DNA of 64,000 nt, from contig JAMPAI010000006.1 of assembly GCA_023667315.1 (NCBI GenBank), forward strand, positions 61,358 to 125,357. Reading direction: 5' to 3'. This DNA is from Ruminococcus flavefaciens (GTDB taxonomy: Bacteria; Bacteroidota; Bacteroidia; Bacteroidales; P3). This document shows positions 1-64,000 of the stretch, piece by piece. The position numbers and the translations under genes were made by a program. Numbering within the stretch: position 1 is the first letter of the stretch; each line of letters opens with the position of its first letter. Under the pieces are notes generated by a model, which saw only the letters and a list, made by a program, of their open reading frames with translations, had not been told where the DNA came from and did not search any database.

Positions 1-1687
1 CATCCTGTTCCAGGCGGCATATCGTCAGGCCAAGAGCGTTGGTGATGGAACTACCACCACAGCACTCTTCTACGGGTATCTGTACAATGCGCTATATGAA
101 CGCCTGTATGGAGATAGCGATGCGTTGACAGTAGGAGAACCCGTTGCAAAGAATATCAACTGGATTCGCCGGGAGTGGAAGAGTGTCATCGAGGATCTCA
201 AGAGTGAGTTGAAGAAGATTTCTCAGCCGATGACCAACAAGCTTCTGCTGTCCATGCTCTATACCTGCACACAGGATCAGGAGTTGACTGCAACCATCTA
301 TGAGAAACTGCGGGAACCGATTATGGCTGGTGCATATATCATTCCTCGTAAGTCGAATATCGCATCCGACTTCGAAATGACTACATATATGAACCCGATA
401 TTCAAGGCCACCAAGCAATATATTCTCAGAGATAAGAATAAGTTCGATCACGCTACAATTCTTTACTGCAATGGCCCTCTGGATATCGCTCATTATGAGG
501 TACTTCTCGGGCTTATGGAAAAGCTGATGGCTGAACAAGATGATGATGGGAATCAGCGTCCGATCAGTTTGGATATTATCATCTTGTGTCATGGGTTGAC
601 CGAGCGTACACGGCAGACATTGAAGGAGCTTAATAGGTTCCTGAAGTCTAGGCAGATCGACACCAATGCATGCAATAACCTGGCAATCTTTACCCTGGAT
701 GAGTACAGGAATTTCTCCCAGGAAGAGATCGAAGATGTTGCTACTATCATCACAGATGAACCTGGTATTGGCGGCCTGGTGCAGAGTCTGACCTTTGAAA
801 CTTTGCTTTACCGAGCATTTTATCCAGTTGAAAGTGCGCCACCGATTGAAGGTCTGGATCAGTACGACATGGATCCTCATCTGATTACTCAGATGCAGAC
901 CATCTTCAGGACTCTCTGCACAGTCGAGTTCGATGTCACAGAAGGCATGAAGATTGAAAAGGATCTTGGGCCTGTTGCACTTGCTCGATATAACCAGCTT
1001 CGTGCTGAGATCGAGGAAGAGAAGTCTGAGATCCGTAAGGTCAGTCTGAATCGTCGCCTGAAGAGATCCTATGGCATGTTCATTGACATTCAGGTTGGTT
1101 CTGCTCTTCTGAAGGACAGTCAGCGGAAGTATGAACTGATTCTCGATGCAATCATCTCTGCCGCTACCGGTGTTCGGGAAGGCGTCATTGTCGGTAACTC
1201 CATTCTCCATCTGATGAAGATCATCGCTGATAAAATGGAGCGTAAAGATCTGGAAATTAGCGAAGCCGCGTTGAATAAGGAGTATGTTCCTCCGATTCCT
1301 TTCCTCGATGCTATCATGCAGGCTCTGAGCAAAGTGATGGGAGTCATGATCATGAATGATGCTGGAGAGGACTACAGCGATGGGCATGTTGATACTTATG
1401 CTCAGCAAATCATAAACATGGTCACAGATCCTCAGTACGATATCTCCGATTTCAATCTGACAACAGATGATCTGATGTATTGGCCCATGAAGAGGAATGC
1501 GCCTCCGGTCAAGCAGATCGACGTGACTGTCGGCGATGAAGTCATTCTCATTCCGAATCAGGTTGTGGAACCTCTTGGTATCATGACCGAAGTGCTGGAG
1601 AATTCCATCCTCCCCGTAGAGCTTCTGAAGGCCAAGGTATTCCATATCTCCGGTGTAGCTGGATATATGAACAACTTCATCGATTAA
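1..1687 (+). CDS. GroEL-like chaperonin (Cpn60), 5' end missing
   Basis: This frame is open from base 2, so the gene starts before the window; the TTG at 125 is internal. Near the left edge it reads VGDGTTTTALF, matching the GDGTTT ATP-binding motif of group I chaperonins. Near residue 330 of the visible part, RLKRSYGMFIDIQVGS followed by ATGVREGVIVGNSIL matches GroEL's A-L-GGVAVI-VG and VEEGVV-GGG segments. The rest is strongly diverged, as is usual for phage chaperonins such as those of jumbo phages. The GGM-type tail of bacterial GroEL is absent; it ends GYMNNFID. The inferred role is folding phage proteins without the host chaperonin. A J-domain protein lies 18 kb downstream. Family call is secure; substrate unknown. 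Confidence 0.85.
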   Translation, partial: ILFQAAYRQAKSVGDGTTTTALFYGYLYNALYERLYGDSDALTVGEPVAKNINWIRREWKSVIEDLKSELKKISQPMTNKLLLSMLYTCTQDQELTATIYEKLREPIMAGAYIIPRKSNIASDFEMTTYMNPIFKATKQYILRDKNKFDHATILYCNGPLDIAHYEVLLGLMEKLMAEQDDDGNQRPISLDIIILCHGLTERTRQTLKELNRFLKSRQIDTNACNNLAIFTLDEYRNFSQEEIEDVATIITDEPGIGGLVQSLTFETLLYRAFYPVESAPPIEGLDQYDMDPHLITQMQTIFRTLCTVEFDVTEGMKIEKDLGPVALARYNQLRAEIEEEKSEIRKVSLNRRLKRSYGMFIDIQVGSALLKDSQRKYELILDAIISAATGVREGVIVGNSILHLMKIIADKMERKDLEISEAALNKEYVPPIPFLDAIMQALSKVMGVMIMNDAGEDYSDGHVDTYAQQIINMVTDPQYDISDFNLTTDDLMYWPMKRNAPPVKQIDVTVGDEVILIPNQVVEPLGIMTEVLENSILPVELLKAKVFHISGVAGYMNNFID

Positions 1688-1697
1688 GGAGGACAGT

Positions 1698-2153
1698 ATG
1701 AGACTCGGTACTATTCGAAATGATGCCGGCGATTCGACCCTGACGATAGATGACTTCACTAAAAGAAGCTATACGATCGGTTCGACAAGTTCTTTGATTG
1801 TCAATCATTATAAGCGGTTTCACGGCAAGGTGCTGGAAGTTTATCAGTGTGACGAGGTGATGGATGAAGATGTCGCTACTCGCTTGGTTGATAAACTGGT
1901 AAGACAATATTCCACGCCATCAGCCGATGTCAGTATGGCCAGTGATACTGGCAGTCTTACCAACGAAGGACTCGTTGAAGTCTCTGTTGTACGAGTGCTC
2001 GCATGGGAACTGCAAAATGGAGATACTAGCAATCCCGGATGTGAACGTATCATCATTTTCAAGAAGCATCAACGAGATGGGTATGTGAAAGCTATCCTCG
2101 ATCTCGCAACTCAATTAGAATTTGGAGGGAGTGAAACATATGGATCCAACTGA
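1698..2153 (+). CDS. hypothetical protein, 151 aa
   Basis: Starts 10 bases after the chaperonin stop behind GGAGGACAGT, so it is probably co-transcribed with it. No domain is recognised. The N-terminus (MRLGTIRNDAGDSTL) looks beta-rich and the middle has a charged helix. The 3' end overlaps the next start by 14 bases. It could be a chaperonin accessory protein from its position alone, but nothing in the residues shows a GroES mobile loop. Confidence 0.7.
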   Translation: MRLGTIRNDAGDSTLTIDDFTKRSYTIGSTSSLIVNHYKRFHGKVLEVYQCDEVMDEDVATRLVDKLVRQYSTPSADVSMASDTGSLTNEGLVEVSVVRVLAWELQNGDTSNPGCERIIIFKKHQRDGYVKAILDLATQLEFGGSETYGSN

Positions 2154-2526
2154 ACTGACTAATATCTCGATTTTCTCCAAGCGTGAGAACGGTGGGCATG
2201 TGACAATTCCGGTCGAACTCGTAAGGTCTGAGGCCGTATGCGAAAGTGCTGGTAGACCGGTTGATCTAGTGTGCGGTCAGCTGATGGAACGATACAGCGA
2301 TAACGACAGCGGAAATGCTCCCATTCTGATTCAGCAGGGAACAGATTCCCCGACATGTGGTGCACCTACATGGGTCGCTATCTATCGTCCGACATCTACC
2401 GTGTATTATCTGGATATGCAAACGGCCTATTTCTGTGTGATCCATTACGAAGATACCAACGGTGCCGCAGAACTTCGTCTCGAAAAATATCTCAACGCTG
2501 AGGCTAATACTTCGGCAGAGTCTTGA
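2140..2526 (+). CDS. hypothetical protein, 128 aa
   Basis: The ATG at 2140 is chosen because GGAGGGA sits about 10 bases upstream; an in-frame ATG at 2122 lacks a good site. It overlaps the end of the previous gene, suggesting translational coupling. A short beta-rich stretch with CGAPTWVAIYRP is visible but no family is recognised. A UUCG-loop terminator follows directly, so it ends the chaperonin operon. Confidence 0.65.
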   Translation: MDPTELTNISIFSKRENGGHVTIPVELVRSEAVCESAGRPVDLVCGQLMERYSDNDSGNAPILIQQGTDSPTCGAPTWVAIYRPTSTVYYLDMQTAYFCVIHYEDTNGAAELRLEKYLNAEANTSAES

Positions 2527-2535
2527 GAAAAGAAC

Positions 2536-2565
2536 ATGGGGACCTTCGGGTCCCCATAGTTTTTC
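2536..2565 (+). terminator. intrinsic terminator, UUCG tetraloop
   Basis: A 9-bp stem ATGGGGACC / GGTCCCCAT closes on TTCG and is followed by AGTTTTTC. It ends the chaperonin operon. Confidence 0.9.
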
Positions 2566-2621
2566 AAAAAGAAAAGGTTCTACAACACCCAATATAACAA
2601 AGAGTATGTAGGTGTTAAAAT

Positions 2622-3449
2622 ATGAAATTACGAGGCTTTTTACAGGATACACTTTCTGTCCCGGGGAGCGTGAAGATTCCCACCAGACCAATCATCGAAG
2701 GGTATCGTGAGCGTTACAATTCTCTGAAGAAGCGTGAGAAATTCACTCATATGGTGTACCAGGTTGTTCCAGGGACTCGTCATATGATTCATGTAAAAGT
2801 TCCATCGGAAACAGTGTCCGATTTTCATTATGATGTCATCTTGGAGCTGGCGGGTGAATCCGCCGCTACATTTTCTGACTGTGACGTCACATTCTTCTCA
2901 AACTGTCCATCGTTTGTGTATAATTGCGCCTATGTAATGGCGCATTGGTATCCAGATGCAAAACCTGGAAAACCGAAGATGATGGCAGATCGGATGAAAG
3001 GCAAACCGAAACCAGGGAATATGCTGATCCCAGAACTTCCGCAGAAGCTCGGCCCTATGCCCACTGCGGATAAACCAGTGGTTCGTAACCCACTTGGAAT
3101 TCCCATGCTGGATAAGTCTCTGTACTTTGCCATTTTCTATATCATGGAAAATCTGACTTGGCAACAAGTTCAATCGACGCATGATAATGTGACGATCAAG
3201 CATGTGCTGGTCAGTGTCGCCGATTTCGATCATCTGATGGTCGAGCGGAAACGAGCAGAGCATAAGGACAAGGAGAAGAAAGCCGAGGGAGTCAAACAAG
3301 TTCAACGAGTATTACATAACCGTGAACGAGAGCTCCAACAACCCAAAGGTATTCGTCAAGCATTACGACCGCAGAAAGCTAGATCTGTAACCACAGTATA
3401 TCATACAGCGAAGCAACCTAAAGCACCTCGAAGCAACAAAAAGCCCTAA
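2622..3449 (+). CDS. hypothetical protein, 275 aa, basic tail
   Basis: No family is recognised. Residues 1-200 look globular with several Trp/Tyr/Phe-rich strands. The last ~70 residues are strongly basic and Lys/Arg/Gln rich (KDKEKKAEG, NRERELQQP, PRSNKKP), as in nucleic-acid-binding or virion proteins. The ribosome binding site is weak (TAGGTG). It stands alone between the terminator at 2536 and a promoter-like motif at 3483, so it has its own transcription unit. Confidence 0.7.
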   Translation: MKLRGFLQDTLSVPGSVKIPTRPIIEGYRERYNSLKKREKFTHMVYQVVPGTRHMIHVKVPSETVSDFHYDVILELAGESAATFSDCDVTFFSNCPSFVYNCAYVMAHWYPDAKPGKPKMMADRMKGKPKPGNMLIPELPQKLGPMPTADKPVVRNPLGIPMLDKSLYFAIFYIMENLTWQQVQSTHDNVTIKHVLVSVADFDHLMVERKRAEHKDKEKKAEGVKQVQRVLHNRERELQQPKGIRQALRPQKARSVTTVYHTAKQPKAPRSNKKP

Positions 3450-3482
3450 ACTCTTCCCGATATAGAGCTGATTTCTTTCAGC

Positions 3483-3493
3483 TATATATTATA
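3483..3493 (+). promoter_or_regulatory. promoter-like motif TATATATTATA
   Basis: Exact TATATATTATA 35 bases before the GTG start of the 597-residue gene. It is one of the strict members of the repeated intergenic motif (see findings). Confidence 0.6.
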
Positions 3494-3527
3494 TCTCAGT
3501 ACCACAAACAAAGGGGGAGCCTGAACA

Positions 3528-5321
3528 GTGAGTAAGAAGAAAAAATCCAAAAAATTGATCTCTCTTCCGAGTATCGATTCTCCCCAATCGGATGTCGGAG
3601 AGGAAAAGGAGGTAATAAGATCTGGTATCCTTACCCAGAGACTTGAAGATCGTATAATCCCAAGGGTGGATGATGGGATCAAAGATAAGGACTTGAAGAA
3701 TCCACCACCAGACGTTGTAGCACGCTGGTACCAGGACATGCACATTGCGGAATATGTGCATATGGAACAAGTGACAAATCGTGAAGGAATTACCTTCACG
3801 ACAAAGCGCGTCCAGTTCGAATTCAGCCGAATGCTCCGAGGCTATCGAGATAATATGGACGAGCGAAATGTCAACCCTGTGATTGAGAGATTATCATTTG
3901 CTACGATGAGCAAGATCTCATTCATCAACAACATCGCAAACCCTTTACGTTACATCAACTATTTCATCGAATTCTTTGATGACGATGATGAGTTGATGCG
4001 CGCATACTTTCACGTTATGTTTCAGATTATGCTCGATGATATGGAACTGGATCCCATCACATTTGTAGAAATTGTTCATGCAGCGTTCACTACAGATAGC
4101 ATGGTCCAGAAGCTAGTTCGAATGATTGAGCATAACACGGATGAATCCCTGGTAAAAAAGGCGGATCGTGCATATGACGAATCGATCCAGTTGACGATCG
4201 AGCATTTGAAGGCAATCATGGGTGTGAGCTGTCTTCATAAGTTCACTATTCCCATTGTGAGTCATTATTACAACACTCGGACTCGTCTACTGGAAAAGGC
4301 GAAGATGACTGACAAGGATCTGTATTATGCAGTCTTTATGTCGTTCATTTCTGTCTTCGATGAGACCTATGACATCAATCTGCATAATAAGCTGTATCAT
4401 ACCAGTACTACCAGAATCACAAAGACGACAAATCAGGAGTCCGGTATGTGGGATCGCCGGAAGAGACTTGGTACAACACCTGTTTCGTATACCAATGAGT
4501 TAATGCGAGACTTCGTTATTGACATCAGTCAAAAGGCTGTCTTCGCGAAATCTGCAATCGTATTCATTCACGTCTGTATGGACAAGGCAATACACAACAC
4601 CTTGATTCAATCGGATAAGTATGACTTTATGGATTTGGCGATGGAGGCATCGGATTCTGTCAATGAGACGATGTCACGATTTGACCAGATCATGCGAGAT
4701 AAGTCCCTGAATAGCCAGCTGGATCAATTTCGCGCTAAAGTCTCGAATGAAGATGCGATCATACGATTTGGTTGGGAAGTTGGGTATAACTTCTTGGGAA
4801 TGTACTCCAGAAAGAAAAAGATCAAAGTTGATCCTGAACTTCGAGAAGAGTACGAGTACTATATGAAGAATATCCATCGACCTCTTAATGACACACAAGT
4901 GTATTTCATGAAGCTGTATTATGCCTCCCTTATCGGGAATTCAGTGGATGGAAATAGTATCGAGTTTCCGGATATGGTCAAGGTGATTATGATCATGAAA
5001 CGTGGATTGCGTCAAGCAAACTTCAACTACTTCCCGTTCTTCTTGAGTGGTAAAGTTGATACCGCCGCTGGTAAGAAATATAATAAGCGAAAGATTGAGC
5101 GGCTGATTCAACTGCATCCTCTTTACGATGACCTGGTGGAGAAGTTCAAAGATGCTGAGGGATATATGAACTGGGATAAAATGCTGCAGGAGATTAAGAC
5201 ATTCGTAGCATGCCCAGTGAAAGTGGTCGATTTCGATTATCCTGAACGTGAAGGTAAGCTGATGCGTCCGACTGAGTTGAATGCGGTGGACGAAGTGATG
5301 CGGTTCTTGTATCGGCTGTAA
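3528..5321 (+). CDS. hypothetical protein, 597 aa, next to RNAP subunit gene
   Basis: GTG start behind AAGGGGGAG. The N-terminus is Lys-rich (MSKKKKSKK), followed by ~60 polar residues and then a long mostly helical protein with no motif I recognise. It lies one short gap upstream of the RNAP beta-prime C-terminal gene but has its own promoter-like motif on each side. A role with the phage polymerase or in the virion is possible from position only. No Walker, zinc or nuclease motif is visible. Confidence 0.7.
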   Translation: MSKKKKSKKLISLPSIDSPQSDVGEEKEVIRSGILTQRLEDRIIPRVDDGIKDKDLKNPPPDVVARWYQDMHIAEYVHMEQVTNREGITFTTKRVQFEFSRMLRGYRDNMDERNVNPVIERLSFATMSKISFINNIANPLRYINYFIEFFDDDDELMRAYFHVMFQIMLDDMELDPITFVEIVHAAFTTDSMVQKLVRMIEHNTDESLVKKADRAYDESIQLTIEHLKAIMGVSCLHKFTIPIVSHYYNTRTRLLEKAKMTDKDLYYAVFMSFISVFDETYDINLHNKLYHTSTTRITKTTNQESGMWDRRKRLGTTPVSYTNELMRDFVIDISQKAVFAKSAIVFIHVCMDKAIHNTLIQSDKYDFMDLAMEASDSVNETMSRFDQIMRDKSLNSQLDQFRAKVSNEDAIIRFGWEVGYNFLGMYSRKKKIKVDPELREEYEYYMKNIHRPLNDTQVYFMKLYYASLIGNSVDGNSIEFPDMVKVIMIMKRGLRQANFNYFPFFLSGKVDTAAGKKYNKRKIERLIQLHPLYDDLVEKFKDAEGYMNWDKMLQEIKTFVACPVKVVDFDYPEREGKLMRPTELNAVDEVMRFLYRL

Positions 5322-5326
5322 TGGTC

Positions 5327-5337
5327 TATATACTATA
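5327..5337 (+). promoter_or_regulatory. promoter-like motif TATATACTATA
   Basis: Lies between two + strand genes, 33 bases before the ATG of the RNAP beta-prime C-terminal gene. C replaces T at position 7 of the motif, as at 52291 and 58911. Confidence 0.6.
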
Positions 5338-5369
5338 ACAGTATCACACGAAAGGAGCAAAGCAACACT

Positions 5370-7571
5370 ATGGCAGCGAGCAACTTATTGACAAAAGCTG
5401 CTGTCGATCCGATGAGTCCAGACTATCTCGGCATACACATGCAGAAGTATGTCTCGGATAAGAAACGAGAACGTCAGTGGCGAAAACATGCACACAAGAT
5501 CTTCCTGTATGAGCCCAAAGTATGGGAAGACAGCACCAAAACATCACATGCTCTAAAACAAATCCTCCGTATACAGGATCATACCTTGGAGGATATCGAG
5601 TTTAACTGTAAGCGCATTATCGAGCATTTCCGGACGCATTATGGTGATACCAGTTTATGGCCGTATACGCTCGGACAGAATATTCGGTTCCAAGTGGCAG
5701 ATGACGGTGATTATTTCGATCTATCGTTATTCCGGTTCCTGGTCAACTATTCCATGTTGGCGATTCCCATCGGATGCGGTGTGAATCTGAAGAACTGGAC
5801 ACCTTGGGTACCAAATCAATGGACGCCTGCTCTTTGGGAAGGCAGGTTGAATCAGTATATCAGACAGGCTCGTGGTCATGTGAATATGCGTCGATTGAAT
5901 GAATGCATTTCGCTGAGCAAGTATATCATGATTCTGTTCTGTACCAAAGCTGGTGATCGGCTCGGACTCAGTATCTCTAATAATGAGTTCATTGAACTCA
6001 TGAAGAGGAGCGAAGAGGCGTATAAGTCCATCACCTGCACATTCGACATTCCCAAGAATATCAGTCCCACGGACATGGAGATCCTGACCATGGATCGGAC
6101 GAAGAAGTTGCTGAACTTCATTGGAGAGCAGACCGATTTGTCCATCTCTGTATATGCCCGTAATGGACTGTTCAACCCTACGCAGTTCCGTGAATACGCT
6201 GTTCACATCACCTTTAAGCCGCATCTGGATGGTACGACGATTCCGTACACGTATCCAACTAATGTGATTATGGGTATCAAGGATGAGCGTGCCGCAATGG
6301 TCGATGCATATGGAGGACGTAAAGCTGAGATTACAAAGCTGAACGTCTCTGATGCAGGTACGTTGGAACGTGCACTGATGATGTTGATGTCTCCGGTGAA
6401 ACATGTGGACATCAATTATGAGTGTGATAGTCAACACTTCCGTAAGCGGTATATCTCATCCGTTGCCGATCTGGATAAGATTGAGGGTCGTGTTATTTGT
6501 AAGAATCCAGATGCTCCTGTTGAGAAGCAGAAGTACTGGATTGTCGATACGACTGACATTGATCTTGTCGGTAAGACAGTGTTCATGAAAACGCCGATTA
6601 CCTGCACGCATCCGGATCGAGACAAGGGAACAATCTGTGCGGCCTGTTATGGGAAACTGATGGCTCCGTTGAATCGGGATGTTCATATTGGTCGTATTGC
6701 AGCGGCAGACTCTGCGGATGAAATTGAACAGAAGCTTCTGTCTGCAAAGCATGCATTGATGACGGATACCAATCGAATCGGGTTCGACTCTATCTTCGAT
6801 CACTTCTTCCAGTTGGGGAATGGTCAGATCATGTTGAGTCCTGCTATGGTTGAAGCATCCGGCACAATCGATTCCGATGTGGAACATCTCTTCTTGGAGT
6901 TTTATCCGAATTCCATGACAAAATGTCTGGATGGTGAGTCTCGTCGGTATGACCGGCAATTCTCTGAGATCATCGTATATGATGACCGGGATGACAGTCG
7001 GATTAACATTGCGGAAGAGAATGGAGCGCCGCTCTACCTCAGTCCCGAGTTCAATGATAACCATTTCTTGGCGAAACTTCATTATTGGAATGGTCATGAT
7101 CCGATTCGTATCCCATTCGCAGATCTGGTGGACAATGGCGAGATTGTCACTCATGTTCTGTTCGAGTATACCTATAAGAATAATGAGTTGGCGACACCGT
7201 TGTTGACATTGGAAGACATCATGTTCAACTGCGAAACCATTCGAGAGTTCAGTAGTTATGATGAGTGTCTTGATACTCTGATGCCCTTGTTCGTTAAGGG
7301 TGGTATTCATGTACCTGACTATCAAACTGAGCTGCTAGTATCACAGTTGATTACCAATTTCGATGGTTATGCCGTTGATTGGACATTACCTGCACCGGAG
7401 TATATGTTCAATTCTATCAATAAGTCAATTCAGCACTTCAGAGCGGCATTGATCAGTATTCTCTATCGCGAGTCCGGTGCGCAAATTGGTGGTGCCTATG
7501 GAACCTACGATAAGATCGGCACCTCTGATTATGATCCGTTCATTCTGTCGGATCCGTCTATCTGGGCATGA
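5370..7571 (+). CDS. multisubunit RNA polymerase beta-prime, C-terminal piece
   Basis: The diagnostic stretch is residues 411-428: TC, ten residues, then CAACYG, corresponding to the conserved zinc-binding C..C..CYG of RpoC. It is followed by a G-x-IAA segment and QKLLSAKH where cellular beta-prime has the GEPGTQLT-RTFH trigger loop; the phage version keeps the position but not the sequence. At 733 residues it is far shorter than RpoC (~1400). The DFDGD catalytic part is encoded separately at 29656-31296 on the other strand. Split beta and beta-prime subunits are known in phiKZ-like jumbo phages. No beta subunit is visible here. Confidence 0.75.
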   Translation: MAASNLLTKAAVDPMSPDYLGIHMQKYVSDKKRERQWRKHAHKIFLYEPKVWEDSTKTSHALKQILRIQDHTLEDIEFNCKRIIEHFRTHYGDTSLWPYTLGQNIRFQVADDGDYFDLSLFRFLVNYSMLAIPIGCGVNLKNWTPWVPNQWTPALWEGRLNQYIRQARGHVNMRRLNECISLSKYIMILFCTKAGDRLGLSISNNEFIELMKRSEEAYKSITCTFDIPKNISPTDMEILTMDRTKKLLNFIGEQTDLSISVYARNGLFNPTQFREYAVHITFKPHLDGTTIPYTYPTNVIMGIKDERAAMVDAYGGRKAEITKLNVSDAGTLERALMMLMSPVKHVDINYECDSQHFRKRYISSVADLDKIEGRVICKNPDAPVEKQKYWIVDTTDIDLVGKTVFMKTPITCTHPDRDKGTICAACYGKLMAPLNRDVHIGRIAAADSADEIEQKLLSAKHALMTDTNRIGFDSIFDHFFQLGNGQIMLSPAMVEASGTIDSDVEHLFLEFYPNSMTKCLDGESRRYDRQFSEIIVYDDRDDSRINIAEENGAPLYLSPEFNDNHFLAKLHYWNGHDPIRIPFADLVDNGEIVTHVLFEYTYKNNELATPLLTLEDIMFNCETIREFSSYDECLDTLMPLFVKGGIHVPDYQTELLVSQLITNFDGYAVDWTLPAPEYMFNSINKSIQHFRAALISILYRESGAQIGGAYGTYDKIGTSDYDPFILSDPSIWA

Positions 7572-7631
7572 TTACGTCAATCTAAAAGGCGTTCATGTAA
7601 ATAAAATCTATCATACAAAAGGAGATACGTC

Positions 7632-8204
7632 ATGGGCAAGCATGGAAAGAAGAAGAACAGGAATCAGTACCGCGAAGAGTATGAAGAGAAGCCGAACTTC
7701 AGCTATCAGGAGCGTCCTCACAAGGACAAGACTCCGGAGACGAAAGAGTCTGGTGGACGTCCGGCTGGATATACACGAGATGAGGAACGTCGGGATACCG
7801 GCAAGTTCCGTCCCAAGCAGGAGGTTCAGCACCATCCGGTTGCGATTCTGCTCCAGGATGAGATGATCCGGCAGATCACCGACTTCCTGGAAGGTCCTCC
7901 GACAGAGGAGTCTGCCAATCAGCTGTTCAACCTGGGATCTTATCCGGCACGTTTGACCGGATGTGAAGGCGCTGAGGACTATGAGGCCTTCCAGCTTGAT
8001 CGCAGCGTCCGGCTGAACAAGGATGATCCTTCTAGGCTGAATCGGCTGTCCACGATCATCGTCATCCAGAACATCGCTACCCACAAGCCGGCATTCCTGG
8101 TTCAGGCTTTTATCAGCCCCAACCAGACGGCTCGTGTCATCATCCATCAGCAGGATGACAAGGGTACGGTTTACCGCAATACACTGCGGTGGTCCAAGGA
8201 CTAA
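7632..8204 (+). CDS. hypothetical protein, 190 aa
   Basis: Strong GGAGA site. The first ~70 residues are charged and probably disordered (KKKNRNQYREEYEEK). The remainder looks like a compact alpha/beta domain ending in strands (IIVIQNIATHK, ARVIIHQQD). Codon usage is richer in G/C than in neighbours such as the helicase, as in other likely abundant proteins of this window. No family recognised. A strong terminator follows. Confidence 0.7.
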   Translation: MGKHGKKKNRNQYREEYEEKPNFSYQERPHKDKTPETKESGGRPAGYTRDEERRDTGKFRPKQEVQHHPVAILLQDEMIRQITDFLEGPPTEESANQLFNLGSYPARLTGCEGAEDYEAFQLDRSVRLNKDDPSRLNRLSTIIVIQNIATHKPAFLVQAFISPNQTARVIIHQQDDKGTVYRNTLRWSKD

Positions 8205-8213
8205 ACGAAGATT

Positions 8214-8244
8214 ACCGGGTGGGGATATCCCCACCCGGTTTTGT
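8214..8244 (+). terminator. intrinsic terminator
   Basis: Perfect 11-bp stem ACCGGGTGGGG / CCCCACCCGGT with ATAT loop, then TTTTGTTG. Confidence 0.9.
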
Positions 8245-8267
8245 TGTATATAGGGAGATGATCTTTT

Positions 8268-8570
8268 ATGAAACGTGAATCCAGAGCGCTACATTTTTAT
8301 AATGACCGAGTAAAACAGACCGAATGGCCATCCGATAATATGTGCGATCCACCTACTCCGGCGAATATCGCATTACATACACTGCAAGAAGAACTTCTCG
8401 GAGAAGGTTGGTATATTACAATGCCTGAGAGTCAAGAACAGGTCAATACTGCTATTGTATCTCATATTCTGCACCAATACATCGATCAAGCTAATGAGTT
8501 CCCGTGGCTTCGACTCATTGTGGATATTGGTTGTTTCTTGTTAGGTGCAGTTATTGGCATGATCGTATGA
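8268..8570 (+). CDS. small C-terminally membrane-anchored protein, 100 aa
   Basis: AGGGAGATG site. Residues 1-80 are soluble. The last ~20 residues (LIVDIGCFLLGAVIGMIV) form one hydrophobic segment at the very end, the layout of a tail-anchored membrane protein. No family recognised. It is flanked by terminators on both sides, so it may be a separate small transcript or part of an early-expressed set. Confidence 0.65.
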   Translation: MKRESRALHFYNDRVKQTEWPSDNMCDPPTPANIALHTLQEELLGEGWYITMPESQEQVNTAIVSHILHQYIDQANEFPWLRLIVDIGCFLLGAVIGMIV

Positions 8571-8577
8571 CGTTATT

Positions 8578-8610
8578 AGTACGGAGGGATTTCGTCTCTC
8601 CGTACTTTTT
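8578..8610 (+). terminator. intrinsic terminator
   Basis: Stem AGTACGGAG / CTCCGTACT around GGATTTCGTCT, followed by TTTTT. Confidence 0.88.
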
Positions 8611-8654
8611 ATATTCCTCTGTAGAAATTTCTATAGAAGAAAGGAGTATGATCT

Positions 8655-10205
8655 ATGATTATCTATGATCGAGCAAATGATAAGATGGTCGAGGTTATAC
8701 CACGTACCTACACCTTACAGAAGAAGTTTCATCGAATCAGTGAAAAGAAACTCATCTTCAGGCATAGCCATATCGCAATAACGAATTATGCGATGGGTGA
8801 TAATCCGGATTTTGAGAAAGTTCTCTCCGTATGGGATGAACGAAACTGGAGATACCGCAGAGTTGCTGGTCATTATATTAAGGAGCTGAAAGAATTCAGA
8901 GTTCCGAGAAGTTTTGATACAGCGATTCTATCTCAGCATTTTCCTGGGTATCAACCAATTGTTGAAAATGATGCTTATCCAAGCGATAAGATTAACATAA
9001 AGCTGAAAGTTCCACCTAGAGATGATGAACAGCGGGTGGCATTATCATTCTTATGTGCTCAAGGAGATTATAAGAAAAATTACCGATACACCACTCTCAT
9101 GTTATCACAGGGGACAGGTACAGGTAAAAGTTATGCTTGTGTTGCGGCATCTTGTTTTCTGGAAGCACGAGTAGTGATCATTGTACCATTCGAGAAACTT
9201 CTATCTCAATGGAAGCAATCCTACTTAGATTTCACTTCATTGAAAGAAGATGACATCGTCATTGTTCAGGGTAGTGATAAGTGTCAAAAGATTCTTGATG
9301 GGAAATACGAAGATGCCAAGGTGTTTATTTTCTCAGTGGATACCATTGTGTCATATCAAGAACGATATGGAGATCTTCAGACAATTGAGATGTTGCGAGC
9401 AACAAAGGCCTACGTGAAAATTGTGGATGAGGTACATCGGAATATGAAAGCGATTTCGATTATCGATGCGCTATCCAATTTTCATATGAACTACTATGCG
9501 TCTGCAACACCTGATCGATCTCAGAAGAAAGAGAAATGGATTTTCCGAACAATGTATCGGAACTGCCCTCGCTTTGGGGATAACTTCAAAACGACTGAGG
9601 AGAAATGGACAAATATCATCATTGCCCGGTACTCATTCACTCCTACTCCTGCACAGATCAAACGGATGGTGGATCCCAGAAAGAAGTGGTTGAATCCCAA
9701 ATCTTATGAGCGGGAACTGATCTATTCATCGAAAGAGCAGTTATCTGGATTCTTGATTGCATTCCGAAATGTGATGAAATGGAGCAAGAAACAGCTGGTT
9801 CCCGGGAATAAAATTCTGATGCTCTGTAGTACAGTAGACGGAACTGAGTTCTTACAGAAATTAGCAGAAGAATTCTTCCCCGGAGAAACGGCTCGTTACT
9901 ACGGTACCATGAAACCAAAAGATAAGAAAGAGGCGTTGAAGAAGACTGTGATATGCGCTACTTCACAGTCTCTTGGTACTGGTGCAGATGTAAAAGGGAT
10001 TCAGCATGTGTATAATATTGAGACCTATTCGAACAGTATCAATGCTGGACAACTTCCTGGTCGTGCTCGTAAAATTGAAGGAGTCCAGACTTTCTATATA
10101 GAATTTATCAATCATGGATATTTAAAGACTTACAATCAATTCTTGCAGCATAGACCGTATTTAATAAAAGCATCAAAATTTGGAAAATTAATGATATTAG
10201 AATAA
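8655..10205 (+). CDS. SF2 DNA/RNA helicase (DEVH box)
   Basis: Motifs of a superfamily 2 helicase are present in order: motif I GTGTGKSYA (~residue 153), motif II DEVH (IVDEVHRN, ~260), motif III SATPDRS (~280), and a C-terminal RecA lobe with an ATSQSLGTGADV segment (~440) and QLPGRARK, equivalent to motif VI Q..GRxxR. Length 516 is normal for a phage UvsW/XPB-type helicase. The last 14 residues recur almost exactly, recoded, downstream of the adjacent HNH gene, showing that the 3' end was replaced when that element inserted. Likely role: replication or recombination fork remodelling. Confidence 0.88.
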   Translation: MIIYDRANDKMVEVIPRTYTLQKKFHRISEKKLIFRHSHIAITNYAMGDNPDFEKVLSVWDERNWRYRRVAGHYIKELKEFRVPRSFDTAILSQHFPGYQPIVENDAYPSDKINIKLKVPPRDDEQRVALSFLCAQGDYKKNYRYTTLMLSQGTGTGKSYACVAASCFLEARVVIIVPFEKLLSQWKQSYLDFTSLKEDDIVIVQGSDKCQKILDGKYEDAKVFIFSVDTIVSYQERYGDLQTIEMLRATKAYVKIVDEVHRNMKAISIIDALSNFHMNYYASATPDRSQKKEKWIFRTMYRNCPRFGDNFKTTEEKWTNIIIARYSFTPTPAQIKRMVDPRKKWLNPKSYERELIYSSKEQLSGFLIAFRNVMKWSKKQLVPGNKILMLCSTVDGTEFLQKLAEEFFPGETARYYGTMKPKDKKEALKKTVICATSQSLGTGADVKGIQHVYNIETYSNSINAGQLPGRARKIEGVQTFYIEFINHGYLKTYNQFLQHRPYLIKASKFGKLMILE

Positions 10206-10216
10206 GAGGCGATATT

Positions 10217-11017
10217 ATGGAAAAGGGGCCAAATTTAATCGGTCAACAATTTGGAACAAAAATTGTTATCGATGAGGTATATGTTAGGCGAGGTAAGCGT
10301 AAACGGTCCGCACGATTGTGGAAAACTCGATGCGAAGTATGCGGAAATGAGACATTATGTTCTGCGTATGAATTACGAACACGCCGTAAAACCTGTAAAT
10401 GTCAAAAAGAAGCTCAATTTAAAAACATGATTCGAAAACATGGACACTCAACAAGTAAATTGTATTGGGTATATCATGCAATGAAGGACCGGTGTTATAA
10501 TCCGAATAACAAGGGATATCGAAATTATGGGGGACGTGGTATTTATATCTGTGAAGAATGGTTAGATAAAGACACTGGCTATAGTAATTTTTATGACTGG
10601 TCTATATCTAATGGATATATTGATATACCTCGTCACAGCGATAGAACTACTATGACTATTGATCGTATTGATAATGATGGGCCGTACGCTCCATGGAATT
10701 GTCGCTGGGTAACCCAAGTAGTACAGGGCCGAAATGTACGAAAAAATCAATATATATTTGATGGTGATGAATACATAACATTTTCCGCATTCGTCGAGAA
10801 ATATAGATTATCACCATCATTCTGTTCCAATAGATTAACAACTCGGGTTATGTCAAGACGTTGGTCGTATTCGGCAACTGTATATGCCGCTAAGCATAAA
10901 GAACGGCATATCCACATCGGAAATTATACCAAAGGTGAAATACCAGAGGTATATTATGATGTGAATGGGTTTCAGGTTCTTATACCAATTATACGACAAC
11001 CCAATGGGCTAATCTGA
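10217..11017 (+). CDS. HNH homing endonuclease (free-standing, inserted)
   Basis: 266 residues with an N-terminal Cys pair module (CEVCGNETLC, later CKC), then YGGRGIYICEEW, FYDWSISNGY and TIDRIDNDGPYAPWNCRW, the pattern of the phage HNH family that often carries DNA-binding repeats at its ends. It makes a DNA break to copy itself into related phages. It is more A/T rich than its neighbours. It starts 11 bases after the helicase stop. Its last ~25 codons run into the displaced old 3' end of the helicase in another frame, so the native C-terminus may have been shorter. Confidence 0.9.
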   Translation: MEKGPNLIGQQFGTKIVIDEVYVRRGKRKRSARLWKTRCEVCGNETLCSAYELRTRRKTCKCQKEAQFKNMIRKHGHSTSKLYWVYHAMKDRCYNPNNKGYRNYGGRGIYICEEWLDKDTGYSNFYDWSISNGYIDIPRHSDRTTMTIDRIDNDGPYAPWNCRWVTQVVQGRNVRKNQYIFDGDEYITFSAFVEKYRLSPSFCSNRLTTRVMSRRWSYSATVYAAKHKERHIHIGNYTKGEIPEVYYDVNGFQVLIPIIRQPNGLI

Positions 11018-11057
11018 TCAAAGCATCGAAGACCGGAAAGTTGATGATCCTTGAGTG
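10967..11057 (+). pseudogene. relict 3' end of the helicase gene
   Basis: In the frame ending at the TGA at 11055-11057 the sequence reads LIKASKTGKLMILE. The intact helicase ends LIKASKFGKLMILE. The two copies use different codons (CTGATCAAAGCA versus TTAATAAAAGCA), so this is a diverged homologue, not a recent duplication. Upstream, ..TNYTTTQWAN may be the older version of the helicase C-terminal region. I read it as the resident end left behind when the HNH element brought in its own helicase 3' end. Confidence 0.7.
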
Positions 11058-11059
11058 AG

Positions 11060-11070
11060 TATATATTATA
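11060..11070 (+). promoter_or_regulatory. promoter-like motif GAG-TATATATTATA
   Basis: Exact TATATATTATA preceded by GAG, as at 23544 and 44193; 32 bases before the next start codon. It lies immediately after the helicase relict, so the original helicase probably ended here and a new transcription unit begins. Confidence 0.65.
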
Positions 11071-11101
11071 TGTGTATAACACGAAAGGAGGATTCTGATA
11101 A

Positions 11102-11347
11102 ATGGATCCAGAATTATTCAAAGATCTAAGCGATATGACCGTTGCAAAGGTCATTAAAATTTTGGAGGCTTTGCCAGCATCGGCAAAGATTGTACTATTT
11201 CATATCTGTGGTTCTACAGATGCATTTTTGCACGTGAGCAGAGATCCCGCTACAGAATTGCCCATTGGTATATCACTTGACTATGATTCATTGGACGATC
11301 TGTATACAAATGAAGACGGGGAGGATGAGCGCGGTGACTGGCGCTGA
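11102..11347 (+). CDS. hypothetical protein, 81 aa
   Basis: First gene after the promoter-like motif at 11060, with AAAGGAGG site. A short acidic protein (C-terminus DDLYTNEDGEDERGDWR). It resembles small phage proteins of the type 'LSDMTVAKVIKILEALP..' with one helix and a beta strand pair. No function can be given. Overlaps the next gene. Confidence 0.65.
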   Translation: MDPELFKDLSDMTVAKVIKILEALPASAKIVLFHICGSTDAFLHVSRDPATELPIGISLDYDSLDDLYTNEDGEDERGDWR

Positions 11348-11549
11348 ATGGAATGTGCTAATCGGGGTCGGTGGTCTGATTTTGACCATCGGCCTCGTTG
11401 CCGTTCTGCTTCAGGGATTCGAAGTCTATAAGTACCCGAAGAAGTGGAACGAAGAGCTAAAGAACCGGTATGTACCAAAAGCCCTACAGACGAAAAACAA
11501 AAAGGAGGAAACTACAAATGAGGAGCGGACTGACGACGATCAACAATAA
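11334..11549 (+). CDS. single-pass membrane protein, 71 aa
   Basis: GTG at 11334 is preferred because GGGGAGG lies 9 bases upstream; the in-frame ATG at 11325 is too close to it. Residues ~8-28 (VLIGVGGLILTIGLVAVLL) are one clear membrane segment, followed by a charged, Lys/Glu/Asp-rich cytoplasmic tail. It overlaps the genes on both sides. No family recognised; holin-like size, but only one segment and no lysis neighbours. Confidence 0.55.
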   Translation: MTGAEWNVLIGVGGLILTIGLVAVLLQGFEVYKYPKKWNEELKNRYVPKALQTKNKKEETTNEERTDDDQQ

Positions 11550-11874
11550 CGGCGTTCATGAGACATGTGAAACCATGGAGTTTGATTATGAGCATGTGTT
11601 ATGTGCGCATCTGGCGTCTTTGTTGAGTCAGCACCCGAATGCCAAAATCCAGTTGATGCAACATGAGCGGTTCCAGGTGATCGCAGTCTCAGATGATCTC
11701 TTGGTACTGGCGCCGCTTGGTTGGGAGGGATACGATGAAACTGATATCAACGCTGTTCACGACGGATCAGATCGAGATCACCATGATGATTCAGAACAGA
11801 CAAAGCCGACCTGCCCCAGGTCAATCAGCGGCCAACTCCCAAGATGCTGCGCTCATAAGCAAGTATGTGTCTAA
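11518..11874 (+). CDS. hypothetical protein, 118 aa
   Basis: Start chosen at ATG 11518 behind AAAGGAGGAAAC. It overlaps both the membrane protein and the next gene (by ~140 bases with the chosen start of that gene). The N-terminal 75 residues look folded; the C-terminus (HDGSDRDHHDDSEQTK) is low complexity and lies entirely in the overlap, so the natural protein may be little more than the first part. No family recognised. Confidence 0.5.
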   Translation: MRSGLTTINNNGVHETCETMEFDYEHVLCAHLASLLSQHPNAKIQLMQHERFQVIAVSDDLLVLAPLGWEGYDETDINAVHDGSDRDHHDDSEQTKPTCPRSISGQLPRCCAHKQVCV

Positions 11875-12463
11875 GGTCGGGAATGAGTCCTTGATCTTTA
11901 ACCCCAGTGTAGCCGTTATGGTGAATAGTAAGATGGATCGATCCCAGAATGCGTTCATCCCATTATCACTATTCTATCGGTTTACTGGGAACTTATCGGC
12001 AGTGTATGAGGCTTTAAGTGATACCAAGATGTATCATGTAGAAGGCTCTGCGTTATATGTTGATAAGAAACGAGCAGTTGAGTGTGCACGGAAATTGCCT
12101 TTATTTCGAAACACACTGACTCTGATCCCTGATGTGTATATTGATCGATCGAACACATTCTCCAAAGGAATTGTATTCTTGATTGATGCCAGACCAATTG
12201 GTACAATTACGCATCAGGAAGCGCTTGGTCTGATTGAACAGTTGGACCATTTGGATATTACCAGCTACACTCTCATGGCCGGTATTATCGACGAGTTGGA
12301 AAGTGCAAACAATCGACTGAGCAGTATGCAAGATATGATTCAGAAGATTTATGCACTTCTCCAGCAACAGCAAAGAACCAACATTCAAGCAACTCCAAAA
12401 GCACCAGCCCCAGTGGACCCATTTGAGTGGTCCAGTACCGTAGATTGGAGACCGATGTCATGA
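11735..12463 (+). CDS. hypothetical protein, 242 aa, helical C-terminus
   Basis: ATG 11735 follows GGGAGGGATACG. The middle is a mixed alpha/beta domain; residues ~185-225 form a probable coiled coil (LESANNRLSSMQDMIQKIYALL) followed by a Gln/Pro-rich tail. No recognised family. Ends in an ATG-overlap with the next gene (ATGTCATGA), indicating coupled translation. Confidence 0.7.
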   Translation: MKLISTLFTTDQIEITMMIQNRQSRPAPGQSAANSQDAALISKYVSKVGNESLIFNPSVAVMVNSKMDRSQNAFIPLSLFYRFTGNLSAVYEALSDTKMYHVEGSALYVDKKRAVECARKLPLFRNTLTLIPDVYIDRSNTFSKGIVFLIDARPIGTITHQEALGLIEQLDHLDITSYTLMAGIIDELESANNRLSSMQDMIQKIYALLQQQQRTNIQATPKAPAPVDPFEWSSTVDWRPMS

Positions 12464-13356
12464 AAGATTTGACAACTATGGGGGTGTTCCTCGGCGATGT
12501 TTACTATGGTGTGATCGAGGACTACCCATTCGACGATGTTAAGAAACGCGGACCGGATGCACTGAAGAAAGCGGTGGCATACCGGTATGAACGTAGAATC
12601 CAAGTGGGAAATGAGATTCTCTTAGAGAGTCTGATGCTCCCCTATCGTGGTCTGATTACCAGCGATAAGAAGCGACATGAACTTCCAATAGGTATATGGT
12701 TGAAAAAGGTCAACCATAGTACTTATCGGGAAGTGATAGTCAGACCACAAACCGAAAAAGAGGCACGAGATTATGCCACCGGCAAGGAGGAGGATGTTAT
12801 CGTAGCAATCTTGGAGAACGAGTATGACCCAAATCAATTTGCAGATTCTCAGTTGAATCTCGCAGATATTGGTACGGATGTATATCTCCCTCCGATTCAT
12901 GCGGATGATGATCCTCTGAATATGCTGTTGAAGTTAGGTATTCGTCTGAAAGGTGCATCTTTCGCTCCCTATGGGAAGCGGTTGGAGGCGTTAGCTGTAG
13001 ACCGGAATGGGAGTGGTGAAAAAGCAAATATCCGTAATAATGTACGCAGAGCATTGTTTGTAAATCTGGCATTATCCCCGACAAAGTTCTGCCAGTACAG
13101 TGACAATTGGCAATTTGAACCAGCATTCATCTTGAAGGATCGTTCCGACGCGATGCATCCGATGCACATTCCAGAAGGAAAAATGCTGGTTGTATATCCA
13201 GGAGGAATCCCATTCGATATCGATCAGAAGAATCTGATCAATGCTGCTGATATGATTGCGGAAGCGGTGACTGAATCCTCGAAGGAATTAGAAGCCGCTG
13301 AAGCTCATAAAAAGAAGAAAAATATGGAGGAAAAAGACGATGGAAATCAAGAGTAA
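12460..13356 (+). CDS. hypothetical protein, 298 aa
   Basis: Start ATG 12460 overlaps the previous stop. An alpha/beta protein with an acidic/lysine-rich, probably disordered end (AAEAHKKKKNMEEKDD). Overlaps the following start by 17 bases. No domain recognised; conserved-looking, with regular strand-helix alternation and no catalytic signature. Confidence 0.7.
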   Translation: MKDLTTMGVFLGDVYYGVIEDYPFDDVKKRGPDALKKAVAYRYERRIQVGNEILLESLMLPYRGLITSDKKRHELPIGIWLKKVNHSTYREVIVRPQTEKEARDYATGKEEDVIVAILENEYDPNQFADSQLNLADIGTDVYLPPIHADDDPLNMLLKLGIRLKGASFAPYGKRLEALAVDRNGSGEKANIRNNVRRALFVNLALSPTKFCQYSDNWQFEPAFILKDRSDAMHPMHIPEGKMLVVYPGGIPFDIDQKNLINAADMIAEAVTESSKELEAAEAHKKKKNMEEKDDGNQE

Positions 13357-14011
13357 CATGTTCACATTCCCCAAGGTACCCGCGCTTGTCCGCAAGGTGA
13401 CCCAGAGCACGCACAACGAAGGCCTCATGGAATACCGCGATAAGATGGATGAGTTCCTGGAGACCATCGGTATGACCATGGATCAAACGGATGAGCTGAA
13501 GTATGGGTTCGCCATCGATATCCATGTCAAAGGCGATTCGCTTCCGATCCGGTACCGTAAAACGATCACTGGGTTTGGTCCCATGCTAGATGAAATCCAT
13601 GAGTTCTATGAAAAGTTCGATGCCGTCGGACAAACAATCCTGTACAAGAACCATATCATCAGCCGGAAGATGCTCATTCATGCAGATATTGCAATTTATA
13701 TCCTTAACGATGAAAATGAAAAGGATGCTGGTCCAAATATGGATACTGATCTTCTGAACAATCACCTCAACGATCTCATCGAATTGGCAGATATGAAGCA
13801 CGCGCTCACCTTCTGCCATATCATGACCGACGAGGAAGAGGCCGAGATGCGTGAACACTACGCCGAGGATATCAAGCGGAGACAGGAGCAGATCAGACGC
13901 CGCGAAGTTCATCTATGGGATGACTTTCAATTCCGTCGGGAAGCTATGTCAGCAGCGCATAAAACTGAGGAGATAAAGGAGCCTAGCCCTGACAAGGAGG
14001 AAGATGAATGA
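13340..14011 (+). CDS. hypothetical protein, 223 aa
   Basis: Starts inside the end of the preceding gene behind ATGGAGGAAAAAG. Residues 1-150 look globular; residues ~150-190 are a highly charged helix (EEEAEMREHYAEDIKRRQEQIRRR), and the tail is acidic. ATGA overlap with the next gene. Membership in the 11.1-14.35 kb operon is clear, function is not. Confidence 0.7.
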   Translation: MEIKSNMFTFPKVPALVRKVTQSTHNEGLMEYRDKMDEFLETIGMTMDQTDELKYGFAIDIHVKGDSLPIRYRKTITGFGPMLDEIHEFYEKFDAVGQTILYKNHIISRKMLIHADIAIYILNDENEKDAGPNMDTDLLNNHLNDLIELADMKHALTFCHIMTDEEEAEMREHYAEDIKRRQEQIRRREVHLWDDFQFRREAMSAAHKTEEIKEPSPDKEEDE

Positions 14012-14352
14012 TGGAGTACTATAATGTCTCAGAAATCATCCACTTCATCAATGTCACTACAACGATGCGATGCGAGCTGACCTGTGCCACCAAGGAAGAA
14101 ATTCCAGAACGACTCGCGAGTATTCTGGAATCTGTTGGTACTAATGATGTAATAACACTCGGTGATAGTATAGTCGCCATGGAGCATGTTGCTGGTATAT
14201 CTTTCTATATCACCAAAGTTACCAATCCTGATACTCCATTGATTCCAAAGATGGTCTCTGAGCCAATTGATAGGCGTGAGACTAACGCCATCCTGAAAGA
14301 AGCATTTCGGATAGCTCAAAAGAGAAATCAGATGACTGACGAGAAGGAATAA
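14008..14352 (+). CDS. hypothetical protein, 114 aa
   Basis: Last gene of the operon that begins at 11102, coupled to the preceding gene by an ATGA overlap and with AAGGAGG 7 bases upstream. Small alpha/beta protein of no recognised family. A strong terminator follows at 14360. Confidence 0.65.
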   Translation: MMEYYNVSEIIHFINVTTTMRCELTCATKEEIPERLASILESVGTNDVITLGDSIVAMEHVAGISFYITKVTNPDTPLIPKMVSEPIDRRETNAILKEAFRIAQKRNQMTDEKE

Positions 14353-14359
14353 ACTGATA

Positions 14360-14391
14360 CGAGGGCGGAATCTCCGCCCTCGTTTTCTTTT
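14360..14391 (+). terminator. intrinsic terminator
   Basis: Stem CGAGGGCGGA / TCCGCCCTCG, loop ATC, followed by TTTTCTTTT. Confidence 0.92.
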
Positions 14392-14431
14392 CCTCTTAGC
14401 GACTGAACAACTGAATATTGGAGGTGCTAGT

Positions 14432-17182
14432 ATGTACAAACTTTCATATTTTAGTGCTACGAATCTGATCGGATTCTTATCTGGGCTCGGTCGTCATAAA
14501 GTAACGATTGATCTTGAGGATTTTCTTGATAAGGAGATCCTCATTGTTTGCGGTGCCAATGCATCGGGAAAGAGTACGTTTCTGTCATTGGTTCACCCAT
14601 CTCCGTATCCCACAAATGGGAAACGTAAGTTTGTTATCAAGGGGAAAGAAGGTCTCCTTGTTCGTAAATATACATCCACCGATGGTACAGTAATCACTAC
14701 GAAGTGTGTCTATAAACCAAAAAGAGACGGCGGTCATAATGCTAGTTGTTTCTTTGAAATTAAGAAGCGCGGCGAAGAACCAATCGAACTGAATCCAACG
14801 GGGAACGTTACCTCCTATGAGGAGTTATTATATACGTACTTCGGAGTCACCAAGGACTTCTTGAGCTTTGCATCTTTCAACAACGATGTTGCGAATATCG
14901 TCAAGATGACAGATACGGAGCGGAAGAATAGTATTGGAACACTGGTTCCGAATACCTCTCGTTTTGAGGTTGGTTACAACATCGTAAATGATAAGTATCG
15001 TGACCTCCGAAATCTGGTTCGCAATCTTTCACAGCAGATTTTGACTCTCCGAGATGAGGATGCTATGGAGAGTGATATGAAGCGTTTATCTACTGAGTTG
15101 AGACGATATACGGAGGAACGAGAAGAACGCATCCGTGAATTGGGAACATTGGAAGGTCAGTTGAAGCAACTTACCAAGGGTGAGGATATAGATTCGCTGA
15201 CCGCCAAATATGATTCTGCTGTGGCATTGGAAATCTCTCAGGGTATCAATGCTGATCGAACATATCACAATTTGATGAAACTCTATAAGAAACTTGGTAT
15301 TACTCCTCTTAAGGAGGGAAGTATCAACTTTGATGGAATCGATCAAGTGGCATCTAATATTATGAAGTATGATCGAAAGGCGTTAAACTGTGAAGATCGA
15401 CTAAACTCATATGACCAGCATAAGAAAGAACTCCAGAAACAGTTGGTAGATACAGAGCGCGAGATCGCTGAGTTGGAATCTTCTCTGTATAGTATCCAAA
15501 CTGAGGATATTGGGGAATTGAAGAAAACTCGCAAGGAGTATGAAGATCGATTGGCCGAAATGCGATACAGCGCCAATAAAGGTCAGTATGATGGAATGAG
15601 TTATGAGGAAATCATTAACTTTTCCAGATATATCGGTCCGATTAATACGATGATTCAGGCTTTATATGATGAGTATGGTCAGCTAGTGACGGAGTACTTT
15701 GAGTCCTCCAGTTGGGAAGATTTCAATATTCGGCAGAGAGAGCAGATCGATCATCTGACTGTATCATTACAAACTACCTCACGTAAGAAGGATGAGATCT
15801 ATCAAAAACTGATTGAGAATCAACAGTATGCCAGGATGGGTGAGGTATTGAAGCTTCGTCCGATTAGCTGCACGATTGATACCTGCCCATTCATTGCTGA
15901 GGCTCTGAAGTGGCGTAATGTAGCAGATGACATCACGATGCTTCAAGAGCAATATGCAGCATCTATGCTTCAGATTGATGAAGATTCCGATAGGCTGAGT
16001 CGTATGCAAAGAAGCTTGGGAATTCATTCGGATGCACAGAATCTGATTCGATACATTCAGTCGTCGTTCCCATTGATTCAGAAGTATCTTGGTGTTAAGG
16101 ATATCCGTGATATCTACATCGCGATCGCCAAGGGTACATGGGAATCCATTTTCGATATCATGAAGCTGAAGGATCTTGCGGCAATCTTATCAGAGAAGGA
16201 TCTGTATCTGGAGATTACGATGCAGAGAATCCCTGAATTGGATCATGCAATCGAGCTCGCTCAGGTATATGGCACCAACCGTGATTTGCTGAATAGTCAA
16301 TTGGATCGAGCCAGAGAAATGCGGAAAATGATTCTTTCCAACCTGGATGTTCATGATATGCATCATTTCGTGTATCAGGAACAGATCGGTCGATATCGTG
16401 AACTGTATAGACTTTGGTCTGATGTGGATGCCAATATTAAAATGTATCAAGAGATTGTGACATCTCAGTTGGGCGCCCATGAACAAGCCGCGGAGCAAGA
16501 GGGTCTCATCAAACAGATCAAAGAGATCGATCAGAAGTGTCGTAAGTTGGATGCGACAATTCGGGAGCTGGATGATCTGATTCGAGATAGGATGCCAGTC
16601 AGAGAAAGATTGAAACTTGATTTGGATGCAGTCCGTAGACTGAAGATTCAGAAACTGGAAGTTGAGAGACATTTCACTGTAATCGATGTCGTGCGAGCCA
16701 TTATGTCCCCTGGTAAGGGTATCCGAAAAGAGCTCATCAATCTGTATATGTATGAGATTTATCAGATTGCGAATCAGTTACTGTTGAATACGTTTGATGG
16801 AAAACTGTATCTGAAAGAATTCCTTATCACGGATAAAGAGTTCATCATCCCCTATGTATACAACGGCACAGAATCACCAGATATCTCATTTGCATCATCA
16901 GCACAACAGGCGATTATCTCATCTGCCATCAGCTTGGCAATCTTGTCAAAACTCGTGGATAAGTATGGTATCTATACACCAGATGAATTGGAATCCCCGT
17001 TGAATCCAGCAATGAAAGATGGATATATCAACATCTTAGTGAAACAGATGCACTATGTAGGAATCACGCAGGCGATCATGATCACACAGCACCCGAAGCA
17101 TTATGAGCCTTACAATGTAGGGTACATCTGTTTCCCAGGCGCAGAACTGGATAGCAAAAATCTGGATTTCATAGAAATCTAA
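14432..17182 (+). CDS. SbcC/Rad50/T4 gp46-like recombination ATPase
   Basis: Residues 39-48 (CGANASGKST) are a Walker A box after a short N-terminal strand pair, as in SMC/Rad50 ATPases. Two long coiled-coil arms follow (about 190-370 and 590-760). Between them ISCTIDTCPF (~480) is in the place of the Rad50 zinc hook, though with C-x4-C-P rather than CxxC. The C-terminal lobe has FASSAQQAIISSAISLAIL, equivalent to the ABC signature region (LSxGE weakened), and MITQHPKHYEPYN near the end. Such proteins pair with an Mre11/SbcD/gp47 nuclease to process DNA ends. No gp47 gene is adjacent; a DHH phosphoesterase follows instead. Confidence 0.85.
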   Translation: MYKLSYFSATNLIGFLSGLGRHKVTIDLEDFLDKEILIVCGANASGKSTFLSLVHPSPYPTNGKRKFVIKGKEGLLVRKYTSTDGTVITTKCVYKPKRDGGHNASCFFEIKKRGEEPIELNPTGNVTSYEELLYTYFGVTKDFLSFASFNNDVANIVKMTDTERKNSIGTLVPNTSRFEVGYNIVNDKYRDLRNLVRNLSQQILTLRDEDAMESDMKRLSTELRRYTEEREERIRELGTLEGQLKQLTKGEDIDSLTAKYDSAVALEISQGINADRTYHNLMKLYKKLGITPLKEGSINFDGIDQVASNIMKYDRKALNCEDRLNSYDQHKKELQKQLVDTEREIAELESSLYSIQTEDIGELKKTRKEYEDRLAEMRYSANKGQYDGMSYEEIINFSRYIGPINTMIQALYDEYGQLVTEYFESSSWEDFNIRQREQIDHLTVSLQTTSRKKDEIYQKLIENQQYARMGEVLKLRPISCTIDTCPFIAEALKWRNVADDITMLQEQYAASMLQIDEDSDRLSRMQRSLGIHSDAQNLIRYIQSSFPLIQKYLGVKDIRDIYIAIAKGTWESIFDIMKLKDLAAILSEKDLYLEITMQRIPELDHAIELAQVYGTNRDLLNSQLDRAREMRKMILSNLDVHDMHHFVYQEQIGRYRELYRLWSDVDANIKMYQEIVTSQLGAHEQAAEQEGLIKQIKEIDQKCRKLDATIRELDDLIRDRMPVRERLKLDLDAVRRLKIQKLEVERHFTVIDVVRAIMSPGKGIRKELINLYMYEIYQIANQLLLNTFDGKLYLKEFLITDKEFIIPYVYNGTESPDISFASSAQQAIISSAISLAILSKLVDKYGIYTPDELESPLNPAMKDGYINILVKQMHYVGITQAIMITQHPKHYEPYNVGYICFPGAELDSKNLDFIEI

Positions 17183-17183
17183 G

Positions 17184-17194
17184 TATATATTATA
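17184..17194 (+). promoter_or_regulatory. promoter-like motif TATATATTATA
   Basis: Exact copy, directly after the stop of the gp46-like gene and 46 bases before the DHH phosphoesterase start. No terminator separates the two, so both read-through and a new start are possible. Confidence 0.6.
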
Positions 17195-17239
17195 ATAGTA
17201 GAGATCCAATCTCTATACTACACTTAGGAGGTAATAACC

Positions 17240-18418
17240 ATGATCTCTGTCAGAGACTCAATTGCGAATTGGGTCACAATGAATAATCCGAATATCTATC
17301 GGATTCATTTAAGCCATACCGATCTTGATGGGTATGGCTGTCAACTCATTACGCACTCAGCCGAAATGCTGCGCAAACTCCGCAACCGCATGTATGCTAA
17401 TTATCGGCCTATCATGTACGGTAATATGACCTACGGTAAGGCTGATCAGGCCGATCAAATCGCTGAGATGGTAGATATCGCTATCTCGAAAGGGTATCAC
17501 AAAGGCGAGCACGTCCTCTCATTCCTGGTCTCTGATATCGCACGTTTCGACCCTGTTGATATGTTCCATGAATTGATTGATGATGGTCATTTGGTTCATT
17601 GGTTGATTGTTGATCACCATGTGGATCATCTGAACCTGAAAGATCTTCCTAGAACTACCATCGGTATCCCTGGCAGCTATAGCGATAAACTGCATACTGG
17701 TGTATACATCGACACCGGGCATAGTGCTACCTACCATCTCGAAGAGATTATGATGCCTCATGTTCTGGACAATATTGAATTTGGGCATCGAGCTGTACCA
17801 TCGTTAGGTATATCTCCTATCAGAGCAATTCTGCGCAATATCCATTATACTGCCGGAGCTATATCAGCTTCCGATACCGGTAACTGGGGAAATTGGGCGG
17901 ACCATCTCCGTGATCGAGAGCCACCCACACTAGCATTAACATTACGGTTACTGTTCCAGCAGTATGACGAGTATGGTATGCCAGAGCAATGGATGTGGGA
18001 CGAATTGTATAAGCTGTTCCGGTTTACTGGTCATTTCATAGTTGGCCATCCGGACGATATTGTGTATCGGCAGAAGAGTATGATCCGTCAGAAATGGGCC
18101 GCCCTATGCGTCTGGTATATGTCGGCGGAAGAGTGTATCAAACCACTGGCGGACTATGATCGGTTTAAAGGTCTTAACGGTTATCCAGTCTTTGAACTGT
18201 TCGATAGACCGGAGTGGCCCATTGGTCACATGTTCAGCATGATCTCGGCCGAAATTCTGCGGAAGAATCCACACATCGGAATCCTTTTGTACGACAACAA
18301 AGATGAAGGCTCCATCAGTCTGCGCACGGCAAAAGATAATATTAACTGTGCAGATATCGCCCGGCTGAATGGTGGCGGAGGTCATCCGAAAGCCGCCGGG
18401 TTTGATTACGAAGACTAA
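17240..18418 (+). CDS. DHH-family phosphoesterase
   Basis: Family signatures are visible in order: HTDLDGYGC (residues ~27-35, metal ligands), SDIARFD (~95), VDHHVDH with D125-H126-H127, and a C-terminal DHHA1 motif GGGGHPKAAG (~378-387). This is the layout of NrnA/RecJ-type enzymes, which hydrolyse nano-RNA, cyclic dinucleotides or single-stranded DNA. At 392 residues it is closer to NrnA than to RecJ. Its place right behind the gp46-like ATPase suggests DNA-end or nucleotide-recycling work; cleavage of host cyclic-oligonucleotide alarm signals is another possibility. Substrate cannot be told from sequence. Confidence 0.88.
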   Translation: MISVRDSIANWVTMNNPNIYRIHLSHTDLDGYGCQLITHSAEMLRKLRNRMYANYRPIMYGNMTYGKADQADQIAEMVDIAISKGYHKGEHVLSFLVSDIARFDPVDMFHELIDDGHLVHWLIVDHHVDHLNLKDLPRTTIGIPGSYSDKLHTGVYIDTGHSATYHLEEIMMPHVLDNIEFGHRAVPSLGISPIRAILRNIHYTAGAISASDTGNWGNWADHLRDREPPTLALTLRLLFQQYDEYGMPEQWMWDELYKLFRFTGHFIVGHPDDIVYRQKSMIRQKWAALCVWYMSAEECIKPLADYDRFKGLNGYPVFELFDRPEWPIGHMFSMISAEILRKNPHIGILLYDNKDEGSISLRTAKDNINCADIARLNGGGGHPKAAGFDYED

Positions 18419-18430
18419 CACAGCGTTTAT

Positions 18431-18470
18431 AACTAGGGGTCTCTCTTGAGGCTCCTAGTTAAATTTATTT
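18431..18470 (+). terminator. weak terminator-like hairpin
   Basis: AACTAGG..CCTAGTT arms around an imperfect GGTCTCTCTTGAGGCT middle, then AAATTTATTTT. Weaker than the other terminators here. Confidence 0.55.
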
Positions 18471-18485
18471 TGGAGGTACGAAAGA

Positions 18486-19724
18486 ATGAATTGGGACATG
18501 TTCGAGAAGGTAGAAGAATTTAGCGAACACTACGAGGTCAGGTGGAACATCGGCGAGTTTCTGAGACACCAACCTCCGGCACGTAAACCCGTAATCAAAG
18601 AACGGATTCGTCCCTGCACTGTCAATACCGACGTTGATCTGCACCGGCTCATTGCAACAACCCCCAACAATAAGATCATGATGTATCGGGCTAAGGCCAC
18701 TGTGGGTCAAAGCGACACTGCGGTAAAACGTGCACCCAACATCATCACTCCTTGGTATTTGTCCAAGGATCGGGTTCAAGGCCATCTCGATCGTATGGGA
18801 TTTGAGTATGACGAAGTCATTTGGCAAACCGGCACTATATTCCAGCAGACTATTTATCCCCTGACATTTCCGCATGAGGTTATGCTTCAGCAGAACGATA
18901 AGGGTTTCTTTGGCCGCATTGAACTGCACCCGGAACTCACTGGTCGGGAAGACAGTGAGGGTAAGATCTTCTTCCCGGATATCGGTTCTCGGAAACATGT
19001 CTGTGAAGGGGTTGCAGTTGTATCCAGAATCTTCGAGCGCACTCCTACCTATGGATTCATGAAGTGTGAGATGAAGAAGTACGAAGCGCCTTCCGACAAA
19101 GCGATCACCAACTGGCTGCTCACCGACGTAGATCGGTATGCCCTGGAAGACCTGGTGGTCCATTGGGAGCGGAGCATATTCGGTGAGTACATCCGGGTTG
19201 TTGACAAGGTTGGCAACCTGGAGGAATACCTCACGCTGAATCCTTCCACTAGCAAAGCTGAGATCAACCATAATATCGGAAGATTCACCGCCAGCACTCC
19301 CGGTAAGATCAATAGCTTTCACATAGAAGCCACCGTGTCGGCGCTGAACGTTATCTCACTCACCAAAGTCGGCGCTTCCTGGGAAACGGTCTATGCTGAC
19401 TTTTCTGCTTGGAAACTTCCGCATGATCATGAACTGCTGAAAGCGAGTCGTGATTATGATCCAAGTGATTGCGGCGGTATCGAAGCCACGCATATCCTGA
19501 AACTGTATCAGGATACTGATGCCATCATGCTCCGGCAGATTCGCACCAAGTACAACACATGGATTCCGTTTGTGGATATCGATACCATGAAACTGTCCGA
19601 AGTTCTTCAATGTCTGCAAGACAAGAATGCATACGATAAGTTGACGGCAGAAATTGCGATGATCAATACTGCGGCGAAATCTAAGTTGATCGCCTGCGGA
19701 AGACTCAATAAGGAGGATAGGTAA
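18486..19724 (+). CDS. hypothetical protein, 412 aa
   Basis: Strong GGAGG site. A globular protein of mixed composition; several Cys are present but not in a zinc pattern. It ends one base before the J-domain gene starts, so the two are co-translated and probably work together. A role linked to the J-domain protein (cargo or partner) is only inferred from this. Confidence 0.7.
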   Translation: MNWDMFEKVEEFSEHYEVRWNIGEFLRHQPPARKPVIKERIRPCTVNTDVDLHRLIATTPNNKIMMYRAKATVGQSDTAVKRAPNIITPWYLSKDRVQGHLDRMGFEYDEVIWQTGTIFQQTIYPLTFPHEVMLQQNDKGFFGRIELHPELTGREDSEGKIFFPDIGSRKHVCEGVAVVSRIFERTPTYGFMKCEMKKYEAPSDKAITNWLLTDVDRYALEDLVVHWERSIFGEYIRVVDKVGNLEEYLTLNPSTSKAEINHNIGRFTASTPGKINSFHIEATVSALNVISLTKVGASWETVYADFSAWKLPHDHELLKASRDYDPSDCGGIEATHILKLYQDTDAIMLRQIRTKYNTWIPFVDIDTMKLSEVLQCLQDKNAYDKLTAEIAMINTAAKSKLIACGRLNKEDR

Positions 19725-20891
19725 ATGGAATGGTTTAAACCCGGACTGGACCGTGATCAACTCAAAAAGGAATATCGGAAACTGTGCAAACAGTATCATC
19801 CGGATGTCTCCGATGATCCGCAGGCATCTGAGAAGATGCAAGAGATTAACTACCAGTTCGACGAATACTTCACCCATCAGGCTCGGTATGAATTCGCTTG
19901 GGCTGGCGAAGCTCGTGCACGTCAAGAGGCCCAGAAGACTCGTGTTGCAATCTTGGTGCGGATGTACTGGAATAAAGATCTCGGTCACTATACAACCAGA
20001 TTGGAGTACGAAAGACATCACGCTTTCCGTAGTTTCTGGGGCTGGTTCTCCGGCCCCAGTTATGCGGAGTGGATCACCGGGCATGCTGTTGATGCTCCTG
20101 GTGAATATAGCTGGGAGAATTTCACCGGCGGCTTAGCATATGTCGCTTATGAGAAGGATAAATGGGATAAACCCGATGAGGTGAATCTCACTCGACTCCC
20201 GGCTACCATCACCCCTGCAAGTCCAGAGGAGGTATTCTGGTTCAATAAAGACCACTGGTTCGATGGATGCCTCGACTCATTTATGCAGGTTGACTGCAAG
20301 TTCGGCAAAGGCGTCATCATCCGAATCACTAAGAAGAATACGTTTGATGATGAACGAGATCGTGGCGAACTCATGATGAAGGCGACCTTACCTGAAGAGT
20401 TCCTGCTTGGGCATCCCGATCCAAAGACCAATGCCAAATACGAAGCGCGCTCGATTCAACCAGTGGATGTTCGCATCAAATCCCTCGGCAAACTACAGAA
20501 CGTTGTTCATCTGACGGGAGCAGATTTCCCGTACATGGTATATCAGGATTGCACTCTGGCCGAGTTCCTGAAATACCACGATGTGGATTACGTCCCGCAG
20601 TATCGCGAACTCCTTCCGATGAGGAAAGTGGAACCTGGTTGGTTGTACCATTGCCCGGATCCAATCATCGACTACTTCCATCGGAAACGGATCCTGAAAT
20701 TCTGGTGCTCCACGCGGAACTTCAAGATGATGTACGGAACCTTTGATCGACGCGAACTGGAGCAGAACATGGAACTGGTGTCCATCGAAGATGCTGAGAT
20801 CGTCCAGGATTACTTGGACGAGATCAATAAGAACTTCGATACGGAAATCAGGAAAATGCTCAAATCTGGTCGCATCCATATGAAGATCTAG
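19725..20891 (+). CDS. J-domain (DnaJ-like) protein
   Basis: Residues 10-45 form a J-domain: DQLKKEYRKLCKQYHPD with the invariant HPD at ~26-28, followed by a helix (EKMQEINYQFDEYF). The remaining ~330 residues are unlike DnaJ: no Gly/Phe region and no CxxCxGxG zinc repeats, so it is a type III J protein that would recruit host DnaK to a specific client. With the chaperonin at the left edge the phage supplies two chaperone-system parts. The start is fixed by AAGGAGGATAGG. Confidence 0.82.
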   Translation: MEWFKPGLDRDQLKKEYRKLCKQYHPDVSDDPQASEKMQEINYQFDEYFTHQARYEFAWAGEARARQEAQKTRVAILVRMYWNKDLGHYTTRLEYERHHAFRSFWGWFSGPSYAEWITGHAVDAPGEYSWENFTGGLAYVAYEKDKWDKPDEVNLTRLPATITPASPEEVFWFNKDHWFDGCLDSFMQVDCKFGKGVIIRITKKNTFDDERDRGELMMKATLPEEFLLGHPDPKTNAKYEARSIQPVDVRIKSLGKLQNVVHLTGADFPYMVYQDCTLAEFLKYHDVDYVPQYRELLPMRKVEPGWLYHCPDPIIDYFHRKRILKFWCSTRNFKMMYGTFDRRELEQNMELVSIEDAEIVQDYLDEINKNFDTEIRKMLKSGRIHMKI

Positions 20892-20902
20892 GAGGTACCA
20901 GT

Positions 20903-21556
20903 ATGAATAACTGGAGAACTCCTTACGATTATGTATATGATGCGATCACGGATATTATCGGTAGGAACTCCACAGAATATATCCAAGTGCTCAAGTTCAA
21001 GGAAGATCATCCTGACGATGGTGCACTGATACTCAAGGGGAATCTCGATAAGCTGTTACGCGAAATCTATCCAGATCCCAACTTCAGGTCAACCGATTAC
21101 CGGAACATTCGCATCTTCTGGTTTCGGTACCGGGATCAGTTGACCTATATTGACATTGCTGATATCGTTAATCTGTCGCCTACTCGAGCTAGTGAAATCT
21201 TCCGCAAGACATTGCGAATTATGCGAACTCGAGTATACGGTGGTATTAGACTTCTAACTGAAGATTATGATATTTCAGCAATCAAAGGTGAGCAGCAGGT
21301 GAAAATCGATAAGCTGCTTGCAGAAGTCGATCGGGAATTGTACGTCAATCGGGTATTCCACGACTATGGTCGAATTGCAAATGCATTAAGCCGTTCCGGT
21401 TTCAAAACCCTCTATGACGTATATAATGCTGGATACCGTATCGTCTCATCAGTCAGGGGAATTGGTGATATGTCATTGAACATTATCCACCAAGTACTCC
21501 GATTGCATGGATTCGATGTTCACGCATTTATTACACGAGGGATTCCGTCAAATTAG
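20903..21556 (+). CDS. HTH plus helix-hairpin-helix protein (paralogue 1)
   Basis: Residues 79-108 (LTYIDIADIVNLSPTRASEI..) look like a sigma region 4/FixJ-type helix-turn-helix. Residues 156-206 (RIANALSRSGFKTLYDVYN..VRGIGDMSLNII) look like the RNAP alpha C-terminal domain or another helix-hairpin-helix fold (..L.+.GI.T..EL....IR.+G..SL..I). The combination suggests a transcription factor, attractive in a phage with its own polymerase. The next gene shares the same architecture. Both folds are inferred by eye and no catalytic motif is present. Confidence 0.65.
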   Translation: MNNWRTPYDYVYDAITDIIGRNSTEYIQVLKFKEDHPDDGALILKGNLDKLLREIYPDPNFRSTDYRNIRIFWFRYRDQLTYIDIADIVNLSPTRASEIFRKTLRIMRTRVYGGIRLLTEDYDISAIKGEQQVKIDKLLAEVDRELYVNRVFHDYGRIANALSRSGFKTLYDVYNAGYRIVSSVRGIGDMSLNIIHQVLRLHGFDVHAFITRGIPSN

Positions 21557-21566
21557 GAGGATGACG

Positions 21567-22163
21567 ATGAAGCGTAGATATGTCCGAGTACTAGATAAGT
21601 TCCCGTTCAATGTGATTGGAGCATGTGTCATCCAATACCATGCACCCGAATTACAAGATCGGTTAAATGAGTTCAAAGCTTGCTATGGTGATAATGCAAA
21701 GATCGTACTTACGAAGAACTTGGAGAATTGGATCCAGACGTATGACCGTGTTGATAAGTTACGGGACATTGAGATCTTCTACAACAAGTTCAAGTATGGT
21801 ATGACCTATGCTGCGCAATCGACGCTCCATGGCATCAGCATCGCCAGATGCCGAGATATTGTCAACTGGTATCTGAACAAACTTCGTGCTCCGTCTAGTT
21901 ACTTCATGGTCCTGAATACAGGACGTGCTCCGGATATCGTTACTGGAATAAATGGGCATGGCGACGTTCGAGGTATCTTCAAGAATGACAACCGGCTCAT
22001 CAATGCTCTGCATCGCGCTGGATACCTGGATATCAAAGAGATTTACGATGCTGGGTTTACTGCGGTATCTCAGGCATATGGCATCGGAGCAGTCGGCCAG
22101 AAGAAACTCATGGATGCAATGAGCGAGCATCAGTACGACACTCAAGATTGGCTAAGCCGTTAG
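21567..22163 (+). CDS. HTH plus helix-hairpin-helix protein (paralogue 2)
   Basis: ATG 21567 is chosen because AGGAGG ends 6 bases upstream. It has the same order as the preceding gene: residues 77-106 (GMTYAAQSTLHGISIARCRDI) in the place of the HTH, and residues 140-187 (RLINALHRAGYLDIKEIYDAG..YGIGAVGQKKL) as the helix-hairpin-helix domain. The NAL.R.G+....+YDAG+..VS...GIG spacing is shared with paralogue 1. The pair looks like an old tandem duplication. A hairpin follows the stop. Confidence 0.65.
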   Translation: MKRRYVRVLDKFPFNVIGACVIQYHAPELQDRLNEFKACYGDNAKIVLTKNLENWIQTYDRVDKLRDIEIFYNKFKYGMTYAAQSTLHGISIARCRDIVNWYLNKLRAPSSYFMVLNTGRAPDIVTGINGHGDVRGIFKNDNRLINALHRAGYLDIKEIYDAGFTAVSQAYGIGAVGQKKLMDAMSEHQYDTQDWLSR

Positions 22164-22170
22164 TGTAATA

Positions 22171-22204
22171 AGGGTGGTCGTTGAAAAGCGACCACCCTCT
22201 ATTA
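22171..22204 (+). terminator. terminator-like hairpin
   Basis: 10-bp stem AGGGTGGTCG / CGACCACCCT with loop TTGAAAAG. The tract after it (CTATTATAAAA) is U-poor, so termination may be partial. Confidence 0.65.
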
Positions 22205-22241
22205 TAAAACAAAAGACTTTTGATACGAAAGGAAATTAGTG

Positions 22242-23471
22242 ATGAACGATATCATCAAGAACGCCGAGAACATCGGCAAACAGTTCGGAATCAAAAAGAT
22301 CGTAGGAATTATCATGCGCAACGATGATACCCTAGCGTACCACACCCGTTGCATTCTCTGTGGCAATATCTCCGATGTGGATTGTGAGCTATTTATGACT
22401 AAGCCCACGTTCCAGGTTAGCTGCCGCGCCTGCAAGGCGACACTCAGCTATGAAACTAGCAAGCCTAAGGCTGTAGCACAGATTATTCCTTCGGTTCCTG
22501 AAAAGAAGCCTATCCCTGCGACAAAACCGCAAGCTAAAAAGCCGGAACAAAAGAAACATGCTCAAGAAATGAGTTCAGAGCCAACTAAGCCGGATGTTGA
22601 TTCACAATCTGATAAGCGAGCATATCAGAAGAAAGCGTTGTCGGATCGTATGGATATCACCCGGGAATCATATCAGTCTCTTGTGGGTGAGATGATTAAC
22701 GGCCGCAAGATCATCGACTATCACGCCAATGGTGGGCGTCACTTCTATACGGTTGAATGTTCGGAATGTGGACATGTTGCTCAGTTGGAGTGTAGCATGG
22801 TCACAAATAAACCGGAGACTGTTCCCGGATGCACTTGCATCTTTAGTAAGTTGGGGATCAAAAAGCCTCAGATTGGCGATGTACATAATGGGTGGGAGAT
22901 TACTCGTGTATATAAAACTTATACGTGGGTAGTCGATTTCAAATGCATCGCATGTGGCGCTGTTCGCAAAGGTGTTCGGGTTAAGCTGTGGACTGAAATG
23001 GAACCGCATAATGGTTGCAGTAAGGTCCTGGAGAAAAAGGCGGAGTCTCATGCTGATGAAAACGAATCTTCCGATGTTATTGAAGATCTGAAGAGTCACT
23101 ACACAATAACTTCGGTGGGCAACGCCAGAATCACTGCGAAGAATCCCAGATTTGCTCTTCCGGGTACGATCATCCGAGGTGACAAGGAATATATTGACAC
23201 TGCAAGTTGTCAGCAGTTATTCGGTGTCTATAAGTCCATGGTACAGCGGGCTAAGGAGCTGCGAGTTCCGATCTGCCTGAAGTGGTACGACGATAGCTTC
23301 AGTGTCAATCAGAACGTTGATGGTTTCACTGCGTTCTATATGTGGTCGATCCGCAATGGCTACTGCGAGTCTCCCACAAAGAGTGGGAAGAATCTCGCTC
23401 GCTTTGTTCGGAAGGATCTGGCGTTTGGGTTCGACGAGGAGAACTGCGAGTGGACGTTTATCGGTACTTGA
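22242..23471 (+). CDS. zinc-ribbon protein with degenerate HNH-like C-terminus
   Basis: Three repeated Cys4 modules are visible: CILCGNIS..CRAC (~35-65), CSECGHVAQLEC..CTC (~168-205) and CIACGAVRKG..C (~240-260), separated by a Lys/Pro/Gln-rich linker. The C-terminus (FYMWSIRNGYCES ... FGFDEENCEWTFIGT) matches the FYDWSISNGY ... GPYAPWNCRWVT block of the HNH endonuclease at 10217, but the TIDRID catalytic segment is replaced by LARFVRKD. It therefore seems to be an HNH-family relative that has lost the nuclease centre and keeps DNA- or RNA-binding parts. Confidence 0.65.
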   Translation: MNDIIKNAENIGKQFGIKKIVGIIMRNDDTLAYHTRCILCGNISDVDCELFMTKPTFQVSCRACKATLSYETSKPKAVAQIIPSVPEKKPIPATKPQAKKPEQKKHAQEMSSEPTKPDVDSQSDKRAYQKKALSDRMDITRESYQSLVGEMINGRKIIDYHANGGRHFYTVECSECGHVAQLECSMVTNKPETVPGCTCIFSKLGIKKPQIGDVHNGWEITRVYKTYTWVVDFKCIACGAVRKGVRVKLWTEMEPHNGCSKVLEKKAESHADENESSDVIEDLKSHYTITSVGNARITAKNPRFALPGTIIRGDKEYIDTASCQQLFGVYKSMVQRAKELRVPICLKWYDDSFSVNQNVDGFTAFYMWSIRNGYCESPTKSGKNLARFVRKDLAFGFDEENCEWTFIGT

Positions 23472-23478
23472 TTTAATA

Positions 23479-23511
23479 GGGAGGGGCAATATGCCCCTCC
23501 CGTTATTTTAT
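23479..23511 (+). terminator. intrinsic terminator
   Basis: Stem GGGAGGGGCA / TGCCCCTCCC, loop ATA, then CGTTATTTTATTTT. Confidence 0.88.
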
Positions 23512-23543
23512 TTTCCGATATCTGAAATCCAGCATGACGTGAG

Positions 23544-23554
23544 TATATATTATA
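23544..23554 (+). promoter_or_regulatory. promoter-like motif GAG-TATATATTATA
   Basis: Exact copy with the GAG prefix, placed 33 bases after a terminator and 59 bases before the next start: a classic transcription-unit boundary. Confidence 0.7.
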
Positions 23555-23612
23555 ACTATAGACAGCAGCGGTATTACCGAACACTATATCTATACACAGG
23601 AGGATAACATCT

Positions 23613-25307
23613 ATGGGATACCCATACTGGAAACACCACTACAGGTATATGCCTGATGCGGAAGGAGATGAGTTGTTTCAGGACCGAGTTGACGAGTTAA
23701 AACGTGATCGTGAATTCAGTCGAGTCGTCGTCTGTTACAATCACGGAAGCCCGCTATCAATCGAGCGATGGATCAATGACCATCATACGGATCACTTTGA
23801 AACTTCAAATGAGGTCCGAGTTGATCCGGATAACTACCTAGCGAAATACTCCTGGCGTCCGCAATATCCACGCAAATCTTCTGTGCTGGAAGAGATCAGC
23901 GAAGACGAGATGATACTTGGTAAGACTGGAGCTGCAATAATTGCGAAAGCAGATATCCATTTGCACAATTATAACAGATACGTCGATAGTATCAGGGACC
24001 AGTATGCATCAGTCTTTAAGAAAGCGCAAAACGCACTGGCATCTCTCAATATGAGATCTCCTATGATGGAGGAACGATATGAGGCTCTCAATGAGCGCTG
24101 TATCAAAATCCCACGAGTTGCGCTAGAGACATACATCCTGGAACATCCGGATGAGACAGCGGAAGAAGTTATCGATGTGATTACATCTAAGCACAATAAA
24201 TTGAAAAATCGTATTGATAGTTTTATCCAGTCTGTCGGTAGCACTGTTAAACAGATGGTCAACATGGTGGTTCATGGTCCACAGAGAAAACAGATCCTCA
24301 AGCAGTATTATAAAGTGGCAAGAGAATTAGAGAAGACTCCGCTGAATAGTTTCATCGAAATCTCACTGAACGAGTATAATGTAGATCAGGCTAATGAGCC
24401 TGGGTACATTAGGTGGATCATCGGCCAGGCAGAACGCGATACCAAACTGTTTCGAATTGCATGGGCGATCGGCGCGCACGGCTTTGACCACATTGAGGGC
24501 TCTTGGAGAGTATGGCCATATCCGATCAACACAGTTGAGGACTTCGTTGTCATCGTGTACCAACTACTCGAGCATAGTGATAAGTATCGCAAACTCACAT
24601 TCCATCAATATCTCCCCAAAGTCGCATCGAATGAATTCAAACGTGCGCGGTACGTGTCATCCTTGATCAGTAAAATACGCTACGAATACAGCAGATATCG
24701 TGTTGTTGAGGAATCTGGTATTAAGGATGCATATATACCATTTGCCAGTCTGGTAGATAAAGCCATGGATCGCAATATCAACGACATGGTCATCGGTACG
24801 TTCATTCCTAACACACTTCGAATTATTGAAGATCGCGGAGACAATACGTTGAAAATGATGGAGGGTCTAAATAGAAACTATATTGCAAGCATGACCGCCA
24901 CGCTCAGTGGAGCGAAAAAGACTCAACGTTTGGATGATGAGACTAGCCCCTATGACTACGAGTATATCATAAGGATGATCGTCCCAAAGATTTCGGACTG
25001 CTATTATTGCCGCGATGGCAAGAATCGTATCGGGTATAGGGAGTTTGAGATTACCAATGGTATTACTGATGCTGGAATCGCACTATGCATGGTTCTGAAA
25101 GTTCTGAAACCTTACGTGGGATCGATGAGTGTCAATGCAAATGGTACGACATATAAGTTTGAAGATGATGTGCATGAGAAATTGTATCACCTCATTCAAA
25201 GTAATGATTCCGATAAACCATTCATAATATCTGGTCTGATTTTCTGGAACACTGATGATACCAGTCAATTCACTAGACTGCTGGAAAGAGAGTTTGATTT
25301 CCTCTAA
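23613..25307 (+). CDS. hypothetical protein, 564 aa
   Basis: AGGAGGATAAC site; sole gene between a promoter-like motif and a strong terminator. Largely helical, with a probable coiled coil around residues 130-190 and a compact C-terminal domain. A single CYYC pair (ISDCYYCRDG, ~473) is not enough for a zinc site. I do not recognise the family. Size and isolation would fit a virion or injected protein, but this is a guess. Confidence 0.7.
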   Translation: MGYPYWKHHYRYMPDAEGDELFQDRVDELKRDREFSRVVVCYNHGSPLSIERWINDHHTDHFETSNEVRVDPDNYLAKYSWRPQYPRKSSVLEEISEDEMILGKTGAAIIAKADIHLHNYNRYVDSIRDQYASVFKKAQNALASLNMRSPMMEERYEALNERCIKIPRVALETYILEHPDETAEEVIDVITSKHNKLKNRIDSFIQSVGSTVKQMVNMVVHGPQRKQILKQYYKVARELEKTPLNSFIEISLNEYNVDQANEPGYIRWIIGQAERDTKLFRIAWAIGAHGFDHIEGSWRVWPYPINTVEDFVVIVYQLLEHSDKYRKLTFHQYLPKVASNEFKRARYVSSLISKIRYEYSRYRVVEESGIKDAYIPFASLVDKAMDRNINDMVIGTFIPNTLRIIEDRGDNTLKMMEGLNRNYIASMTATLSGAKKTQRLDDETSPYDYEYIIRMIVPKISDCYYCRDGKNRIGYREFEITNGITDAGIALCMVLKVLKPYVGSMSVNANGTTYKFEDDVHEKLYHLIQSNDSDKPFIISGLIFWNTDDTSQFTRLLEREFDFL

Positions 25308-25320
25308 TGAGGAGAAGGAG

Positions 25321-25359
25321 AACACCCGGGATTCCCGGGTGTTCTTTTTTTTTATTTTT
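25321..25359 (+). terminator. intrinsic terminator
   Basis: Stem AACACCCGGG / CCCGGGTGTT, loop ATT, followed by C and nine T. Confidence 0.95.
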
Positions 25360-25439
25360 CTATTTTCATTATGATGGAAAGTACTGATTTCAGTTAGGTT
25401 ACTTAACCCCTACTCTTTTGCACAGTGAAAATGGACCTA

Positions 25440-25533
25440 AAACCCCTTGCTAAGGGGTTTCCTGGAAAATTTTGGAGTGGGATACTTAATGTTGACTTTT
25501 GGCACAATCTAAATATTTGACACAAAATTTTGG
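25440..25533 (+). other. leader region: second hairpin and 10-bp direct repeat
   Basis: Between the terminator at 25321 and the fibre gene at 25560 lie 200 non-coding bases. They contain a 9-bp stem AAACCCCTT / AAGGGGTTT (25440-25460) without a T tract, and AAAATTTTGG twice (25466-25475 and 25524-25533). TTGACT at ~25492 and TTGACA at ~25517 resemble -35 boxes, but I see no convincing -10 box. Probably the leader of the fibre operon. Confidence 0.45.
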
Positions 25534-25559
25534 TCCTCATTGGAAAGGAGGAACTTATT

Positions 25560-26234
25560 ATGGCTGTCACAAAGTACCGGCTAATGAGAGATGGTGGATC
25601 TGGAGTCTTTGATACAGTCCACCTTGAGACCGATACTAATATGGTTCTCCATGGGGATACTGACTTGGGGCAGTATTTGAATACGTTGACATCAGAACTA
25701 GCCGGTAAAGCGGCTTCTGGTCACACTCACACTTTGGCGTCTCTTGGAGCCGCAGCGGCCAACCATGAGCATTCACAGTATTTAACAGCACATCAAAGTC
25801 TTGCTGGCTACGTTCCCACAACCCGTACTATCAACGGTAAAGCTCTCAGTGCTAATATTACATTAGCAGCAAGTGATGTAGGAGCAGCGGCTAGTAGTCA
25901 TACCCACGTGGCCACTGATATTAGCGATTTATCGTCAGTAGTCGGACTTAATACTGTATACGGGACGTCCACGTATTTCAGCGTTGATACATCTGCGACT
26001 GTCGAATTAGCATTCGCAGCTGAATTTGCAATAGTAGTAGTAAGCAGAAATACTTATTATTGTGGCACTATGGTAGTACGGAAAGGATCTACATCAAGAG
26101 CGTATATGACAGATTCTTCTACTTCTGGAACAGTCTATACTATATCAGCCACCTTATACACTACTGGTCGAACATTGAGCGTCGGTACTAATAAGGATAA
26201 CAATTTTAGCTATAATTATCTCGCAATTGGTTAA
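25560..26234 (+). CDS. tail fibre/appendage protein, 224 aa
   Basis: First of five proteins sharing an N-terminal module (here MAVTKYRLMRD..DTVHLETDTNMVLHGD). It is followed by a repeat region with SHTH and GHTHTLASLGAAAANHEHSQY, and TRTINGKALSANITL, typical of Firmicutes phage fibre shafts whose His-x-His motifs bind metal. The C-terminal ~90 residues are a Ser/Thr-rich beta domain ending SYNYLAIG. The probable role is an adsorption fibre or capsid-attached appendage. ATG 25560 is set by AAAGGAGG. Confidence 0.75.
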   Translation: MAVTKYRLMRDGGSGVFDTVHLETDTNMVLHGDTDLGQYLNTLTSELAGKAASGHTHTLASLGAAAANHEHSQYLTAHQSLAGYVPTTRTINGKALSANITLAASDVGAAASSHTHVATDISDLSSVVGLNTVYGTSTYFSVDTSATVELAFAAEFAIVVVSRNTYYCGTMVVRKGSTSRAYMTDSSTSGTVYTISATLYTTGRTLSVGTNKDNNFSYNYLAIG

Positions 26235-26255
26235 AATAAGGAGGTGTACTGAATC

Positions 26256-26618
26256 GTGTCTATTATAAAACGCAGGCTCAACTATATGGGCACAGATGGA
26301 GTTCAACAGACACTCCATTTTGAAACCAGCTCTGATTTGGTTCTCCGCCCCGATGGAACAAACATGGAGGCTTCTATGGCTACCATGTATTCCGATATGG
26401 ATCAAATGAAGACCGAGCTTCTTCAGAAGATCACGTCTGACATTACTGAGATCATTGATGGATCTCCCGAGGCATTCAATACGCTGAAGGAGTTTTATGA
26501 TTGGACTCAAGATCATGAAACTGATGCACTATCAATGCTGGCATCTATTAACGAATTAAAAACTCGTGTTGCCGCATTGGAAGCATCTGGTGCTACATAC
26601 AAGCTTGTAGCACTCTAA
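26256..26618 (+). CDS. small appendage protein with shared N-terminal module, 120 aa
   Basis: GTG start behind AAGGAGGTG. Residues 1-40 (IKRRLNYMGTDG..TLHFETSSDLVLRPDGTNME) repeat the module of the genes at 25560, 26654, 28068 and 55253. The remainder is one predicted trimeric coiled coil (DMDQMKTELLQKITSDITEI .. LASINELKTRVAALE). No receptor-binding domain, so it may be an adaptor or a short spike. Confidence 0.7.
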   Translation: MSIIKRRLNYMGTDGVQQTLHFETSSDLVLRPDGTNMEASMATMYSDMDQMKTELLQKITSDITEIIDGSPEAFNTLKEFYDWTQDHETDALSMLASINELKTRVAALEASGATYKLVAL

Positions 26619-26653
26619 GATATTGCCGTATCTAAGAGGATGGTGAATATTAC

Positions 26654-27550
26654 ATGGCAATTCAAAAATACCGCCTCTGTAGAGGTGATGATATCATTCA
26701 TCTGGAATCGTCGTCCGATTTAATTCTTCGTCCCGATAGCACTACCGTTGAAAGTGCACTAACCGGATTGCGCACTGATGTAAATGGGAAAGCTGCATCT
26801 AATCATACGCACTCAAATTATGTCCCTACAACAAGGACCATAAATAGTAAAGCCTTATCGGCAAACATTTCGCTTACTGCAACGGATGTAGGTGCAGCCG
26901 CAACATCGCATACTCATTCCGCATATGTACCAACAACCAGGACAGTTAATGGAAAAGCACTTAACGCTAATATTTCACTAACAGCTTCTGACGTCGGCGC
27001 CGCTGCATCTTCCCATACACATAGCACATATGTTCCAACTACCCGAACCGTGAATGGGAAAGCTTTGAGTGCCAATATTACACTATCAGCATCGGATGTT
27101 GGGGCGGCATCTAGTTCACATAGTCACAGCCAGTATCTTACCGAAAGCAGTAGTGTAATTCAAACTTTAACGGGTAAACAAAGCAATGTTATTTATATTC
27201 CAACTATTTTTAGTATAGCGACTACAACAGCTAGCTCCATCACGCGAACATATAATGCACCGAATCTTGCTCGTATCATTGTAATGTCTTTTAAGATTAG
27301 CGAAACCTCCAAAACTACCGTCTTTATATCGGATTTATTACCGAATGCTTCCGTAGGTGTGGGTAGTTTGATTGATTATGTGGGTAATTTGACATACGAT
27401 GGAACAAATATACAACTTACACTTACTAAAGAGTCAGAAAACTCAAGTTGTAGTATTTATGGTAGCGGGCATACATTAAGAGCTACATCATCAAGTGGTA
27501 CATCTTTTTCCAGAGAAGTTAGTCTCATATTATTTGGATGCTATGACTGA
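26654..27550 (+). CDS. tail fibre protein with three long shaft repeats, 298 aa
   Basis: N-terminal shared module (AIQKYRLCRGDDIIHLESSSDLILRPD, residues 2-30), then about three copies of a 33-residue repeat, YVPTTRT(I/V)N.KAL.ANI(S/T)L(T/S)A(T/S)DVGAA(A/S)SSH(T/S)HS, each carrying an H-x-H metal motif (about residues 56-165). The last ~120 residues form a Ser/Thr-rich beta head. The repeats resemble Firmicutes phage fibre shafts. The repeats use different codons from each other, so they are not recent copies. Confidence 0.8.
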   Translation: MAIQKYRLCRGDDIIHLESSSDLILRPDSTTVESALTGLRTDVNGKAASNHTHSNYVPTTRTINSKALSANISLTATDVGAAATSHTHSAYVPTTRTVNGKALNANISLTASDVGAAASSHTHSTYVPTTRTVNGKALSANITLSASDVGAASSSHSHSQYLTESSSVIQTLTGKQSNVIYIPTIFSIATTTASSITRTYNAPNLARIIVMSFKISETSKTTVFISDLLPNASVGVGSLIDYVGNLTYDGTNIQLTLTKESENSSCSIYGSGHTLRATSSSGTSFSREVSLILFGCYD

Positions 27551-28067
27551 TTCACGCTTACCATAAGATATGAAATAAACAAATCTATAGAAGTTCAATG
27601 CTAACGGTATCAGTTTATTTTCGCACCGGAATTTAGTTGAATTGGCATGTGTACCTTGATCGAATGATCTTATTGTTATCCTTTGAAGGTCTAACGTATC
27701 ATTACGCCTTAGATCACACCCATTTCTTCAAAGGAGTCAATAACTTGTATCGCGAGATTGAACGACTATCCCCATATCAAATGCTGTATGATTACTGTAA
27801 AGGAAATCTACTGCTCTACCCAATAGGTGCTACCCACATCTATTGCAGTTGATTTATGTGGAGAACTCGTTCAAACGACGTCCATCGTTCAGCTCTCGTT
27901 ACTCATTTGATCATCCTATCTGCTCAATATGATGATTAGACTCAACCGTCCTTTCATGTATAATTGAACCAGTTTGTACACATGACTTCATCAGTAGTGA
28001 TATGGCGTTTGATCATGGTGGATATACCTATTCGATCTTACGGGTTAGAAAGGAAAGGGCACACATC
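27551..28067 (+). other. 517-bp gap, mostly non-coding
   Basis: No convincing gene with a ribosome binding site. The only sizeable frame is at 27637-27852. The composition is A/T rich, there is no T-tract hairpin, and I see no tRNA fold. AGAAAGGAAAGG at the right end serves the gene at 28068. It may be the wreck of another fibre-cassette gene or a long leader. Confidence 0.5.
27637..27852 (+). CDS. doubtful small reading frame, 71 aa
   Basis: The frame begins with TTG right after an in-frame TAG and has no ribosome binding site. The translation (FEGLTYHYALDH, LYREIERLSPYQM) looks rather protein-like, so it may be a fragment of a lost gene and not an expressed one. No family recognised. Confidence 0.25.
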   Translation: MNWHVYLDRMILLLSFEGLTYHYALDHTHFFKGVNNLYREIERLSPYQMLYDYCKGNLLLYPIGATHIYCS

Positions 28068-28319
28068 ATGGCAATCAAACGTTATAAGCTCCAATACAAC
28101 AGCGCCGGTCAACTCGATACCATCTACCTGGAAACTTGCGGTAAAAGTGTGATACTGGAAGATGGGACCAATGTTCAGTTGACTTTGGATTCTCATTCTT
28201 CCAGTATCACTTCTCTTTCCTCCAAAACGACTGCGTTGACGAACTCGATGAATGAGTTGTCTGCCAGTGTGGATGGAGCATCTGCTCTATTGGATAATCT
28301 GAATGGGGAGGTTATCTGA
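28068..28319 (+). CDS. small appendage protein with shared N-terminal module, 83 aa
   Basis: AGAAAGGAAAGG site. Residues 1-40 (MAIKRYKLQYNSAGQLDTIY .. VILEDGTNVQLTL) repeat the module of the other appendage genes. The second half is a Ser/Thr-rich coiled coil (SSITSLSSKTTALTNSMNEL). Similar in design to the gene at 26256. It ends two bases before the next gene. Confidence 0.7.
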   Translation: MAIKRYKLQYNSAGQLDTIYLETCGKSVILEDGTNVQLTLDSHSSSITSLSSKTTALTNSMNELSASVDGASALLDNLNGEVI

Positions 28320-28320
28320 T

Positions 28321-29250
28321 ATGAGTACATTGAAACAGAAAATTCAAGCGGCTATCAATACCAAAGATGCAATCCGTGCAGCAATTACCCGTAAGGGCCA
28401 AACTGTAACAGATACCACTAAGTTTGCTGACTATCCTAGTATCATCGATCAGATTGAAACCGGAATTGACACTTCAGATGGGACAGCGACAGCTAACAGT
28501 GTTCTAAGCGGGGTTGTTTGCTATTCTAACGGTCAGCGGATTACTGGTAAAATTCCCTCCAGGACTTCCAACAGTATCCTCGTAGATGGGCAGAGTTTAA
28601 CTGTTCCACAGGGATATTATCAGATGTCTACTACGAAAAGTGTAGCTTCTGCGACACAAGCCATTCCTGACATCACCGTTGATGGAAATGGTAAGATTAC
28701 TGCAACAGTGGAACAGTCTGCGGGGTATCTGTCTGGTGGTACAAAAACCAATACACTCCAGATGGCAATTTCTGCCGGTGGAACGTTCATGCCCGGAACT
28801 ACAACTACAACCATTGTAAATGCACAAAGATTCCTCACTGGAGATGTGCGTATTTATGGTGATGCGAACTTGATTCCAGCTAACATCAAAGCCGGCATAT
28901 CTATCTTTGGTGTAACCGGTACTATGCAGGCTAGTACTGCTAAAATGATCACAGTGAATCAGGCATCAGATACCAACACAATTACGATCCCATGGGAGTA
29001 TTCGTACTATCCCACTATGGTTCTCGGTATGTGGTCTGGTGACGAAGTCATTCATGCATCGAAGTACAGCTACCACATCTATTCATTTGGTCTATATAAT
29101 AACGAGATGGTAGCCGAATACGATAGCCGCGATACGGTATATCATGAATCTATCCGGTACACAGAAGATATCGCAGATGGGTATTATTCACTGAAAACCC
29201 GTGAATCTCTGGGATATTGTAATGGTACCTGGTGGATCGCAATCGGTTAA
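28321..29250 (+). CDS. tail fibre/spike protein, 309 aa
   Basis: ATG 28321 follows GGGGAGG. It begins with a short helix (TLKQKIQAAINTKDAIRAAI), then beta-rich repeats of the type ATANSVLSGVVCYSNGQRITGKIP and IKAGISIFGVTGTM, which recur in Clostridia and Bacilli prophage tail proteins. It closes with a ~90-residue Tyr/Trp-rich head ending TWWIAIG, like the AIG ends of the other fibres here. Likely the receptor-contacting member of the cassette. Confidence 0.75.
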   Translation: MSTLKQKIQAAINTKDAIRAAITRKGQTVTDTTKFADYPSIIDQIETGIDTSDGTATANSVLSGVVCYSNGQRITGKIPSRTSNSILVDGQSLTVPQGYYQMSTTKSVASATQAIPDITVDGNGKITATVEQSAGYLSGGTKTNTLQMAISAGGTFMPGTTTTTIVNAQRFLTGDVRIYGDANLIPANIKAGISIFGVTGTMQASTAKMITVNQASDTNTITIPWEYSYYPTMVLGMWSGDEVIHASKYSYHIYSFGLYNNEMVAEYDSRDTVYHESIRYTEDIADGYYSLKTRESLGYCNGTWWIAIG

Positions 29251-29263
29251 ACGGGGAATAGAA

Positions 29264-29294
29264 GAGGGAGGGCATTAGCCCTCCCTCGTTTTTC
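29264..29294. terminator. bidirectional terminator between convergent genes
   Basis: Stem GAGGGAGGGC / GCCCTCCCTC, loop ATTA, with TTTTT on the right. The minus-strand gene ends at 29295, so it can serve both directions. Confidence 0.88.
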
Positions 29295-29636
29295 TCACTC
29301 CCAATTATAGGGATAATGTCCGTATCGATAAATTCGATATTTTGGTCTCGGTTTGCCCTCTTCCTGAGGAACAATTTCGTACTTCTCATAATACCAACTG
29401 AACTTTCCACCATGGGAATTAGACTCCACTCGTTTGTGAAGTGAGAAGAAGTCATATGGCCGACCAGCTCCAGTTTTATGATGAACTTTGATAATCAGCT
29501 TCTTAGATGCATACAGTTCTTTGCTGACAACAGAACTGATACACTTTTGCCGATTTAACCAGAAGATAGCCATATAGTATCCGAGTAGCCTCATAAATTC
29601 ATTGAACCGTGTTTCAAAGCACTCAAATTGAATCAC
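29295..29636 (-). CDS. hypothetical protein, 113 aa
   Basis: GTG at 29636 is preferred: AGGAGG lies 10 bases upstream, right after the RNAP gene stop. A basic, Tyr/Lys-rich small protein (HKTGAGRPYDFFSLHKR .. YRIYRYGHYPYNWE). Last gene of the minus-strand operon that includes RNAP beta-prime. No family recognised. Confidence 0.6.
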   Translation of the reverse strand: MIQFECFETRFNEFMRLLGYYMAIFWLNRQKCISSVVSKELYASKKLIIKVHHKTGAGRPYDFFSLHKRVESNSHGGKFSWYYEKYEIVPQEEGKPRPKYRIYRYGHYPYNWE

Positions 29637-29655
29637 TTGATTTGTACCTCCTATA

Positions 29656-31296
29656 TTACACCACATACTTCGGCCTCGTCTTATTGATGTCAACAATGTT
29701 GGTTACATCATTATCCAGCTTCGTAATCAAGTACGAATTCAGAATAAAGTCCTTTCCCATTTGTCGCATTGTCTTACCGGCTACATCCAGAGTATAGCCA
29801 GGAGAGTTGATGAGACGTTCAGCATCTGCATTAGATTCTGTCGTCCAACGCGGCTTCAAACTGACCTGATCGCCATCGAAATCCATACCCATTCGATCTG
29901 CCATGACATTACTGATTTGACCAGTAGTCATGAACACATTCAATGGGTCTCCTTCGATGACCGGGAAGAAATCATAGACCGTCTCACCAATTGTCACAGG
30001 CTCTGTCTTCATCGTGGTCGAAATGATAATGCGGAAAGGATTCTGACCATTAGGATTATCCATGGGATATCGTGTGATATCCACATGCTTATCCGCAACC
30101 GACTTAGATGCAACAATGTACAAGATATCCGTCAGTGTGGCATTTCGCCGCATGGTCGTATTGTCTTTATTGAATCGACCAGTCAGCATCATGTTATACT
30201 GACGACCTAAGGTATCAGGAGGGGTTTTTACCAGATCAAAACGACTTTCGGGAGAATTGATGAACTTAATGATCATTCCAGAGATTGCGTTTTCATCATA
30301 CGATTCTGTAATGGTCACATATTCGATCTCACCTTTATCGTTCATGATTGGATACTTGCCACCCTGCAGGAATTGTGCATCGAAATATGCCTTTAGATCG
30401 TGTACAATAAAAGGCATAAACATAGCACAGACATACATCAGTGGGACAGTAGCATACCCATACTTTGTCTGTACCTGAGACAAGCTGGACCGATTCTGAT
30501 TCGCGGCAGTAACGACCAATCGACTGGTGTACGGAAGATTCTTACCAGCAAGTGCCCGACGGAGCATACCGAACTTGGAAGGGCTACCTTTAACCGTACT
30601 CACAACCAGATCATTGTAGATGTCCACAATAATACTCTGGACACGAGCTTGTGTGATATAAGCCATTCCAGTAAAGGTATCCGTATACTGATTGATCGAC
30701 TGTGTATACGAAATCATACTATTGTATCGAGAATTAATCAGTGCAGAACTCTTTCGAATCTCATAGGAATCCCCGGAGCTCATTGCAGACTTATTAATGT
30801 CCCGATAGAACGCCGGGATTACAGGGAACTTCGTGCAGAACAGCGCATCCCGATCCTGTTCGAAAAACTTCTGAATCTCCTTGGTGGATACGGTCTCCTT
30901 ATCTTTGACCTTGACTTTGCCCCAAATTTGATACAGAAACTCTGGACCGGCTTTACCATCCGGATCTTCAATCAGCTCACCATCTTTAGTGAGCTTGTAT
31001 CTTCCTCTGGCAAATAGAACATCCGCCAATTTCCGGTCATAAGATGCCAGCTTAATTGCTGCCAACGGCTCCATGTAGTGGGTATATAGTTCGATGTATG
31101 CAAACCGATTTCGTCGGTCATATGTGGAAATACCGAAGATCTCATTGCTCAAAACACCGTCAGATGTAAAGCCCCTGCCAGAACTATCCAACATGACTGG
31201 GTTGCTCACGCGTTCCAGTTGATTCACGCGCACGAAAACATCAACCGGGAGCATATCGGTCCACAGACCTGTATCAACCTGTGCTTTTACAGCCAT
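29656..31296 (-). CDS. multisubunit RNA polymerase beta-prime, N-terminal catalytic piece
   Basis: Carries the polymerase active-site signature: GMDFDGDQVSLKP with D472, D474 and D476, equal to NADFDGDQMAVH of RpoC and binding the catalytic magnesium. Upstream, a GRYKLTKDG segment and conserved Arg positions fit the double-psi beta-barrel half. At 546 residues it covers only the catalytic portion; the C-terminal piece lies 22 kb away at 5370-7571 on the other strand. With other subunits outside this window it would form a virion or non-virion RNAP of the phiKZ type. Confidence 0.85.
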   Translation of the reverse strand: MAVKAQVDTGLWTDMLPVDVFVRVNQLERVSNPVMLDSSGRGFTSDGVLSNEIFGISTYDRRNRFAYIELYTHYMEPLAAIKLASYDRKLADVLFARGRYKLTKDGELIEDPDGKAGPEFLYQIWGKVKVKDKETVSTKEIQKFFEQDRDALFCTKFPVIPAFYRDINKSAMSSGDSYEIRKSSALINSRYNSMISYTQSINQYTDTFTGMAYITQARVQSIIVDIYNDLVVSTVKGSPSKFGMLRRALAGKNLPYTSRLVVTAANQNRSSLSQVQTKYGYATVPLMYVCAMFMPFIVHDLKAYFDAQFLQGGKYPIMNDKGEIEYVTITESYDENAISGMIIKFINSPESRFDLVKTPPDTLGRQYNMMLTGRFNKDNTTMRRNATLTDILYIVASKSVADKHVDITRYPMDNPNGQNPFRIIISTTMKTEPVTIGETVYDFFPVIEGDPLNVFMTTGQISNVMADRMGMDFDGDQVSLKPRWTTESNADAERLINSPGYTLDVAGKTMRQMGKDFILNSYLITKLDNDVTNIVDINKTRPKYVV

Positions 31297-31354
31297 GGAA
31301 CTACCTCCTTCTTATTCAAATTATAGAAATGTCGCGATGGGTATTTTCTGACGG

Positions 31355-31387
31355 CGAACAAAACGCCCGGGAATTACCCCGGGCGTT
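31355..31387 (-). terminator. intrinsic terminator (minus strand)
   Basis: Stem AACGCCCGGG / CCCGGGCGTT, and on the minus strand TTTTGTT follows. It separates the genes at 31392 and 29656. Confidence 0.85.
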
Positions 31388-31391
31388 TCTA

Positions 31392-31754
31392 TTAAGCGAT
31401 TTCTACACCTTTATCGATACTGAGAATCAGATACCGATCACGGACTTTGGTCTTCACAGTGTATTTCTTGTTTCCATATCGGACTTGTGTATCTTGGCAC
31501 TGAGCGCCAATATGTTGAACATTAGCCGATTTCTTAAATCGAACAGCTACTGCTTCTCCATCCTCCGTGATCTTGTCGATCTTTGCATCCTCCAGATCAG
31601 CCTCCATCAGAACCGTATATGCACAATATGACAGCACATTGCTTTCGCACAACGGCCTGCGCATGACGTTATCAGTCAACTGATCAACATCATTCCCCAT
31701 AAGATGTAGCAAAAACTTTGGACGAGTGACATCCATCTTATGCGCATGAGACAT
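31392..31754 (-). CDS. hypothetical protein, 120 aa
   Basis: AAGGAGAG site. Starts MSHAHKMDVTRPKFLLHLMG. The second half is beta-rich (VRYGNKKYTVKTKVRDRYLILSID). It follows the frameshifted chaperone-like pair and precedes a terminator. In tailed phages this place often holds a tail or baseplate gene, but nothing confirms that. Confidence 0.65.
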   Translation of the reverse strand: MSHAHKMDVTRPKFLLHLMGNDVDQLTDNVMRRPLCESNVLSYCAYTVLMEADLEDAKIDKITEDGEAVAVRFKKSANVQHIGAQCQDTQVRYGNKKYTVKTKVRDRYLILSIDKGVEIA

Positions 31755-31758
31755 GCAA

Positions 31759-32091
31759 CTATCTCTCCTTGTTTATTTGACTCAAAACAGCTTGTCGCTT
31801 CTTTCCCATCAACTCATTCTTCATTTGATCAGTAGCTTGACGTTTTGCAATCTCCTTCATTTTCGGACTAATATAATCAATCCATTTGAGGACATTGCGC
31901 ACGGGCATCATAGTAATCTCTTCGTACGACCAGTACTCCTTCGATGCACTGTGTACATTGTATGCCAAGTCAAGCCACTCTTTCAGAGATTTCTGAACAG
32001 ATTTTACCCATTTCGCAATGGCAGCTTTGCTTGGAGGGAGGATTACTGTTGTACCGTCTTCTCGTTGAGTAATCCGCTGAGCTGGGTATGA
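31759..32091 (-). CDS. -1 frame extension of the upstream gene (tail-chaperone T-like part)
   Basis: An open frame of 110 codons with no ATG/GTG start or ribosome site at its head. It is in the -1 frame of the 591-residue gene and enters at the T8 run (32098-32091). After slippage on T-TTT-TTT the protein would continue SYPAQRITQREDG and end KRQAVLSQINKER. The tail is helical and basic. This matches the G/GT arrangement of tail assembly chaperones. An internal TTG start at 31968 is possible but has no site. Confidence 0.6.
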   Translation of the reverse strand, partial: SYPAQRITQREDGTTVILPPSKAAIAKWVKSVQKSLKEWLDLAYNVHSASKEYWSYEEITMMPVRNVLKWIDYISPKMKEIAKRQATDQMKNELMGKKRQAVLSQINKER

Positions 32092-33818
32092 AAAAAAAGC
32101 ATGTTCATCAGATCTTCATACTCGATATTCTTGACGATCTTGCCGCAATGCGGGCACCGTACTTCCCGAACACCGAACTTCGGCCGCAGGACATCCTTCC
32201 GCATCTTGGCGATCTCGTGCTGAACCAACTCCAGATCCTCCTGGGTCATCAGCTTGATTGCCTCATAGATCTGAAGCAGGGAGTTGGTCTGAATACCATT
32301 CGGGAGGGTGATCTTCCGGATCATACGCATGGTGCTGAGCATAGAGTTGAACCGCTTGGCTTCCATGGGAGGCATATTGTTATAATACACCGCAAAGGAG
32401 TTCAGGATGCCCAGGCCATTTGCGTAAGACGGATGGCCGAGTGTAACCGTCATACCGTTGACACAGTTGACGATACGATACTTGCTCAGCAGAGACATGG
32501 ACTCGATGCTGTCAGATGCCCGGATTTGTGCGGCGCGCTCCTCCAGCTCATCCATGTTGATCAGCAATTCCGTGGGAGAACCGTTCATGCGGAAAGCCAT
32601 GCCGCATTCCGTACAGTTGGCCACAGATTCCACCTTATCCAACGTAGCACAGATATGCCCATAGGCGATCATATCAAAATCGTCGTAGTGGATCTTATCG
32701 CGTAGGACATTGGGGTTGATCTTGGGACTGGTGCCGACGATGTTCTGGATCAGGACACGCATCTGCTCCATCTGATAATCGTACATCCTGGTGTTCTTGT
32801 CGACGTTCATGTACATATTCTGCATGTCCACGACACCTGAGCCTACGATATCGACAAAGAAGCCAGAGTTGACCAGAGGGATAGTCTTTACGCCGAAGTT
32901 GTTTTTCTTGAACTTCGCTACGGCATTAGCGAATGCCTGATCGCCGAGAGGCTGGGAATTCTTCCGCTTACTCCAGTCATCGACTCGCTCCACAACAGTG
33001 GGTTCACGCTTGGTCGTTACAACCGGCTTATCAGTCGGGATGTAATGCTCCACAGGAAGATTGCGGATGAACTCGCCATAGTCATCATCACCGGGATCGG
33101 GATCCTTTTCCTTCTCAGCGGTAGGAGTCTCGGCCTTCTCCTCATCCTCGGTCATATCGTAAGAAGGCACCAGCATTTCGGGGTCGTATCCATGAATGCC
33201 CTCATAGACTCGATCCGCTTTCCGCCGATCGACTTCATCCAGGGTAGCATCCGCAACCATCTGCTTACGATCACCCAGAAGCTTGATCTTATCAGGGTGA
33301 TCATCGGGGAGATTCAATGTTGCATCCAGTCGCTTGAAGCGCTCTTCCTCCGATTCAACCGCAGCTTTCTCCATAGCCTCGTAACCCTCTCGCTCAGCCG
33401 CACGGAGCTGCTCAACTTTCTTCTGAACATTCTCCTTATAGGCGTCTTCAGGGTTGATCTCGGTACCTTGTGTCTCAATGCCGAGCTGAGCGGCTTCTTC
33501 AGGAGTCATGAATGTTGTACCCGCAGGAACTTCTCCAAACATGGACTCCACCTTCTTGGCGGCAGAAGAGCCTGCATCAGCCTCTGAATCCTCATCCTCA
33601 GCCGCATCCGCTTCTGAATAGTCGGCGGGTGTATGACCGAGTTTCTCCTCTTCCGCGTTGCGATACACCATGTTGCTACTGAAGTCGATTCCAGTAGTCT
33701 CCTTGACCGCCTTGATCAAATCCGGATTACTCATTGCACCCAGATCTGCACCAACGATCTCTGGCGCAACAGACTCATCGCCGATTGCCTTCTTGGTTTC
33801 ATCATTCAAATTTGCCAT
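32043..33818 (-). CDS. probable tail assembly chaperone, long acidic form, 591 aa
   Basis: ATG 33818 follows GGAGGAAACACAGC. Residues 1-270 are acidic and probably disordered (EADAAEDEDSEADAG). The C-terminal 300 residues are folded, with two Cys pairs, CTECG (~405) and CPHCGKIVKNIEYEDLMNML (~555), the latter like zinc-containing tail/baseplate assembly proteins of large myophages. Seventeen codons before the stop lies CTT TTT TTT, a standard -1 slippery heptamer leading into the extension at 31759-32091; the fused product would be about 686 residues. The assignment rests mainly on the frameshift; the length is unusual. Confidence 0.55.
   Translation of the reverse strand: MANLNDETKKAIGDESVAPEIVGADLGAMSNPDLIKAVKETTGIDFSSNMVYRNAEEEKLGHTPADYSEADAAEDEDSEADAGSSAAKKVESMFGEVPAGTTFMTPEEAAQLGIETQGTEINPEDAYKENVQKKVEQLRAAEREGYEAMEKAAVESEEERFKRLDATLNLPDDHPDKIKLLGDRKQMVADATLDEVDRRKADRVYEGIHGYDPEMLVPSYDMTEDEEKAETPTAEKEKDPDPGDDDYGEFIRNLPVEHYIPTDKPVVTTKREPTVVERVDDWSKRKNSQPLGDQAFANAVAKFKKNNFGVKTIPLVNSGFFVDIVGSGVVDMQNMYMNVDKNTRMYDYQMEQMRVLIQNIVGTSPKINPNVLRDKIHYDDFDMIAYGHICATLDKVESVANCTECGMAFRMNGSPTELLINMDELEERAAQIRASDSIESMSLLSKYRIVNCVNGMTVTLGHPSYANGLGILNSFAVYYNNMPPMEAKRFNSMLSTMRMIRKITLPNGIQTNSLLQIYEAIKLMTQEDLELVQHEIAKMRKDVLRPKFGVREVRCPHCGKIVKNIEYEDLMNMLFFHTQLSGLLNEKTVQQ
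32091..32098 (-). promoter_or_regulatory. -1 ribosomal frameshift site, T-TTT-TTT
   Basis: Minus strand ATG CTT TTT TTT CAT. In the reading frame of the upstream gene the heptamer T TTT TTT is X XXY YYZ, and the downstream frame is the -1 frame. No clear stimulatory stem is seen in the next 40 bases. Confidence 0.6.
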
Positions 33819-33839
33819 GTGCTGTGTTTCCTCCAATCA

Positions 33840-34265
33840 TTAAGGTTGATATAGATCGCCACGAACTTCTTTCGGTCGGATCTCAGTCGCCAACCGATTC
33901 GGATCCGACGATGTCTGGAAATAAAAAGAGGTATCTTGCCAATAACCCTCTAATTTCACGATCATCATTTGATTACTATATGTGACGATAACACCAGTCA
34001 ATTGAATATCGGTATATTCATTGAACTGCTGTTGAATCGTCCGTTCATAATCATAATCGCGTTCCTTGATGCCCTTGTTATATGCCGTTTGAGATCGTGC
34101 CATGATATCCAGACCAAGGCCATTATCCTTGCTGTAGATATCCTGGTCCGGAGGCATATGGAATATCCGTTGGCAGGTATTCAAAATATGCTCCAGTGGG
34201 TCACTTATCACCATCATACCGGTCCTGGCATGACGCATAGTAAGGTCTGATGGGATTCTAGACAA
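33840..34265 (-). CDS. hypothetical protein, 141 aa
   Basis: First gene of the minus-strand block. TTG start at 34265 behind a strong AGGAGGTG. An alpha/beta protein with a repeated beta pattern (DIQLTGVIVTYSNQMMIVKLEGY), of the size of phage tail completion or tail-tube-associated proteins, but not recognised as such. It ends 22 bases before the chaperone-like gene. Confidence 0.6.
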   Translation of the reverse strand: MSRIPSDLTMRHARTGMMVISDPLEHILNTCQRIFHMPPDQDIYSKDNGLGLDIMARSQTAYNKGIKERDYDYERTIQQQFNEYTDIQLTGVIVTYSNQMMIVKLEGYWQDTSFYFQTSSDPNRLATEIRPKEVRGDLYQP

Positions 34266-34380
34266 TATAATTCACCTCCTATCGCATTATATGACTGTCG
34301 TCTACTATCATTTTTGAATAGCCCGGGACAAACATATAACGGTTTATACGACACATTAAATAATGTTAGGAGGTACATGA
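34266..34380. promoter_or_regulatory. divergent promoter region
   Basis: 115 bases between genes reading apart. For the left genes the minus strand has CATATAATG 12 bases before AGGAGG. For the right genes ACAAACATATAACG (34328-34341) is present, a 14-mer found again at 55180-55193 upstream of another gene. The left and right starts are both strong. Confidence 0.5.
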
Positions 34381-35628
34381 ATGCTTTGCTACTATTGTAA
34401 GAAGTATTTCCGGACAAAGCCGGAGGCAATGAAGCATTTGGATAAAGTCCATGCAGAGCGATTGGGTGCCGATGGTTTGGATTCCGCTCAAGCATGCTAT
34501 CTAACTACTCATACATCATTAAATGGTACGTGCCAATGCAGCCCTGGATGTAAGGAGAAAACTGAGTGGAACTATCGTTCCGGTAAGCCGTATCGGATTT
34601 CTCCTAAGCCGGAATGTCGAGCACGTAATACCGCGCGCGCCAGAGAACGGCTGATGAATGCTCGCGGAATCGATCAGCATACATTGATGTCCGATATGGA
34701 GCATCAGCGTGACATGCGGAAACAGAAACATACATCTGGAACTTACCAATTCAAGACGGATGGTGGAAAGGTTGACTTTGAATCTCAATTGGATAAGAGC
34801 TTCCTGATCTTCTGTGACCGTATCATGAACCTACCGTCTTATGCTATTTTGGAATCTCCTGAGAGTTTTCCATATATGGATACCAAAGAGAATGTCGAGA
34901 GATGGTATACTCCTGATTATTATCTTCCTGATTACAACCTGCTGGTTGAGATTAAAGAAGGCGGAGACCATCCCAATACCAATCCAGCATATCTCAAAGA
35001 AACTCGATACAAAGTGGCTCTGAAAGATAATGCGATGAAGAAACAGAACAAGTACAACTTCATTCGTATCTCTGGCAAGAACTACGGACCATTTGTTGAG
35101 ATGCTGTACAACATCACACACCAGCAGTTCGATGATGAGAAGCCGAAGAAAGCGCTTGTAGTTATCACCGAGAATGCATCTGTTGATCCGGATGAGAATT
35201 TCTCCATCGATATGGATCAAGAGAAGATCAATCCAGATAATGTACGGCTGATTGTTGGCTATATGCCTGGTGGAATCATTCCACAATTTGTTGGGATCTC
35301 TGACTCTATTAACCTGTATAGTTGGTATCTATCGGATTACACTGATAATACCGTACGAGATACCACCAGCTTGGATCCGGTCTTTGATACATGTGCATCC
35401 TATCGGTTGTACAAATACATTGGCCCGGCAGAAGCGATGCAAGAAGTATTTCCGCTGATTGGAAACTACGCGTGGGGACGTGAAGTTCATCAAATGTTCA
35501 ATATCATCGAGATTCTTGGTGCGTCGAACATAATGTTCGACGATGGGAATGCGGTTAAGAACAACAATCAGCGTCGGTCTGATTTCATTATGATTGAGGA
35601 GGGAACAAACCATGTCGTTGGCGTTTGA
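34381..35628 (+). CDS. C2H2 zinc-finger and PD-(D/E)XK nuclease-like protein
   Basis: Residues 3-27 (CYYCKKYF .. MKHLDKVH) are a C2H2 zinc finger, followed by a second Cys group (CQCSPGC .. C). Around residues 175-215, DYYLPDYNLLVEIKEGGD followed by RYKVALKDNAM fits the D..D...E-x-K core of PD-(D/E)XK nucleases. A C-terminal ~150-residue domain is not recognised. Related zinc-plus-nuclease proteins in large Bacillota phages are often found among virion genes. It overlaps the next gene, so both are expressed together. Confidence 0.6.
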   Translation: MLCYYCKKYFRTKPEAMKHLDKVHAERLGADGLDSAQACYLTTHTSLNGTCQCSPGCKEKTEWNYRSGKPYRISPKPECRARNTARARERLMNARGIDQHTLMSDMEHQRDMRKQKHTSGTYQFKTDGGKVDFESQLDKSFLIFCDRIMNLPSYAILESPESFPYMDTKENVERWYTPDYYLPDYNLLVEIKEGGDHPNTNPAYLKETRYKVALKDNAMKKQNKYNFIRISGKNYGPFVEMLYNITHQQFDDEKPKKALVVITENASVDPDENFSIDMDQEKINPDNVRLIVGYMPGGIIPQFVGISDSINLYSWYLSDYTDNTVRDTTSLDPVFDTCASYRLYKYIGPAEAMQEVFPLIGNYAWGREVHQMFNIIEILGASNIMFDDGNAVKNNNQRRSDFIMIEEGTNHVVGV

Positions 35629-37489
35629 AGTACCAGGTGCAGTTGCAACCATTGACCATATGGTAACACGAATCGATGTACCGATCAAAGATATCCCTCT
35701 TCTCAGTATGGAAGAACCGGATACAGCGATGGGTCTCGATGAACCGGATGAAACTCCGATGCAGTCTCAACAGATTCAAGAAGGGGCATATGATCCATAT
35801 AGCCCTCAGCATATGTATCACAGCAAAACATCTAAAAATGTGACAGACATCAAAAAGAACAACCCGAATGAAGATGATTCATTGCTTCAAACTGGTACAG
35901 ATCGTGATGAACCAGATCTGCTCAAGGATGATGTGAAAGAATCAGAGTATTACGTTCCATCGTCTGTCATCAACTATTACAATGAGGCTGCGATCTCATC
36001 TAAGAAGAGAAACTCTCTTCCCGATGATGCTTTCGGCGTTCCGAGATTACGAGCATACCCACTACATGACAAGGCTCATGTGAAACAGGCAGTTCGAATG
36101 TTCGGCCATTGCAAAGATCCAAAAGATCGGGAAGTGTTGGCTAAGAACATCTTCAAGGCGATGGATACTCATAAAGTCTCCATGAAGATTGGAAAGAATA
36201 ATCCGTTGTATCAGTATGCTCCAAAGAGTCTACACGAGGCAGTAGAACTTCCTCCTCTTACGATCGATGGCGGGCCTTCCATGCGTAAACGTACTCGTGA
36301 AGATGTAATCAAAGAGCATCTGCGGGTAAATGGGTCATACTACAACAATATCTTCTACGGAGAGGATTATCTGAAATCTGTGACCGCTTTGAAGCAGTTC
36401 CAATTCATGAAATACTTCCATCCGAATATGACACGGATGAACTTCGTAACCAGACTGAAGTGTGTCTGTGGAGGATTGGCTTCTCCTGAAAATGCTAATC
36501 AGATCTACACGGAACTGAAACTTCGGAAACCAACGGATCTGGATTTCAGCAAACCTCTCGGCTGGTATGAAGTTCATACGGAAGAGGACGTTGATTCCGT
36601 AGCAGCGATGCTTATGAAATCTAACTATGAATCGGAAAGCAACTGGTTCAAAGTTGATCTTGGAGATGATCTGAACCACATCTTCTACTGTCTGCGACTG
36701 TACAGCATCATGGGTGAGATTTTTTTGGATCCGAACTTTGATCCTGATCTTCATCTTTCCGCTGAACATTCTGCGGTTCTGATGGATTGGTCCCAGCATG
36801 TTTCGTACCATTATCAATTATTCCTTGATGCTGATATAGAGACCGAAAAGATGAAACAGAGACAGTATCTTCTTGATCTATTCTGGCTGTTCACTGACAA
36901 TCCGGATGATGTAAGTGTCGTTACTGTGAATGTCATCGCTATGCTTCATAACATGGCATGTGTTCGTGATCAGGTAATCAATATGAATGAGGCGAATGCT
37001 CCTGGTGAATTGATTACCAAGGATCAGTGTTCCGGGTATTTGGTTCATGACCTGGGTATGGGGGAAGACTTTTATCTGCTCCCAACTACACTACAATATC
37101 CGATCATTGACAAGAACTCTGTTCGTTTGGCTATGGATATGATTCAACAGATTCCCGAAGACCAACGTGATGAGTTCGTAACCAATCTGAATCGCAAGTA
37201 TCGGGAATATGGATGTAACTTCACTATCAGCGTGGATCATCCATATGCAAAGTATGCCGATAAGGCAATCATTGTCAATATGACACATATGCTCCTGGAA
37301 GGAGATACGGCTGTTGATGATGAAGGGGCATCCAGTGGTCTGACTGATAAGATGGAGCAGCCTTTCTACAAACGCATCGACTATATGAAGGGGAATCTCC
37401 ATAAGAACTTAGCTCAGGTCAGAGAACTAGATCCGAATGAGAAACCCAAAGCAGAGCCTAATCACGAATGGCAGACAGGAAGTCTGTAA
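35612..37489 (+). CDS. hypothetical protein, 625 aa (virion-type)
   Basis: ATG 35612 behind GAGGAGGGA, overlapping the previous gene's last codons. The N-terminal ~130 residues are polar and probably extended; the rest is globular and mainly helical, with a Cys pair (RLKCVCGG, ~290) too small for a zinc site. No family recognised. Position between a nuclease-like protein and the large fusion protein and its size suggest a capsid or portal-proximal protein, without proof. Confidence 0.7.
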   Translation: MSLAFEVPGAVATIDHMVTRIDVPIKDIPLLSMEEPDTAMGLDEPDETPMQSQQIQEGAYDPYSPQHMYHSKTSKNVTDIKKNNPNEDDSLLQTGTDRDEPDLLKDDVKESEYYVPSSVINYYNEAAISSKKRNSLPDDAFGVPRLRAYPLHDKAHVKQAVRMFGHCKDPKDREVLAKNIFKAMDTHKVSMKIGKNNPLYQYAPKSLHEAVELPPLTIDGGPSMRKRTREDVIKEHLRVNGSYYNNIFYGEDYLKSVTALKQFQFMKYFHPNMTRMNFVTRLKCVCGGLASPENANQIYTELKLRKPTDLDFSKPLGWYEVHTEEDVDSVAAMLMKSNYESESNWFKVDLGDDLNHIFYCLRLYSIMGEIFLDPNFDPDLHLSAEHSAVLMDWSQHVSYHYQLFLDADIETEKMKQRQYLLDLFWLFTDNPDDVSVVTVNVIAMLHNMACVRDQVINMNEANAPGELITKDQCSGYLVHDLGMGEDFYLLPTTLQYPIIDKNSVRLAMDMIQQIPEDQRDEFVTNLNRKYREYGCNFTISVDHPYAKYADKAIIVNMTHMLLEGDTAVDDEGASSGLTDKMEQPFYKRIDYMKGNLHKNLAQVRELDPNEKPKAEPNHEWQTGSL

Positions 37490-37492
37490 GCA

Positions 37493-37501
37493 TATACTAT
37501 A
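37493..37501 (+). promoter_or_regulatory. promoter-like motif CATATACTATA
   Basis: Shortened motif (TATACTATA) seven bases after the preceding stop and 14 bases before the next start, unusually close to the ribosome site. It would give an almost leaderless mRNA. Confidence 0.4.
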
Positions 37502-37514
37502 GGAGTGAGGTCGT

Positions 37515-37814
37515 ATGAAGTATACGATTCATGAAGAAGCGCAAGAAGTTCATGCTATCATGTTCGATGGTACTTCTGAGGGAGTACAGGAAATTGCAAG
37601 ATTCTTAACTGTGCATGATCAAGCTTGTGCTTTAGCCACCGAAATGAAACTGAAGGATGTAGACAAGGTTTGTTGTCAAATTGGATACATCCGCATTGCA
37701 AATCCAAGGTATTTCTATCTGTTAGAGGATGACTATCTTGTTCTTATCAAAGGTTCTGACCCATTGGTGATGAACAAAGATGAGTTTGAACGACTCTATC
37801 AGAAAACTTATTGA
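37515..37814 (+). CDS. hypothetical protein, 99 aa (paralogue of next gene)
   Basis: Residues 10-30 (EVHAIMFDGTSEGVQEIARFL) match HIEALYFDGTVYGVNRIKDFI of the next gene, and both share the later ...YLVLIKGSDPLVM / PGDVILCKVR.. strand pattern. This is the small phage protein fold with a FDGT loop, common as duplicated genes in large phages. Function unknown. Confidence 0.65.
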   Translation: MKYTIHEEAQEVHAIMFDGTSEGVQEIARFLTVHDQACALATEMKLKDVDKVCCQIGYIRIANPRYFYLLEDDYLVLIKGSDPLVMNKDEFERLYQKTY

Positions 37815-37832
37815 AAGAGGTGTATAACAACA

Positions 37833-38237
37833 GTGGGAATCTACACGTATGAATTCAATCCCAACATGAATCACATTGAGGCGTTATACTTCGATGGGAC
37901 AGTATACGGGGTGAATCGTATCAAAGACTTTATCGCATCAATCGAAGGTGGAAAGGCAATCGAATCGGTCGAAATTATGCCGGATGGTCATAATGAGAAA
38001 ACAGATTGGCCGCATGCCATCAAAGATTGCTGTGTAAAACTGCGGTGGAAAAAGGAGTATGCACTTAGCGGTAGTGATATAGCAGTTATCGTAAAGCCTG
38101 GCGATGTCATTCTCTGCAAGGTGCGAAAATTTCCTACCAATGATTTGGTGATCTTCGACACTATTCCCGGAAGTATCCTGAATCGATTCTACAATAAAGT
38201 CGATCCTACCACTGTGGTAGATATGATGGTCGACTAA
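37833..38237 (+). CDS. hypothetical protein, 134 aa (paralogue of previous gene)
   Basis: GTG start behind AAAGAGGTG. Shares the YFDGT-GV--I--F segment with the gene at 37515 and ends with a similar strand block (IPGSILNRFYNKV). Precedes the giant fusion gene by 19 bases. Confidence 0.65.
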   Translation: MGIYTYEFNPNMNHIEALYFDGTVYGVNRIKDFIASIEGGKAIESVEIMPDGHNEKTDWPHAIKDCCVKLRWKKEYALSGSDIAVIVKPGDVILCKVRKFPTNDLVIFDTIPGSILNRFYNKVDPTTVVDMMVD

Positions 38238-38256
38238 ACCGAAGGAGGCATCCCAA

Positions 38257-41200
38257 ATGAGAATTTGGATCTCTACTGATCTGCATCTTTATACCAAAGA
38301 TACCGATGAGCGACATCCATTCAGAACCAAGCGTAATTTGGGAATGCTGAGTGATAACTTCGCGTCAGATATCTCCCAGGAGGACTTATGGCTCTTCCTG
38401 GGAGATCTTTGTGATCCAATTGTTGCAAATAAGGATCATGTGCGAGGAATTATTCAGTCAATCCCCTGCAAGAAACTCATGTGTCGTGGGAATCATGATA
38501 CGGAAGATGATCTGTACTACCAAGAGCTCGGCTTCGATGTAGTGACAGATATCATTCGTATTCACAATATCCTGTTCTCTCACAAGCCGATTCGGGTTGC
38601 TCCGGATGAAGTAAATATCCATGGTCATCTTCATACGGAGCAAATGTCTGGACTCAGCCCGAACCATATCAATGCATATGCATCCAACTGGAACGATGGA
38701 GATCATCCAGTATTGCTGGAGGATTTGATCGATTCGGCCATTGTCCAGAGGATCGAAATCTCCCAGAAGGAAGAATCTCATTTTCAAGAAAAGTTTGAGA
38801 AATATACCTCTCTGGATAATGATCACTATGAACCGCCATATGACATCAGTGATTTAATTGATGATAGTGTAATCAATGAAAGTACCCTGATCAGCGAAAA
38901 GGATGTGGTCCTTAATTTGGAATCATGGGAAAAGAACTCTGATCATAATGTACTGTATATCACCGGTATGAGTGGATCCGGAAAATCGACATTGGCCATG
39001 GCGATGGAGCGTGAATACAATGCCTACCTAATTGAGCTTGATGGTGTGGAGTTTTGCTTTGATAGTTCAGCTGCACAATTGATCTCTAAAGTGGCGAAGA
39101 CATATCCAAAATATAAGAAGATCTTCGATGAAGTACAGAAGACACAGGTTCATCATAACTGGACTAATGATGAAATTCCTATCATCTATGAGATGTGTCG
39201 TAAAGTAGTTGCCGCTGCAGAAGCAGATCGGAAAAATCTGTATATCATCGAAGGTTTACAGTTATATGAAGGATGGGATCCCGAATTCTTTGCAACTAGA
39301 CCGATCATCATTAAAGGTACATCACTGATCCAATCTAGGTTCAGGGCATTAAAACGCGATCAACCGCCATTTATTACTTGGTTAAAACAGTTTGAGGCTA
39401 ATATCGGAGATAGTCGTTATCTGGATCAATTTAAACGTAAGTTGAAAAACATTAACGAATCCATCGATCCGAATGATAATGCTGATCGAGACCCAATAAA
39501 CGAAATTCTATTCCCTGATATTGATTCCACTAAGTACTTCATGTCCGATGACGATGCATATCAAAAGGAAATTGATCGTGCCAAAGAGCAACGTGAGAAG
39601 TCCAAAGTGGCGATTGATGAAAATGTGCAGGAACTTACAGTTTCAACTGAAGAACGATCTAACCCGAATGACCACGAATCTAGTAAAGGTGTAAAACTTA
39701 CTTTCCACGATAAAGATGGAAACGATATCGGTGAGGTGTCCATCAGCGCAACTGATACTCCGAATGGGTTCCTTTATGATCTTGAAGTATTCCCCGCATA
39801 CCGAGGTAAAGGTTATGCCAATTTCATCATGAAGTATATCCTCGATAATTACTCAGTAACTGAATTGACAGTTGAGCAATCTAACACAATTGCCATCTCG
39901 CTGTACAAAAAGTTCGGGTTTAAGAAGGCGTTCTCTTTCAAGGAGAATGATATACCGATGATTGATATGAAGCGGCAACAGAAGAAAGTTCTTCACGAAA
40001 TGGCCTACGAAGATGCACAGGACTTCATGCTGACGATTCTTCAGCGGTATTGTGATGAGTTCAACCGGCAGGGTAAATACTTCGACGACATCCATAAGAA
40101 ATGGCAAAAGAGAAATCCTGCAGCCGGCGAGCCACCAAAACTCAACCCAGTCCTTAAATATGGTAGCGACAACCAACTCCTATTCCTTTTGAACGATCTC
40201 AATACTGACAATGCTTCAGTGGATCAGATTGCTTCTTATTGGGATCTGATAAAGCATCTAGCGGATGCTATCAAGAAAGATCCGGAGGTAAAGAAGTTTG
40301 GGTACATTACCAAGATAACCCCTGATGCAGAAGATATCGTTGGTATATATGTAGATCTACTCGGGATCAATGCATTCTCCGCTGATGACCCAGAGGTTTA
40401 CTGGCCGAATGTACGAGCACGTATCGACAAGACTGCACCATTCCACGATCAAACTGATACGAGCCTGATCTTCTACAATGACAAAGGCATCGACATCGGT
40501 AAAGCGGAAGTCCGTAGTAATGGATATCTACACCATATGGAGGTATTCCCTCATTATCGGAAGAAAAACTATGGGAACTCCATTATGCGATACCTGATCA
40601 AAAAGCATAGCGTTACTGAGTTCTGTGTGGATACTGATAATGTTCCTATGTTGGCTATCTGCCAGAAATTCGGATTCACTCCGTATGAGAAATTCTCCGA
40701 TTGGCATGCGAACGTATGCGCTATGCGGTTAAAGGGCGCAGATCCGATTCCTCTTGAGGAGTCTTCCACTATCGATCATACTCTTACCAAAGATGATAAA
40801 ACCAAACTTGCAAAGAAATATGGTATCACCGATGTTGGTAATGAGCATGAGTACGATGATGAGAAAGAGCTCGCCGAGATGAAGCGCAAAGCTGCAGCGA
40901 AGAAGGCTCAAAAGGAACTGGACAAAAAGAAGAAGGCTCGAGCAAAACAGCTTAAGAAAGCGCGGAATGCTAAGAAACGTAAAGCTTTCGTTGATAAAGT
41001 GAAATCTTCTCTCCCTGGTGTGAAAAAAGAGGAAGCTTCTGCTGTCGACAACCCCGAGATTGATTGGGGTGATGATGCTAACGGATTCTTTGATACTCAC
41101 CTGGCCGGCACGAAGAAATATCTTAAAGAATCCTACCAATTCCAACTTCAGGATAAAGTTCAGTTCTTCGACCGTCTGAATGAGGCTGCGAACAAGAATG

Positions 41201-42351
41201 CGAAGTATCTTCCAGTTTATGTAGTGATTATGCATACTGGTACGGCATTGTCCACTGCAATCAAAACTGTGTTGAATTCTGAGTATTCTCATGCGTCAAT
41301 CAGCTTCGATTCCTCGCTGACTAATATGTACTCGTTCGCTCGGAAACTCTCTGATGATGGAAAAGCTTCTCATGATGGCGGATTCCGAACGGAGAATATC
41401 CAGAACAAGTTCTTCCAAGATAAGGAGATCAAATTCTCCATGTATATGGTCCCCTGTACGGAAGAACAGATCAAGCTGATGAAGAAACGGTTACAATACT
41501 TCGAGAAGAATCAGTCGAAGTTTACCTACGACTTTACTGGTTTAGTCAAGAGCTATTTCCGTATCTCGGATAATCCGGAGTACCGTTGGTTCTGTACTCG
41601 TTTTGTAGCCGATATTCTGAATGCTGGACGGCCAACTGATCCCTATGTAAAAGATCCGTTCCTGGTCAGACCTGATGATTTCATGGAGACAAACTTTGCT
41701 CTTTATGTCACATCCGGCTATCTGGATAAGTATGATCAGAAGCAGGTCGATGCAATTACCAAACGACTATTGAATCAGAAAAAGATCCAGAAGTTTGTTC
41801 AAGAATCGGAGAATGAATGCGTCTTAGATCTTCCCCGAGATAATCCATATGAGAGACACATCCTGAATTATCAACTCTCTAGGATGGATGAGTCCGCCGT
41901 AGATGATTTCTTGATGTATCTCAAATCATTCAAAGTTCGATTTGACTCGAATGGCGATATTCGGATCACTCGGCGGGAATATGACCAACTCGATGGACAT
42001 TTCCGTGCATCTTTAAAATTGATCCGAGCTTGTGAAGATGCTGGGAATGTTGCGGGTGTTAAGGAGGAGCTCTACAAGATTCACTACATGATCGAATTGA
42101 TCAATCAGTACTATCTGAAACCGTATGCAAAGAACTATCGTCCGAATACAAAGGATGTGCGGAAAGATATGCTGGATCTTCGATCCGTGATGATGAACGC
42201 ATTCAAACAGTATCTGGAATGGGTTACCCTGAAAGAACCGAACTACAATTTCCAGAAGGGATATCAGGTTTCTACGTATGGATCTGAAATCCGAATCCCG
42301 CAGAAGGTCATTACTCATGTCGGTAAGACCATCACAACCTTATTGAAGTAA
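38257..42351 (+). CDS. 1364-aa fusion: phosphoesterase, P-loop kinase, two GNAT domains, papain-like peptidase
   Basis: Domains in order. 1-160: metallophosphoesterase (STDLHLY, FLGDLCD, RGNHDTEDD, SHKP, HGHLH). ~230-400: P-loop with GMSGSGKST at ~236-244, kinase-like. ~480-565: GNAT acetyltransferase with FPAYRGKGYANFIM. ~735-810: second GNAT with FPHYRKKNYGNSIM. ~870-915: Lys/Ala-rich linker. ~980-1130: NlpC/P60- or YiiX-like papain fold, with SEYSHASISFD (His) and WFCTRFVADIL (Cys). The last 230 residues are helical. AAGGAGG start. Such a fusion suggests a virion-packaged protein or polyprotein processed by its own peptidase. The order within the fusion is clear by motif; activities are inferred. 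Confidence 0.75.
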   Translation: MRIWISTDLHLYTKDTDERHPFRTKRNLGMLSDNFASDISQEDLWLFLGDLCDPIVANKDHVRGIIQSIPCKKLMCRGNHDTEDDLYYQELGFDVVTDIIRIHNILFSHKPIRVAPDEVNIHGHLHTEQMSGLSPNHINAYASNWNDGDHPVLLEDLIDSAIVQRIEISQKEESHFQEKFEKYTSLDNDHYEPPYDISDLIDDSVINESTLISEKDVVLNLESWEKNSDHNVLYITGMSGSGKSTLAMAMEREYNAYLIELDGVEFCFDSSAAQLISKVAKTYPKYKKIFDEVQKTQVHHNWTNDEIPIIYEMCRKVVAAAEADRKNLYIIEGLQLYEGWDPEFFATRPIIIKGTSLIQSRFRALKRDQPPFITWLKQFEANIGDSRYLDQFKRKLKNINESIDPNDNADRDPINEILFPDIDSTKYFMSDDDAYQKEIDRAKEQREKSKVAIDENVQELTVSTEERSNPNDHESSKGVKLTFHDKDGNDIGEVSISATDTPNGFLYDLEVFPAYRGKGYANFIMKYILDNYSVTELTVEQSNTIAISLYKKFGFKKAFSFKENDIPMIDMKRQQKKVLHEMAYEDAQDFMLTILQRYCDEFNRQGKYFDDIHKKWQKRNPAAGEPPKLNPVLKYGSDNQLLFLLNDLNTDNASVDQIASYWDLIKHLADAIKKDPEVKKFGYITKITPDAEDIVGIYVDLLGINAFSADDPEVYWPNVRARIDKTAPFHDQTDTSLIFYNDKGIDIGKAEVRSNGYLHHMEVFPHYRKKNYGNSIMRYLIKKHSVTEFCVDTDNVPMLAICQKFGFTPYEKFSDWHANVCAMRLKGADPIPLEESSTIDHTLTKDDKTKLAKKYGITDVGNEHEYDDEKELAEMKRKAAAKKAQKELDKKKKARAKQLKKARNAKKRKAFVDKVKSSLPGVKKEEASAVDNPEIDWGDDANGFFDTHLAGTKKYLKESYQFQLQDKVQFFDRLNEAANKNAKYLPVYVVIMHTGTALSTAIKTVLNSEYSHASISFDSSLTNMYSFARKLSDDGKASHDGGFRTENIQNKFFQDKEIKFSMYMVPCTEEQIKLMKKRLQYFEKNQSKFTYDFTGLVKSYFRISDNPEYRWFCTRFVADILNAGRPTDPYVKDPFLVRPDDFMETNFALYVTSGYLDKYDQKQVDAITKRLLNQKKIQKFVQESENECVLDLPRDNPYERHILNYQLSRMDESAVDDFLMYLKSFKVRFDSNGDIRITRREYDQLDGHFRASLKLIRACEDAGNVAGVKEELYKIHYMIELINQYYLKPYAKNYRPNTKDVRKDMLDLRSVMMNAFKQYLEWVTLKEPNYNFQKGYQVSTYGSEIRIPQKVITHVGKTITTLLK

Positions 42352-42353
42352 GA

Positions 42354-42388
42354 AATACCCCGGGATTTCTCCCGGGGTATTCTCTTTC
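42354..42388 (+). terminator. intrinsic terminator
   Basis: Stem AATACCCCGGG / CCCGGGGTATT, loop ATTTCT, then CTCTTTCC. Confidence 0.85.
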
Positions 42389-42406
42389 CAAACTAAACTT
42401 CACAAC

Positions 42407-42417
42407 AATATACTTTA
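42407..42417 (+). promoter_or_regulatory. weak promoter-like motif AATATACTTTA
   Basis: Degenerate version of the motif, 18 bases before the gene at 42435 and after a terminator. Confidence 0.35.
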
Positions 42418-42434
42418 ATTAGGAGGTTCCCACT

Positions 42435-42854
42435 ATGAATCGAGTTATACGTGAGATCGTCAAGGTCGAGTTCCCCTCTGTCTATGCCACTATGGGAGAA
42501 TCACCGTTCCGGTTATCCAGCGCGATGTTCGATACAGATCGCATCCGGCATCTTATCCAGAATGAATCTTTGTGTGGAGAAGTGTTCATCGAAAGACCTA
42601 TATTTGATGGGATCAAGGATGCAATGGAAATTCATCCCGATAATACAGCCTTCTGGATTCGTAATATCAGCATCGATATACTCGGCAATGTTACTGCGCT
42701 CGTCGAGTGGTTCGAATTGGATAAGCGGCGTATCGTAATGACATATGGTGATTTGCACTACTATGTGCGGGGAGTATTTAATGCCAATGACCCAACTTCA
42801 GCGAGGGCCATCACCATCGATTGCATCACAAAGAAACCAGTACCTAACATCTGA
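42435..42854 (+). CDS. hypothetical protein, 139 aa
   Basis: TTAGGAGG site. Small alpha/beta protein with a strand-rich second half (ISIDILGNVTALVEWFEL). It lies between a terminator and a promoter-like motif, so it is a single-gene unit. Unknown family. Confidence 0.65.
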   Translation: MNRVIREIVKVEFPSVYATMGESPFRLSSAMFDTDRIRHLIQNESLCGEVFIERPIFDGIKDAMEIHPDNTAFWIRNISIDILGNVTALVEWFELDKRRIVMTYGDLHYYVRGVFNANDPTSARAITIDCITKKPVPNI

Positions 42855-42866
42855 TTGTACTTCGAG

Positions 42867-42877
42867 TACATACTATA
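42867..42877 (+). promoter_or_regulatory. promoter-like motif TACATACTATA
   Basis: One mismatch from TATATACTATA and preceded by GAG-like CGAG; 66 bases before the gene at 42943. Confidence 0.5.
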
Positions 42878-42942
42878 TTCATAGAGGTAAAGAGTTACAT
42901 TATGTAATATCCAATTATACTTTATGAAAGGTGGTCAACACT

Positions 42943-43629
42943 ATGGGAAATAGCAACATATTCCCGATTACAAGAACACCAACAGCATCCATTCAGGATA
43001 TCATCGCATTTAAACAAGACCTGGAAAAGTACGCATCATCCGGCTATAGTCTGGAAGTTACCCGTTTCATGCAAACTCTAGTAACAATCTGCCGCGATTC
43101 AGAAAACGCCGAGAGGTTTACCAGAACTCTCGGCTACAATGACGATGAATTCAGTCGTATCTATGCTAATGCCAGTAAATATGGATTCAAGCGTTGCGTA
43201 GATCTCTGGAATAAATATCATCGCACCGTTGTAGAGAAGAAGCAAAAAGGTCAATATGATTACTGGGCGGCAGTCAGTCGACTTGATATGATTGACGCCT
43301 CTGATATTCATGATCAGCTATATTCTGTAACGAATCCAGATGCATTACCGGATATCACACGATCCATTCAAGAGTATTCTCACCGAGTTGGATTCTATAG
43401 TGCATTACCATGTTTTCATCTCGGCGTCCTCAAGATCACACATGGCGTAAAAGCCGTCTGGTCAGTGAGTAAGATCGATGAGTTGGGCAAATACTTCGTG
43501 ATCGATGTTCTCACTTATTACGATGGTGCTGAACTAAATATTGGAGAGAATGTGATCAGCGCAAACTTCAGGATTGGTGTATGTTATAACCCAACCGACG
43601 ACCCCATCAGAACTTCCATTTACGCTTAA
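42943..43629 (+). CDS. hypothetical protein, 228 aa
   Basis: ATG 42943 behind AAAGGTGG. N-terminal half helical, C-terminal half with strands and ending in a proline-rich stretch that runs into the next gene. No recognised family. Probably translationally coupled to the next gene. Confidence 0.65.
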   Translation: MGNSNIFPITRTPTASIQDIIAFKQDLEKYASSGYSLEVTRFMQTLVTICRDSENAERFTRTLGYNDDEFSRIYANASKYGFKRCVDLWNKYHRTVVEKKQKGQYDYWAAVSRLDMIDASDIHDQLYSVTNPDALPDITRSIQEYSHRVGFYSALPCFHLGVLKITHGVKAVWSVSKIDELGKYFVIDVLTYYDGAELNIGENVISANFRIGVCYNPTDDPIRTSIYA

Positions 43630-44191
43630 CATGCCTCCTGTCCCAGAGGATGCGCTGATCAATATGCTTCAAATGGTCTCACCGAAACAGATGAACTGGA
43701 ATAAAGAGGAGAGACTTATCTGGTCGCAAGTGTATATGAAATTTGCCCGTATGATCAACAGCAGAATTGCAGGTGGTTCACTGTGCAGTGCAATAAAATC
43801 GGCGTCAACGGATCTCATCAACATCTTCGTCGCTATCAATGCAATTCTGGATAAGAATAAAACGAAGACGGTTAGATCATATGAGCGTGATGACACTGTA
43901 CATATTAATGCGTTTGACCAAACAGCTCAAGACACTAGACGGGAGCGCACTGCCCGTGGAGTAACATTCAGAAGTGCAACTGTTCCACATGCACCATCTG
44001 AAACCACTATCTACAAATACAAGGTTGCTACATGGGGTGTACGCGGCCATGTCCGCCATTGTGCCAGCGGAAAGGTTGTCTATATTCACCCACATACCAG
44101 GCGGCGTGGATGTATGACAGAAGACCAGAAGAAACTAAAACCCGCCCCGAGTACGATTACTCTCGATATGAACGTGACGGATATACTTTGA
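43577..44191 (+). CDS. hypothetical protein, ~204 aa
   Basis: Start uncertain: GTG 43577 has AGGA just upstream and overlaps the previous gene, while ATG 43631 has no visible site. Basic C-terminal third (TRRERTARGVTFRS, RHCASGKVVYIHPHTRRR), which could bind nucleic acid. The VYIHPHTR segment is like a short motif of unknown meaning. Unknown family. Confidence 0.6.
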   Translation: MYVITQPTTPSELPFTLNMPPVPEDALINMLQMVSPKQMNWNKEERLIWSQVYMKFARMINSRIAGGSLCSAIKSASTDLINIFVAINAILDKNKTKTVRSYERDDTVHINAFDQTAQDTRRERTARGVTFRSATVPHAPSETTIYKYKVATWGVRGHVRHCASGKVVYIHPHTRRRGCMTEDQKKLKPAPSTITLDMNVTDIL

Positions 44192-44192
44192 G

Positions 44193-44203
44193 TATATATT
44201 ATA
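44193..44203 (+). promoter_or_regulatory. promoter-like motif GAG-TATATATTATA
   Basis: Exact copy two bases after the stop of the previous gene. A terminator-type hairpin starts six bases downstream (44209), so transcripts starting here would carry it at their very 5' end. Confidence 0.6.
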
Positions 44204-44208
44204 GCTAT

Positions 44209-44247
44209 AACGCAGGGGATAGATAAAAATCCCCTGCGTTTATTTTA
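44209..44247 (+). terminator. terminator-type hairpin
   Basis: Stem AACGCAGGGGA / TCCCCTGCGTT with loop TAGATAAAAA, then TATTTTATT. It ends the operon from the left, or acts as a 5' leader for the motif at 44193. Confidence 0.85.
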
Positions 44248-44273
44248 TTCGAAAGAGAGGTAGATGTAACCAT

Positions 44274-44606
44274 ATGTATGAAAAAGTGAAGGATAAGTAT
44301 ATCCCAAAAACCGACTCAGAAAATTTCGCAACAGGTGTATTCTGCTCTGTATGGAATGATGGCAAGTACGTCATTAAGAGCCAATGCACCATTAATACAG
44401 CAACACGTGAGATTGTCTGTATTGATATGGAGAAACGAACAATCGTAACAGATGATCCCGATGTAACCTTGGAGAATATTGATGATATCGTACAGGTACT
44501 TGATGGGGAGTACGTAATTATCGATACTTCACCCGATGTACGGTATGTAGCCTGCAGTAAACATGAACTTGTAGCAGGTGATGTCACAACATTTTGGCAC
44601 AATTAA
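44274..44606 (+). CDS. hypothetical protein, 110 aa
   Basis: AAAGAGAGG site. Beta-rich (YVIIDTSPDVRYVACSK). No family recognised. It follows the hairpin at 44209 directly, so the hairpin could control its expression. Confidence 0.6.
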   Translation: MYEKVKDKYIPKTDSENFATGVFCSVWNDGKYVIKSQCTINTATREIVCIDMEKRTIVTDDPDVTLENIDDIVQVLDGEYVIIDTSPDVRYVACSKHELVAGDVTTFWHN

Positions 44607-44620
44607 AGGAGGAAATGGAA

Positions 44621-45394
44621 ATGGCAACTAAACACTATGATGCTGTGGGGATTGACCATACCTTACAGCAGGACATCACCAAGCTCATGCATGAGCTGGT
44701 GAAAGCTGATGGTCGTTTTACACTGGCGGAACTTGGATATCTCCATATGTCCACGCTGGTCTACAACTTACAAACGCAATGCATCGAACTGAAGATCTTC
44801 TTCGATGTCCGACTGGCTGGCCGGTCAAATCGAAATGTCGTCGTGGATGGATTCAACATCGCACCGGTTGATGAGCTGAACATCTTCAATGGCTATTTCT
44901 TTGTCGGTAATCTTGCCGATGTCGTCACATACGAGAAAATCATGTGTCCCAAGGTTGAGGTTGTTGAAGATGATCTCGGCAGAGCATCTCTCCGTTTCAA
45001 GGAAAAGGGTCATGAGGTCAAGAAACTGGATACGCTGGTTTTGAACTGCTCGTATCCGTTGACCATGGCCGCTGTCAGCAACATCAGTCTGATGGATCCG
45101 GTCTACAAACCGGTTGCGCATATCATTGCTAAAGCAGCGGATGATGCACTGGATTCCATCGTGGCCAACGTGAAGCAAACAACCGTGCCGCTGTCGGTGG
45201 ACATCGAGTATACTGAAGGCTACGGTGGCTATGATCATGATGACGCAATCAACTATCTCCAGAGGATAAATGGGGCTACCACTGCGGCTAGTCGCAACCA
45301 GGATAAGATCGTGCGTGAGGTCGAACGACGCACGAAAAAGAACCGCAAGAAGAACAGTTCGAAATCCGATAAATGGATGAACAAATACACCTAA
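44621..45394 (+). CDS. hypothetical protein, 257 aa, basic tail
   Basis: ATG 44621 behind AAAGGAGG. The first ~220 residues look folded and the last 35 are strongly basic (RTKKNRKKNSSKSDKW). Codon usage is rich in G/C, suggesting good expression. No family recognised. Confidence 0.65.
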   Translation: MATKHYDAVGIDHTLQQDITKLMHELVKADGRFTLAELGYLHMSTLVYNLQTQCIELKIFFDVRLAGRSNRNVVVDGFNIAPVDELNIFNGYFFVGNLADVVTYEKIMCPKVEVVEDDLGRASLRFKEKGHEVKKLDTLVLNCSYPLTMAAVSNISLMDPVYKPVAHIIAKAADDALDSIVANVKQTTVPLSVDIEYTEGYGGYDHDDAINYLQRINGATTAASRNQDKIVREVERRTKKNRKKNSSKSDKWMNKYT

Positions 45395-45404
45395 TAATGG
45401 ATAT

Positions 45405-45431
45405 GGGGGTTGGGTTACAAGCCCAACCCCC
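45405..45431 (+). promoter_or_regulatory. stable hairpin abutting a ribosome binding site
   Basis: Stem GGGGGTTGGG / CCCAACCCCC with loop TTACAAG, ending three bases before AAGGAG of the gene at 45446. No T tract follows, so it is not a normal terminator. It could block or protect the ribosome site or slow read-through. Confidence 0.6.
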
Positions 45432-45445
45432 TAAGGAGATTGATC

Positions 45446-45754
45446 ATGGCTGTTTATCATGTACGCGAATCATCAAAACGTATATACGTGTACTATTATG
45501 ACCATAATATCAAAGGTGAGAAGTATTTTAGACTCAGTGAAGCGTTAAGAAATGCTTTGAGAAAATGCGGCTGGTCTATTTATTCGATATATCAATCAGA
45601 ATCCTTTGATCTGGTCATCAAAGTCAAACGAGACAACACCATACAATCTATAACAATAGATGATAAACGATATATCGTTATCACGTCCGATACAATTGCC
45701 GCGACGGGCCCTTTGCAAATAGACGGAATTCTGTTGTTATACGATCAAGGGTAA
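45446..45754 (+). CDS. hypothetical protein, 102 aa
   Basis: Small basic protein with many Tyr and strands (RIYVYYYDHNIKGEKYFRLSE). AAGGAG site lies directly after a stable hairpin. Unknown family. Followed at 12 bases by the next gene. Confidence 0.6.
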   Translation: MAVYHVRESSKRIYVYYYDHNIKGEKYFRLSEALRNALRKCGWSIYSIYQSESFDLVIKVKRDNTIQSITIDDKRYIVITSDTIAATGPLQIDGILLLYDQG

Positions 45755-45766
45755 GGAGGTATAATC

Positions 45767-45988
45767 ATGCCTAAAACAAATCGGAGTGACACGTTCTATG
45801 TGAAACTTCCGTCGGAACTCGCAACTGCTGCTATACCCGATGCTAAAATGACTATCAGCGTCACCCTAGTCACACCGAAGGGTATGGAGAAGGCGGCACA
45901 GAAAACTATGGTAGCAGTCATCGATGAAGCATCCGATGTTTTTAAGGGTGAGATGAAGAAGGCTATCAAGAAAATGAGGGAGGATTGA
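45767..45988 (+). CDS. hypothetical protein, 73 aa
   Basis: AAGGAGG site. A small basic helical protein (MKKAIKKMRED end). Starts MPKTNRSDTFYVKLPSELA. Part of the chain of small genes 45446-49535. Unknown. Confidence 0.6.
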   Translation: MPKTNRSDTFYVKLPSELATAAIPDAKMTISVTLVTPKGMEKAAQKTMVAVIDEASDVFKGEMKKAIKKMRED

Positions 45989-45989
45989 A

Positions 45990-46337
45990 ATGGTTAAAAC
46001 AATTAAGTCCCCTAGCTATATTGAGGCACACCAGCACTATCTTGAACTCGCTAACTCAGAACCGATCTATGATTTGATCGTCTATACCCAGAAGAGAAAC
46101 TCCAATGGGATTCTGGAGCAGACGTTTCATTATATCGCATGTATGCGAGAAGAATCGATGCAATACGTCATGGATGGGATCCTCAAGGGTTCTAAGGAGT
46201 ATGCACCATATGCAGTCTATCGCAGTCCACGCATCACTGACATTATACCTGTCGTCCTGCCTGAAGATGGAATGTGGATGGCTGAGTTCATACAACTGGA
46301 GGCATCAAAATGCTCGACTTCCACTTCAAAGTCCTGA
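45990..46337 (+). CDS. hypothetical protein, 115 aa
   Basis: Starts one base after the previous stop behind GGGAGG. Alpha/beta, with Tyr-rich strands. Its last 28 bases overlap the next gene. Unknown family. Confidence 0.6.
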   Translation: MVKTIKSPSYIEAHQHYLELANSEPIYDLIVYTQKRNSNGILEQTFHYIACMREESMQYVMDGILKGSKEYAPYAVYRSPRITDIIPVVLPEDGMWMAEFIQLEASKCSTSTSKS

Positions 46338-46828
46338 CATTGGACGAGCTACGATTTGGTCCATTCTATGATCAATTGTCTGTTCGAAATAGATCCACTG
46401 GCGAATTCTATACCGCCGGTGGAGCTGAATTAGTTCCAGATTTAATGAAGATGGATATCACTCGCGATATCCTGCATCCGATGACGCGGGCTACAATGTA
46501 TATCAAGCACATTTTACTAAAGCTCTATGGAGATACTGTTGACAGTGTGGTAACCGGCCAAACTGCACTATTGCCTATCAGTGCAACGTTGAGGTATTTG
46601 CATGATCTTGATGGAATCAATGACGATATCTCAGCATTTCCTGATACTGTTCAACAACGGGTCGAGTACCGAGATGTCGAACTATTGGTTACTACGACAA
46701 CCAATGTTCGCAGGTTAGATTGTAACAGTGAACTGAATGCCTACATGATGTACGCCCTTATAAAGCGCGGGGATCTGCGCATAGAAGACCTATTTAAGGA
46801 GGATTCTGACGATGGCGAAGAAAACTAA
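46310..46828 (+). CDS. hypothetical protein, 172 aa
   Basis: CTGGAGG site inside the end of the previous gene. Mixed alpha/beta with an acidic end (FKEDSDDGEEN). Overlaps the next start by 17 bases. Unknown family. Confidence 0.6.
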   Translation: MLDFHFKVLTLDELRFGPFYDQLSVRNRSTGEFYTAGGAELVPDLMKMDITRDILHPMTRATMYIKHILLKLYGDTVDSVVTGQTALLPISATLRYLHDLDGINDDISAFPDTVQQRVEYRDVELLVTTTTNVRRLDCNSELNAYMMYALIKRGDLRIEDLFKEDSDDGEEN

Positions 46829-47189
46829 AAAGGATTCGGTGGAATACACGATCGAAAAGATCCATATGTTCCTGAACGATGAAAAGACTAAAGTGTACGC
46901 CCGCGTATCCTGGAATGGTCGTCCAGCAAAAGATGAAGTTCGCTCATGCTGGATGAAAGATGGCGAGCTGAAACTCGGTAAGGGCATTGCCATCAGCCCT
47001 GCTGATATCACGAGCTTGTACGATTTTCTTGACACTGTCGGTGAGGACTTCGAGTCTTCAACGGAAGATGATGAGGACGAAGGTGTAGATTTCGCCGAGA
47101 TCTTCCGTTCTTCTGAAGGTATCATGGAGAAACGTGAACAGGGATATCGCACTGAGAATGGGTTCATCAAACTCACTCGTCGGCAATAA
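46812..47189 (+). CDS. hypothetical protein, 125 aa
   Basis: AAGGAGG site overlapping the previous gene. Composition is charged, with a beta-rich first half resembling single-stranded DNA-binding-cofactor or transcription-coactivator folds (VYARVSWNGRPAKDEVRSCW), but the resemblance is weak. It ends in EKREQGYRTENGFIKLTRRQ. Confidence 0.6.
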   Translation: MAKKTKKDSVEYTIEKIHMFLNDEKTKVYARVSWNGRPAKDEVRSCWMKDGELKLGKGIAISPADITSLYDFLDTVGEDFESSTEDDEDEGVDFAEIFRSSEGIMEKREQGYRTENGFIKLTRRQ

Positions 47190-47208
47190 CTAGATGGAGG
47201 AAACAAGC

Positions 47209-48132
47209 ATGATTGTAAAATTTGATGTTAAGCTTAGTGCTTACGATCTCGTTAAGTTCGCAGTACCGGCAGTCATCATCGCAAGTGTCCCGATGCCCTC
47301 GGTCGTCACAACCGGAGAGTATCGGACTATCATGAATCGAGATAATCCAGCTATTGAGAATGCCTGTCGGAATTTCATCAAGTCCATCCCGGAATGTCGT
47401 ATCCGAGATTTCATAATGAATCTCCATGAGGCTGACCCCATGTATGAGGATTATGAATTCCCATACACATATGAGATTCTATCACTATTCAGCGCAAAAG
47501 ACATCGGTGACCCATGTGGAGATATCATTCATATGGCACTATCTCCGACGCATAGTCAGTTGATGAGCCGCCTTCACGCCGATGATGTCGTTCCATATGA
47601 AGTGGCCGCTAGTCTGGCCGATAGTACTTGCATGTGTTGCCAACTCAATGAGGATATTTATAGTTTCCTGAGTGAATTCCAAAGCGAGCATGCAATCAAT
47701 TGCCCGAGATGCGGTTCCACTATTGATACGACTATGCTTGAGGCAACTCCTGTGCAGGCGGCAAATTTCTATGACCCTGCTCATCGTGTAGGTATCTATC
47801 CAACATGTACCTGCCCGAACAAAGACTGTGGTGCAGTGGTAGCTTTGATTCCCACAGAAATCGAATGGAATGCTAACCATGACGTGTATTACACCGGTGG
47901 CGCATCGTATATGGCAGGCAGCTATCAGCCTGGTAGTGCGGCAGCTGAGATTCAGGAAATCTTCGAGAAGAAACTTTGGCCTGACATTAAACAGTTCGTC
48001 GAACGAAAGCTTCATCCGAAGGACTATATGGACGAAGGGCTTACCACGGACTTTAATCTCAAGCTGTGGACTGAACGAGATTTCTCCGCTGCGATGTGTG
48101 AGTACTGGTATAAACATGGATTGAAGGAGTGA
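47209..48132 (+). CDS. zinc-containing hypothetical protein, 307 aa
   Basis: ATG 47209 behind GATGGAGG. The middle holds Cys clusters: CMCCQLNED (~145), CPRCGSTID (~170) and CTCPNKDCG (~205), a probable double zinc ribbon. The pattern CPRCGSTI..T..L resembles zinc-containing baseplate or tail-assembly proteins of large myophages (compare CPHCGKIV in the gene at 32043). The role is inferred only. Flanks are helical. Confidence 0.6.
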   Translation: MIVKFDVKLSAYDLVKFAVPAVIIASVPMPSVVTTGEYRTIMNRDNPAIENACRNFIKSIPECRIRDFIMNLHEADPMYEDYEFPYTYEILSLFSAKDIGDPCGDIIHMALSPTHSQLMSRLHADDVVPYEVAASLADSTCMCCQLNEDIYSFLSEFQSEHAINCPRCGSTIDTTMLEATPVQAANFYDPAHRVGIYPTCTCPNKDCGAVVALIPTEIEWNANHDVYYTGGASYMAGSYQPGSAAAEIQEIFEKKLWPDIKQFVERKLHPKDYMDEGLTTDFNLKLWTERDFSAAMCEYWYKHGLKE

Positions 48133-48138
48133 TGAGAT

Positions 48139-48642
48139 ATGACTGAACAAACTGGCGGTGCAATTGTATTCTGCGATTTAATTGCTGCGGCTTACCGGCC
48201 GCATTGGACTATAATCCTGACCAAAAAGAGACCAGTACCAGGGAGGTCTACGGTAAACTTAACCGCTAAGTTGGTGGCATTCGATCCGGCGTTGGGTAAA
48301 ACCTATCGTTGGGTGCATCTCCCAACAGTGCAACAGCGACTTGATTTTGAAACAATGCAGAATCGAGTTACTAATCATTTGATGCAAATCATGCGAGAAC
48401 CTGACAATGAGCATCTACTAGGGGAGATATATGATATTCTGTCGAAATATCAATATCGTCCTGCAAATGATGAAACTTGCAATGAGATCAAGCATGAGCT
48501 TAATGCATATTGGGCTGATCGTATTCCATACGACATTCAGACAATGGGGCAAATGGAATTAGAAGCAGCGGTTATGGTACCTCCATTCAGGCCGAAATAC
48601 CCTATACACCCAGTATATCCAGATGGGAGATATGACGTATGA
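48139..48642 (+). CDS. hypothetical protein, 167 aa
   Basis: GAAGGAG site. First of three consecutive small genes that may be distant relatives (a WTIILTKK..TVNLTAKL strand pair is comparable to HFTVNLH and FNVNIHLL in the next two). ATGA-type overlap with the next gene. Unknown family. Confidence 0.6.
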   Translation: MTEQTGGAIVFCDLIAAAYRPHWTIILTKKRPVPGRSTVNLTAKLVAFDPALGKTYRWVHLPTVQQRLDFETMQNRVTNHLMQIMREPDNEHLLGEIYDILSKYQYRPANDETCNEIKHELNAYWADRIPYDIQTMGQMELEAAVMVPPFRPKYPIHPVYPDGRYDV

Positions 48643-49049
48643 TAACACCCGTAGAACAACGCTTGGTCGATTTTGTGCACAAATGGGTGCGTGATAATGT
48701 TGCCGTCCATTTCACGGTTAATCTTCATAGCAATGAGTCTAACGATGCAACTCCCATTATCGGAATCAATATCATCCATCGGCATGCTGATTACCAAATA
48801 GCACAAGCGACTATGGGTGATCGTTTCGATTATCTCTCACAAGTAATCACACAGATCAATCAAGAAGTGTATGCGGCTATGATGAATGATCCGCATACGA
48901 AACATCTGATTGAAGAGGAAGCCGGACGTTATGGCGTTGTATCATCAATCGACATCGAATACCTGGAATGGAGACTCGATCGTCTTTTCAATGACCCAGC
49001 TGTTATTGCAGTTGCATATAATGCGCTTGCTGAATCTGCCGGAACATAA
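48639..49049 (+). CDS. hypothetical protein, 136 aa
   Basis: Coupled to the preceding gene by ATGA. Contains a HFTVNLHSN strand and a helical C-terminal half (HLIEEEAGRYG). Possible distant paralogue of its two neighbours. Unknown family. Confidence 0.6.
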   Translation: MITPVEQRLVDFVHKWVRDNVAVHFTVNLHSNESNDATPIIGINIIHRHADYQIAQATMGDRFDYLSQVITQINQEVYAAMMNDPHTKHLIEEEAGRYGVVSSIDIEYLEWRLDRLFNDPAVIAVAYNALAESAGT

Positions 49050-49066
49050 CAATAATTCCAATCGAA

Positions 49067-49076
49067 TATACTATTA
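49067..49076 (+). promoter_or_regulatory. weak promoter-like motif AATATACTATTA
   Basis: Degenerate motif 19 bases before the gene at 49095, overlapping its upstream AAAGG. Confidence 0.35.
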
Positions 49077-49094
49077 TGAAAGGAAGTTTGTATT

Positions 49095-49535
49095 ATGCCT
49101 GAAACTACGCAGTATGATTCCCAGTATGACCTTATCACGTCCCTTTATGATCCCCATGTAGTCATCAACTGGAAGGATCGCCCCAGCAAGCCGTTCAACG
49201 TCAATATCCATCTGCTGAAGAGCGGCGCTGGTGATGAGCTCGGCAAGATGTTCCCGCAGTTGACTGGACTGGATCGCAGTCGCGCCATCGTCAACATCAC
49301 ATCCGTCATCACCAAGGCCATCACCGATGTTCGTGATGTGAATGAGCATACGCAGTTTGTCAACAAGTGCAATGAAGCACTGAATGCTCAGTTCGGGACT
49401 CGGAAGCCTACCGCCAAAGAGCTGTACGACTACAATGTAGCTTTCACCAAAGATCTTCAGCAGGCGGGCTTTATGCCCACTCAGGATAAGGTCAACGATA
49501 TCGTCATGGATCTGCTTAATGCGCATAAGATCTGA
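49095..49535 (+). CDS. hypothetical protein, 146 aa
   Basis: AAAGGAAG site. More G/C-rich codons than its two neighbours to the left, suggesting higher expression. Strand FNVNIHLLKSG then helices. Followed by a strong terminator. Unknown family; position before the beta-solenoid pair suggests a virion protein. Confidence 0.6.
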   Translation: MPETTQYDSQYDLITSLYDPHVVINWKDRPSKPFNVNIHLLKSGAGDELGKMFPQLTGLDRSRAIVNITSVITKAITDVRDVNEHTQFVNKCNEALNAQFGTRKPTAKELYDYNVAFTKDLQQAGFMPTQDKVNDIVMDLLNAHKI

Positions 49536-49552
49536 TATCTGCAAATAATGAG

Positions 49553-49585
49553 GAACACCTGGGAAAATCCCAGGTGTTCTTTTTC
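49553..49585 (+). terminator. intrinsic terminator
   Basis: 12-bp stem GAACACCTGGGA / TCCCAGGTGTTC, loop AAA, then TTTTT. Confidence 0.93.
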
Positions 49586-49675
49586 TGGCAACAATGATAT
49601 AATGACACAGAGATAGTGTCATTGGGAATATTCTCATTCATAAAAATTTCGTATACGAAAGGTGGTTTTATCTCT

Positions 49676-50878
49676 ATGGCTACAGTTGCTATTGCACGCC
49701 TTGGTGCGATCCTCAAGATCGGCACTGACAAGGAGTTCATTGTCAATGAAGGCGACTGCATCCAGGGCCTGGTTTACAATTCTGGTAAGACCCAGGTCGA
49801 ACTGGATGGTTGCGTGCGCGTAATCTGCGCCCGGACAACCAACTACACCGGCGGTCCCACGGACTGCCCTCCCAATCCTTACACTCAGAACTATATCTCC
49901 GTGACCCAGCTGATCATCGATGCTTCTACTGAGCACAATGCGATGATCCATCGCGTCAACGTCTCTGACATCGTTGACATCAGCAAGGTTCTGCCTGAAC
50001 ATGGTGCGGATGACGGCACTGTTCCCACGACTACTGTCGGCGGCGAGAATTCTGAGTACAAGACCCTGCAGGATGCCATCGACGCGATGGAGCGCGGTGA
50101 TCTGGAGGGTGAGCTTTCTCTGGAGGCTGATATGTCCGAGATGGTTACCATTAAGGGCGATGTCACCATCAACCTGAATGGTCACACTCTGACTCCTCCG
50201 GCAAACGAGAGTAACGCTGCATACAACCACGTCTTTGTGGTCGACGGTGGCAACCTGACCATCAATGGAGAGGGTGAGGTCATCGCCAACGGCAACCAGA
50301 GCTACTGCGTCTTCAATGCCGGCCCCAATGACAATTGGCTGCCTGGTCGCGTTCCTTCCACCAGTATGGGCGAAGGTACTGTGACCATCAATGGTGGTAC
50401 CTTCCGTCAGGCCGGTGAGGATCTGGCTCATAACGGCTATTGCATCGTCAACCACGGTGCTTCCATGACCATCAACGACGGCGAGTTCGGGATGGAGTTC
50501 AACCGCTCTTCTCTGATTGCCAATGGTTATCAGGGTACTCCTGAGAGTGTCTCCGTGATGACCATCAATGGTGGTACCTTCAACGGCGGCCGTCATACCC
50601 TGAACAATGACCACGGTGGTGTGCTGAAGGTCACTGGTGGTACCTTCATCATGGGCGAGCCCTGGGATGAGGAGATGAAGACTGGTCCCAAGAACGTCCT
50701 GCGTAATGAGGACACCGGTAAGACCACTGTGACCGGCGGTACCTTCACTGGTAACGTCGAGAACAGCAATGAGGCTGAGAACTCCCTGGTGATCTCCGGC
50801 GGTACTTTCACCGCTGACGTGAAGGCATACCTGCTTGCCGGCTGCACCCAGGATTCCACCGGTAAGGTTAGCAAGTAA
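49676..50878 (+). CDS. beta-solenoid virion/appendage protein, 400 aa (paralogue A)
   Basis: ATG 49676 behind AAAGGTGG. Residues 1-105 are shared with the next gene (NEGDC..GL.Y..., LDGCVRV-CART--YTG-PT-CPP-PY, TQLIID-STEH). The C-terminal ~280 residues are a repeated beta-solenoid with the recurring unit (V/M)TINGGTF, seen about seven times, and Asn/Gly ladders. Codon choice is strongly G/C-ending, unlike most neighbours, as expected for an abundant structural protein. Likely a capsid decoration or fibre with a common attachment domain and a variable solenoid arm. Confidence 0.75.
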   Translation: MATVAIARLGAILKIGTDKEFIVNEGDCIQGLVYNSGKTQVELDGCVRVICARTTNYTGGPTDCPPNPYTQNYISVTQLIIDASTEHNAMIHRVNVSDIVDISKVLPEHGADDGTVPTTTVGGENSEYKTLQDAIDAMERGDLEGELSLEADMSEMVTIKGDVTINLNGHTLTPPANESNAAYNHVFVVDGGNLTINGEGEVIANGNQSYCVFNAGPNDNWLPGRVPSTSMGEGTVTINGGTFRQAGEDLAHNGYCIVNHGASMTINDGEFGMEFNRSSLIANGYQGTPESVSVMTINGGTFNGGRHTLNNDHGGVLKVTGGTFIMGEPWDEEMKTGPKNVLRNEDTGKTTVTGGTFTGNVENSNEAENSLVISGGTFTADVKAYLLAGCTQDSTGKVSK

Positions 50879-50888
50879 ACACAGAATT

Positions 50889-50925
50889 AAGCGGGATCTG
50901 TACAAAGGTCCCGCTTATTCTCTTC
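50889..50925 (+). terminator. terminator-like hairpin
   Basis: Arms AAGCGGGATC / GGTCCCGCTT (one T-G wobble), loop TGTACAAA, then ATTCTCTTC. It separates the two paralogues. Confidence 0.7.
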
Positions 50926-50955
50926 TATATAAAATAACGAAAGGTGGTTATTTTT

Positions 50956-52233
50956 ATGGCAAATGTCCGTGCTAGAATCGGTGCGATTCTGACCTTCAAG
51001 GATGGCAGTACTGCTACTGTCAACGAGGGTGATTGTGTTACCGGTCTGCGCTACACGTACAACAAGAAGGAGTACACACTGGACGGCTGTGTGCGGGTTG
51101 TTTGTGCCCGTACTGCGGCATACACTGGCACTCCTACGACCTGTCCTCCGGAGCCGTATGTGCACAACTATGTCACTCCCACTCAGCTCATCATCGACAG
51201 CTCCACGGAGCATCATGCGGTGATGACCCGGGTCAATATCGCCGATATCCTCAGTATTGAAGACGTCAGTACTGGCCATGGTGAGGAGAACATCTCCGTC
51301 GGCGTTGGTCCTCAGTACCGTCCTCTGTCTGAGGTTCTTGCGGCTGCTGAGCCTGGTTCTGTCATCGAGCTCAAGGGTGATACCTTTGAAGATGATATTG
51401 TCATTAAGAACGGTGTCATGTTGTCCTGTGATGATAAGACAGTCCTGGCTGGCGCCGTGAAGTTCGAAGGCAGTGGCTTCATCATGGGTGGTATGATCAC
51501 TGGTCCTATCACCATGAACACTGTACCTGCCGAGGGTGATACGGAATCTGCACCCGTAAACGTAGTACTCTCCAACGTAGAACTGACCGAGAAGGGCACC
51601 ATTGAAGTCTATGCAATCGACCGGTTGACTGTCGAGAACTGCTACTTCCATGACCACGTCTTCGAGGCCTCTAAGGGTTATATGATCCGGATGCGCACCG
51701 AGGCCAACATGGTGATCGATATCCGCGACAATACCTTTGGCCCTGAGCCCGCCGCATGTTACAACTACATCGAGTGCCTTGCCAAGCTTGGCGATGGTTC
51801 CCGTGTCGTCAAGAACATGTGCCTGGATAAGTGCTGCTCCCACAATGTGGTGAACTTCTACAATGCCCAGGATGGCGCTACCATCGTGGTCAGTGACAAT
51901 GAGCATGCGACTGCGGACTTTATGCGGATCGGCTTCAAGGGCAATGTCCAGGATGTCACCGTCCGTCTGGAGAACAATGTCTTCGGTCCCTGTGTCCGTA
52001 TTGATCCGGCCTATAATGGCTATCTCTGCGTCCAGCCGTATGGTACTGCTACGACCTCTTTCAAGGGCGTAACCATCGAGCTGAACAACAACGAGTGCGA
52101 TGTGGTTCAGGAGATGCACCTGCTGACCACCAGCACTACGCTGGCCTGGACGAAGGAGACCATGCCCACTGTCATCATCGACGGCGCTGTGCAGCATATG
52201 CCTACTCCTAAGGCAGCCGTGTCCACCTATTGA
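50956..52233 (+). CDS. beta-helix virion/appendage protein, 425 aa (paralogue B)
   Basis: ATG 50956 behind AAAGGTGG. Residues 1-105 are clearly homologous to paralogue A (NEGDCVTGL.YTYN, LDGCVRVVCART). The rest (~300 residues) is another beta-helix (IELKGDTFEDDIVIKNGVML .. VENNVF) of a different repeat type, so the two share the base and differ in the arm. Same high-expression codon usage. Each has its own leader and terminator. Confidence 0.75.
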   Translation: MANVRARIGAILTFKDGSTATVNEGDCVTGLRYTYNKKEYTLDGCVRVVCARTAAYTGTPTTCPPEPYVHNYVTPTQLIIDSSTEHHAVMTRVNIADILSIEDVSTGHGEENISVGVGPQYRPLSEVLAAAEPGSVIELKGDTFEDDIVIKNGVMLSCDDKTVLAGAVKFEGSGFIMGGMITGPITMNTVPAEGDTESAPVNVVLSNVELTEKGTIEVYAIDRLTVENCYFHDHVFEASKGYMIRMRTEANMVIDIRDNTFGPEPAACYNYIECLAKLGDGSRVVKNMCLDKCCSHNVVNFYNAQDGATIVVSDNEHATADFMRIGFKGNVQDVTVRLENNVFGPCVRIDPAYNGYLCVQPYGTATTSFKGVTIELNNNECDVVQEMHLLTTSTTLAWTKETMPTVIIDGAVQHMPTPKAAVSTY

Positions 52234-52242
52234 TCGACTGAA

Positions 52243-52278
52243 AGAGACCCCCTCCCAAACGGGAGGGGTCTTCTCTAT
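52243..52278 (+). terminator. intrinsic terminator
   Basis: Arms AGACCCCCTCCC / GGGAGGGGTCT with one bulged C, loop AAAC, then TCTCTATTT. Confidence 0.85.
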
Positions 52279-52290
52279 TTAACTTCCGGA

Positions 52291-52301
52291 TATATACTAT
52301 A
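52291..52301 (+). promoter_or_regulatory. promoter-like motif TATATACTATA
   Basis: Immediately after a terminator and 33 bases before the gene at 52334. Confidence 0.65.
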
Positions 52302-52333
52302 ATCATGCAAGACATAAAAGGAGGTTAAATATT

Positions 52334-52759
52334 ATGTCGAAACGAAATGTCGAACAACTGCGTAAACTCATTAAGAAAGAACCCAAAACTGACAACTACT
52401 GGATCTGCCTCATATCTCCTTCGCTCAAACAGATGAAGGTAGTCTGCAAACGATTCCCCGGTAGCCGCGTCTTCGTCAGCATGAAGAATCCCAAGAACGA
52501 TAAGACAAAGATCGGCAAGGCCTTCACCAAATTCGTTCTCAGCCACCCGCAAGTTTCCGTCACATATTCCAAGTATCTCCCCATCGCCAAATATGATCTG
52601 GTCATATTCTGCACTGTCGGCAAGAAGTACAAAGGCAACAAGAAAGATCTGGCGAAATGGATCAAGGAGAGAGCGATGTATCTGAGATCCAAGCAGTATA
52701 TTGCATATCACGATCGAAAGCGTGAGTACTATCTCTACAATGGAAGAACGTGGTGGTAA
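52334..52759 (+). CDS. hypothetical basic protein, 141 aa
   Basis: AGGAGG site, own promoter-like motif and own terminator. Very basic (KRNVEQLRKLIKKEPK, KGNKKDLAKWIKER) and ends NGRTWW. It could bind DNA or RNA. Its separate, strongly terminated unit right before the terminase gene is notable. No family recognised. Confidence 0.65.
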   Translation: MSKRNVEQLRKLIKKEPKTDNYWICLISPSLKQMKVVCKRFPGSRVFVSMKNPKNDKTKIGKAFTKFVLSHPQVSVTYSKYLPIAKYDLVIFCTVGKKYKGNKKDLAKWIKERAMYLRSKQYIAYHDRKREYYLYNGRTWW

Positions 52760-52782
52760 TCACCATCTGGTCACAGTAGATC

Positions 52783-52828
52783 ATGACGGGGTCCCGACAA
52801 AAATCGGGACCCCGTCATAAATTTTTTC
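52783..52828 (+). terminator. strong intrinsic terminator
   Basis: Perfect 15-bp stem (ATGACGGGGTCCCGA and complement), loop CAAAAA, then AAATTTTTTC. Confidence 0.96.
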
Positions 52829-52892
52829 TAGATGCCCCTACATGCATGAAATCGAACATTCCTATAATCAAATTACAAAAGGAAGTGAGATC

Positions 52893-55124
52893 ATGAAGGG
52901 GTACTCACCTCAAACGATGGAATCCTTTACATTGGATGTCCGTACGCCGAACGTGAGTGCTATTAAGATGGCCGTTCTTTTGGAAAGCATGGGAGTAGAT
53001 AATTACTACTTCATGCTGAAACTAATCGATAAAGATCTACAAGGTGTGGACCCATATGATGAGGAAAATCTGACGGATGAATTGAAACTGAAGATTTTCC
53101 TTGAATGCTCCAAAAACCGTTGGTATTTTTATCGTGAAGTCTACCGCGTTGTAGAAAACGGTGCATCTACCGGCATTGGTGGTGGTAGTCCTTTTATTTT
53201 TAACCGTGGTAACTTGGCATATCTATGGGCAATGGAGATGAATCTCTGTACATACCTAATCATGCCTCGTCAGACGGGTAAAACGTGGGCGGCAATCGCT
53301 GACTACACTTGGACATATCACTTCGTTCGCGGTTCTACGCTATTACACTTTAATAAGAATCAGAAAGACTCCAACGACAACATTCGCCGTATTCAGCAGT
53401 CGATTCAGATGCTCCCCAAGTGGATGCAGCATAGTAACATCGACAACCTGGAAGGCTCTGAGAAGAGAACTGTTCGTAACAATGAAAAGACTGTTCGAAA
53501 TACGATTGGATCTTGCATCGAAGCGATGGCATCTGCTGGTAATGAGTCTAAGGCCGATGCAATCGCCCGTGGTCGTACTTCTAGTAAGATTTGGTACGAC
53601 GAAATGGCTTTTATTTTCTTCAACGAAACCATTTATGACGCCGCAACGCCTGCTTACGAAAAGGCCCGTGAATTGGCTGAAATGAATGGCGCTCCGTATG
53701 CAATCAGCATCACTACAACTCCTGGTGACCTTGCTACTCCCCATGGAGCCTGGGCGTATAAGATGATGAGCGATTCTGTCATCTTCCGTGAAGAGATGTA
53801 TGGATGGTCTGCCAAGAAGCTGAACAACCGCGTCAATCATCCGCAGGACAAAGTCCCGTTCTTATTCATTCAGTATAGTTACTTGCAGCTTGGTGAGACT
53901 GAAGATTGGTATCTGGATCGTTACAAGAAGATGCATAATCCGATCAGAGCTCGTCGTGAATACCTGCTCGAATGGATGAACACCAACGGCAACTCTCCGT
54001 TTGATCCGGATGACGTTGATACGATTGGTGAAATCTCTCGCCAGCGTGATCTGAACGTTCAGGTAGTTCGTATCAATAAGTATTATGAGATGCGGGTCTA
54101 TGATGAATATCACGGACGGAAACCTGTTATCATCGGTTGCGACGTCTCTACCGGTCGTGGACGCGACTCCAGTACTATGGTTGTCGTACATCCTGAGACA
54201 CTACTGCCATTGGCTATCTTTAAGAGTAATATGATCGACTCGAAACCATTCCGAAAAGTGATACAGACAGTAGTCACTCGAATGTACCCGAACTGTATCC
54301 TGGCAATCGAAAACAACGCAATCGGTGCACAGTTGATCTCCGAAATTCTGGATAGTCCCATTGGTCGTTGTCTGTATAAAGAGAGAAAGAAGAAAACAAA
54401 AGAATACGGTGCAAATCCCGTTACCTCCAAGAAACGCAAAGTGGATGACATCGTATATGGATTTGAGACTTCTTCTACTACTCGTCCGCAGATGACGGAG
54501 ATGCTGGAATCTATCGTTCATAACTCTCCCAATCATCTTGGGTTCCAAGAGCTGTATGAAGAGATTCGATTCCTTGAATTGCGCAATGGGCGTATCGATC
54601 ATGGTCCTGCAACCCACGACGACGTTGTCATGGCTTATATGGGCGCCCTTTGGGTTGTCCGTTATGGTACTGGTCTTAAGGGACGCGGTATTTACTACAA
54701 CATCGACGACGGTATGGATGATCTGGAAGAAATCCGGAGAGATTCTGCAGATGCTATGCGCACTGCAGCAAGGATTCTAAAAGATCGTGGCAGGGCTAAG
54801 ACTGATGAGGAAAAAGCTGAAGAAGAACTCATTGACTATATGACGCGAGAGCATCATGTACAGAGTTCTGAAGACTTAGCTCATGCTGAAAGAATGTCCT
54901 ACTTCCAGGAACTTGATCGCATTCAGGGTATTCTTGTAGAGGAAGACGAGCCTGAATTCCATGTTTCGCAAGAAACTGAGAATCTGCTCCTCCGTAATTA
55001 TCACGCTTTAATGAACATGGACCCCTATGCTGACGACCCGGTGCAAGGTTTGCTCAATCTCCCCTTGGCTAGTCGGGGAGGACCGGATAGTGGCGGGAGT
55101 TTCATGGATGCCTACCGGTGGTAG
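52893..55124 (+). CDS. terminase large subunit (DNA-packaging ATPase/nuclease)
   Basis: ATG 52893 behind AAAGGAAG. The ATPase has Walker A RQTGKT at 126-131 and Walker B IWYDEMAF with D236-E237, then the coupling segment SITTTPGD. The nuclease half has IIGCDVSTG with D417, LAIENNAIG (~470) and THDDVVMAY at ~574-577, the three acidic positions of the RNase H-like domain. At 743 residues it is slightly long; the extra C-terminal ~100 residues are helical. It cuts and pumps DNA into the procapsid. No small terminase is evident nearby. Confidence 0.93.
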   Translation: MKGYSPQTMESFTLDVRTPNVSAIKMAVLLESMGVDNYYFMLKLIDKDLQGVDPYDEENLTDELKLKIFLECSKNRWYFYREVYRVVENGASTGIGGGSPFIFNRGNLAYLWAMEMNLCTYLIMPRQTGKTWAAIADYTWTYHFVRGSTLLHFNKNQKDSNDNIRRIQQSIQMLPKWMQHSNIDNLEGSEKRTVRNNEKTVRNTIGSCIEAMASAGNESKADAIARGRTSSKIWYDEMAFIFFNETIYDAATPAYEKARELAEMNGAPYAISITTTPGDLATPHGAWAYKMMSDSVIFREEMYGWSAKKLNNRVNHPQDKVPFLFIQYSYLQLGETEDWYLDRYKKMHNPIRARREYLLEWMNTNGNSPFDPDDVDTIGEISRQRDLNVQVVRINKYYEMRVYDEYHGRKPVIIGCDVSTGRGRDSSTMVVVHPETLLPLAIFKSNMIDSKPFRKVIQTVVTRMYPNCILAIENNAIGAQLISEILDSPIGRCLYKERKKKTKEYGANPVTSKKRKVDDIVYGFETSSTTRPQMTEMLESIVHNSPNHLGFQELYEEIRFLELRNGRIDHGPATHDDVVMAYMGALWVVRYGTGLKGRGIYYNIDDGMDDLEEIRRDSADAMRTAARILKDRGRAKTDEEKAEEELIDYMTREHHVQSSEDLAHAERMSYFQELDRIQGILVEEDEPEFHVSQETENLLLRNYHALMNMDPYADDPVQGLLNLPLASRGGPDSGGSFMDAYRW

Positions 55125-55139
55125 ACCGGCAATAAGGGA

Positions 55140-55170
55140 AGAGGGTGGCGCAATGCCACCCTCTTTTTAC
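55140..55170 (+). terminator. intrinsic terminator
   Basis: Stem AGAGGGTGGC / GCCACCCTCT, loop GCAAT, then TTTT. Confidence 0.93.
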
Positions 55171-55179
55171 CCCTCCGCA

Positions 55180-55193
55180 ACAAACATATAACG
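55180..55193 (+). promoter_or_regulatory. shared 14-mer ACAAACATATAACG
   Basis: Identical 14 bases occur at 34328-34341, also upstream of the first gene of a + strand unit. CATATAAC may be a -10-type box of a second promoter class. Located between a terminator and the appendage gene at 55253. Confidence 0.5.
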
Positions 55194-55252
55194 AGAGAAA
55201 TGCTCTCAGTGACCATATATCGAATCTTAATCTCAATGGAGGTGAATACATT

Positions 55253-55942
55253 GTGGCAATTGTGAAACAGCGAATCTATCAGAAGTTCGGAGAAGGTCCG
55301 AAAGACTATAAGATCGTACACATTGAAACGTCTAGCGACATTGTTATGAGACCTGATAAGCTGAACGATGAAGGCGATCAAATGTCGGTCGAAGAGGCTA
55401 TGCTGATCATCGAAAAATTTCTCAAAATTATCTCCGATAGATTCGATGGTGATGGCGTACTGAAACCGGAATACGGCGGCACAGGTGATGATGAGGGTAT
55501 TGCGGATACTGCTAGAAAGCTGTTGAATTCGCATACTTTCATCACTAACCTTGCCAGTGCGGCCGCTGGAAAATTTGATGGCACCCAGGATGTAAGTCTT
55601 GGTGTCACAGGTGTTCTTTCGGCATCACATGGTGGTACCGGTGTATCTTCTTTGGCAGGTGCACTGTACAAGTTTCTTACCGAACCGGATGCTTTAACTT
55701 CCACTGGTTTGGCGGCCAATGACTACGTTGGTATTGCTGATGTCAGTGGAAACAATGGCAAGAAGGTCACAATCCAAGATCTGGCTACATTCATCGCAAC
55801 ACTTATCACCACTAAACCCTACATGCGTCAAAACACTGCTCCCGCCAATACCGAAATTCTCTGGATCGATAGCGGTAACTCCGATATCGTCAAGTACTAT
55901 AACGGTACTTCTTGGGTTGCAATCAAGACTGCATGGGCATAA
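55253..55942 (+). CDS. fibre/appendage protein with shared N-terminal module, 229 aa
   Basis: GTG 55253 behind GGAGGTG. Residues 1-45 (VAIVKQRIYQ .. YKIVHIETSSDIVMRPD) are the same module as the 25.5-28.3 kb fibres. Next come a helix, then PEYGGTGDDEGIADTARKLL and SHGGTGVSSLAGALYKFL, the YGGTG / HGGTG repeats found in phage fibre shafts. It ends in a C-terminal beta domain with TEILWIDSGNSDIVKYYNGTSW, typical of phage tail proteins. Placed 27 kb from its relatives. Confidence 0.75.
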   Translation: MAIVKQRIYQKFGEGPKDYKIVHIETSSDIVMRPDKLNDEGDQMSVEEAMLIIEKFLKIISDRFDGDGVLKPEYGGTGDDEGIADTARKLLNSHTFITNLASAAAGKFDGTQDVSLGVTGVLSASHGGTGVSSLAGALYKFLTEPDALTSTGLAANDYVGIADVSGNNGKKVTIQDLATFIATLITTKPYMRQNTAPANTEILWIDSGNSDIVKYYNGTSWVAIKTAWA

Positions 55943-55961
55943 TAAAGGAGGTTAAATTGTC

Positions 55962-56423
55962 ATGGCTGAAGGAAATATGAATGAGGTCCTCGTTCTGTTG
56001 GGCGATCTCTCCCTCGGGCTCGGTACGAATGACGTAGAGCTCACTAAAACAACTGTCGCCGAACTGAACAAGTTCACGTTCGCAGAGAGTGCAGCATCCA
56101 GCATCATTGACGTGGTCCGGAACCGTACATACGGCCCGAACGTCGCTGAGATGATGAACGATGCATACTTCTATGCACTTGAGAATCTGGATGTGATCCC
56201 GGATAAGGAATTCCAGAAGATCTATGCTCGGTCCCGCAAGGCATTGGAACTGGCAGATGAGACCGAGATGAAAGCAATCCTGAAAGAGGCTGTTGAGAAT
56301 GATATTCCTACCATTACGAATAAGAATACCGTTCTCAATTTCGTCTCTATTCTCTACCGGTTCTGCACCCGTCTGAACGACTACGTCTCTATGAAAGCCA
56401 TCCGTGATAAAGTAGGTGAATAA
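55962..56423 (+). CDS. hypothetical helical protein, 153 aa
   Basis: AAAGGAGG site. Almost entirely helical with no motif recognised. It lies between a fibre gene and the Cys-rich gene, with a two-base gap to the latter, so it is probably co-expressed and may take part in the same structure or modification system. Confidence 0.65.
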   Translation: MAEGNMNEVLVLLGDLSLGLGTNDVELTKTTVAELNKFTFAESAASSIIDVVRNRTYGPNVAEMMNDAYFYALENLDVIPDKEFQKIYARSRKALELADETEMKAILKEAVENDIPTITNKNTVLNFVSILYRFCTRLNDYVSMKAIRDKVGE

Positions 56424-56425
56424 TT

Positions 56426-57244
56426 ATGGCAAGCGGCGGAAATATCGGCTGCGGCTGTGAGGGTTCCTGCTGGGCACAGTGTTCTGAAGACTGCGGTGAT
56501 GGTAGTTGCGTAGGCATGTGCCAACATCAATGCTTCGGATGTGATAACACTTGCGAAGGTCAATGTGAAGATAAATGTGCTACTGCTTGTAGTGGCAAAT
56601 GCTCGGGATGTGGTGGGCAGTGTTCCAATGACTGCACCGGCTGTGGCGGTTGCGACGGTAGCTGTTCTGGATGCGGCGGTTGTGATTACACCTGTTCTGG
56701 TAATTGCGGATCCGATTGTACGGGGTATTGTACGACTACCTGCTCTGGTACATGTGATGGCGGATGCAATGAAACTTGCGTGTCAGGGTGCGCATACACT
56801 TGTAATACAGGATGTAAAGATACCTGTGTATCTGGATGTGCATATACATGCGTAGGCGAATGTATCGGTTGTACCGGATCCTGTCAAGGATGCGATGCAT
56901 GTACGGGGACGTGTAAGGGATACTGCGACAATGGTTGTTCGTCAACCAGCACATCTCAACAGTACAACTCCCTCGGTATTGGCCCGATTGTTGTCGGTAG
57001 CGAAGTGCGTGCTATCCAGACCTGTATCCGTAATGAGATGACTCGACGCGGACGTAGTGCGACTGCTACTGATACTATCACGGCAAATACCCCAGCATTA
57101 CAAGCTGTCATCACCCATATCTACAATGACTGTCGTACCGTTGGTTACAGCGGTGGCGCACCGGCAAATTACCCTCGTGCTGCTGAGGTCAATAGCATGA
57201 TCTCATATATCAAAACCCTATATAGTCAAAATCTCAGGGCATAA
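56426..57244 (+). CDS. 44-cysteine repeat protein with folded C-terminal domain (possible radical SAM substrate)
   Basis: 272 residues. The first ~175 contain 44 Cys, mostly spaced CxxxC with interspersed CxxC (for example CEGQCEDKCATACSGKC, CVSGCAYTC), Gly/Ser/Thr between them and almost no hydrophobics. Residues ~180-272 (QQYNSLGIGPIVVGSEVRAI .. SYIKTLYSQ) form a separate helical domain with two more Cys. There is no signal peptide. A small gene and a radical SAM/SPASM enzyme follow at once. CxxxC repeat proteins beside radical SAM genes are known thioether-peptide substrates; 44 residues in one chain is far larger than usual. It could also be a metal-binding or disulfide-rich appendage. 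Confidence 0.7.
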   Translation: MASGGNIGCGCEGSCWAQCSEDCGDGSCVGMCQHQCFGCDNTCEGQCEDKCATACSGKCSGCGGQCSNDCTGCGGCDGSCSGCGGCDYTCSGNCGSDCTGYCTTTCSGTCDGGCNETCVSGCAYTCNTGCKDTCVSGCAYTCVGECIGCTGSCQGCDACTGTCKGYCDNGCSSTSTSQQYNSLGIGPIVVGSEVRAIQTCIRNEMTRRGRSATATDTITANTPALQAVITHIYNDCRTVGYSGGAPANYPRAAEVNSMISYIKTLYSQNLRA

Positions 57245-57265
57245 TAAATTATGGAGGAAACTATC

Positions 57266-57571
57266 ATGAGCAAGCAAACCATTAAAATTGAAACTGAACT
57301 GTGTACCCGCATCGAGGCGCTTCATCTGGAAACCGAAGCTCGGCGTCAGGTGGTTGTCGGCTGTATCGATTCCGGGATGGATCAGAACAGCGAGAACTTC
57401 AAAAAGTACCATCAGACATACATGGAGTTTTTCACTCTCTATCAGCACGCTAAGCGCGAGCTGGAGGAAACGTACATCCATCCGGTTACCGGTTCCAATT
57501 CTGGTGCACGCTGGAATCTTCAGTACAGCACTGCCGAAGTCACCATCGAGTTCCCCGGTGATAAGAAATGA
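57266..57571 (+). CDS. small partner of the radical SAM enzyme, 101 aa
   Basis: ATG 57266 behind ATGGAGG; its stop overlaps the radical SAM start (ATGA). A helical, Cys-poor protein (EFFTLYQHAKRELEE) of about 100 residues. Radical SAM peptide maturases often have a small precursor-recognition or accessory protein next to them. No RRE winged-helix pattern is evident, so the role is unproven. Confidence 0.6.
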   Translation: MSKQTIKIETELCTRIEALHLETEARRQVVVGCIDSGMDQNSENFKKYHQTYMEFFTLYQHAKRELEETYIHPVTGSNSGARWNLQYSTAEVTIEFPGDKK

Positions 57572-58869
57572 GACCGAAGGTTCAAGAATACCACGACACC
57601 ATCGCCCGGCTATTTCCAGATCCAAATCGATCGGTACGAGCAGTGACATTACAGGTCACAGACTCCTGTAACCTGAGGTGCACATACTGTTATCAAATAT
57701 GCAAACAGTCCCATATTATCGATATTGATACGGCAAAGAAATATCTGCTCCACATTCTGGAAGGAGATAATCCCTATATCAACTTTGATAACACTTGTGG
57801 GATTGTTCTGGAATTTATCGGCGGAGAACCTTTTATTGCTATCGATGTAATCTCTGAGATCACGGAATGGGTATACCAGTACATGATTGACCACAATCAT
57901 CCGTGGATGCACCGTTTTAAGATCTCCATCTGCAGTAATGGAGTTCTGTATTTCGATCCGAAAGTCCAAGCATATCTGAACAAATGGCATCGCATCATGT
58001 CCTTATCGATATCGATCGATGGGTGTAAAGAGCTCCACGATGCATGTCGGATTTTCCCGTCCGGTGAAGGAAGCTATGATATTGCGGCAAAAGCTGCAAA
58101 GGATTGGATCTCTCGGTATGGGGAATTTGGTCTCGGATCCAAAATGACCTTCGCGCCTGAAAATGTTGCCTGGGTCAGTCGAGCCATCATTAATCTCATT
58201 ACAGAGTTCGGTTTCAGATCCATTAACTGTAATTGCTGTTTTGAGGAAGGCTGGACACTTGAGCATGCTCAAATCTTATACCATGAGTTGAATAAAACGA
58301 CAGATTGGTTAGAAGAGCACAATCTCATGGATGATGTGTATATTAGCATCTTCACCGAGACTGGTTTCTGCCCTATGTCGCCGGAAGATAACCGTAACTG
58401 GTGTGGCGGTACCGGTGAAATGATCGCGGTTGACTGGAAAGGTGATATCTATCCATGTATCCGATACATGGAAAGCTCACTCGGAACTGATGCTCCGCCG
58501 CTGATTATCGGAACGGTAGACGGTGGAATACAGGCTACCCAAGAACAGTGCGAACGAGTCCAGTGTCTGCAATGTATCACCAGAAGATCTCAATCGACAG
58601 ATGAATGCTGGAACTGCCCAATCGCATCGGGCTGTGCATGGTGTTCTGGATATAATTATCAAAAGTTTGGCACAGTAAATCATCGAGCCACCTTTATATG
58701 CGTTATGCATAAAGCTCGTGCACTGGCTAATGCATACTTTTGGTATAAGTATCATAAACATCATCCGACTGAACCGTGGAATGATAACTACTGCATTCCT
58801 AATGAATGGGCACTTGAAATCATCGGTGAGGATGAACTGAACAGACTGAAAGCTGTCATGGCTGAATAA
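57568..58869 (+). CDS. radical SAM/SPASM peptide maturase
   Basis: Residues 34-41 (CNLRCTYC) are the CxxxCxxC that holds the [4Fe-4S] cluster binding S-adenosylmethionine; FIGGEP at ~92-97 is the GGE motif. The C-terminal half has a complete SPASM pattern: C-x12-G-x4-C near 279-297, then CWNC-x5-CAWC and a last Cys in FICVMHK, for two auxiliary clusters. This is the architecture of anaerobic sulfatase-maturase and sactipeptide/thioether enzymes. Being coupled to a small protein and a 44-Cys protein, the likely job is cross-linking or otherwise modifying that protein. At 433 residues the enzyme looks intact. Confidence 0.9.
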   Translation: MRPKVQEYHDTIARLFPDPNRSVRAVTLQVTDSCNLRCTYCYQICKQSHIIDIDTAKKYLLHILEGDNPYINFDNTCGIVLEFIGGEPFIAIDVISEITEWVYQYMIDHNHPWMHRFKISICSNGVLYFDPKVQAYLNKWHRIMSLSISIDGCKELHDACRIFPSGEGSYDIAAKAAKDWISRYGEFGLGSKMTFAPENVAWVSRAIINLITEFGFRSINCNCCFEEGWTLEHAQILYHELNKTTDWLEEHNLMDDVYISIFTETGFCPMSPEDNRNWCGGTGEMIAVDWKGDIYPCIRYMESSLGTDAPPLIIGTVDGGIQATQEQCERVQCLQCITRRSQSTDECWNCPIASGCAWCSGYNYQKFGTVNHRATFICVMHKARALANAYFWYKYHKHHPTEPWNDNYCIPNEWALEIIGEDELNRLKAVMAE

Positions 58870-58871
58870 GA

Positions 58872-58907
58872 AATACCCCGGGGATGATCCCCGGGGTATT
58901 CTATTTT
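58872..58907 (+). terminator. intrinsic terminator
   Basis: 13-bp stem AATACCCCGGGGA / TCCCCGGGGTATT, loop TGA, then CTATTTTATC. Confidence 0.92.
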
Positions 58908-58910
58908 ATC

Positions 58911-58921
58911 TATATACTATA
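58911..58921 (+). promoter_or_regulatory. promoter-like motif TATATACTATA
   Basis: Four bases beyond the terminator of the radical SAM unit and 48 bases before the gene at 58969. Confidence 0.65.
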
Positions 58922-58968
58922 AATGGGAATGACAAATGTCATATCTAAATCAAATGGAGGATTTAACC

Positions 58969-59583
58969 ATGAGCTATGTACCTGATACCGGAGTTCCGAC
59001 TCCCGCAATAGCAGACATAAAGTCTTCATGTCCCCGTCCGCTCAAACTTATACACCCTCGAATCATGATCGATGATATAACCGGGTATGTCGCCAATAAA
59101 ATCGCAGTAAAACTTGGGCATATGCCCAATGAAACCATCCCAATCGCATTAGTCAAATTAATAGGTGAACAATTCTTCGGAACAATCGTGTATATGTCCG
59201 AACATGAGATTATGGGAGTTGATCGCCCCAGTGCTCATAGTGTAGCCTGTATGATCAGCCCTGTCGTATTGTATAACGACTATGGTACAATAACATACGA
59301 TATTGTCAATGAGGGCAATGGGACAGTTGTCCCAATCGGAGTTATGCCAGATTTTACAGAATTTTCATCGCACCACACAGACTTTATCCATGGGATACTC
59401 ACCATGCTGGCTAAGACACGTTTTGAACGAGTCGATGGTACCAAAGATTTCGCGCGATACATGGATATCGAACATATCGTTATCGACTGCAACAATTGCG
59501 AGATGATCGACGAAGATGGCTACGATATCTATGACGCTGATGGTTGTGTATGGCGCGGACGCGGTACCGGCGATATGACTTAA
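58969..59583 (+). CDS. hypothetical protein, 204 aa (paralogue of next gene)
   Basis: ATG 58969 behind AAATGGAGG. Shares with the next gene the block IPIALVKLIGEQFFG / TPIAVIKLAGDRAYS and a later F(I/V)..L..L....F..V.. TKDFARYM / TTDFAARLL. An alpha/beta protein of unknown family. Probably an old duplicate pair. Confidence 0.65.
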   Translation: MSYVPDTGVPTPAIADIKSSCPRPLKLIHPRIMIDDITGYVANKIAVKLGHMPNETIPIALVKLIGEQFFGTIVYMSEHEIMGVDRPSAHSVACMISPVVLYNDYGTITYDIVNEGNGTVVPIGVMPDFTEFSSHHTDFIHGILTMLAKTRFERVDGTKDFARYMDIEHIVIDCNNCEMIDEDGYDIYDADGCVWRGRGTGDMT

Positions 59584-59603
59584 CAATGGAGGGATACTAA
59601 ACT

Positions 59604-60161
59604 ATGTGGCCAATTATTAGAATCGGAGACATTAACAAAGAATTTCAAAAACAGTACCATGGCACATTATCCGTCGATTCAGAAAATATCACGCCGATTG
59701 CCGTTATCAAATTAGCAGGCGATCGGGCCTATAGCATCGCAGTGGTGTTGGACTACTTTGATGTCGATGAATATAGCATCGCAGAAGAATTCGGCGGAAA
59801 TCTCCCTGGTATAGCGTTATATCCGATCATCATATCCGATACCAAAGAAGTACCATATCTGAATGATATCACAATTGAACTGTTTACGGAAGGTCGAACC
59901 AAGGACAGATTTGTTAATAAGTTGTGGCAACTGAGATTCGATACAGTGGGTGAATCGGATACCACTGATTTTGCAGCGCGCCTACTAACAACACTCAGGA
60001 TGTCAGCTGATATGCCCATCTACACAATCGAAAATGGACCAGTGCGTATGACTGATCCTAATATTGTGATCGACAGTGTCATTGTCGATGAGAAAGCGGT
60101 ATTAAATTTCGCTGCGGTATGTAAAAATTATCTGAAAACTCATAACATTCAGATGGACTAA
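59604..60161 (+). CDS. hypothetical protein, 185 aa (paralogue of previous gene)
   Basis: ATGGAGGG site. Matches the previous gene in the strand pair and helix pattern described there. No motif for a function. It ends before a convergent terminator. Confidence 0.65.
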   Translation: MWPIIRIGDINKEFQKQYHGTLSVDSENITPIAVIKLAGDRAYSIAVVLDYFDVDEYSIAEEFGGNLPGIALYPIIISDTKEVPYLNDITIELFTEGRTKDRFVNKLWQLRFDTVGESDTTDFAARLLTTLRMSADMPIYTIENGPVRMTDPNIVIDSVIVDEKAVLNFAAVCKNYLKTHNIQMD

Positions 60162-60165
60162 TATA

Positions 60166-60201
60166 AAACCCCAGGGGCGTAGTGCCCCTGGGGTTTCTTT
60201 T
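60166..60201. terminator. bidirectional terminator
   Basis: 13-bp stem AAACCCCAGGGGC / GCCCCTGGGGTTT, loop GTAGT; T tract on the right (CTTTTAG) and TTTATAT on the minus strand. It separates convergent genes. Confidence 0.92.
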
Positions 60202-61528
60202 AGTATTTCTCAATCTCCCCAATGTACTCTTTACTTTTTCCATCTCGGATCAGATTCACATCTTTCAACTTCACATATACGCATACGGTATACAATTTAT
60301 TAGGAATCGGATTCAGGATCTCAAGGACTCCATCATCGTGCAGAATACTTCCGATATCCTGCATACTACCATTGGGGAATACTCGAACATGAACCAAATC
60401 GGCAATCTTACCACCACGATCAACGTACTCCTTAACAGTACGAAACACATCTTGATGATACTCTTCCAGAAACGGGATAATCTGTATTGTAGGATCTTCA
60501 TCAGCTTGCGCCTCAATATCAATCTTATTGGTAAGGGAATATCCATTCAATTCCTTCGGCCAGGGCATATCTGCGTAAATTGGAGAAATAAAGGTAACAT
60601 CATCTGGAGTTTCTTCAATATGATGATCGAACCTACCTACATACTCCTTCTTCGTCAAAAATATAAATTCTGACGGAAGATCAGCGCTAAACACGAACTG
60701 GTCGACGATACGAGCACCTAATTCAATTGCTTCACTATTCTCCGGTCCATCCTTGCTCGGGAAACTCGGAACATCGACGTATACATGAAGATCATACTTC
60801 AAGTAAAACATCGGTTTCCCGTTCCCGAGGAATCGCTTGATGATTGGGTATTTGGAAATACTGTTCAGAAACTCAAGGAATTCAGCCGACTCCCAATCCT
60901 TTCCATGGAAGCGTGCAATGTTCCTGATATACTTAATGGGGATCAGAATCGGCACATCTCGGTTTAGAGTAAACTTGGAATTGTGACGGATATTCATCAC
61001 CATATTGGTATAGGTATTTGCCTGACGATTCATGGACTCTTCCATGATCATAATATCGAACTCAACTTTCCAACGCATTCTCCGGAAGTGGAGCTCGAAC
61101 AGATCAGACTGCATGACATCCATGGAATATAGAAGCTTCATTCCAATATTATCATGCTCGGGATCTATCATGTTATAACGATTCAACATGTTTTGTGCAA
61201 ATACCGAATCCTCCACAATCTCGGGAGGTCTGGGATCAATTACCATAAAGGGTTTATCTTTTTTGTAGATATCCTTCATGAAGCTCTTGAAGCTGTTTAA
61301 CGTAGACTGGGTTTTGATGCGGACAAACCGGAAATAGGTCGGCTCAAAAAATGAACAGATCCAATTGTTAAATATTGCGACAAGATTCGCCTGAATATAT
61401 GCAGTATTTTGGATCATCTTGTCATACATGATCTCACTATCATCTGGTTTATCTTCGATGGGATAACTACGACCATTCCATCCAATATCGGCAATGAAAT
61501 CAGTCGGATTATAGATCTTAATAGCCAT
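60200..61528 (-). CDS. hypothetical protein, 442 aa (virion-type)
   Basis: ATG 61528 behind AAGGAGGAT. Begins MAIKIYNPTDFIADIGWNG. Many aromatic residues and mixed secondary structure across the whole length, with no catalytic motif. It sits 14 bases after the DGR reverse transcriptase gene on the same strand, so it may be read from the same transcript; in phages DGRs sit next to tail or receptor-binding genes. Unknown family. Confidence 0.7.
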   Translation of the reverse strand: MAIKIYNPTDFIADIGWNGRSYPIEDKPDDSEIMYDKMIQNTAYIQANLVAIFNNWICSFFEPTYFRFVRIKTQSTLNSFKSFMKDIYKKDKPFMVIDPRPPEIVEDSVFAQNMLNRYNMIDPEHDNIGMKLLYSMDVMQSDLFELHFRRMRWKVEFDIMIMEESMNRQANTYTNMVMNIRHNSKFTLNRDVPILIPIKYIRNIARFHGKDWESAEFLEFLNSISKYPIIKRFLGNGKPMFYLKYDLHVYVDVPSFPSKDGPENSEAIELGARIVDQFVFSADLPSEFIFLTKKEYVGRFDHHIEETPDDVTFISPIYADMPWPKELNGYSLTNKIDIEAQADEDPTIQIIPFLEEYHQDVFRTVKEYVDRGGKIADLVHVRVFPNGSMQDIGSILHDDGVLEILNPIPNKLYTVCVYVKLKDVNLIRDGKSKEYIGEIEKY

Positions 61529-61541
61529 ATACGATCCTCCT

Positions 61542-62870
61542 TTATATAGCATGTCGAATTCGATTTAGTCCGCCTTGTTGTTTACGCGACGCTTTAAATG
61601 CCTCGTATCTCTTCTTATCGTAAAAGAGTTGCATTGCCATGTAGTTATCATAAGCCAATTCCAACGATTTATCACCTTCTTCAATATAAGGTTCTGTACG
61701 TCGAATGAGCATATAGAATCCTTCCTCGTCAACCAATCCCATCGGATCCTCCGTGGTGTGCGCTAAATCAACTTGATGATGGAACTGATATTCTTCATTA
61801 GCTTCCATGAGTTTCATTTTTGCCCATAGATATGCATAAAGAACCTTGGCAGTCTCACCATGTTTTGCATATGAGTACCACGATTCTACAGACGATATCG
61901 CCGATTGTATCGACAGTTCTCCAGACCGTACCAATTTCATCAGCACCTTGGTCCGACGTTCCATCCTTGCGATACTCTTCGAACGGATATGCATATCGAT
62001 CCCATGCGTGGCAGGATTATACCACATATGATATCCGAGAAAACATATACCTTGATTGAATGGATGAATATACGACTTCTTATTCAATTTAAGACTCAAC
62101 GAATCCCGAACAAATGTGTTTATTTCCTTCAATGCATGCGAGGCTTCATTTTTAGTATTACAGATCAGGAGAAAATCGTCCGCATATCTCCCGTAATATT
62201 TAACGCGCAATTTCTCTTTGACGAAATGATCCAATGGGTCTAAGTACATATTGGATAACCATTGTGAACATTGAAACCCGATACATAGACCGATGTCATC
62301 TGCGTCATCATCTACATACGGGTTTAATACAGCTGTACATGCATCAATCTGAATATACAGCAACTTGCGAAGAAGTTCATCTATCAATAATGAACCAATC
62401 ATCTGTTTACAGATAGTATGATCGATTGAATAAAAGAACTTAGCAATATCTCCAGCGACAACCCAACCATCATTTGAAAAGTTCTGTTGATTGACATGAG
62501 ACATCATAAAATGCTGAATTCGCTGTACTCCATGATGAGTTCCTTTTCCAGGCTGACTTGCATAATTATCATGTATGAAACGCGGCATTAGAATAACCCG
62601 CAATACTCGTTTGCACAGTACATCTTGTACGATTTTATCTTCAAAGAAATCAGCAATAACATCTCGCTCTTTTGGTTCATACACCTTAAAGGTACTAACT
62701 CGATCGAGATAATATTTACCGCTTTTTAATCGATTTAATAGATGCACAAGATTCTTATGTAAATTCATATGATACCGAATTGATATCTCACGAAACTTCT
62801 TTCCTCTGCGTACTATATAATATGCTTCTCGAAGCGTTTCAATGGTAAACGCTTCATCGAATGTAATCAT
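61542..62870 (-). CDS. DGR-type reverse transcriptase
   Basis: ATG 62870 is preferred (GGTGAT upstream; a frame extending to 62969 runs through a hairpin and reads as non-conserved). Conserved RT blocks in order: QPGKGTHHGVQRI (~107-118), GDIAKFFYSID with D141, GFQCSQWLSN at 198-207 and YGRYADDFLL with YADD at 229-232. The G-x-x-x-SQ form instead of QG-x-x-SP is the mark of DGR reverse transcriptases. At 442 residues it has the usual RT core plus a thumb. It copies the template repeat with errors at adenines. Confidence 0.92.
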   Translation of the reverse strand: MITFDEAFTIETLREAYYIVRRGKKFREISIRYHMNLHKNLVHLLNRLKSGKYYLDRVSTFKVYEPKERDVIADFFEDKIVQDVLCKRVLRVILMPRFIHDNYASQPGKGTHHGVQRIQHFMMSHVNQQNFSNDGWVVAGDIAKFFYSIDHTICKQMIGSLLIDELLRKLLYIQIDACTAVLNPYVDDDADDIGLCIGFQCSQWLSNMYLDPLDHFVKEKLRVKYYGRYADDFLLICNTKNEASHALKEINTFVRDSLSLKLNKKSYIHPFNQGICFLGYHMWYNPATHGIDMHIRSKSIARMERRTKVLMKLVRSGELSIQSAISSVESWYSYAKHGETAKVLYAYLWAKMKLMEANEEYQFHHQVDLAHTTEDPMGLVDEEGFYMLIRRTEPYIEEGDKSLELAYDNYMAMQLFYDKKRYEAFKASRKQQGGLNRIRHAI

Positions 62871-62895
62871 AATTATCACCAGAAAGCGAAGAATT

Positions 62896-62919
62896 CGCCA
62901 TCCCCGAACAGGGATGGCG
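62896..62919 (-). other. hairpin in the spacer between template repeat and RT
   Basis: Stem CGCCATCCC / GGGATGGCG, loop CGAACA. DGR template RNAs are folded in this spacer, and a second stem CCCTTAT / ATAAGGG lies at 62991-63007. A role in priming or RT binding is inferred. Confidence 0.5.
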
Positions 62920-63090
62920 TTAAACGCGTATGTTGCGCTATGGCGCCTTTCGACGTCAACACCTCGCATACGACGTGCTATGTGGATTTTCCCTTATAGA
63001 ATAAGGGAGAGGACATAATTCCCTTGAACGTCATCTGATTTCGTCGAACGGAGGTTCCGTCCAAACTACTTTCCGCCTGTGACGCCCAAT

Positions 63091-63200
63091 CGACGTAGGG
63101 ACGGAACCCGTACGAGTTCGTCGGGTTGTTGTTGTTGTTGTTGTTGTTGATCGTCCCAGTAGTGTTGACGTAATAAACGTTGCTACTGTTCGGAGTTTAG
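63091..63200 (-). repeat. DGR template repeat (TR)
   Basis: Minus strand. From 63160 to 63091 the sequence matches the variable repeat at 64000-63944 except at adenines. It contains (AAC)8 followed by CCGACGAACTCGTACGGG and TTCCGTCCCTACGTCG. The left boundary is set by loss of match after CGTCG; the right end is uncertain because the variable repeat leaves the window at 64000. Translated in the frame of the target it reads N-rich then PTNSYGFRPY, the Asn (AAC) and Tyr (TAC) codons being the ones that mutate. Confidence 0.92.
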
Positions 63201-63241
63201 AATCATACCCTCATATATGTATGTTTACTGGGACGATCAAC
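63146..63241 (-). repeat. 16-bp perfect inverted repeat around the TR/avd junction
   Basis: GTTGATCGTCCCAGTA (63146-63161) and its exact complement TACTGGGACGATCAAC (63226-63241) are separated by 64 bases. One arm is inside the template repeat, the other covers the last codons and stop of avd. In the RNA they would pair and hold the 5' part of the template in a stem. Confidence 0.85.
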
Positions 63242-63746
63242 GTCTCTTCAGTATCGCAAACCCATCGGCATCTCGCTTTGTAACACCGACAGTCGAATTC
63301 TTTTGCGCTTTATACATATCATCATTAATTCGCTTAATCTTCCGTTTAATATTTTTAACCCATCGTTCATGATCATCTATAATAGCAGTGAACATTGTTG
63401 CACAATGATCCATGTTGATTGCGAATCCATCAGCCTTTAATGATTCTAGTACCATTAATAAGGCTTGAATATCCAATATATCATCGAATACCAAATCTTG
63501 AATGTTTCTAATCTTTTGCAGATCTTGTTGAGTCTTACTTTTCACATTCAGCCCTCGATATACATGCTTCATCAAGGTGAGTGAACTGTTTCGAAGCTGA
63601 TTAACTAAATCACCTCGGTATTGTTTTGGAAACTTTTGCGGATCTCGCGTCACAGTATAAATCCAATGAACGAAATCCTCTGTAGTAATTGCAATAGCTG
63701 ACATTGGTCGATTCTTTCTGTGTTTTAGATACGCAGGTGTGCCCAT
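63237..63746 (-). CDS. avd: Avd-like accessory variability protein
   Basis: 169 residues between the diversified gene and the template repeat, the usual place of avd. The body (TEDFVHWIYTVTRDPQKFPK .. RGDLVNQLRNSSLTLM) and the three later helices fit the four-helix, positively charged barrel of Avd, which binds the RT and RNA for mutagenic copying. Lys/Arg rich (IKRKIKRINDD, ILKRR). At 169 it is somewhat longer than typical (~125), with ~20 extra residues at each end. Its stop lies within the inverted repeat of the template region. Confidence 0.85.
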   Translation of the reverse strand: MGTPAYLKHRKNRPMSAIAITTEDFVHWIYTVTRDPQKFPKQYRGDLVNQLRNSSLTLMKHVYRGLNVKSKTQQDLQKIRNIQDLVFDDILDIQALLMVLESLKADGFAINMDHCATMFTAIIDDHERWVKNIKRKIKRINDDMYKAQKNSTVGVTKRDADGFAILKRR

Positions 63747-63759
63747 TTAATATACCTCA

Positions 63760-63822
63760 TCTTTCTTAAAATAAATCGAAGGACCAGGACAGAGCACAAT
63801 GACTCAATCCTGGTCCTTCGAT
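63760..63822 (-). terminator. intrinsic terminator of the diversified gene
   Basis: 15-bp stem ATCGAAGGACCAGGA / TCCTGGTCCTTCGAT with 18-base loop; on the minus strand TTTATTTT follows. It would separate the target mRNA from avd-TR-RT, which then need their own promoter or read-through. Confidence 0.8.
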
Positions 63823-63841
63823 GTTTCTTGGGTAAAAATCG

Positions 63842-63912
63842 ATGAGGGGCATAGTTACTCGTTTGCCGCACTCGACTATCGCTCGCGCTATCACTCGCAA
63901 CATGCCCCTCAT
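63842..63912 (-). repeat. long-range inverted repeat downstream of VR
   Basis: ATGAGGGGCAT (63842-63852) and ATGCCCCTCAT (63902-63912), 11 bp exact, with a 49-base loop rich in CTCG. It is nested between the VR hairpin and the terminator. Confidence 0.7.
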
Positions 63913-63913
63913 G

Positions 63914-63929
63914 ATCGCGTAAACGCGAT
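63914..63929 (-). promoter_or_regulatory. hairpin just after the variable repeat
   Basis: ATCGCG-TAAA-CGCGAT: 6-bp G/C-rich stem, 4-base loop, one base after the target stop codon and 14 bases after the end of TR/VR match. In the Bordetella phage DGR a stem of similar size with a 4-base loop just beyond VR is needed for retrohoming. No such hairpin follows the TR. Confidence 0.75.
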
Positions 63930-64000
63930 TTAGAACGGCAACGCGACGCAGGGACGGAACCCGCACGAGTTCGTCGGGGTGCTGTAGCCGATCGTCCCAG
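63930..64000 (-). CDS. DGR-diversified target gene, 3' end only
   Basis: Minus strand, open from the right edge to TAA at 63930-63932. The visible end reads GTIGYSTPTNSCGFRPCVALPF. GFRP-x-x-x-L near the end is the typical close of DGR-variable C-type lectin or formylglycine-generating-type domains. It holds the variable repeat. By analogy it is a receptor-binding tail protein; most of it lies outside the window. Confidence 0.88.
   Translation of the reverse strand, partial: GTIGYSTPTNSCGFRPCVALPF
63944..64000 (-). repeat. DGR variable repeat (VR), partial
   Basis: Aligns with the template repeat at 63091-63160. All substitutions are at template adenines: AAC to GGC, TAC, AGC and ACC, and two TAC to TGC. 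After CGTCG the sequences diverge (TR ATTGGGCG, VR CGTTGCCG). GGGTTCCGTCCC, without A, plays the part of the G/C-rich IMH. VR has four codons where TR has eight AAC. Confidence 0.92.

Follow-up and report, generated by a model that had tools for sequence, protein, structure and literature searches.

The locus is a run of genes on one strand, separated by short gaps, that leads from a terminase large subunit gene (starting at 52842) through genes for a tail-fibre-like protein, a 153-amino-acid protein, a cysteine-rich protein and a small partner to a radical SAM/SPASM enzyme (ending at 58869). Coordinates refer to the window, by which we mean the whole 64,000-nucleotide stretch of DNA that was analysed. 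The features are as follows.

52783..52818, + strand: terminator-like hairpin of 15 pairs 5′ of the terminase gene (consensus scan)
52842..55124, + strand: terminase large subunit, with which the presumed unit starts (phrog_32359, 2.6e-45; phrog_2, 4e-42)
55145..55942, + strand: tail-fibre-like protein with the C-terminal motif 'WID...KYYNGTxW' (phrog_11393, tail fiber, 6.7e-12)
55962..56423, + strand: 153-amino-acid protein between the fibre-like and Cys-rich genes, family unassigned in the PHROG search
56426..57244, + strand: CxxxC-repeat protein, the proposed substrate (272 amino acids, 46 Cys; phrog_6085, E = 1.2e-5)
56450..56938, + strand: Cys-repeat region of the 272-amino-acid protein (residues 9–171, 44 Cys, steps mainly 4 or 3)
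56942..57241, + strand: putative D domain, the C-terminal ~100 amino acids of the same protein (E204, R207 and R208 invariant)
57251..57571, + strand: small partner (106 amino acids from the first ATG)
57568..58869, + strand: radical SAM/SPASM maturase (TIGR04115), ATGA overlap with the partner
58872..58900, + strand: terminator-like hairpin of 13 pairs, then T-rich, directly 3′ of the enzyme gene (consensus scan)

The hairpins of 15 and 13 pairs are the two longest terminator-like structures in the stretch and bracket the run from terminase to enzyme; weaker matches of 5–6 pairs are also present inside this run, and the consensus scan returned 14 terminator-like matches compared with 6.1 in shuffled sequences. 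The arrangement is consistent with a single operon that would be expressed late in infection. The three cassette genes lie where a first-pass annotation of the sequence had placed them, and its statement that they follow terminase and a fibre gene holds, with the 153-amino-acid gene intervening. No homologue of the latter was found among the ORFs of the 164 fetched loci. Genes for proteins of 182–202 amino acids near three relatives were considered as one family and rejected, being mutually unrelated by hhalign. A direct repeat was looked for at the contig ends and not found.

The cysteine-rich protein had been described as carrying 44 cysteines in CxxxC repeats followed by a C-terminal domain, and both parts are recovered: the 44 cysteines of the repeat region are spaced at steps of 4 (32 times), 3 (9 times), 2 (once) and 5 (once), and the last ~100 residues look conserved, with three invariant positions. 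Because only 46 cysteines occur among the 3,458 residues (1.33%) encoded by ten other predicted genes of the window, the repeat is far beyond chance. TIGR04118 (AC3_0185 family rSAM-modified Cys-rich RiPP) is by name likewise a cysteine-rich radical SAM target; the window protein scores only 13.8 bits against it, below the cut-off of 35.

The enzyme carries the radical SAM motif C34-x3-C38-x2-C41, GGEP at residues 85–88 and a SPASM set of seven cysteines (C279, C297, C347, C350, C356, C359 and C378), so that the motifs and the ATGA coupling that had been read from the sequence are all present. The ten cluster cysteines are invariant across six aligned sequences, the window's included. Among NCBIfam models it fits TIGR04115 best ('radical SAM peptide maturase, CXXX-repeat target family'; 404.5 bits, cut-off 350), and the enzyme has all three marks of that family, namely the score, the radical SAM/SPASM cysteines and an adjacent CXXX target. 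The search against maturase subfamilies that the first-pass annotation had proposed as a check thus places it in a peptide-maturase family and not in a non-peptide one. The second NCBIfam model is PapB (NF047865; 145 bits, cut-off 340), and among solved structures the closest relative is PDB 5wgg (E = 2e-39), which we take to be the SCIFF maturase CteB. Pfam gives a weak match of 18.3 bits, below the cut-off of 29.5, and the enzyme matches phrog_1802 with an E value of 3.5e-60.

We favour, with a probability of about 60%, the reading that this is a phage-borne, tail-dedicated CXXX-repeat modification system, in which the enzyme and its partner would cross-link a tail-associated cysteine-repeat protein. 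Relatives were gathered from viral loci (8 in a first search, then the best 80 of 149) and from genomic loci (the best 80 of 434 relatives), and a tblastn search matched 81 of 50,697 phage records. Removal of near-copies of the enzyme reduced 118 phage-type loci to 99, made up of 66 viral (all non-redundant IMG/VR loci and L017) and 33 genomic loci. In 78 of the 99 the enzyme has a CxxxC-rich ORF no more than 1 kb away, and in 90 there is one within 2.5 kb (61 of 66 viral, 29 of 33 genomic); the retention of the cysteine-rich gene in relatives, on which the first-pass reading depended, is thereby supported. Applied to 829 genes farther out in these loci, the same rule picks only one as cysteine-rich, the control genes being longest-ORF calls of at least 80 amino acids beyond the three nearest genes on each side. 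In the other nine loci no cysteine-rich ORF was found within 6 kb; several of these lie at contig ends, L084 and L101 not. A metabolic radical SAM gene that stands by chance beside a low-complexity ORF would be in keeping with PMC8541153, which links phage radical SAM genes to DNA repair and host metabolism, but the difference between 90 of 99 and 1 of 829, together with a match to TIGR04115 and to no metabolic family, makes this explanation very improbable.

The targets themselves vary widely in length. Across 108 phage-side ORFs the number of cysteines ranges from 11 to 145 (median 38.5), the largest targets reaching 1,072 amino acids, and ten loci have at least two cysteine-rich ORFs. Even near relatives, with enzymes 82–86% identical, differ in repeat length (72 and 41 cysteines in L043 and L047, 73 and 86 in L044 and L052). 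The CxxxC spacers are mainly Ser, Thr and Gly, Gly being the commonest middle residue (37% of 3,524 phage units), and Asp or Glu occurs inside 642 of the 3,524 units and inside 14 of 32 in the window protein. PapB-type ranthipeptides have a CX3-Asp/Glu acceptor in each repeat, which on these counts neither the window protein nor the phage targets have, and the substrates of PapB and SCIFF maturases are short peptides with Asp/Glu or Thr acceptors. PapB and CteB provide the nearest other model and the nearest solved structure to the window enzyme; the phage form differs in that its targets are long and most of its CxxxC units lack Asp and Glu, so that links to Asp or Glu of the PapB type cannot account for the majority of the repeats.

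This composition also bears on a different account of the cassette, in which the cysteines stay unlinked, as metal ligands, in disulfides or as adhesive free thiols, while the enzyme catalyses a different modification (for example, epimerization or an alkyl change at Gly, Ser or Thr) or uses another substrate. Spacers dominated by Gly, Ser and Thr would fit such an account, as would the metallothionein-like cysteine density, but the tight co-occurrence of target and enzyme and the TIGR04115 match argue against it. Disulfides, moreover, form poorly in the reducing cytoplasm. We consider this account quite unlikely, and prefer the cross-linking of the repeats by the enzyme.

The small partner, reported as 101 amino acids, has that length from the ATG at 57266. 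It scores 95.1 bits against a profile of 66 phage partners from which it was excluded, and has no direct match to TIGR04116 or to a profile of chromosomal partners only. When profiles are compared, the phage and chromosomal partner families align with an hhalign probability of 97.1, and the phage-only profile matches 24 of the 35 chromosomal loci with a previously found partner, those 35 having been found with a profile that included one chromosomal sequence, L018. Judged by these comparisons, the phage partner family is related to the TIGR04116 family. A partner-like ORF occurs within 1.5 kb in 71 of the 99 phage-type loci and was not found in the other 28; 41 of 44 chromosomal loci have a partner. 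Two weak domain matches of the window partner, Pfam MA3 (8.3e-4, below the cut-off) and NikR (0.041), were judged to be chance.

Chromosomal systems of the same enzyme family provide the closest comparison. In the classical order, seen at L018, a cysteine-rich target with a TAT-like start is followed by a TIGR04115-like enzyme, TIGR04119 and TIGR04116. These TIGR04115/04116/04119 systems, with TIGR04114/04117 targets (L018, and L173 from the genome bin of the phage contig), share with the phage form the radical SAM family, an adjoining CXXX target (a cysteine-rich ORF was found in 32 of 44 chromosomal loci) and a profile-related small partner. A TIGR04119-like maturase is present in 43 of 44 chromosomal loci and in none of the 99 phage-type loci, and was not found among the eight scanned window genes. 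TAT-like signals occur on 30 of 47 chromosomal targets compared with 3 of 103 phage targets, and these three are doubtful cases that by eye resemble helices of the D domain; no TAT or export signal was found on the window protein. In place of the signal and of TIGR04119, the phage form has D in most loci, and it stands in tail modules and reaches 145 cysteines per target. The two forms also separate in a tree of 136 enzymes, in which the 45 chromosomal rows make up one side of a fully supported branch (100) and the window falls among 90 phage rows, nearest to L021 (58%) and with L106 close by. The tree was made by a quick method with a midpoint root for drawing only, omits rows of fewer than 380 amino acids and so holds at most 90 of the 99 phage-type enzymes and the window; SPN3US forms one very long branch, and two changes are required to explain the phage label by itself. 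By these comparisons the cassette of the window falls in a distinct phage-side group of CXXX-repeat systems.

In most phage targets the D domain is an N-terminal stretch of ~105 amino acids, directly after which the repeats start. A C-terminal counterpart is seen in the window, L021, L029, L053, L106, L129, L089, L092, L119 and L120, several of these judged by eye. An HMM search with the N-terminal D domains did not match the window's C-terminal domain, and hhalign gave a probability of 60 over 23 columns. The window domain nevertheless looks like D, an assignment carried by the alignment, in which E204, R207 and R208 are invariant among 46 and among 45 sequences, and by the relatives with C-terminal forms. 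The D profile matches 88 ORFs of the 164 loci, and each of these contains four or more pairs of cysteines spaced by 3 or 4, the profile itself having been built from cysteine-rich ORFs. D was found in none of the 44 chromosomal loci and is not visible in 27 of the 99 phage-type loci. Among the viral loci it was detected in 45 of 66 by profile, and in 48 when C-terminal forms judged by eye are added. Genomic loci were classed as phage-type by a D match or by a hand list of 11 (10 of these without a D-profile match), so that D is an independent finding for the viral loci only. A tblastn search of named phages with D matched MT835573 alone, and with the window's domain matched none. Comparison of 45 members with Pfam gave one weak, unconvincing match, and none for the window; a PDB sequence search with the D and partner profiles gave nothing convincing (best E values 0.0033 and 0.19). 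As chromosomal targets do without D, we infer that it serves the destination of the protein rather than the enzyme.

The neighbourhood of the relatives indicates what that destination might be. Upstream of the cassettes (128 genes), 19 of the 25 commonest of 220 PHROGs are named, each of them as a tail fibre, baseplate, tail, minor tail or virion structural family. Downstream (141 genes), 20 of the 25 commonest of 166 are named, comprising 17 endolysins, one holin, one tail fibre and one radical SAM family. Each family is represented by few genes (no more than 9 of 128), and the families overlap. Of 180 upstream and 174 downstream genes, the scans covered 128 and 141, respectively, leaving out minus-strand ORFs, ORFs of at least 900 amino acids, five long genes of L079, L080, L082 and L087, some partner and cysteine-rich ORFs and a few others (for example, in L105 and L125). 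The synteny check proposed in the first-pass annotation is answered by the upstream scan, since relatives sit behind tail genes. In 17 of 99 loci, a fibre end of the window's type ('WID...KYYNGTxW') precedes the enzyme at a distance of up to 6 kb. On the Faecalibacterium chromosome of L140 the order is baseplate hub, wedges, structural protein, a gene for 343 amino acids, cysteine-rich protein, radical SAM enzyme, peptidase/endolysin and integrase, and the cassette appears placed as in an integrated prophage. The interval between tail and lysis genes may hold conversion genes as well.

A related pair is found in giant phages. In all five records fetched from the 81 matching ones (SPN3US, EarlPhillipIV, CR5, pEa_SNUABM_29 and Wellington), the enzyme is preceded by two tandem CxxxC ORFs. 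Four of these records show a named virion protein just before the cysteine-rich pair and two radical SAM genes after it; the record of pEa_SNUABM_29 names all of them 'hypothetical'. Like the window, which matches both families, the SPN3US-like phages have a radical SAM enzyme (phrog_1802) and a CxxxC protein (phrog_6085; two SPN3US proteins match with 7.5e-41 and 3e-41) near a tail gene. They differ from the window in having two radical SAM genes, two tandem targets of ~130 amino acids with another N-terminus, and no partner that we could find, and their enzyme is 24.7% identical to that of the window and scores 125.6 bits, below the TIGR04115 cut-off. The gene preceding that of the virion protein, SPN3US 168, is described in PMC5105663 as encoding a tail protein that resembles gp131 of phiKZ, a protein of the baseplate periphery. 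A search of the main texts of SPN3US papers (PMC5105663, PMC5694885, PMC10052503 and PMC7411985) found no mention of gp165, gp166 or gp167. By coordinates, only 2 of the 10 cysteine-rich ORFs in the five records are annotated in the right frame, and published proteomics may therefore have had no entry to match. The two SPN3US ORFs have Lys and Arg in their N-terminal ~45 residues, a part that should be able to yield peptides. In giant-phage records the enzyme goes by the name 'radical SAM superfamily protein'.

The position before lysis genes could also be read differently: with the same chemistry, the product might be a bacteriocin or a colonization or conversion factor that is freed at lysis and is no part of the virion. 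The relatives of the enzyme family are RiPP maturases, tail and lysis genes flank many of the cassettes, and L140 is in a Faecalibacterium prophage, all of which would suit a released factor. Against this, the window protein is without an export signal, the eight scanned window genes match no transporter or protease Pfam families, D is confined to phage-type loci, the largest targets are well above the usual size of bacteriocins, and the giant phages, which to our knowledge do not integrate, carry their related pair near a tail gene. We therefore regard a released factor as unlikely and the modification of a tail-associated protein as the better account.

As a tail-dedicated system, the cassette could function as follows. 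Late in infection, the end of the terminase/tail-fibre operon would yield a protein with tens of CxxxC units fused to D. In the cytoplasm, the radical SAM/SPASM enzyme and the TIGR04116-like partner, the latter likely a chaperone of substrate or enzyme, would process the repeats by joining cysteine sulphurs to nearby backbone or side-chain carbons, with a loss of 2 Da for each thioether. The links would probably be short, local, intramolecular rings to the backbone or to Ser, Thr or Gly carbons. The product would be a stiff repeat rod that needs neither disulfides nor export, because a rod that leaves with the virion has no use for an export signal, and D might dock it onto the tail fibre or baseplate. 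The 'hardened appendage' suggested in the first-pass annotation could be such a rod. That overall reading stands in its maturase family, its conserved cysteine-rich gene and its tail synteny; of the three refutation tests set beforehand (a non-peptide enzyme family, relatives without the cysteine-rich gene, and a purified protein with only disulfides or metal), it has passed the first two.

The first-pass annotation had also stated that no phage system of this kind was described. We found no paper that describes one, but the claim needs amendment, as PHROGs already contains the radical SAM family phrog_1802 and the cysteine-rich family phrog_6085, with no stated role. A search of the open-licence literature (bioRxiv being outside its scope) found no paper on a phage-tail form that carries D and lacks TIGR04119, and no paper that cites NCBIfam family TIGR04115 by accession. 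The enzyme family itself was already known as a computational model.

If the proposed modification is confirmed, covalent stapling of a virion appendage by an enzyme would be a new route to a redox-proof and protease-proof phage part, and would extend radical SAM maturases beyond small peptides, with RiPP chemistry serving as virus architecture. We put forward more tentatively, at somewhat short of even odds, that many tailed phages, ranging from gut Firmicutes prophages to the giant phages of enterobacteria, carry a tail-tip or fibre part in which tens to more than 100 cysteines are held in thioether rings made by a radical SAM enzyme. The phage form provides a handle on family TIGR04115: given the length of its targets and the presence of some of them in prophages of strains with known sequence, the reaction might be readable directly from induced virions.

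The genome bin that contains the phage contig also holds the chromosomal CXXX system L173, on contig C33 (638.9 bits); binning may be wrong, and we make no claim that this bacterium is the host of the phage. Among relatives for which a host group is named, the nearest is L106, from an Oscillospiraceae bin.

Sequence at the contig end of the window points to a probable diversity-generating retroelement, with a reverse transcriptase, a candidate Avd gene and a repeat pair:

61542-62969, minus strand, reverse transcriptase (phrog_1423, 2.2e-97)
63237-63746, minus strand, Avd candidate (weak match, 0.0078)
63084-63143 and about 63937-63996, template/variable repeat pair, 60 nt

The two repeat copies differ by ten mismatches at template A and five elsewhere; an earlier scan using 90-nt windows had found no template/variable pair. 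The target gene of the putative retroelement seems to extend past the contig end. Elsewhere in the window, neighbouring genes (49616-50878 and 50944-52233) encode proteins of 420 and 429 amino acids, both without a PHROG match at 0.01, and their N-terminal parts look alike by eye.

Among relatives of the phage radical SAM/SPASM maturase, Cys-rich genes, which encode the proposed substrates, occur as a tandem pair in each of five giant phages examined. When coordinates are compared, the records give the correct reading frame for only 2 of these 10 genes.

Tandem Cys-rich pairs in giant-phage loci
L019/L020, 5070-5877
L188, 4167-4963
L189, 4157-4962
L190, 4157-4960
L191, 4103-4929

Two further loci carry five (L031, 2828-9238) and six (L062, 2967-8631) Cys-rich genes in series alongside one enzyme, with 16 to 104 Cys per gene. 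Another (L034, 16758-17852) encodes a Cys-rich protein of a different kind, with 81 Cys in CSCN/CADGC-like repeats and an N-terminal part of its own, 5.4 kb from the enzyme. In one clade (L076, L077, L079, L080, L082 and L087), enzyme ORFs span 602-773 amino acids and targets 766-1072; each target has 86-90 Cys, whose arrangement is conserved but less regular.

The bin's bacterium has its own chromosomal CXXX system (L173, contig C33), in which two Cys-rich peptides, both with TAT-like starts, precede TIGR04115, followed by genes that we judged by eye to be TIGR04119-like, TIGR04116-like and TatA-like.
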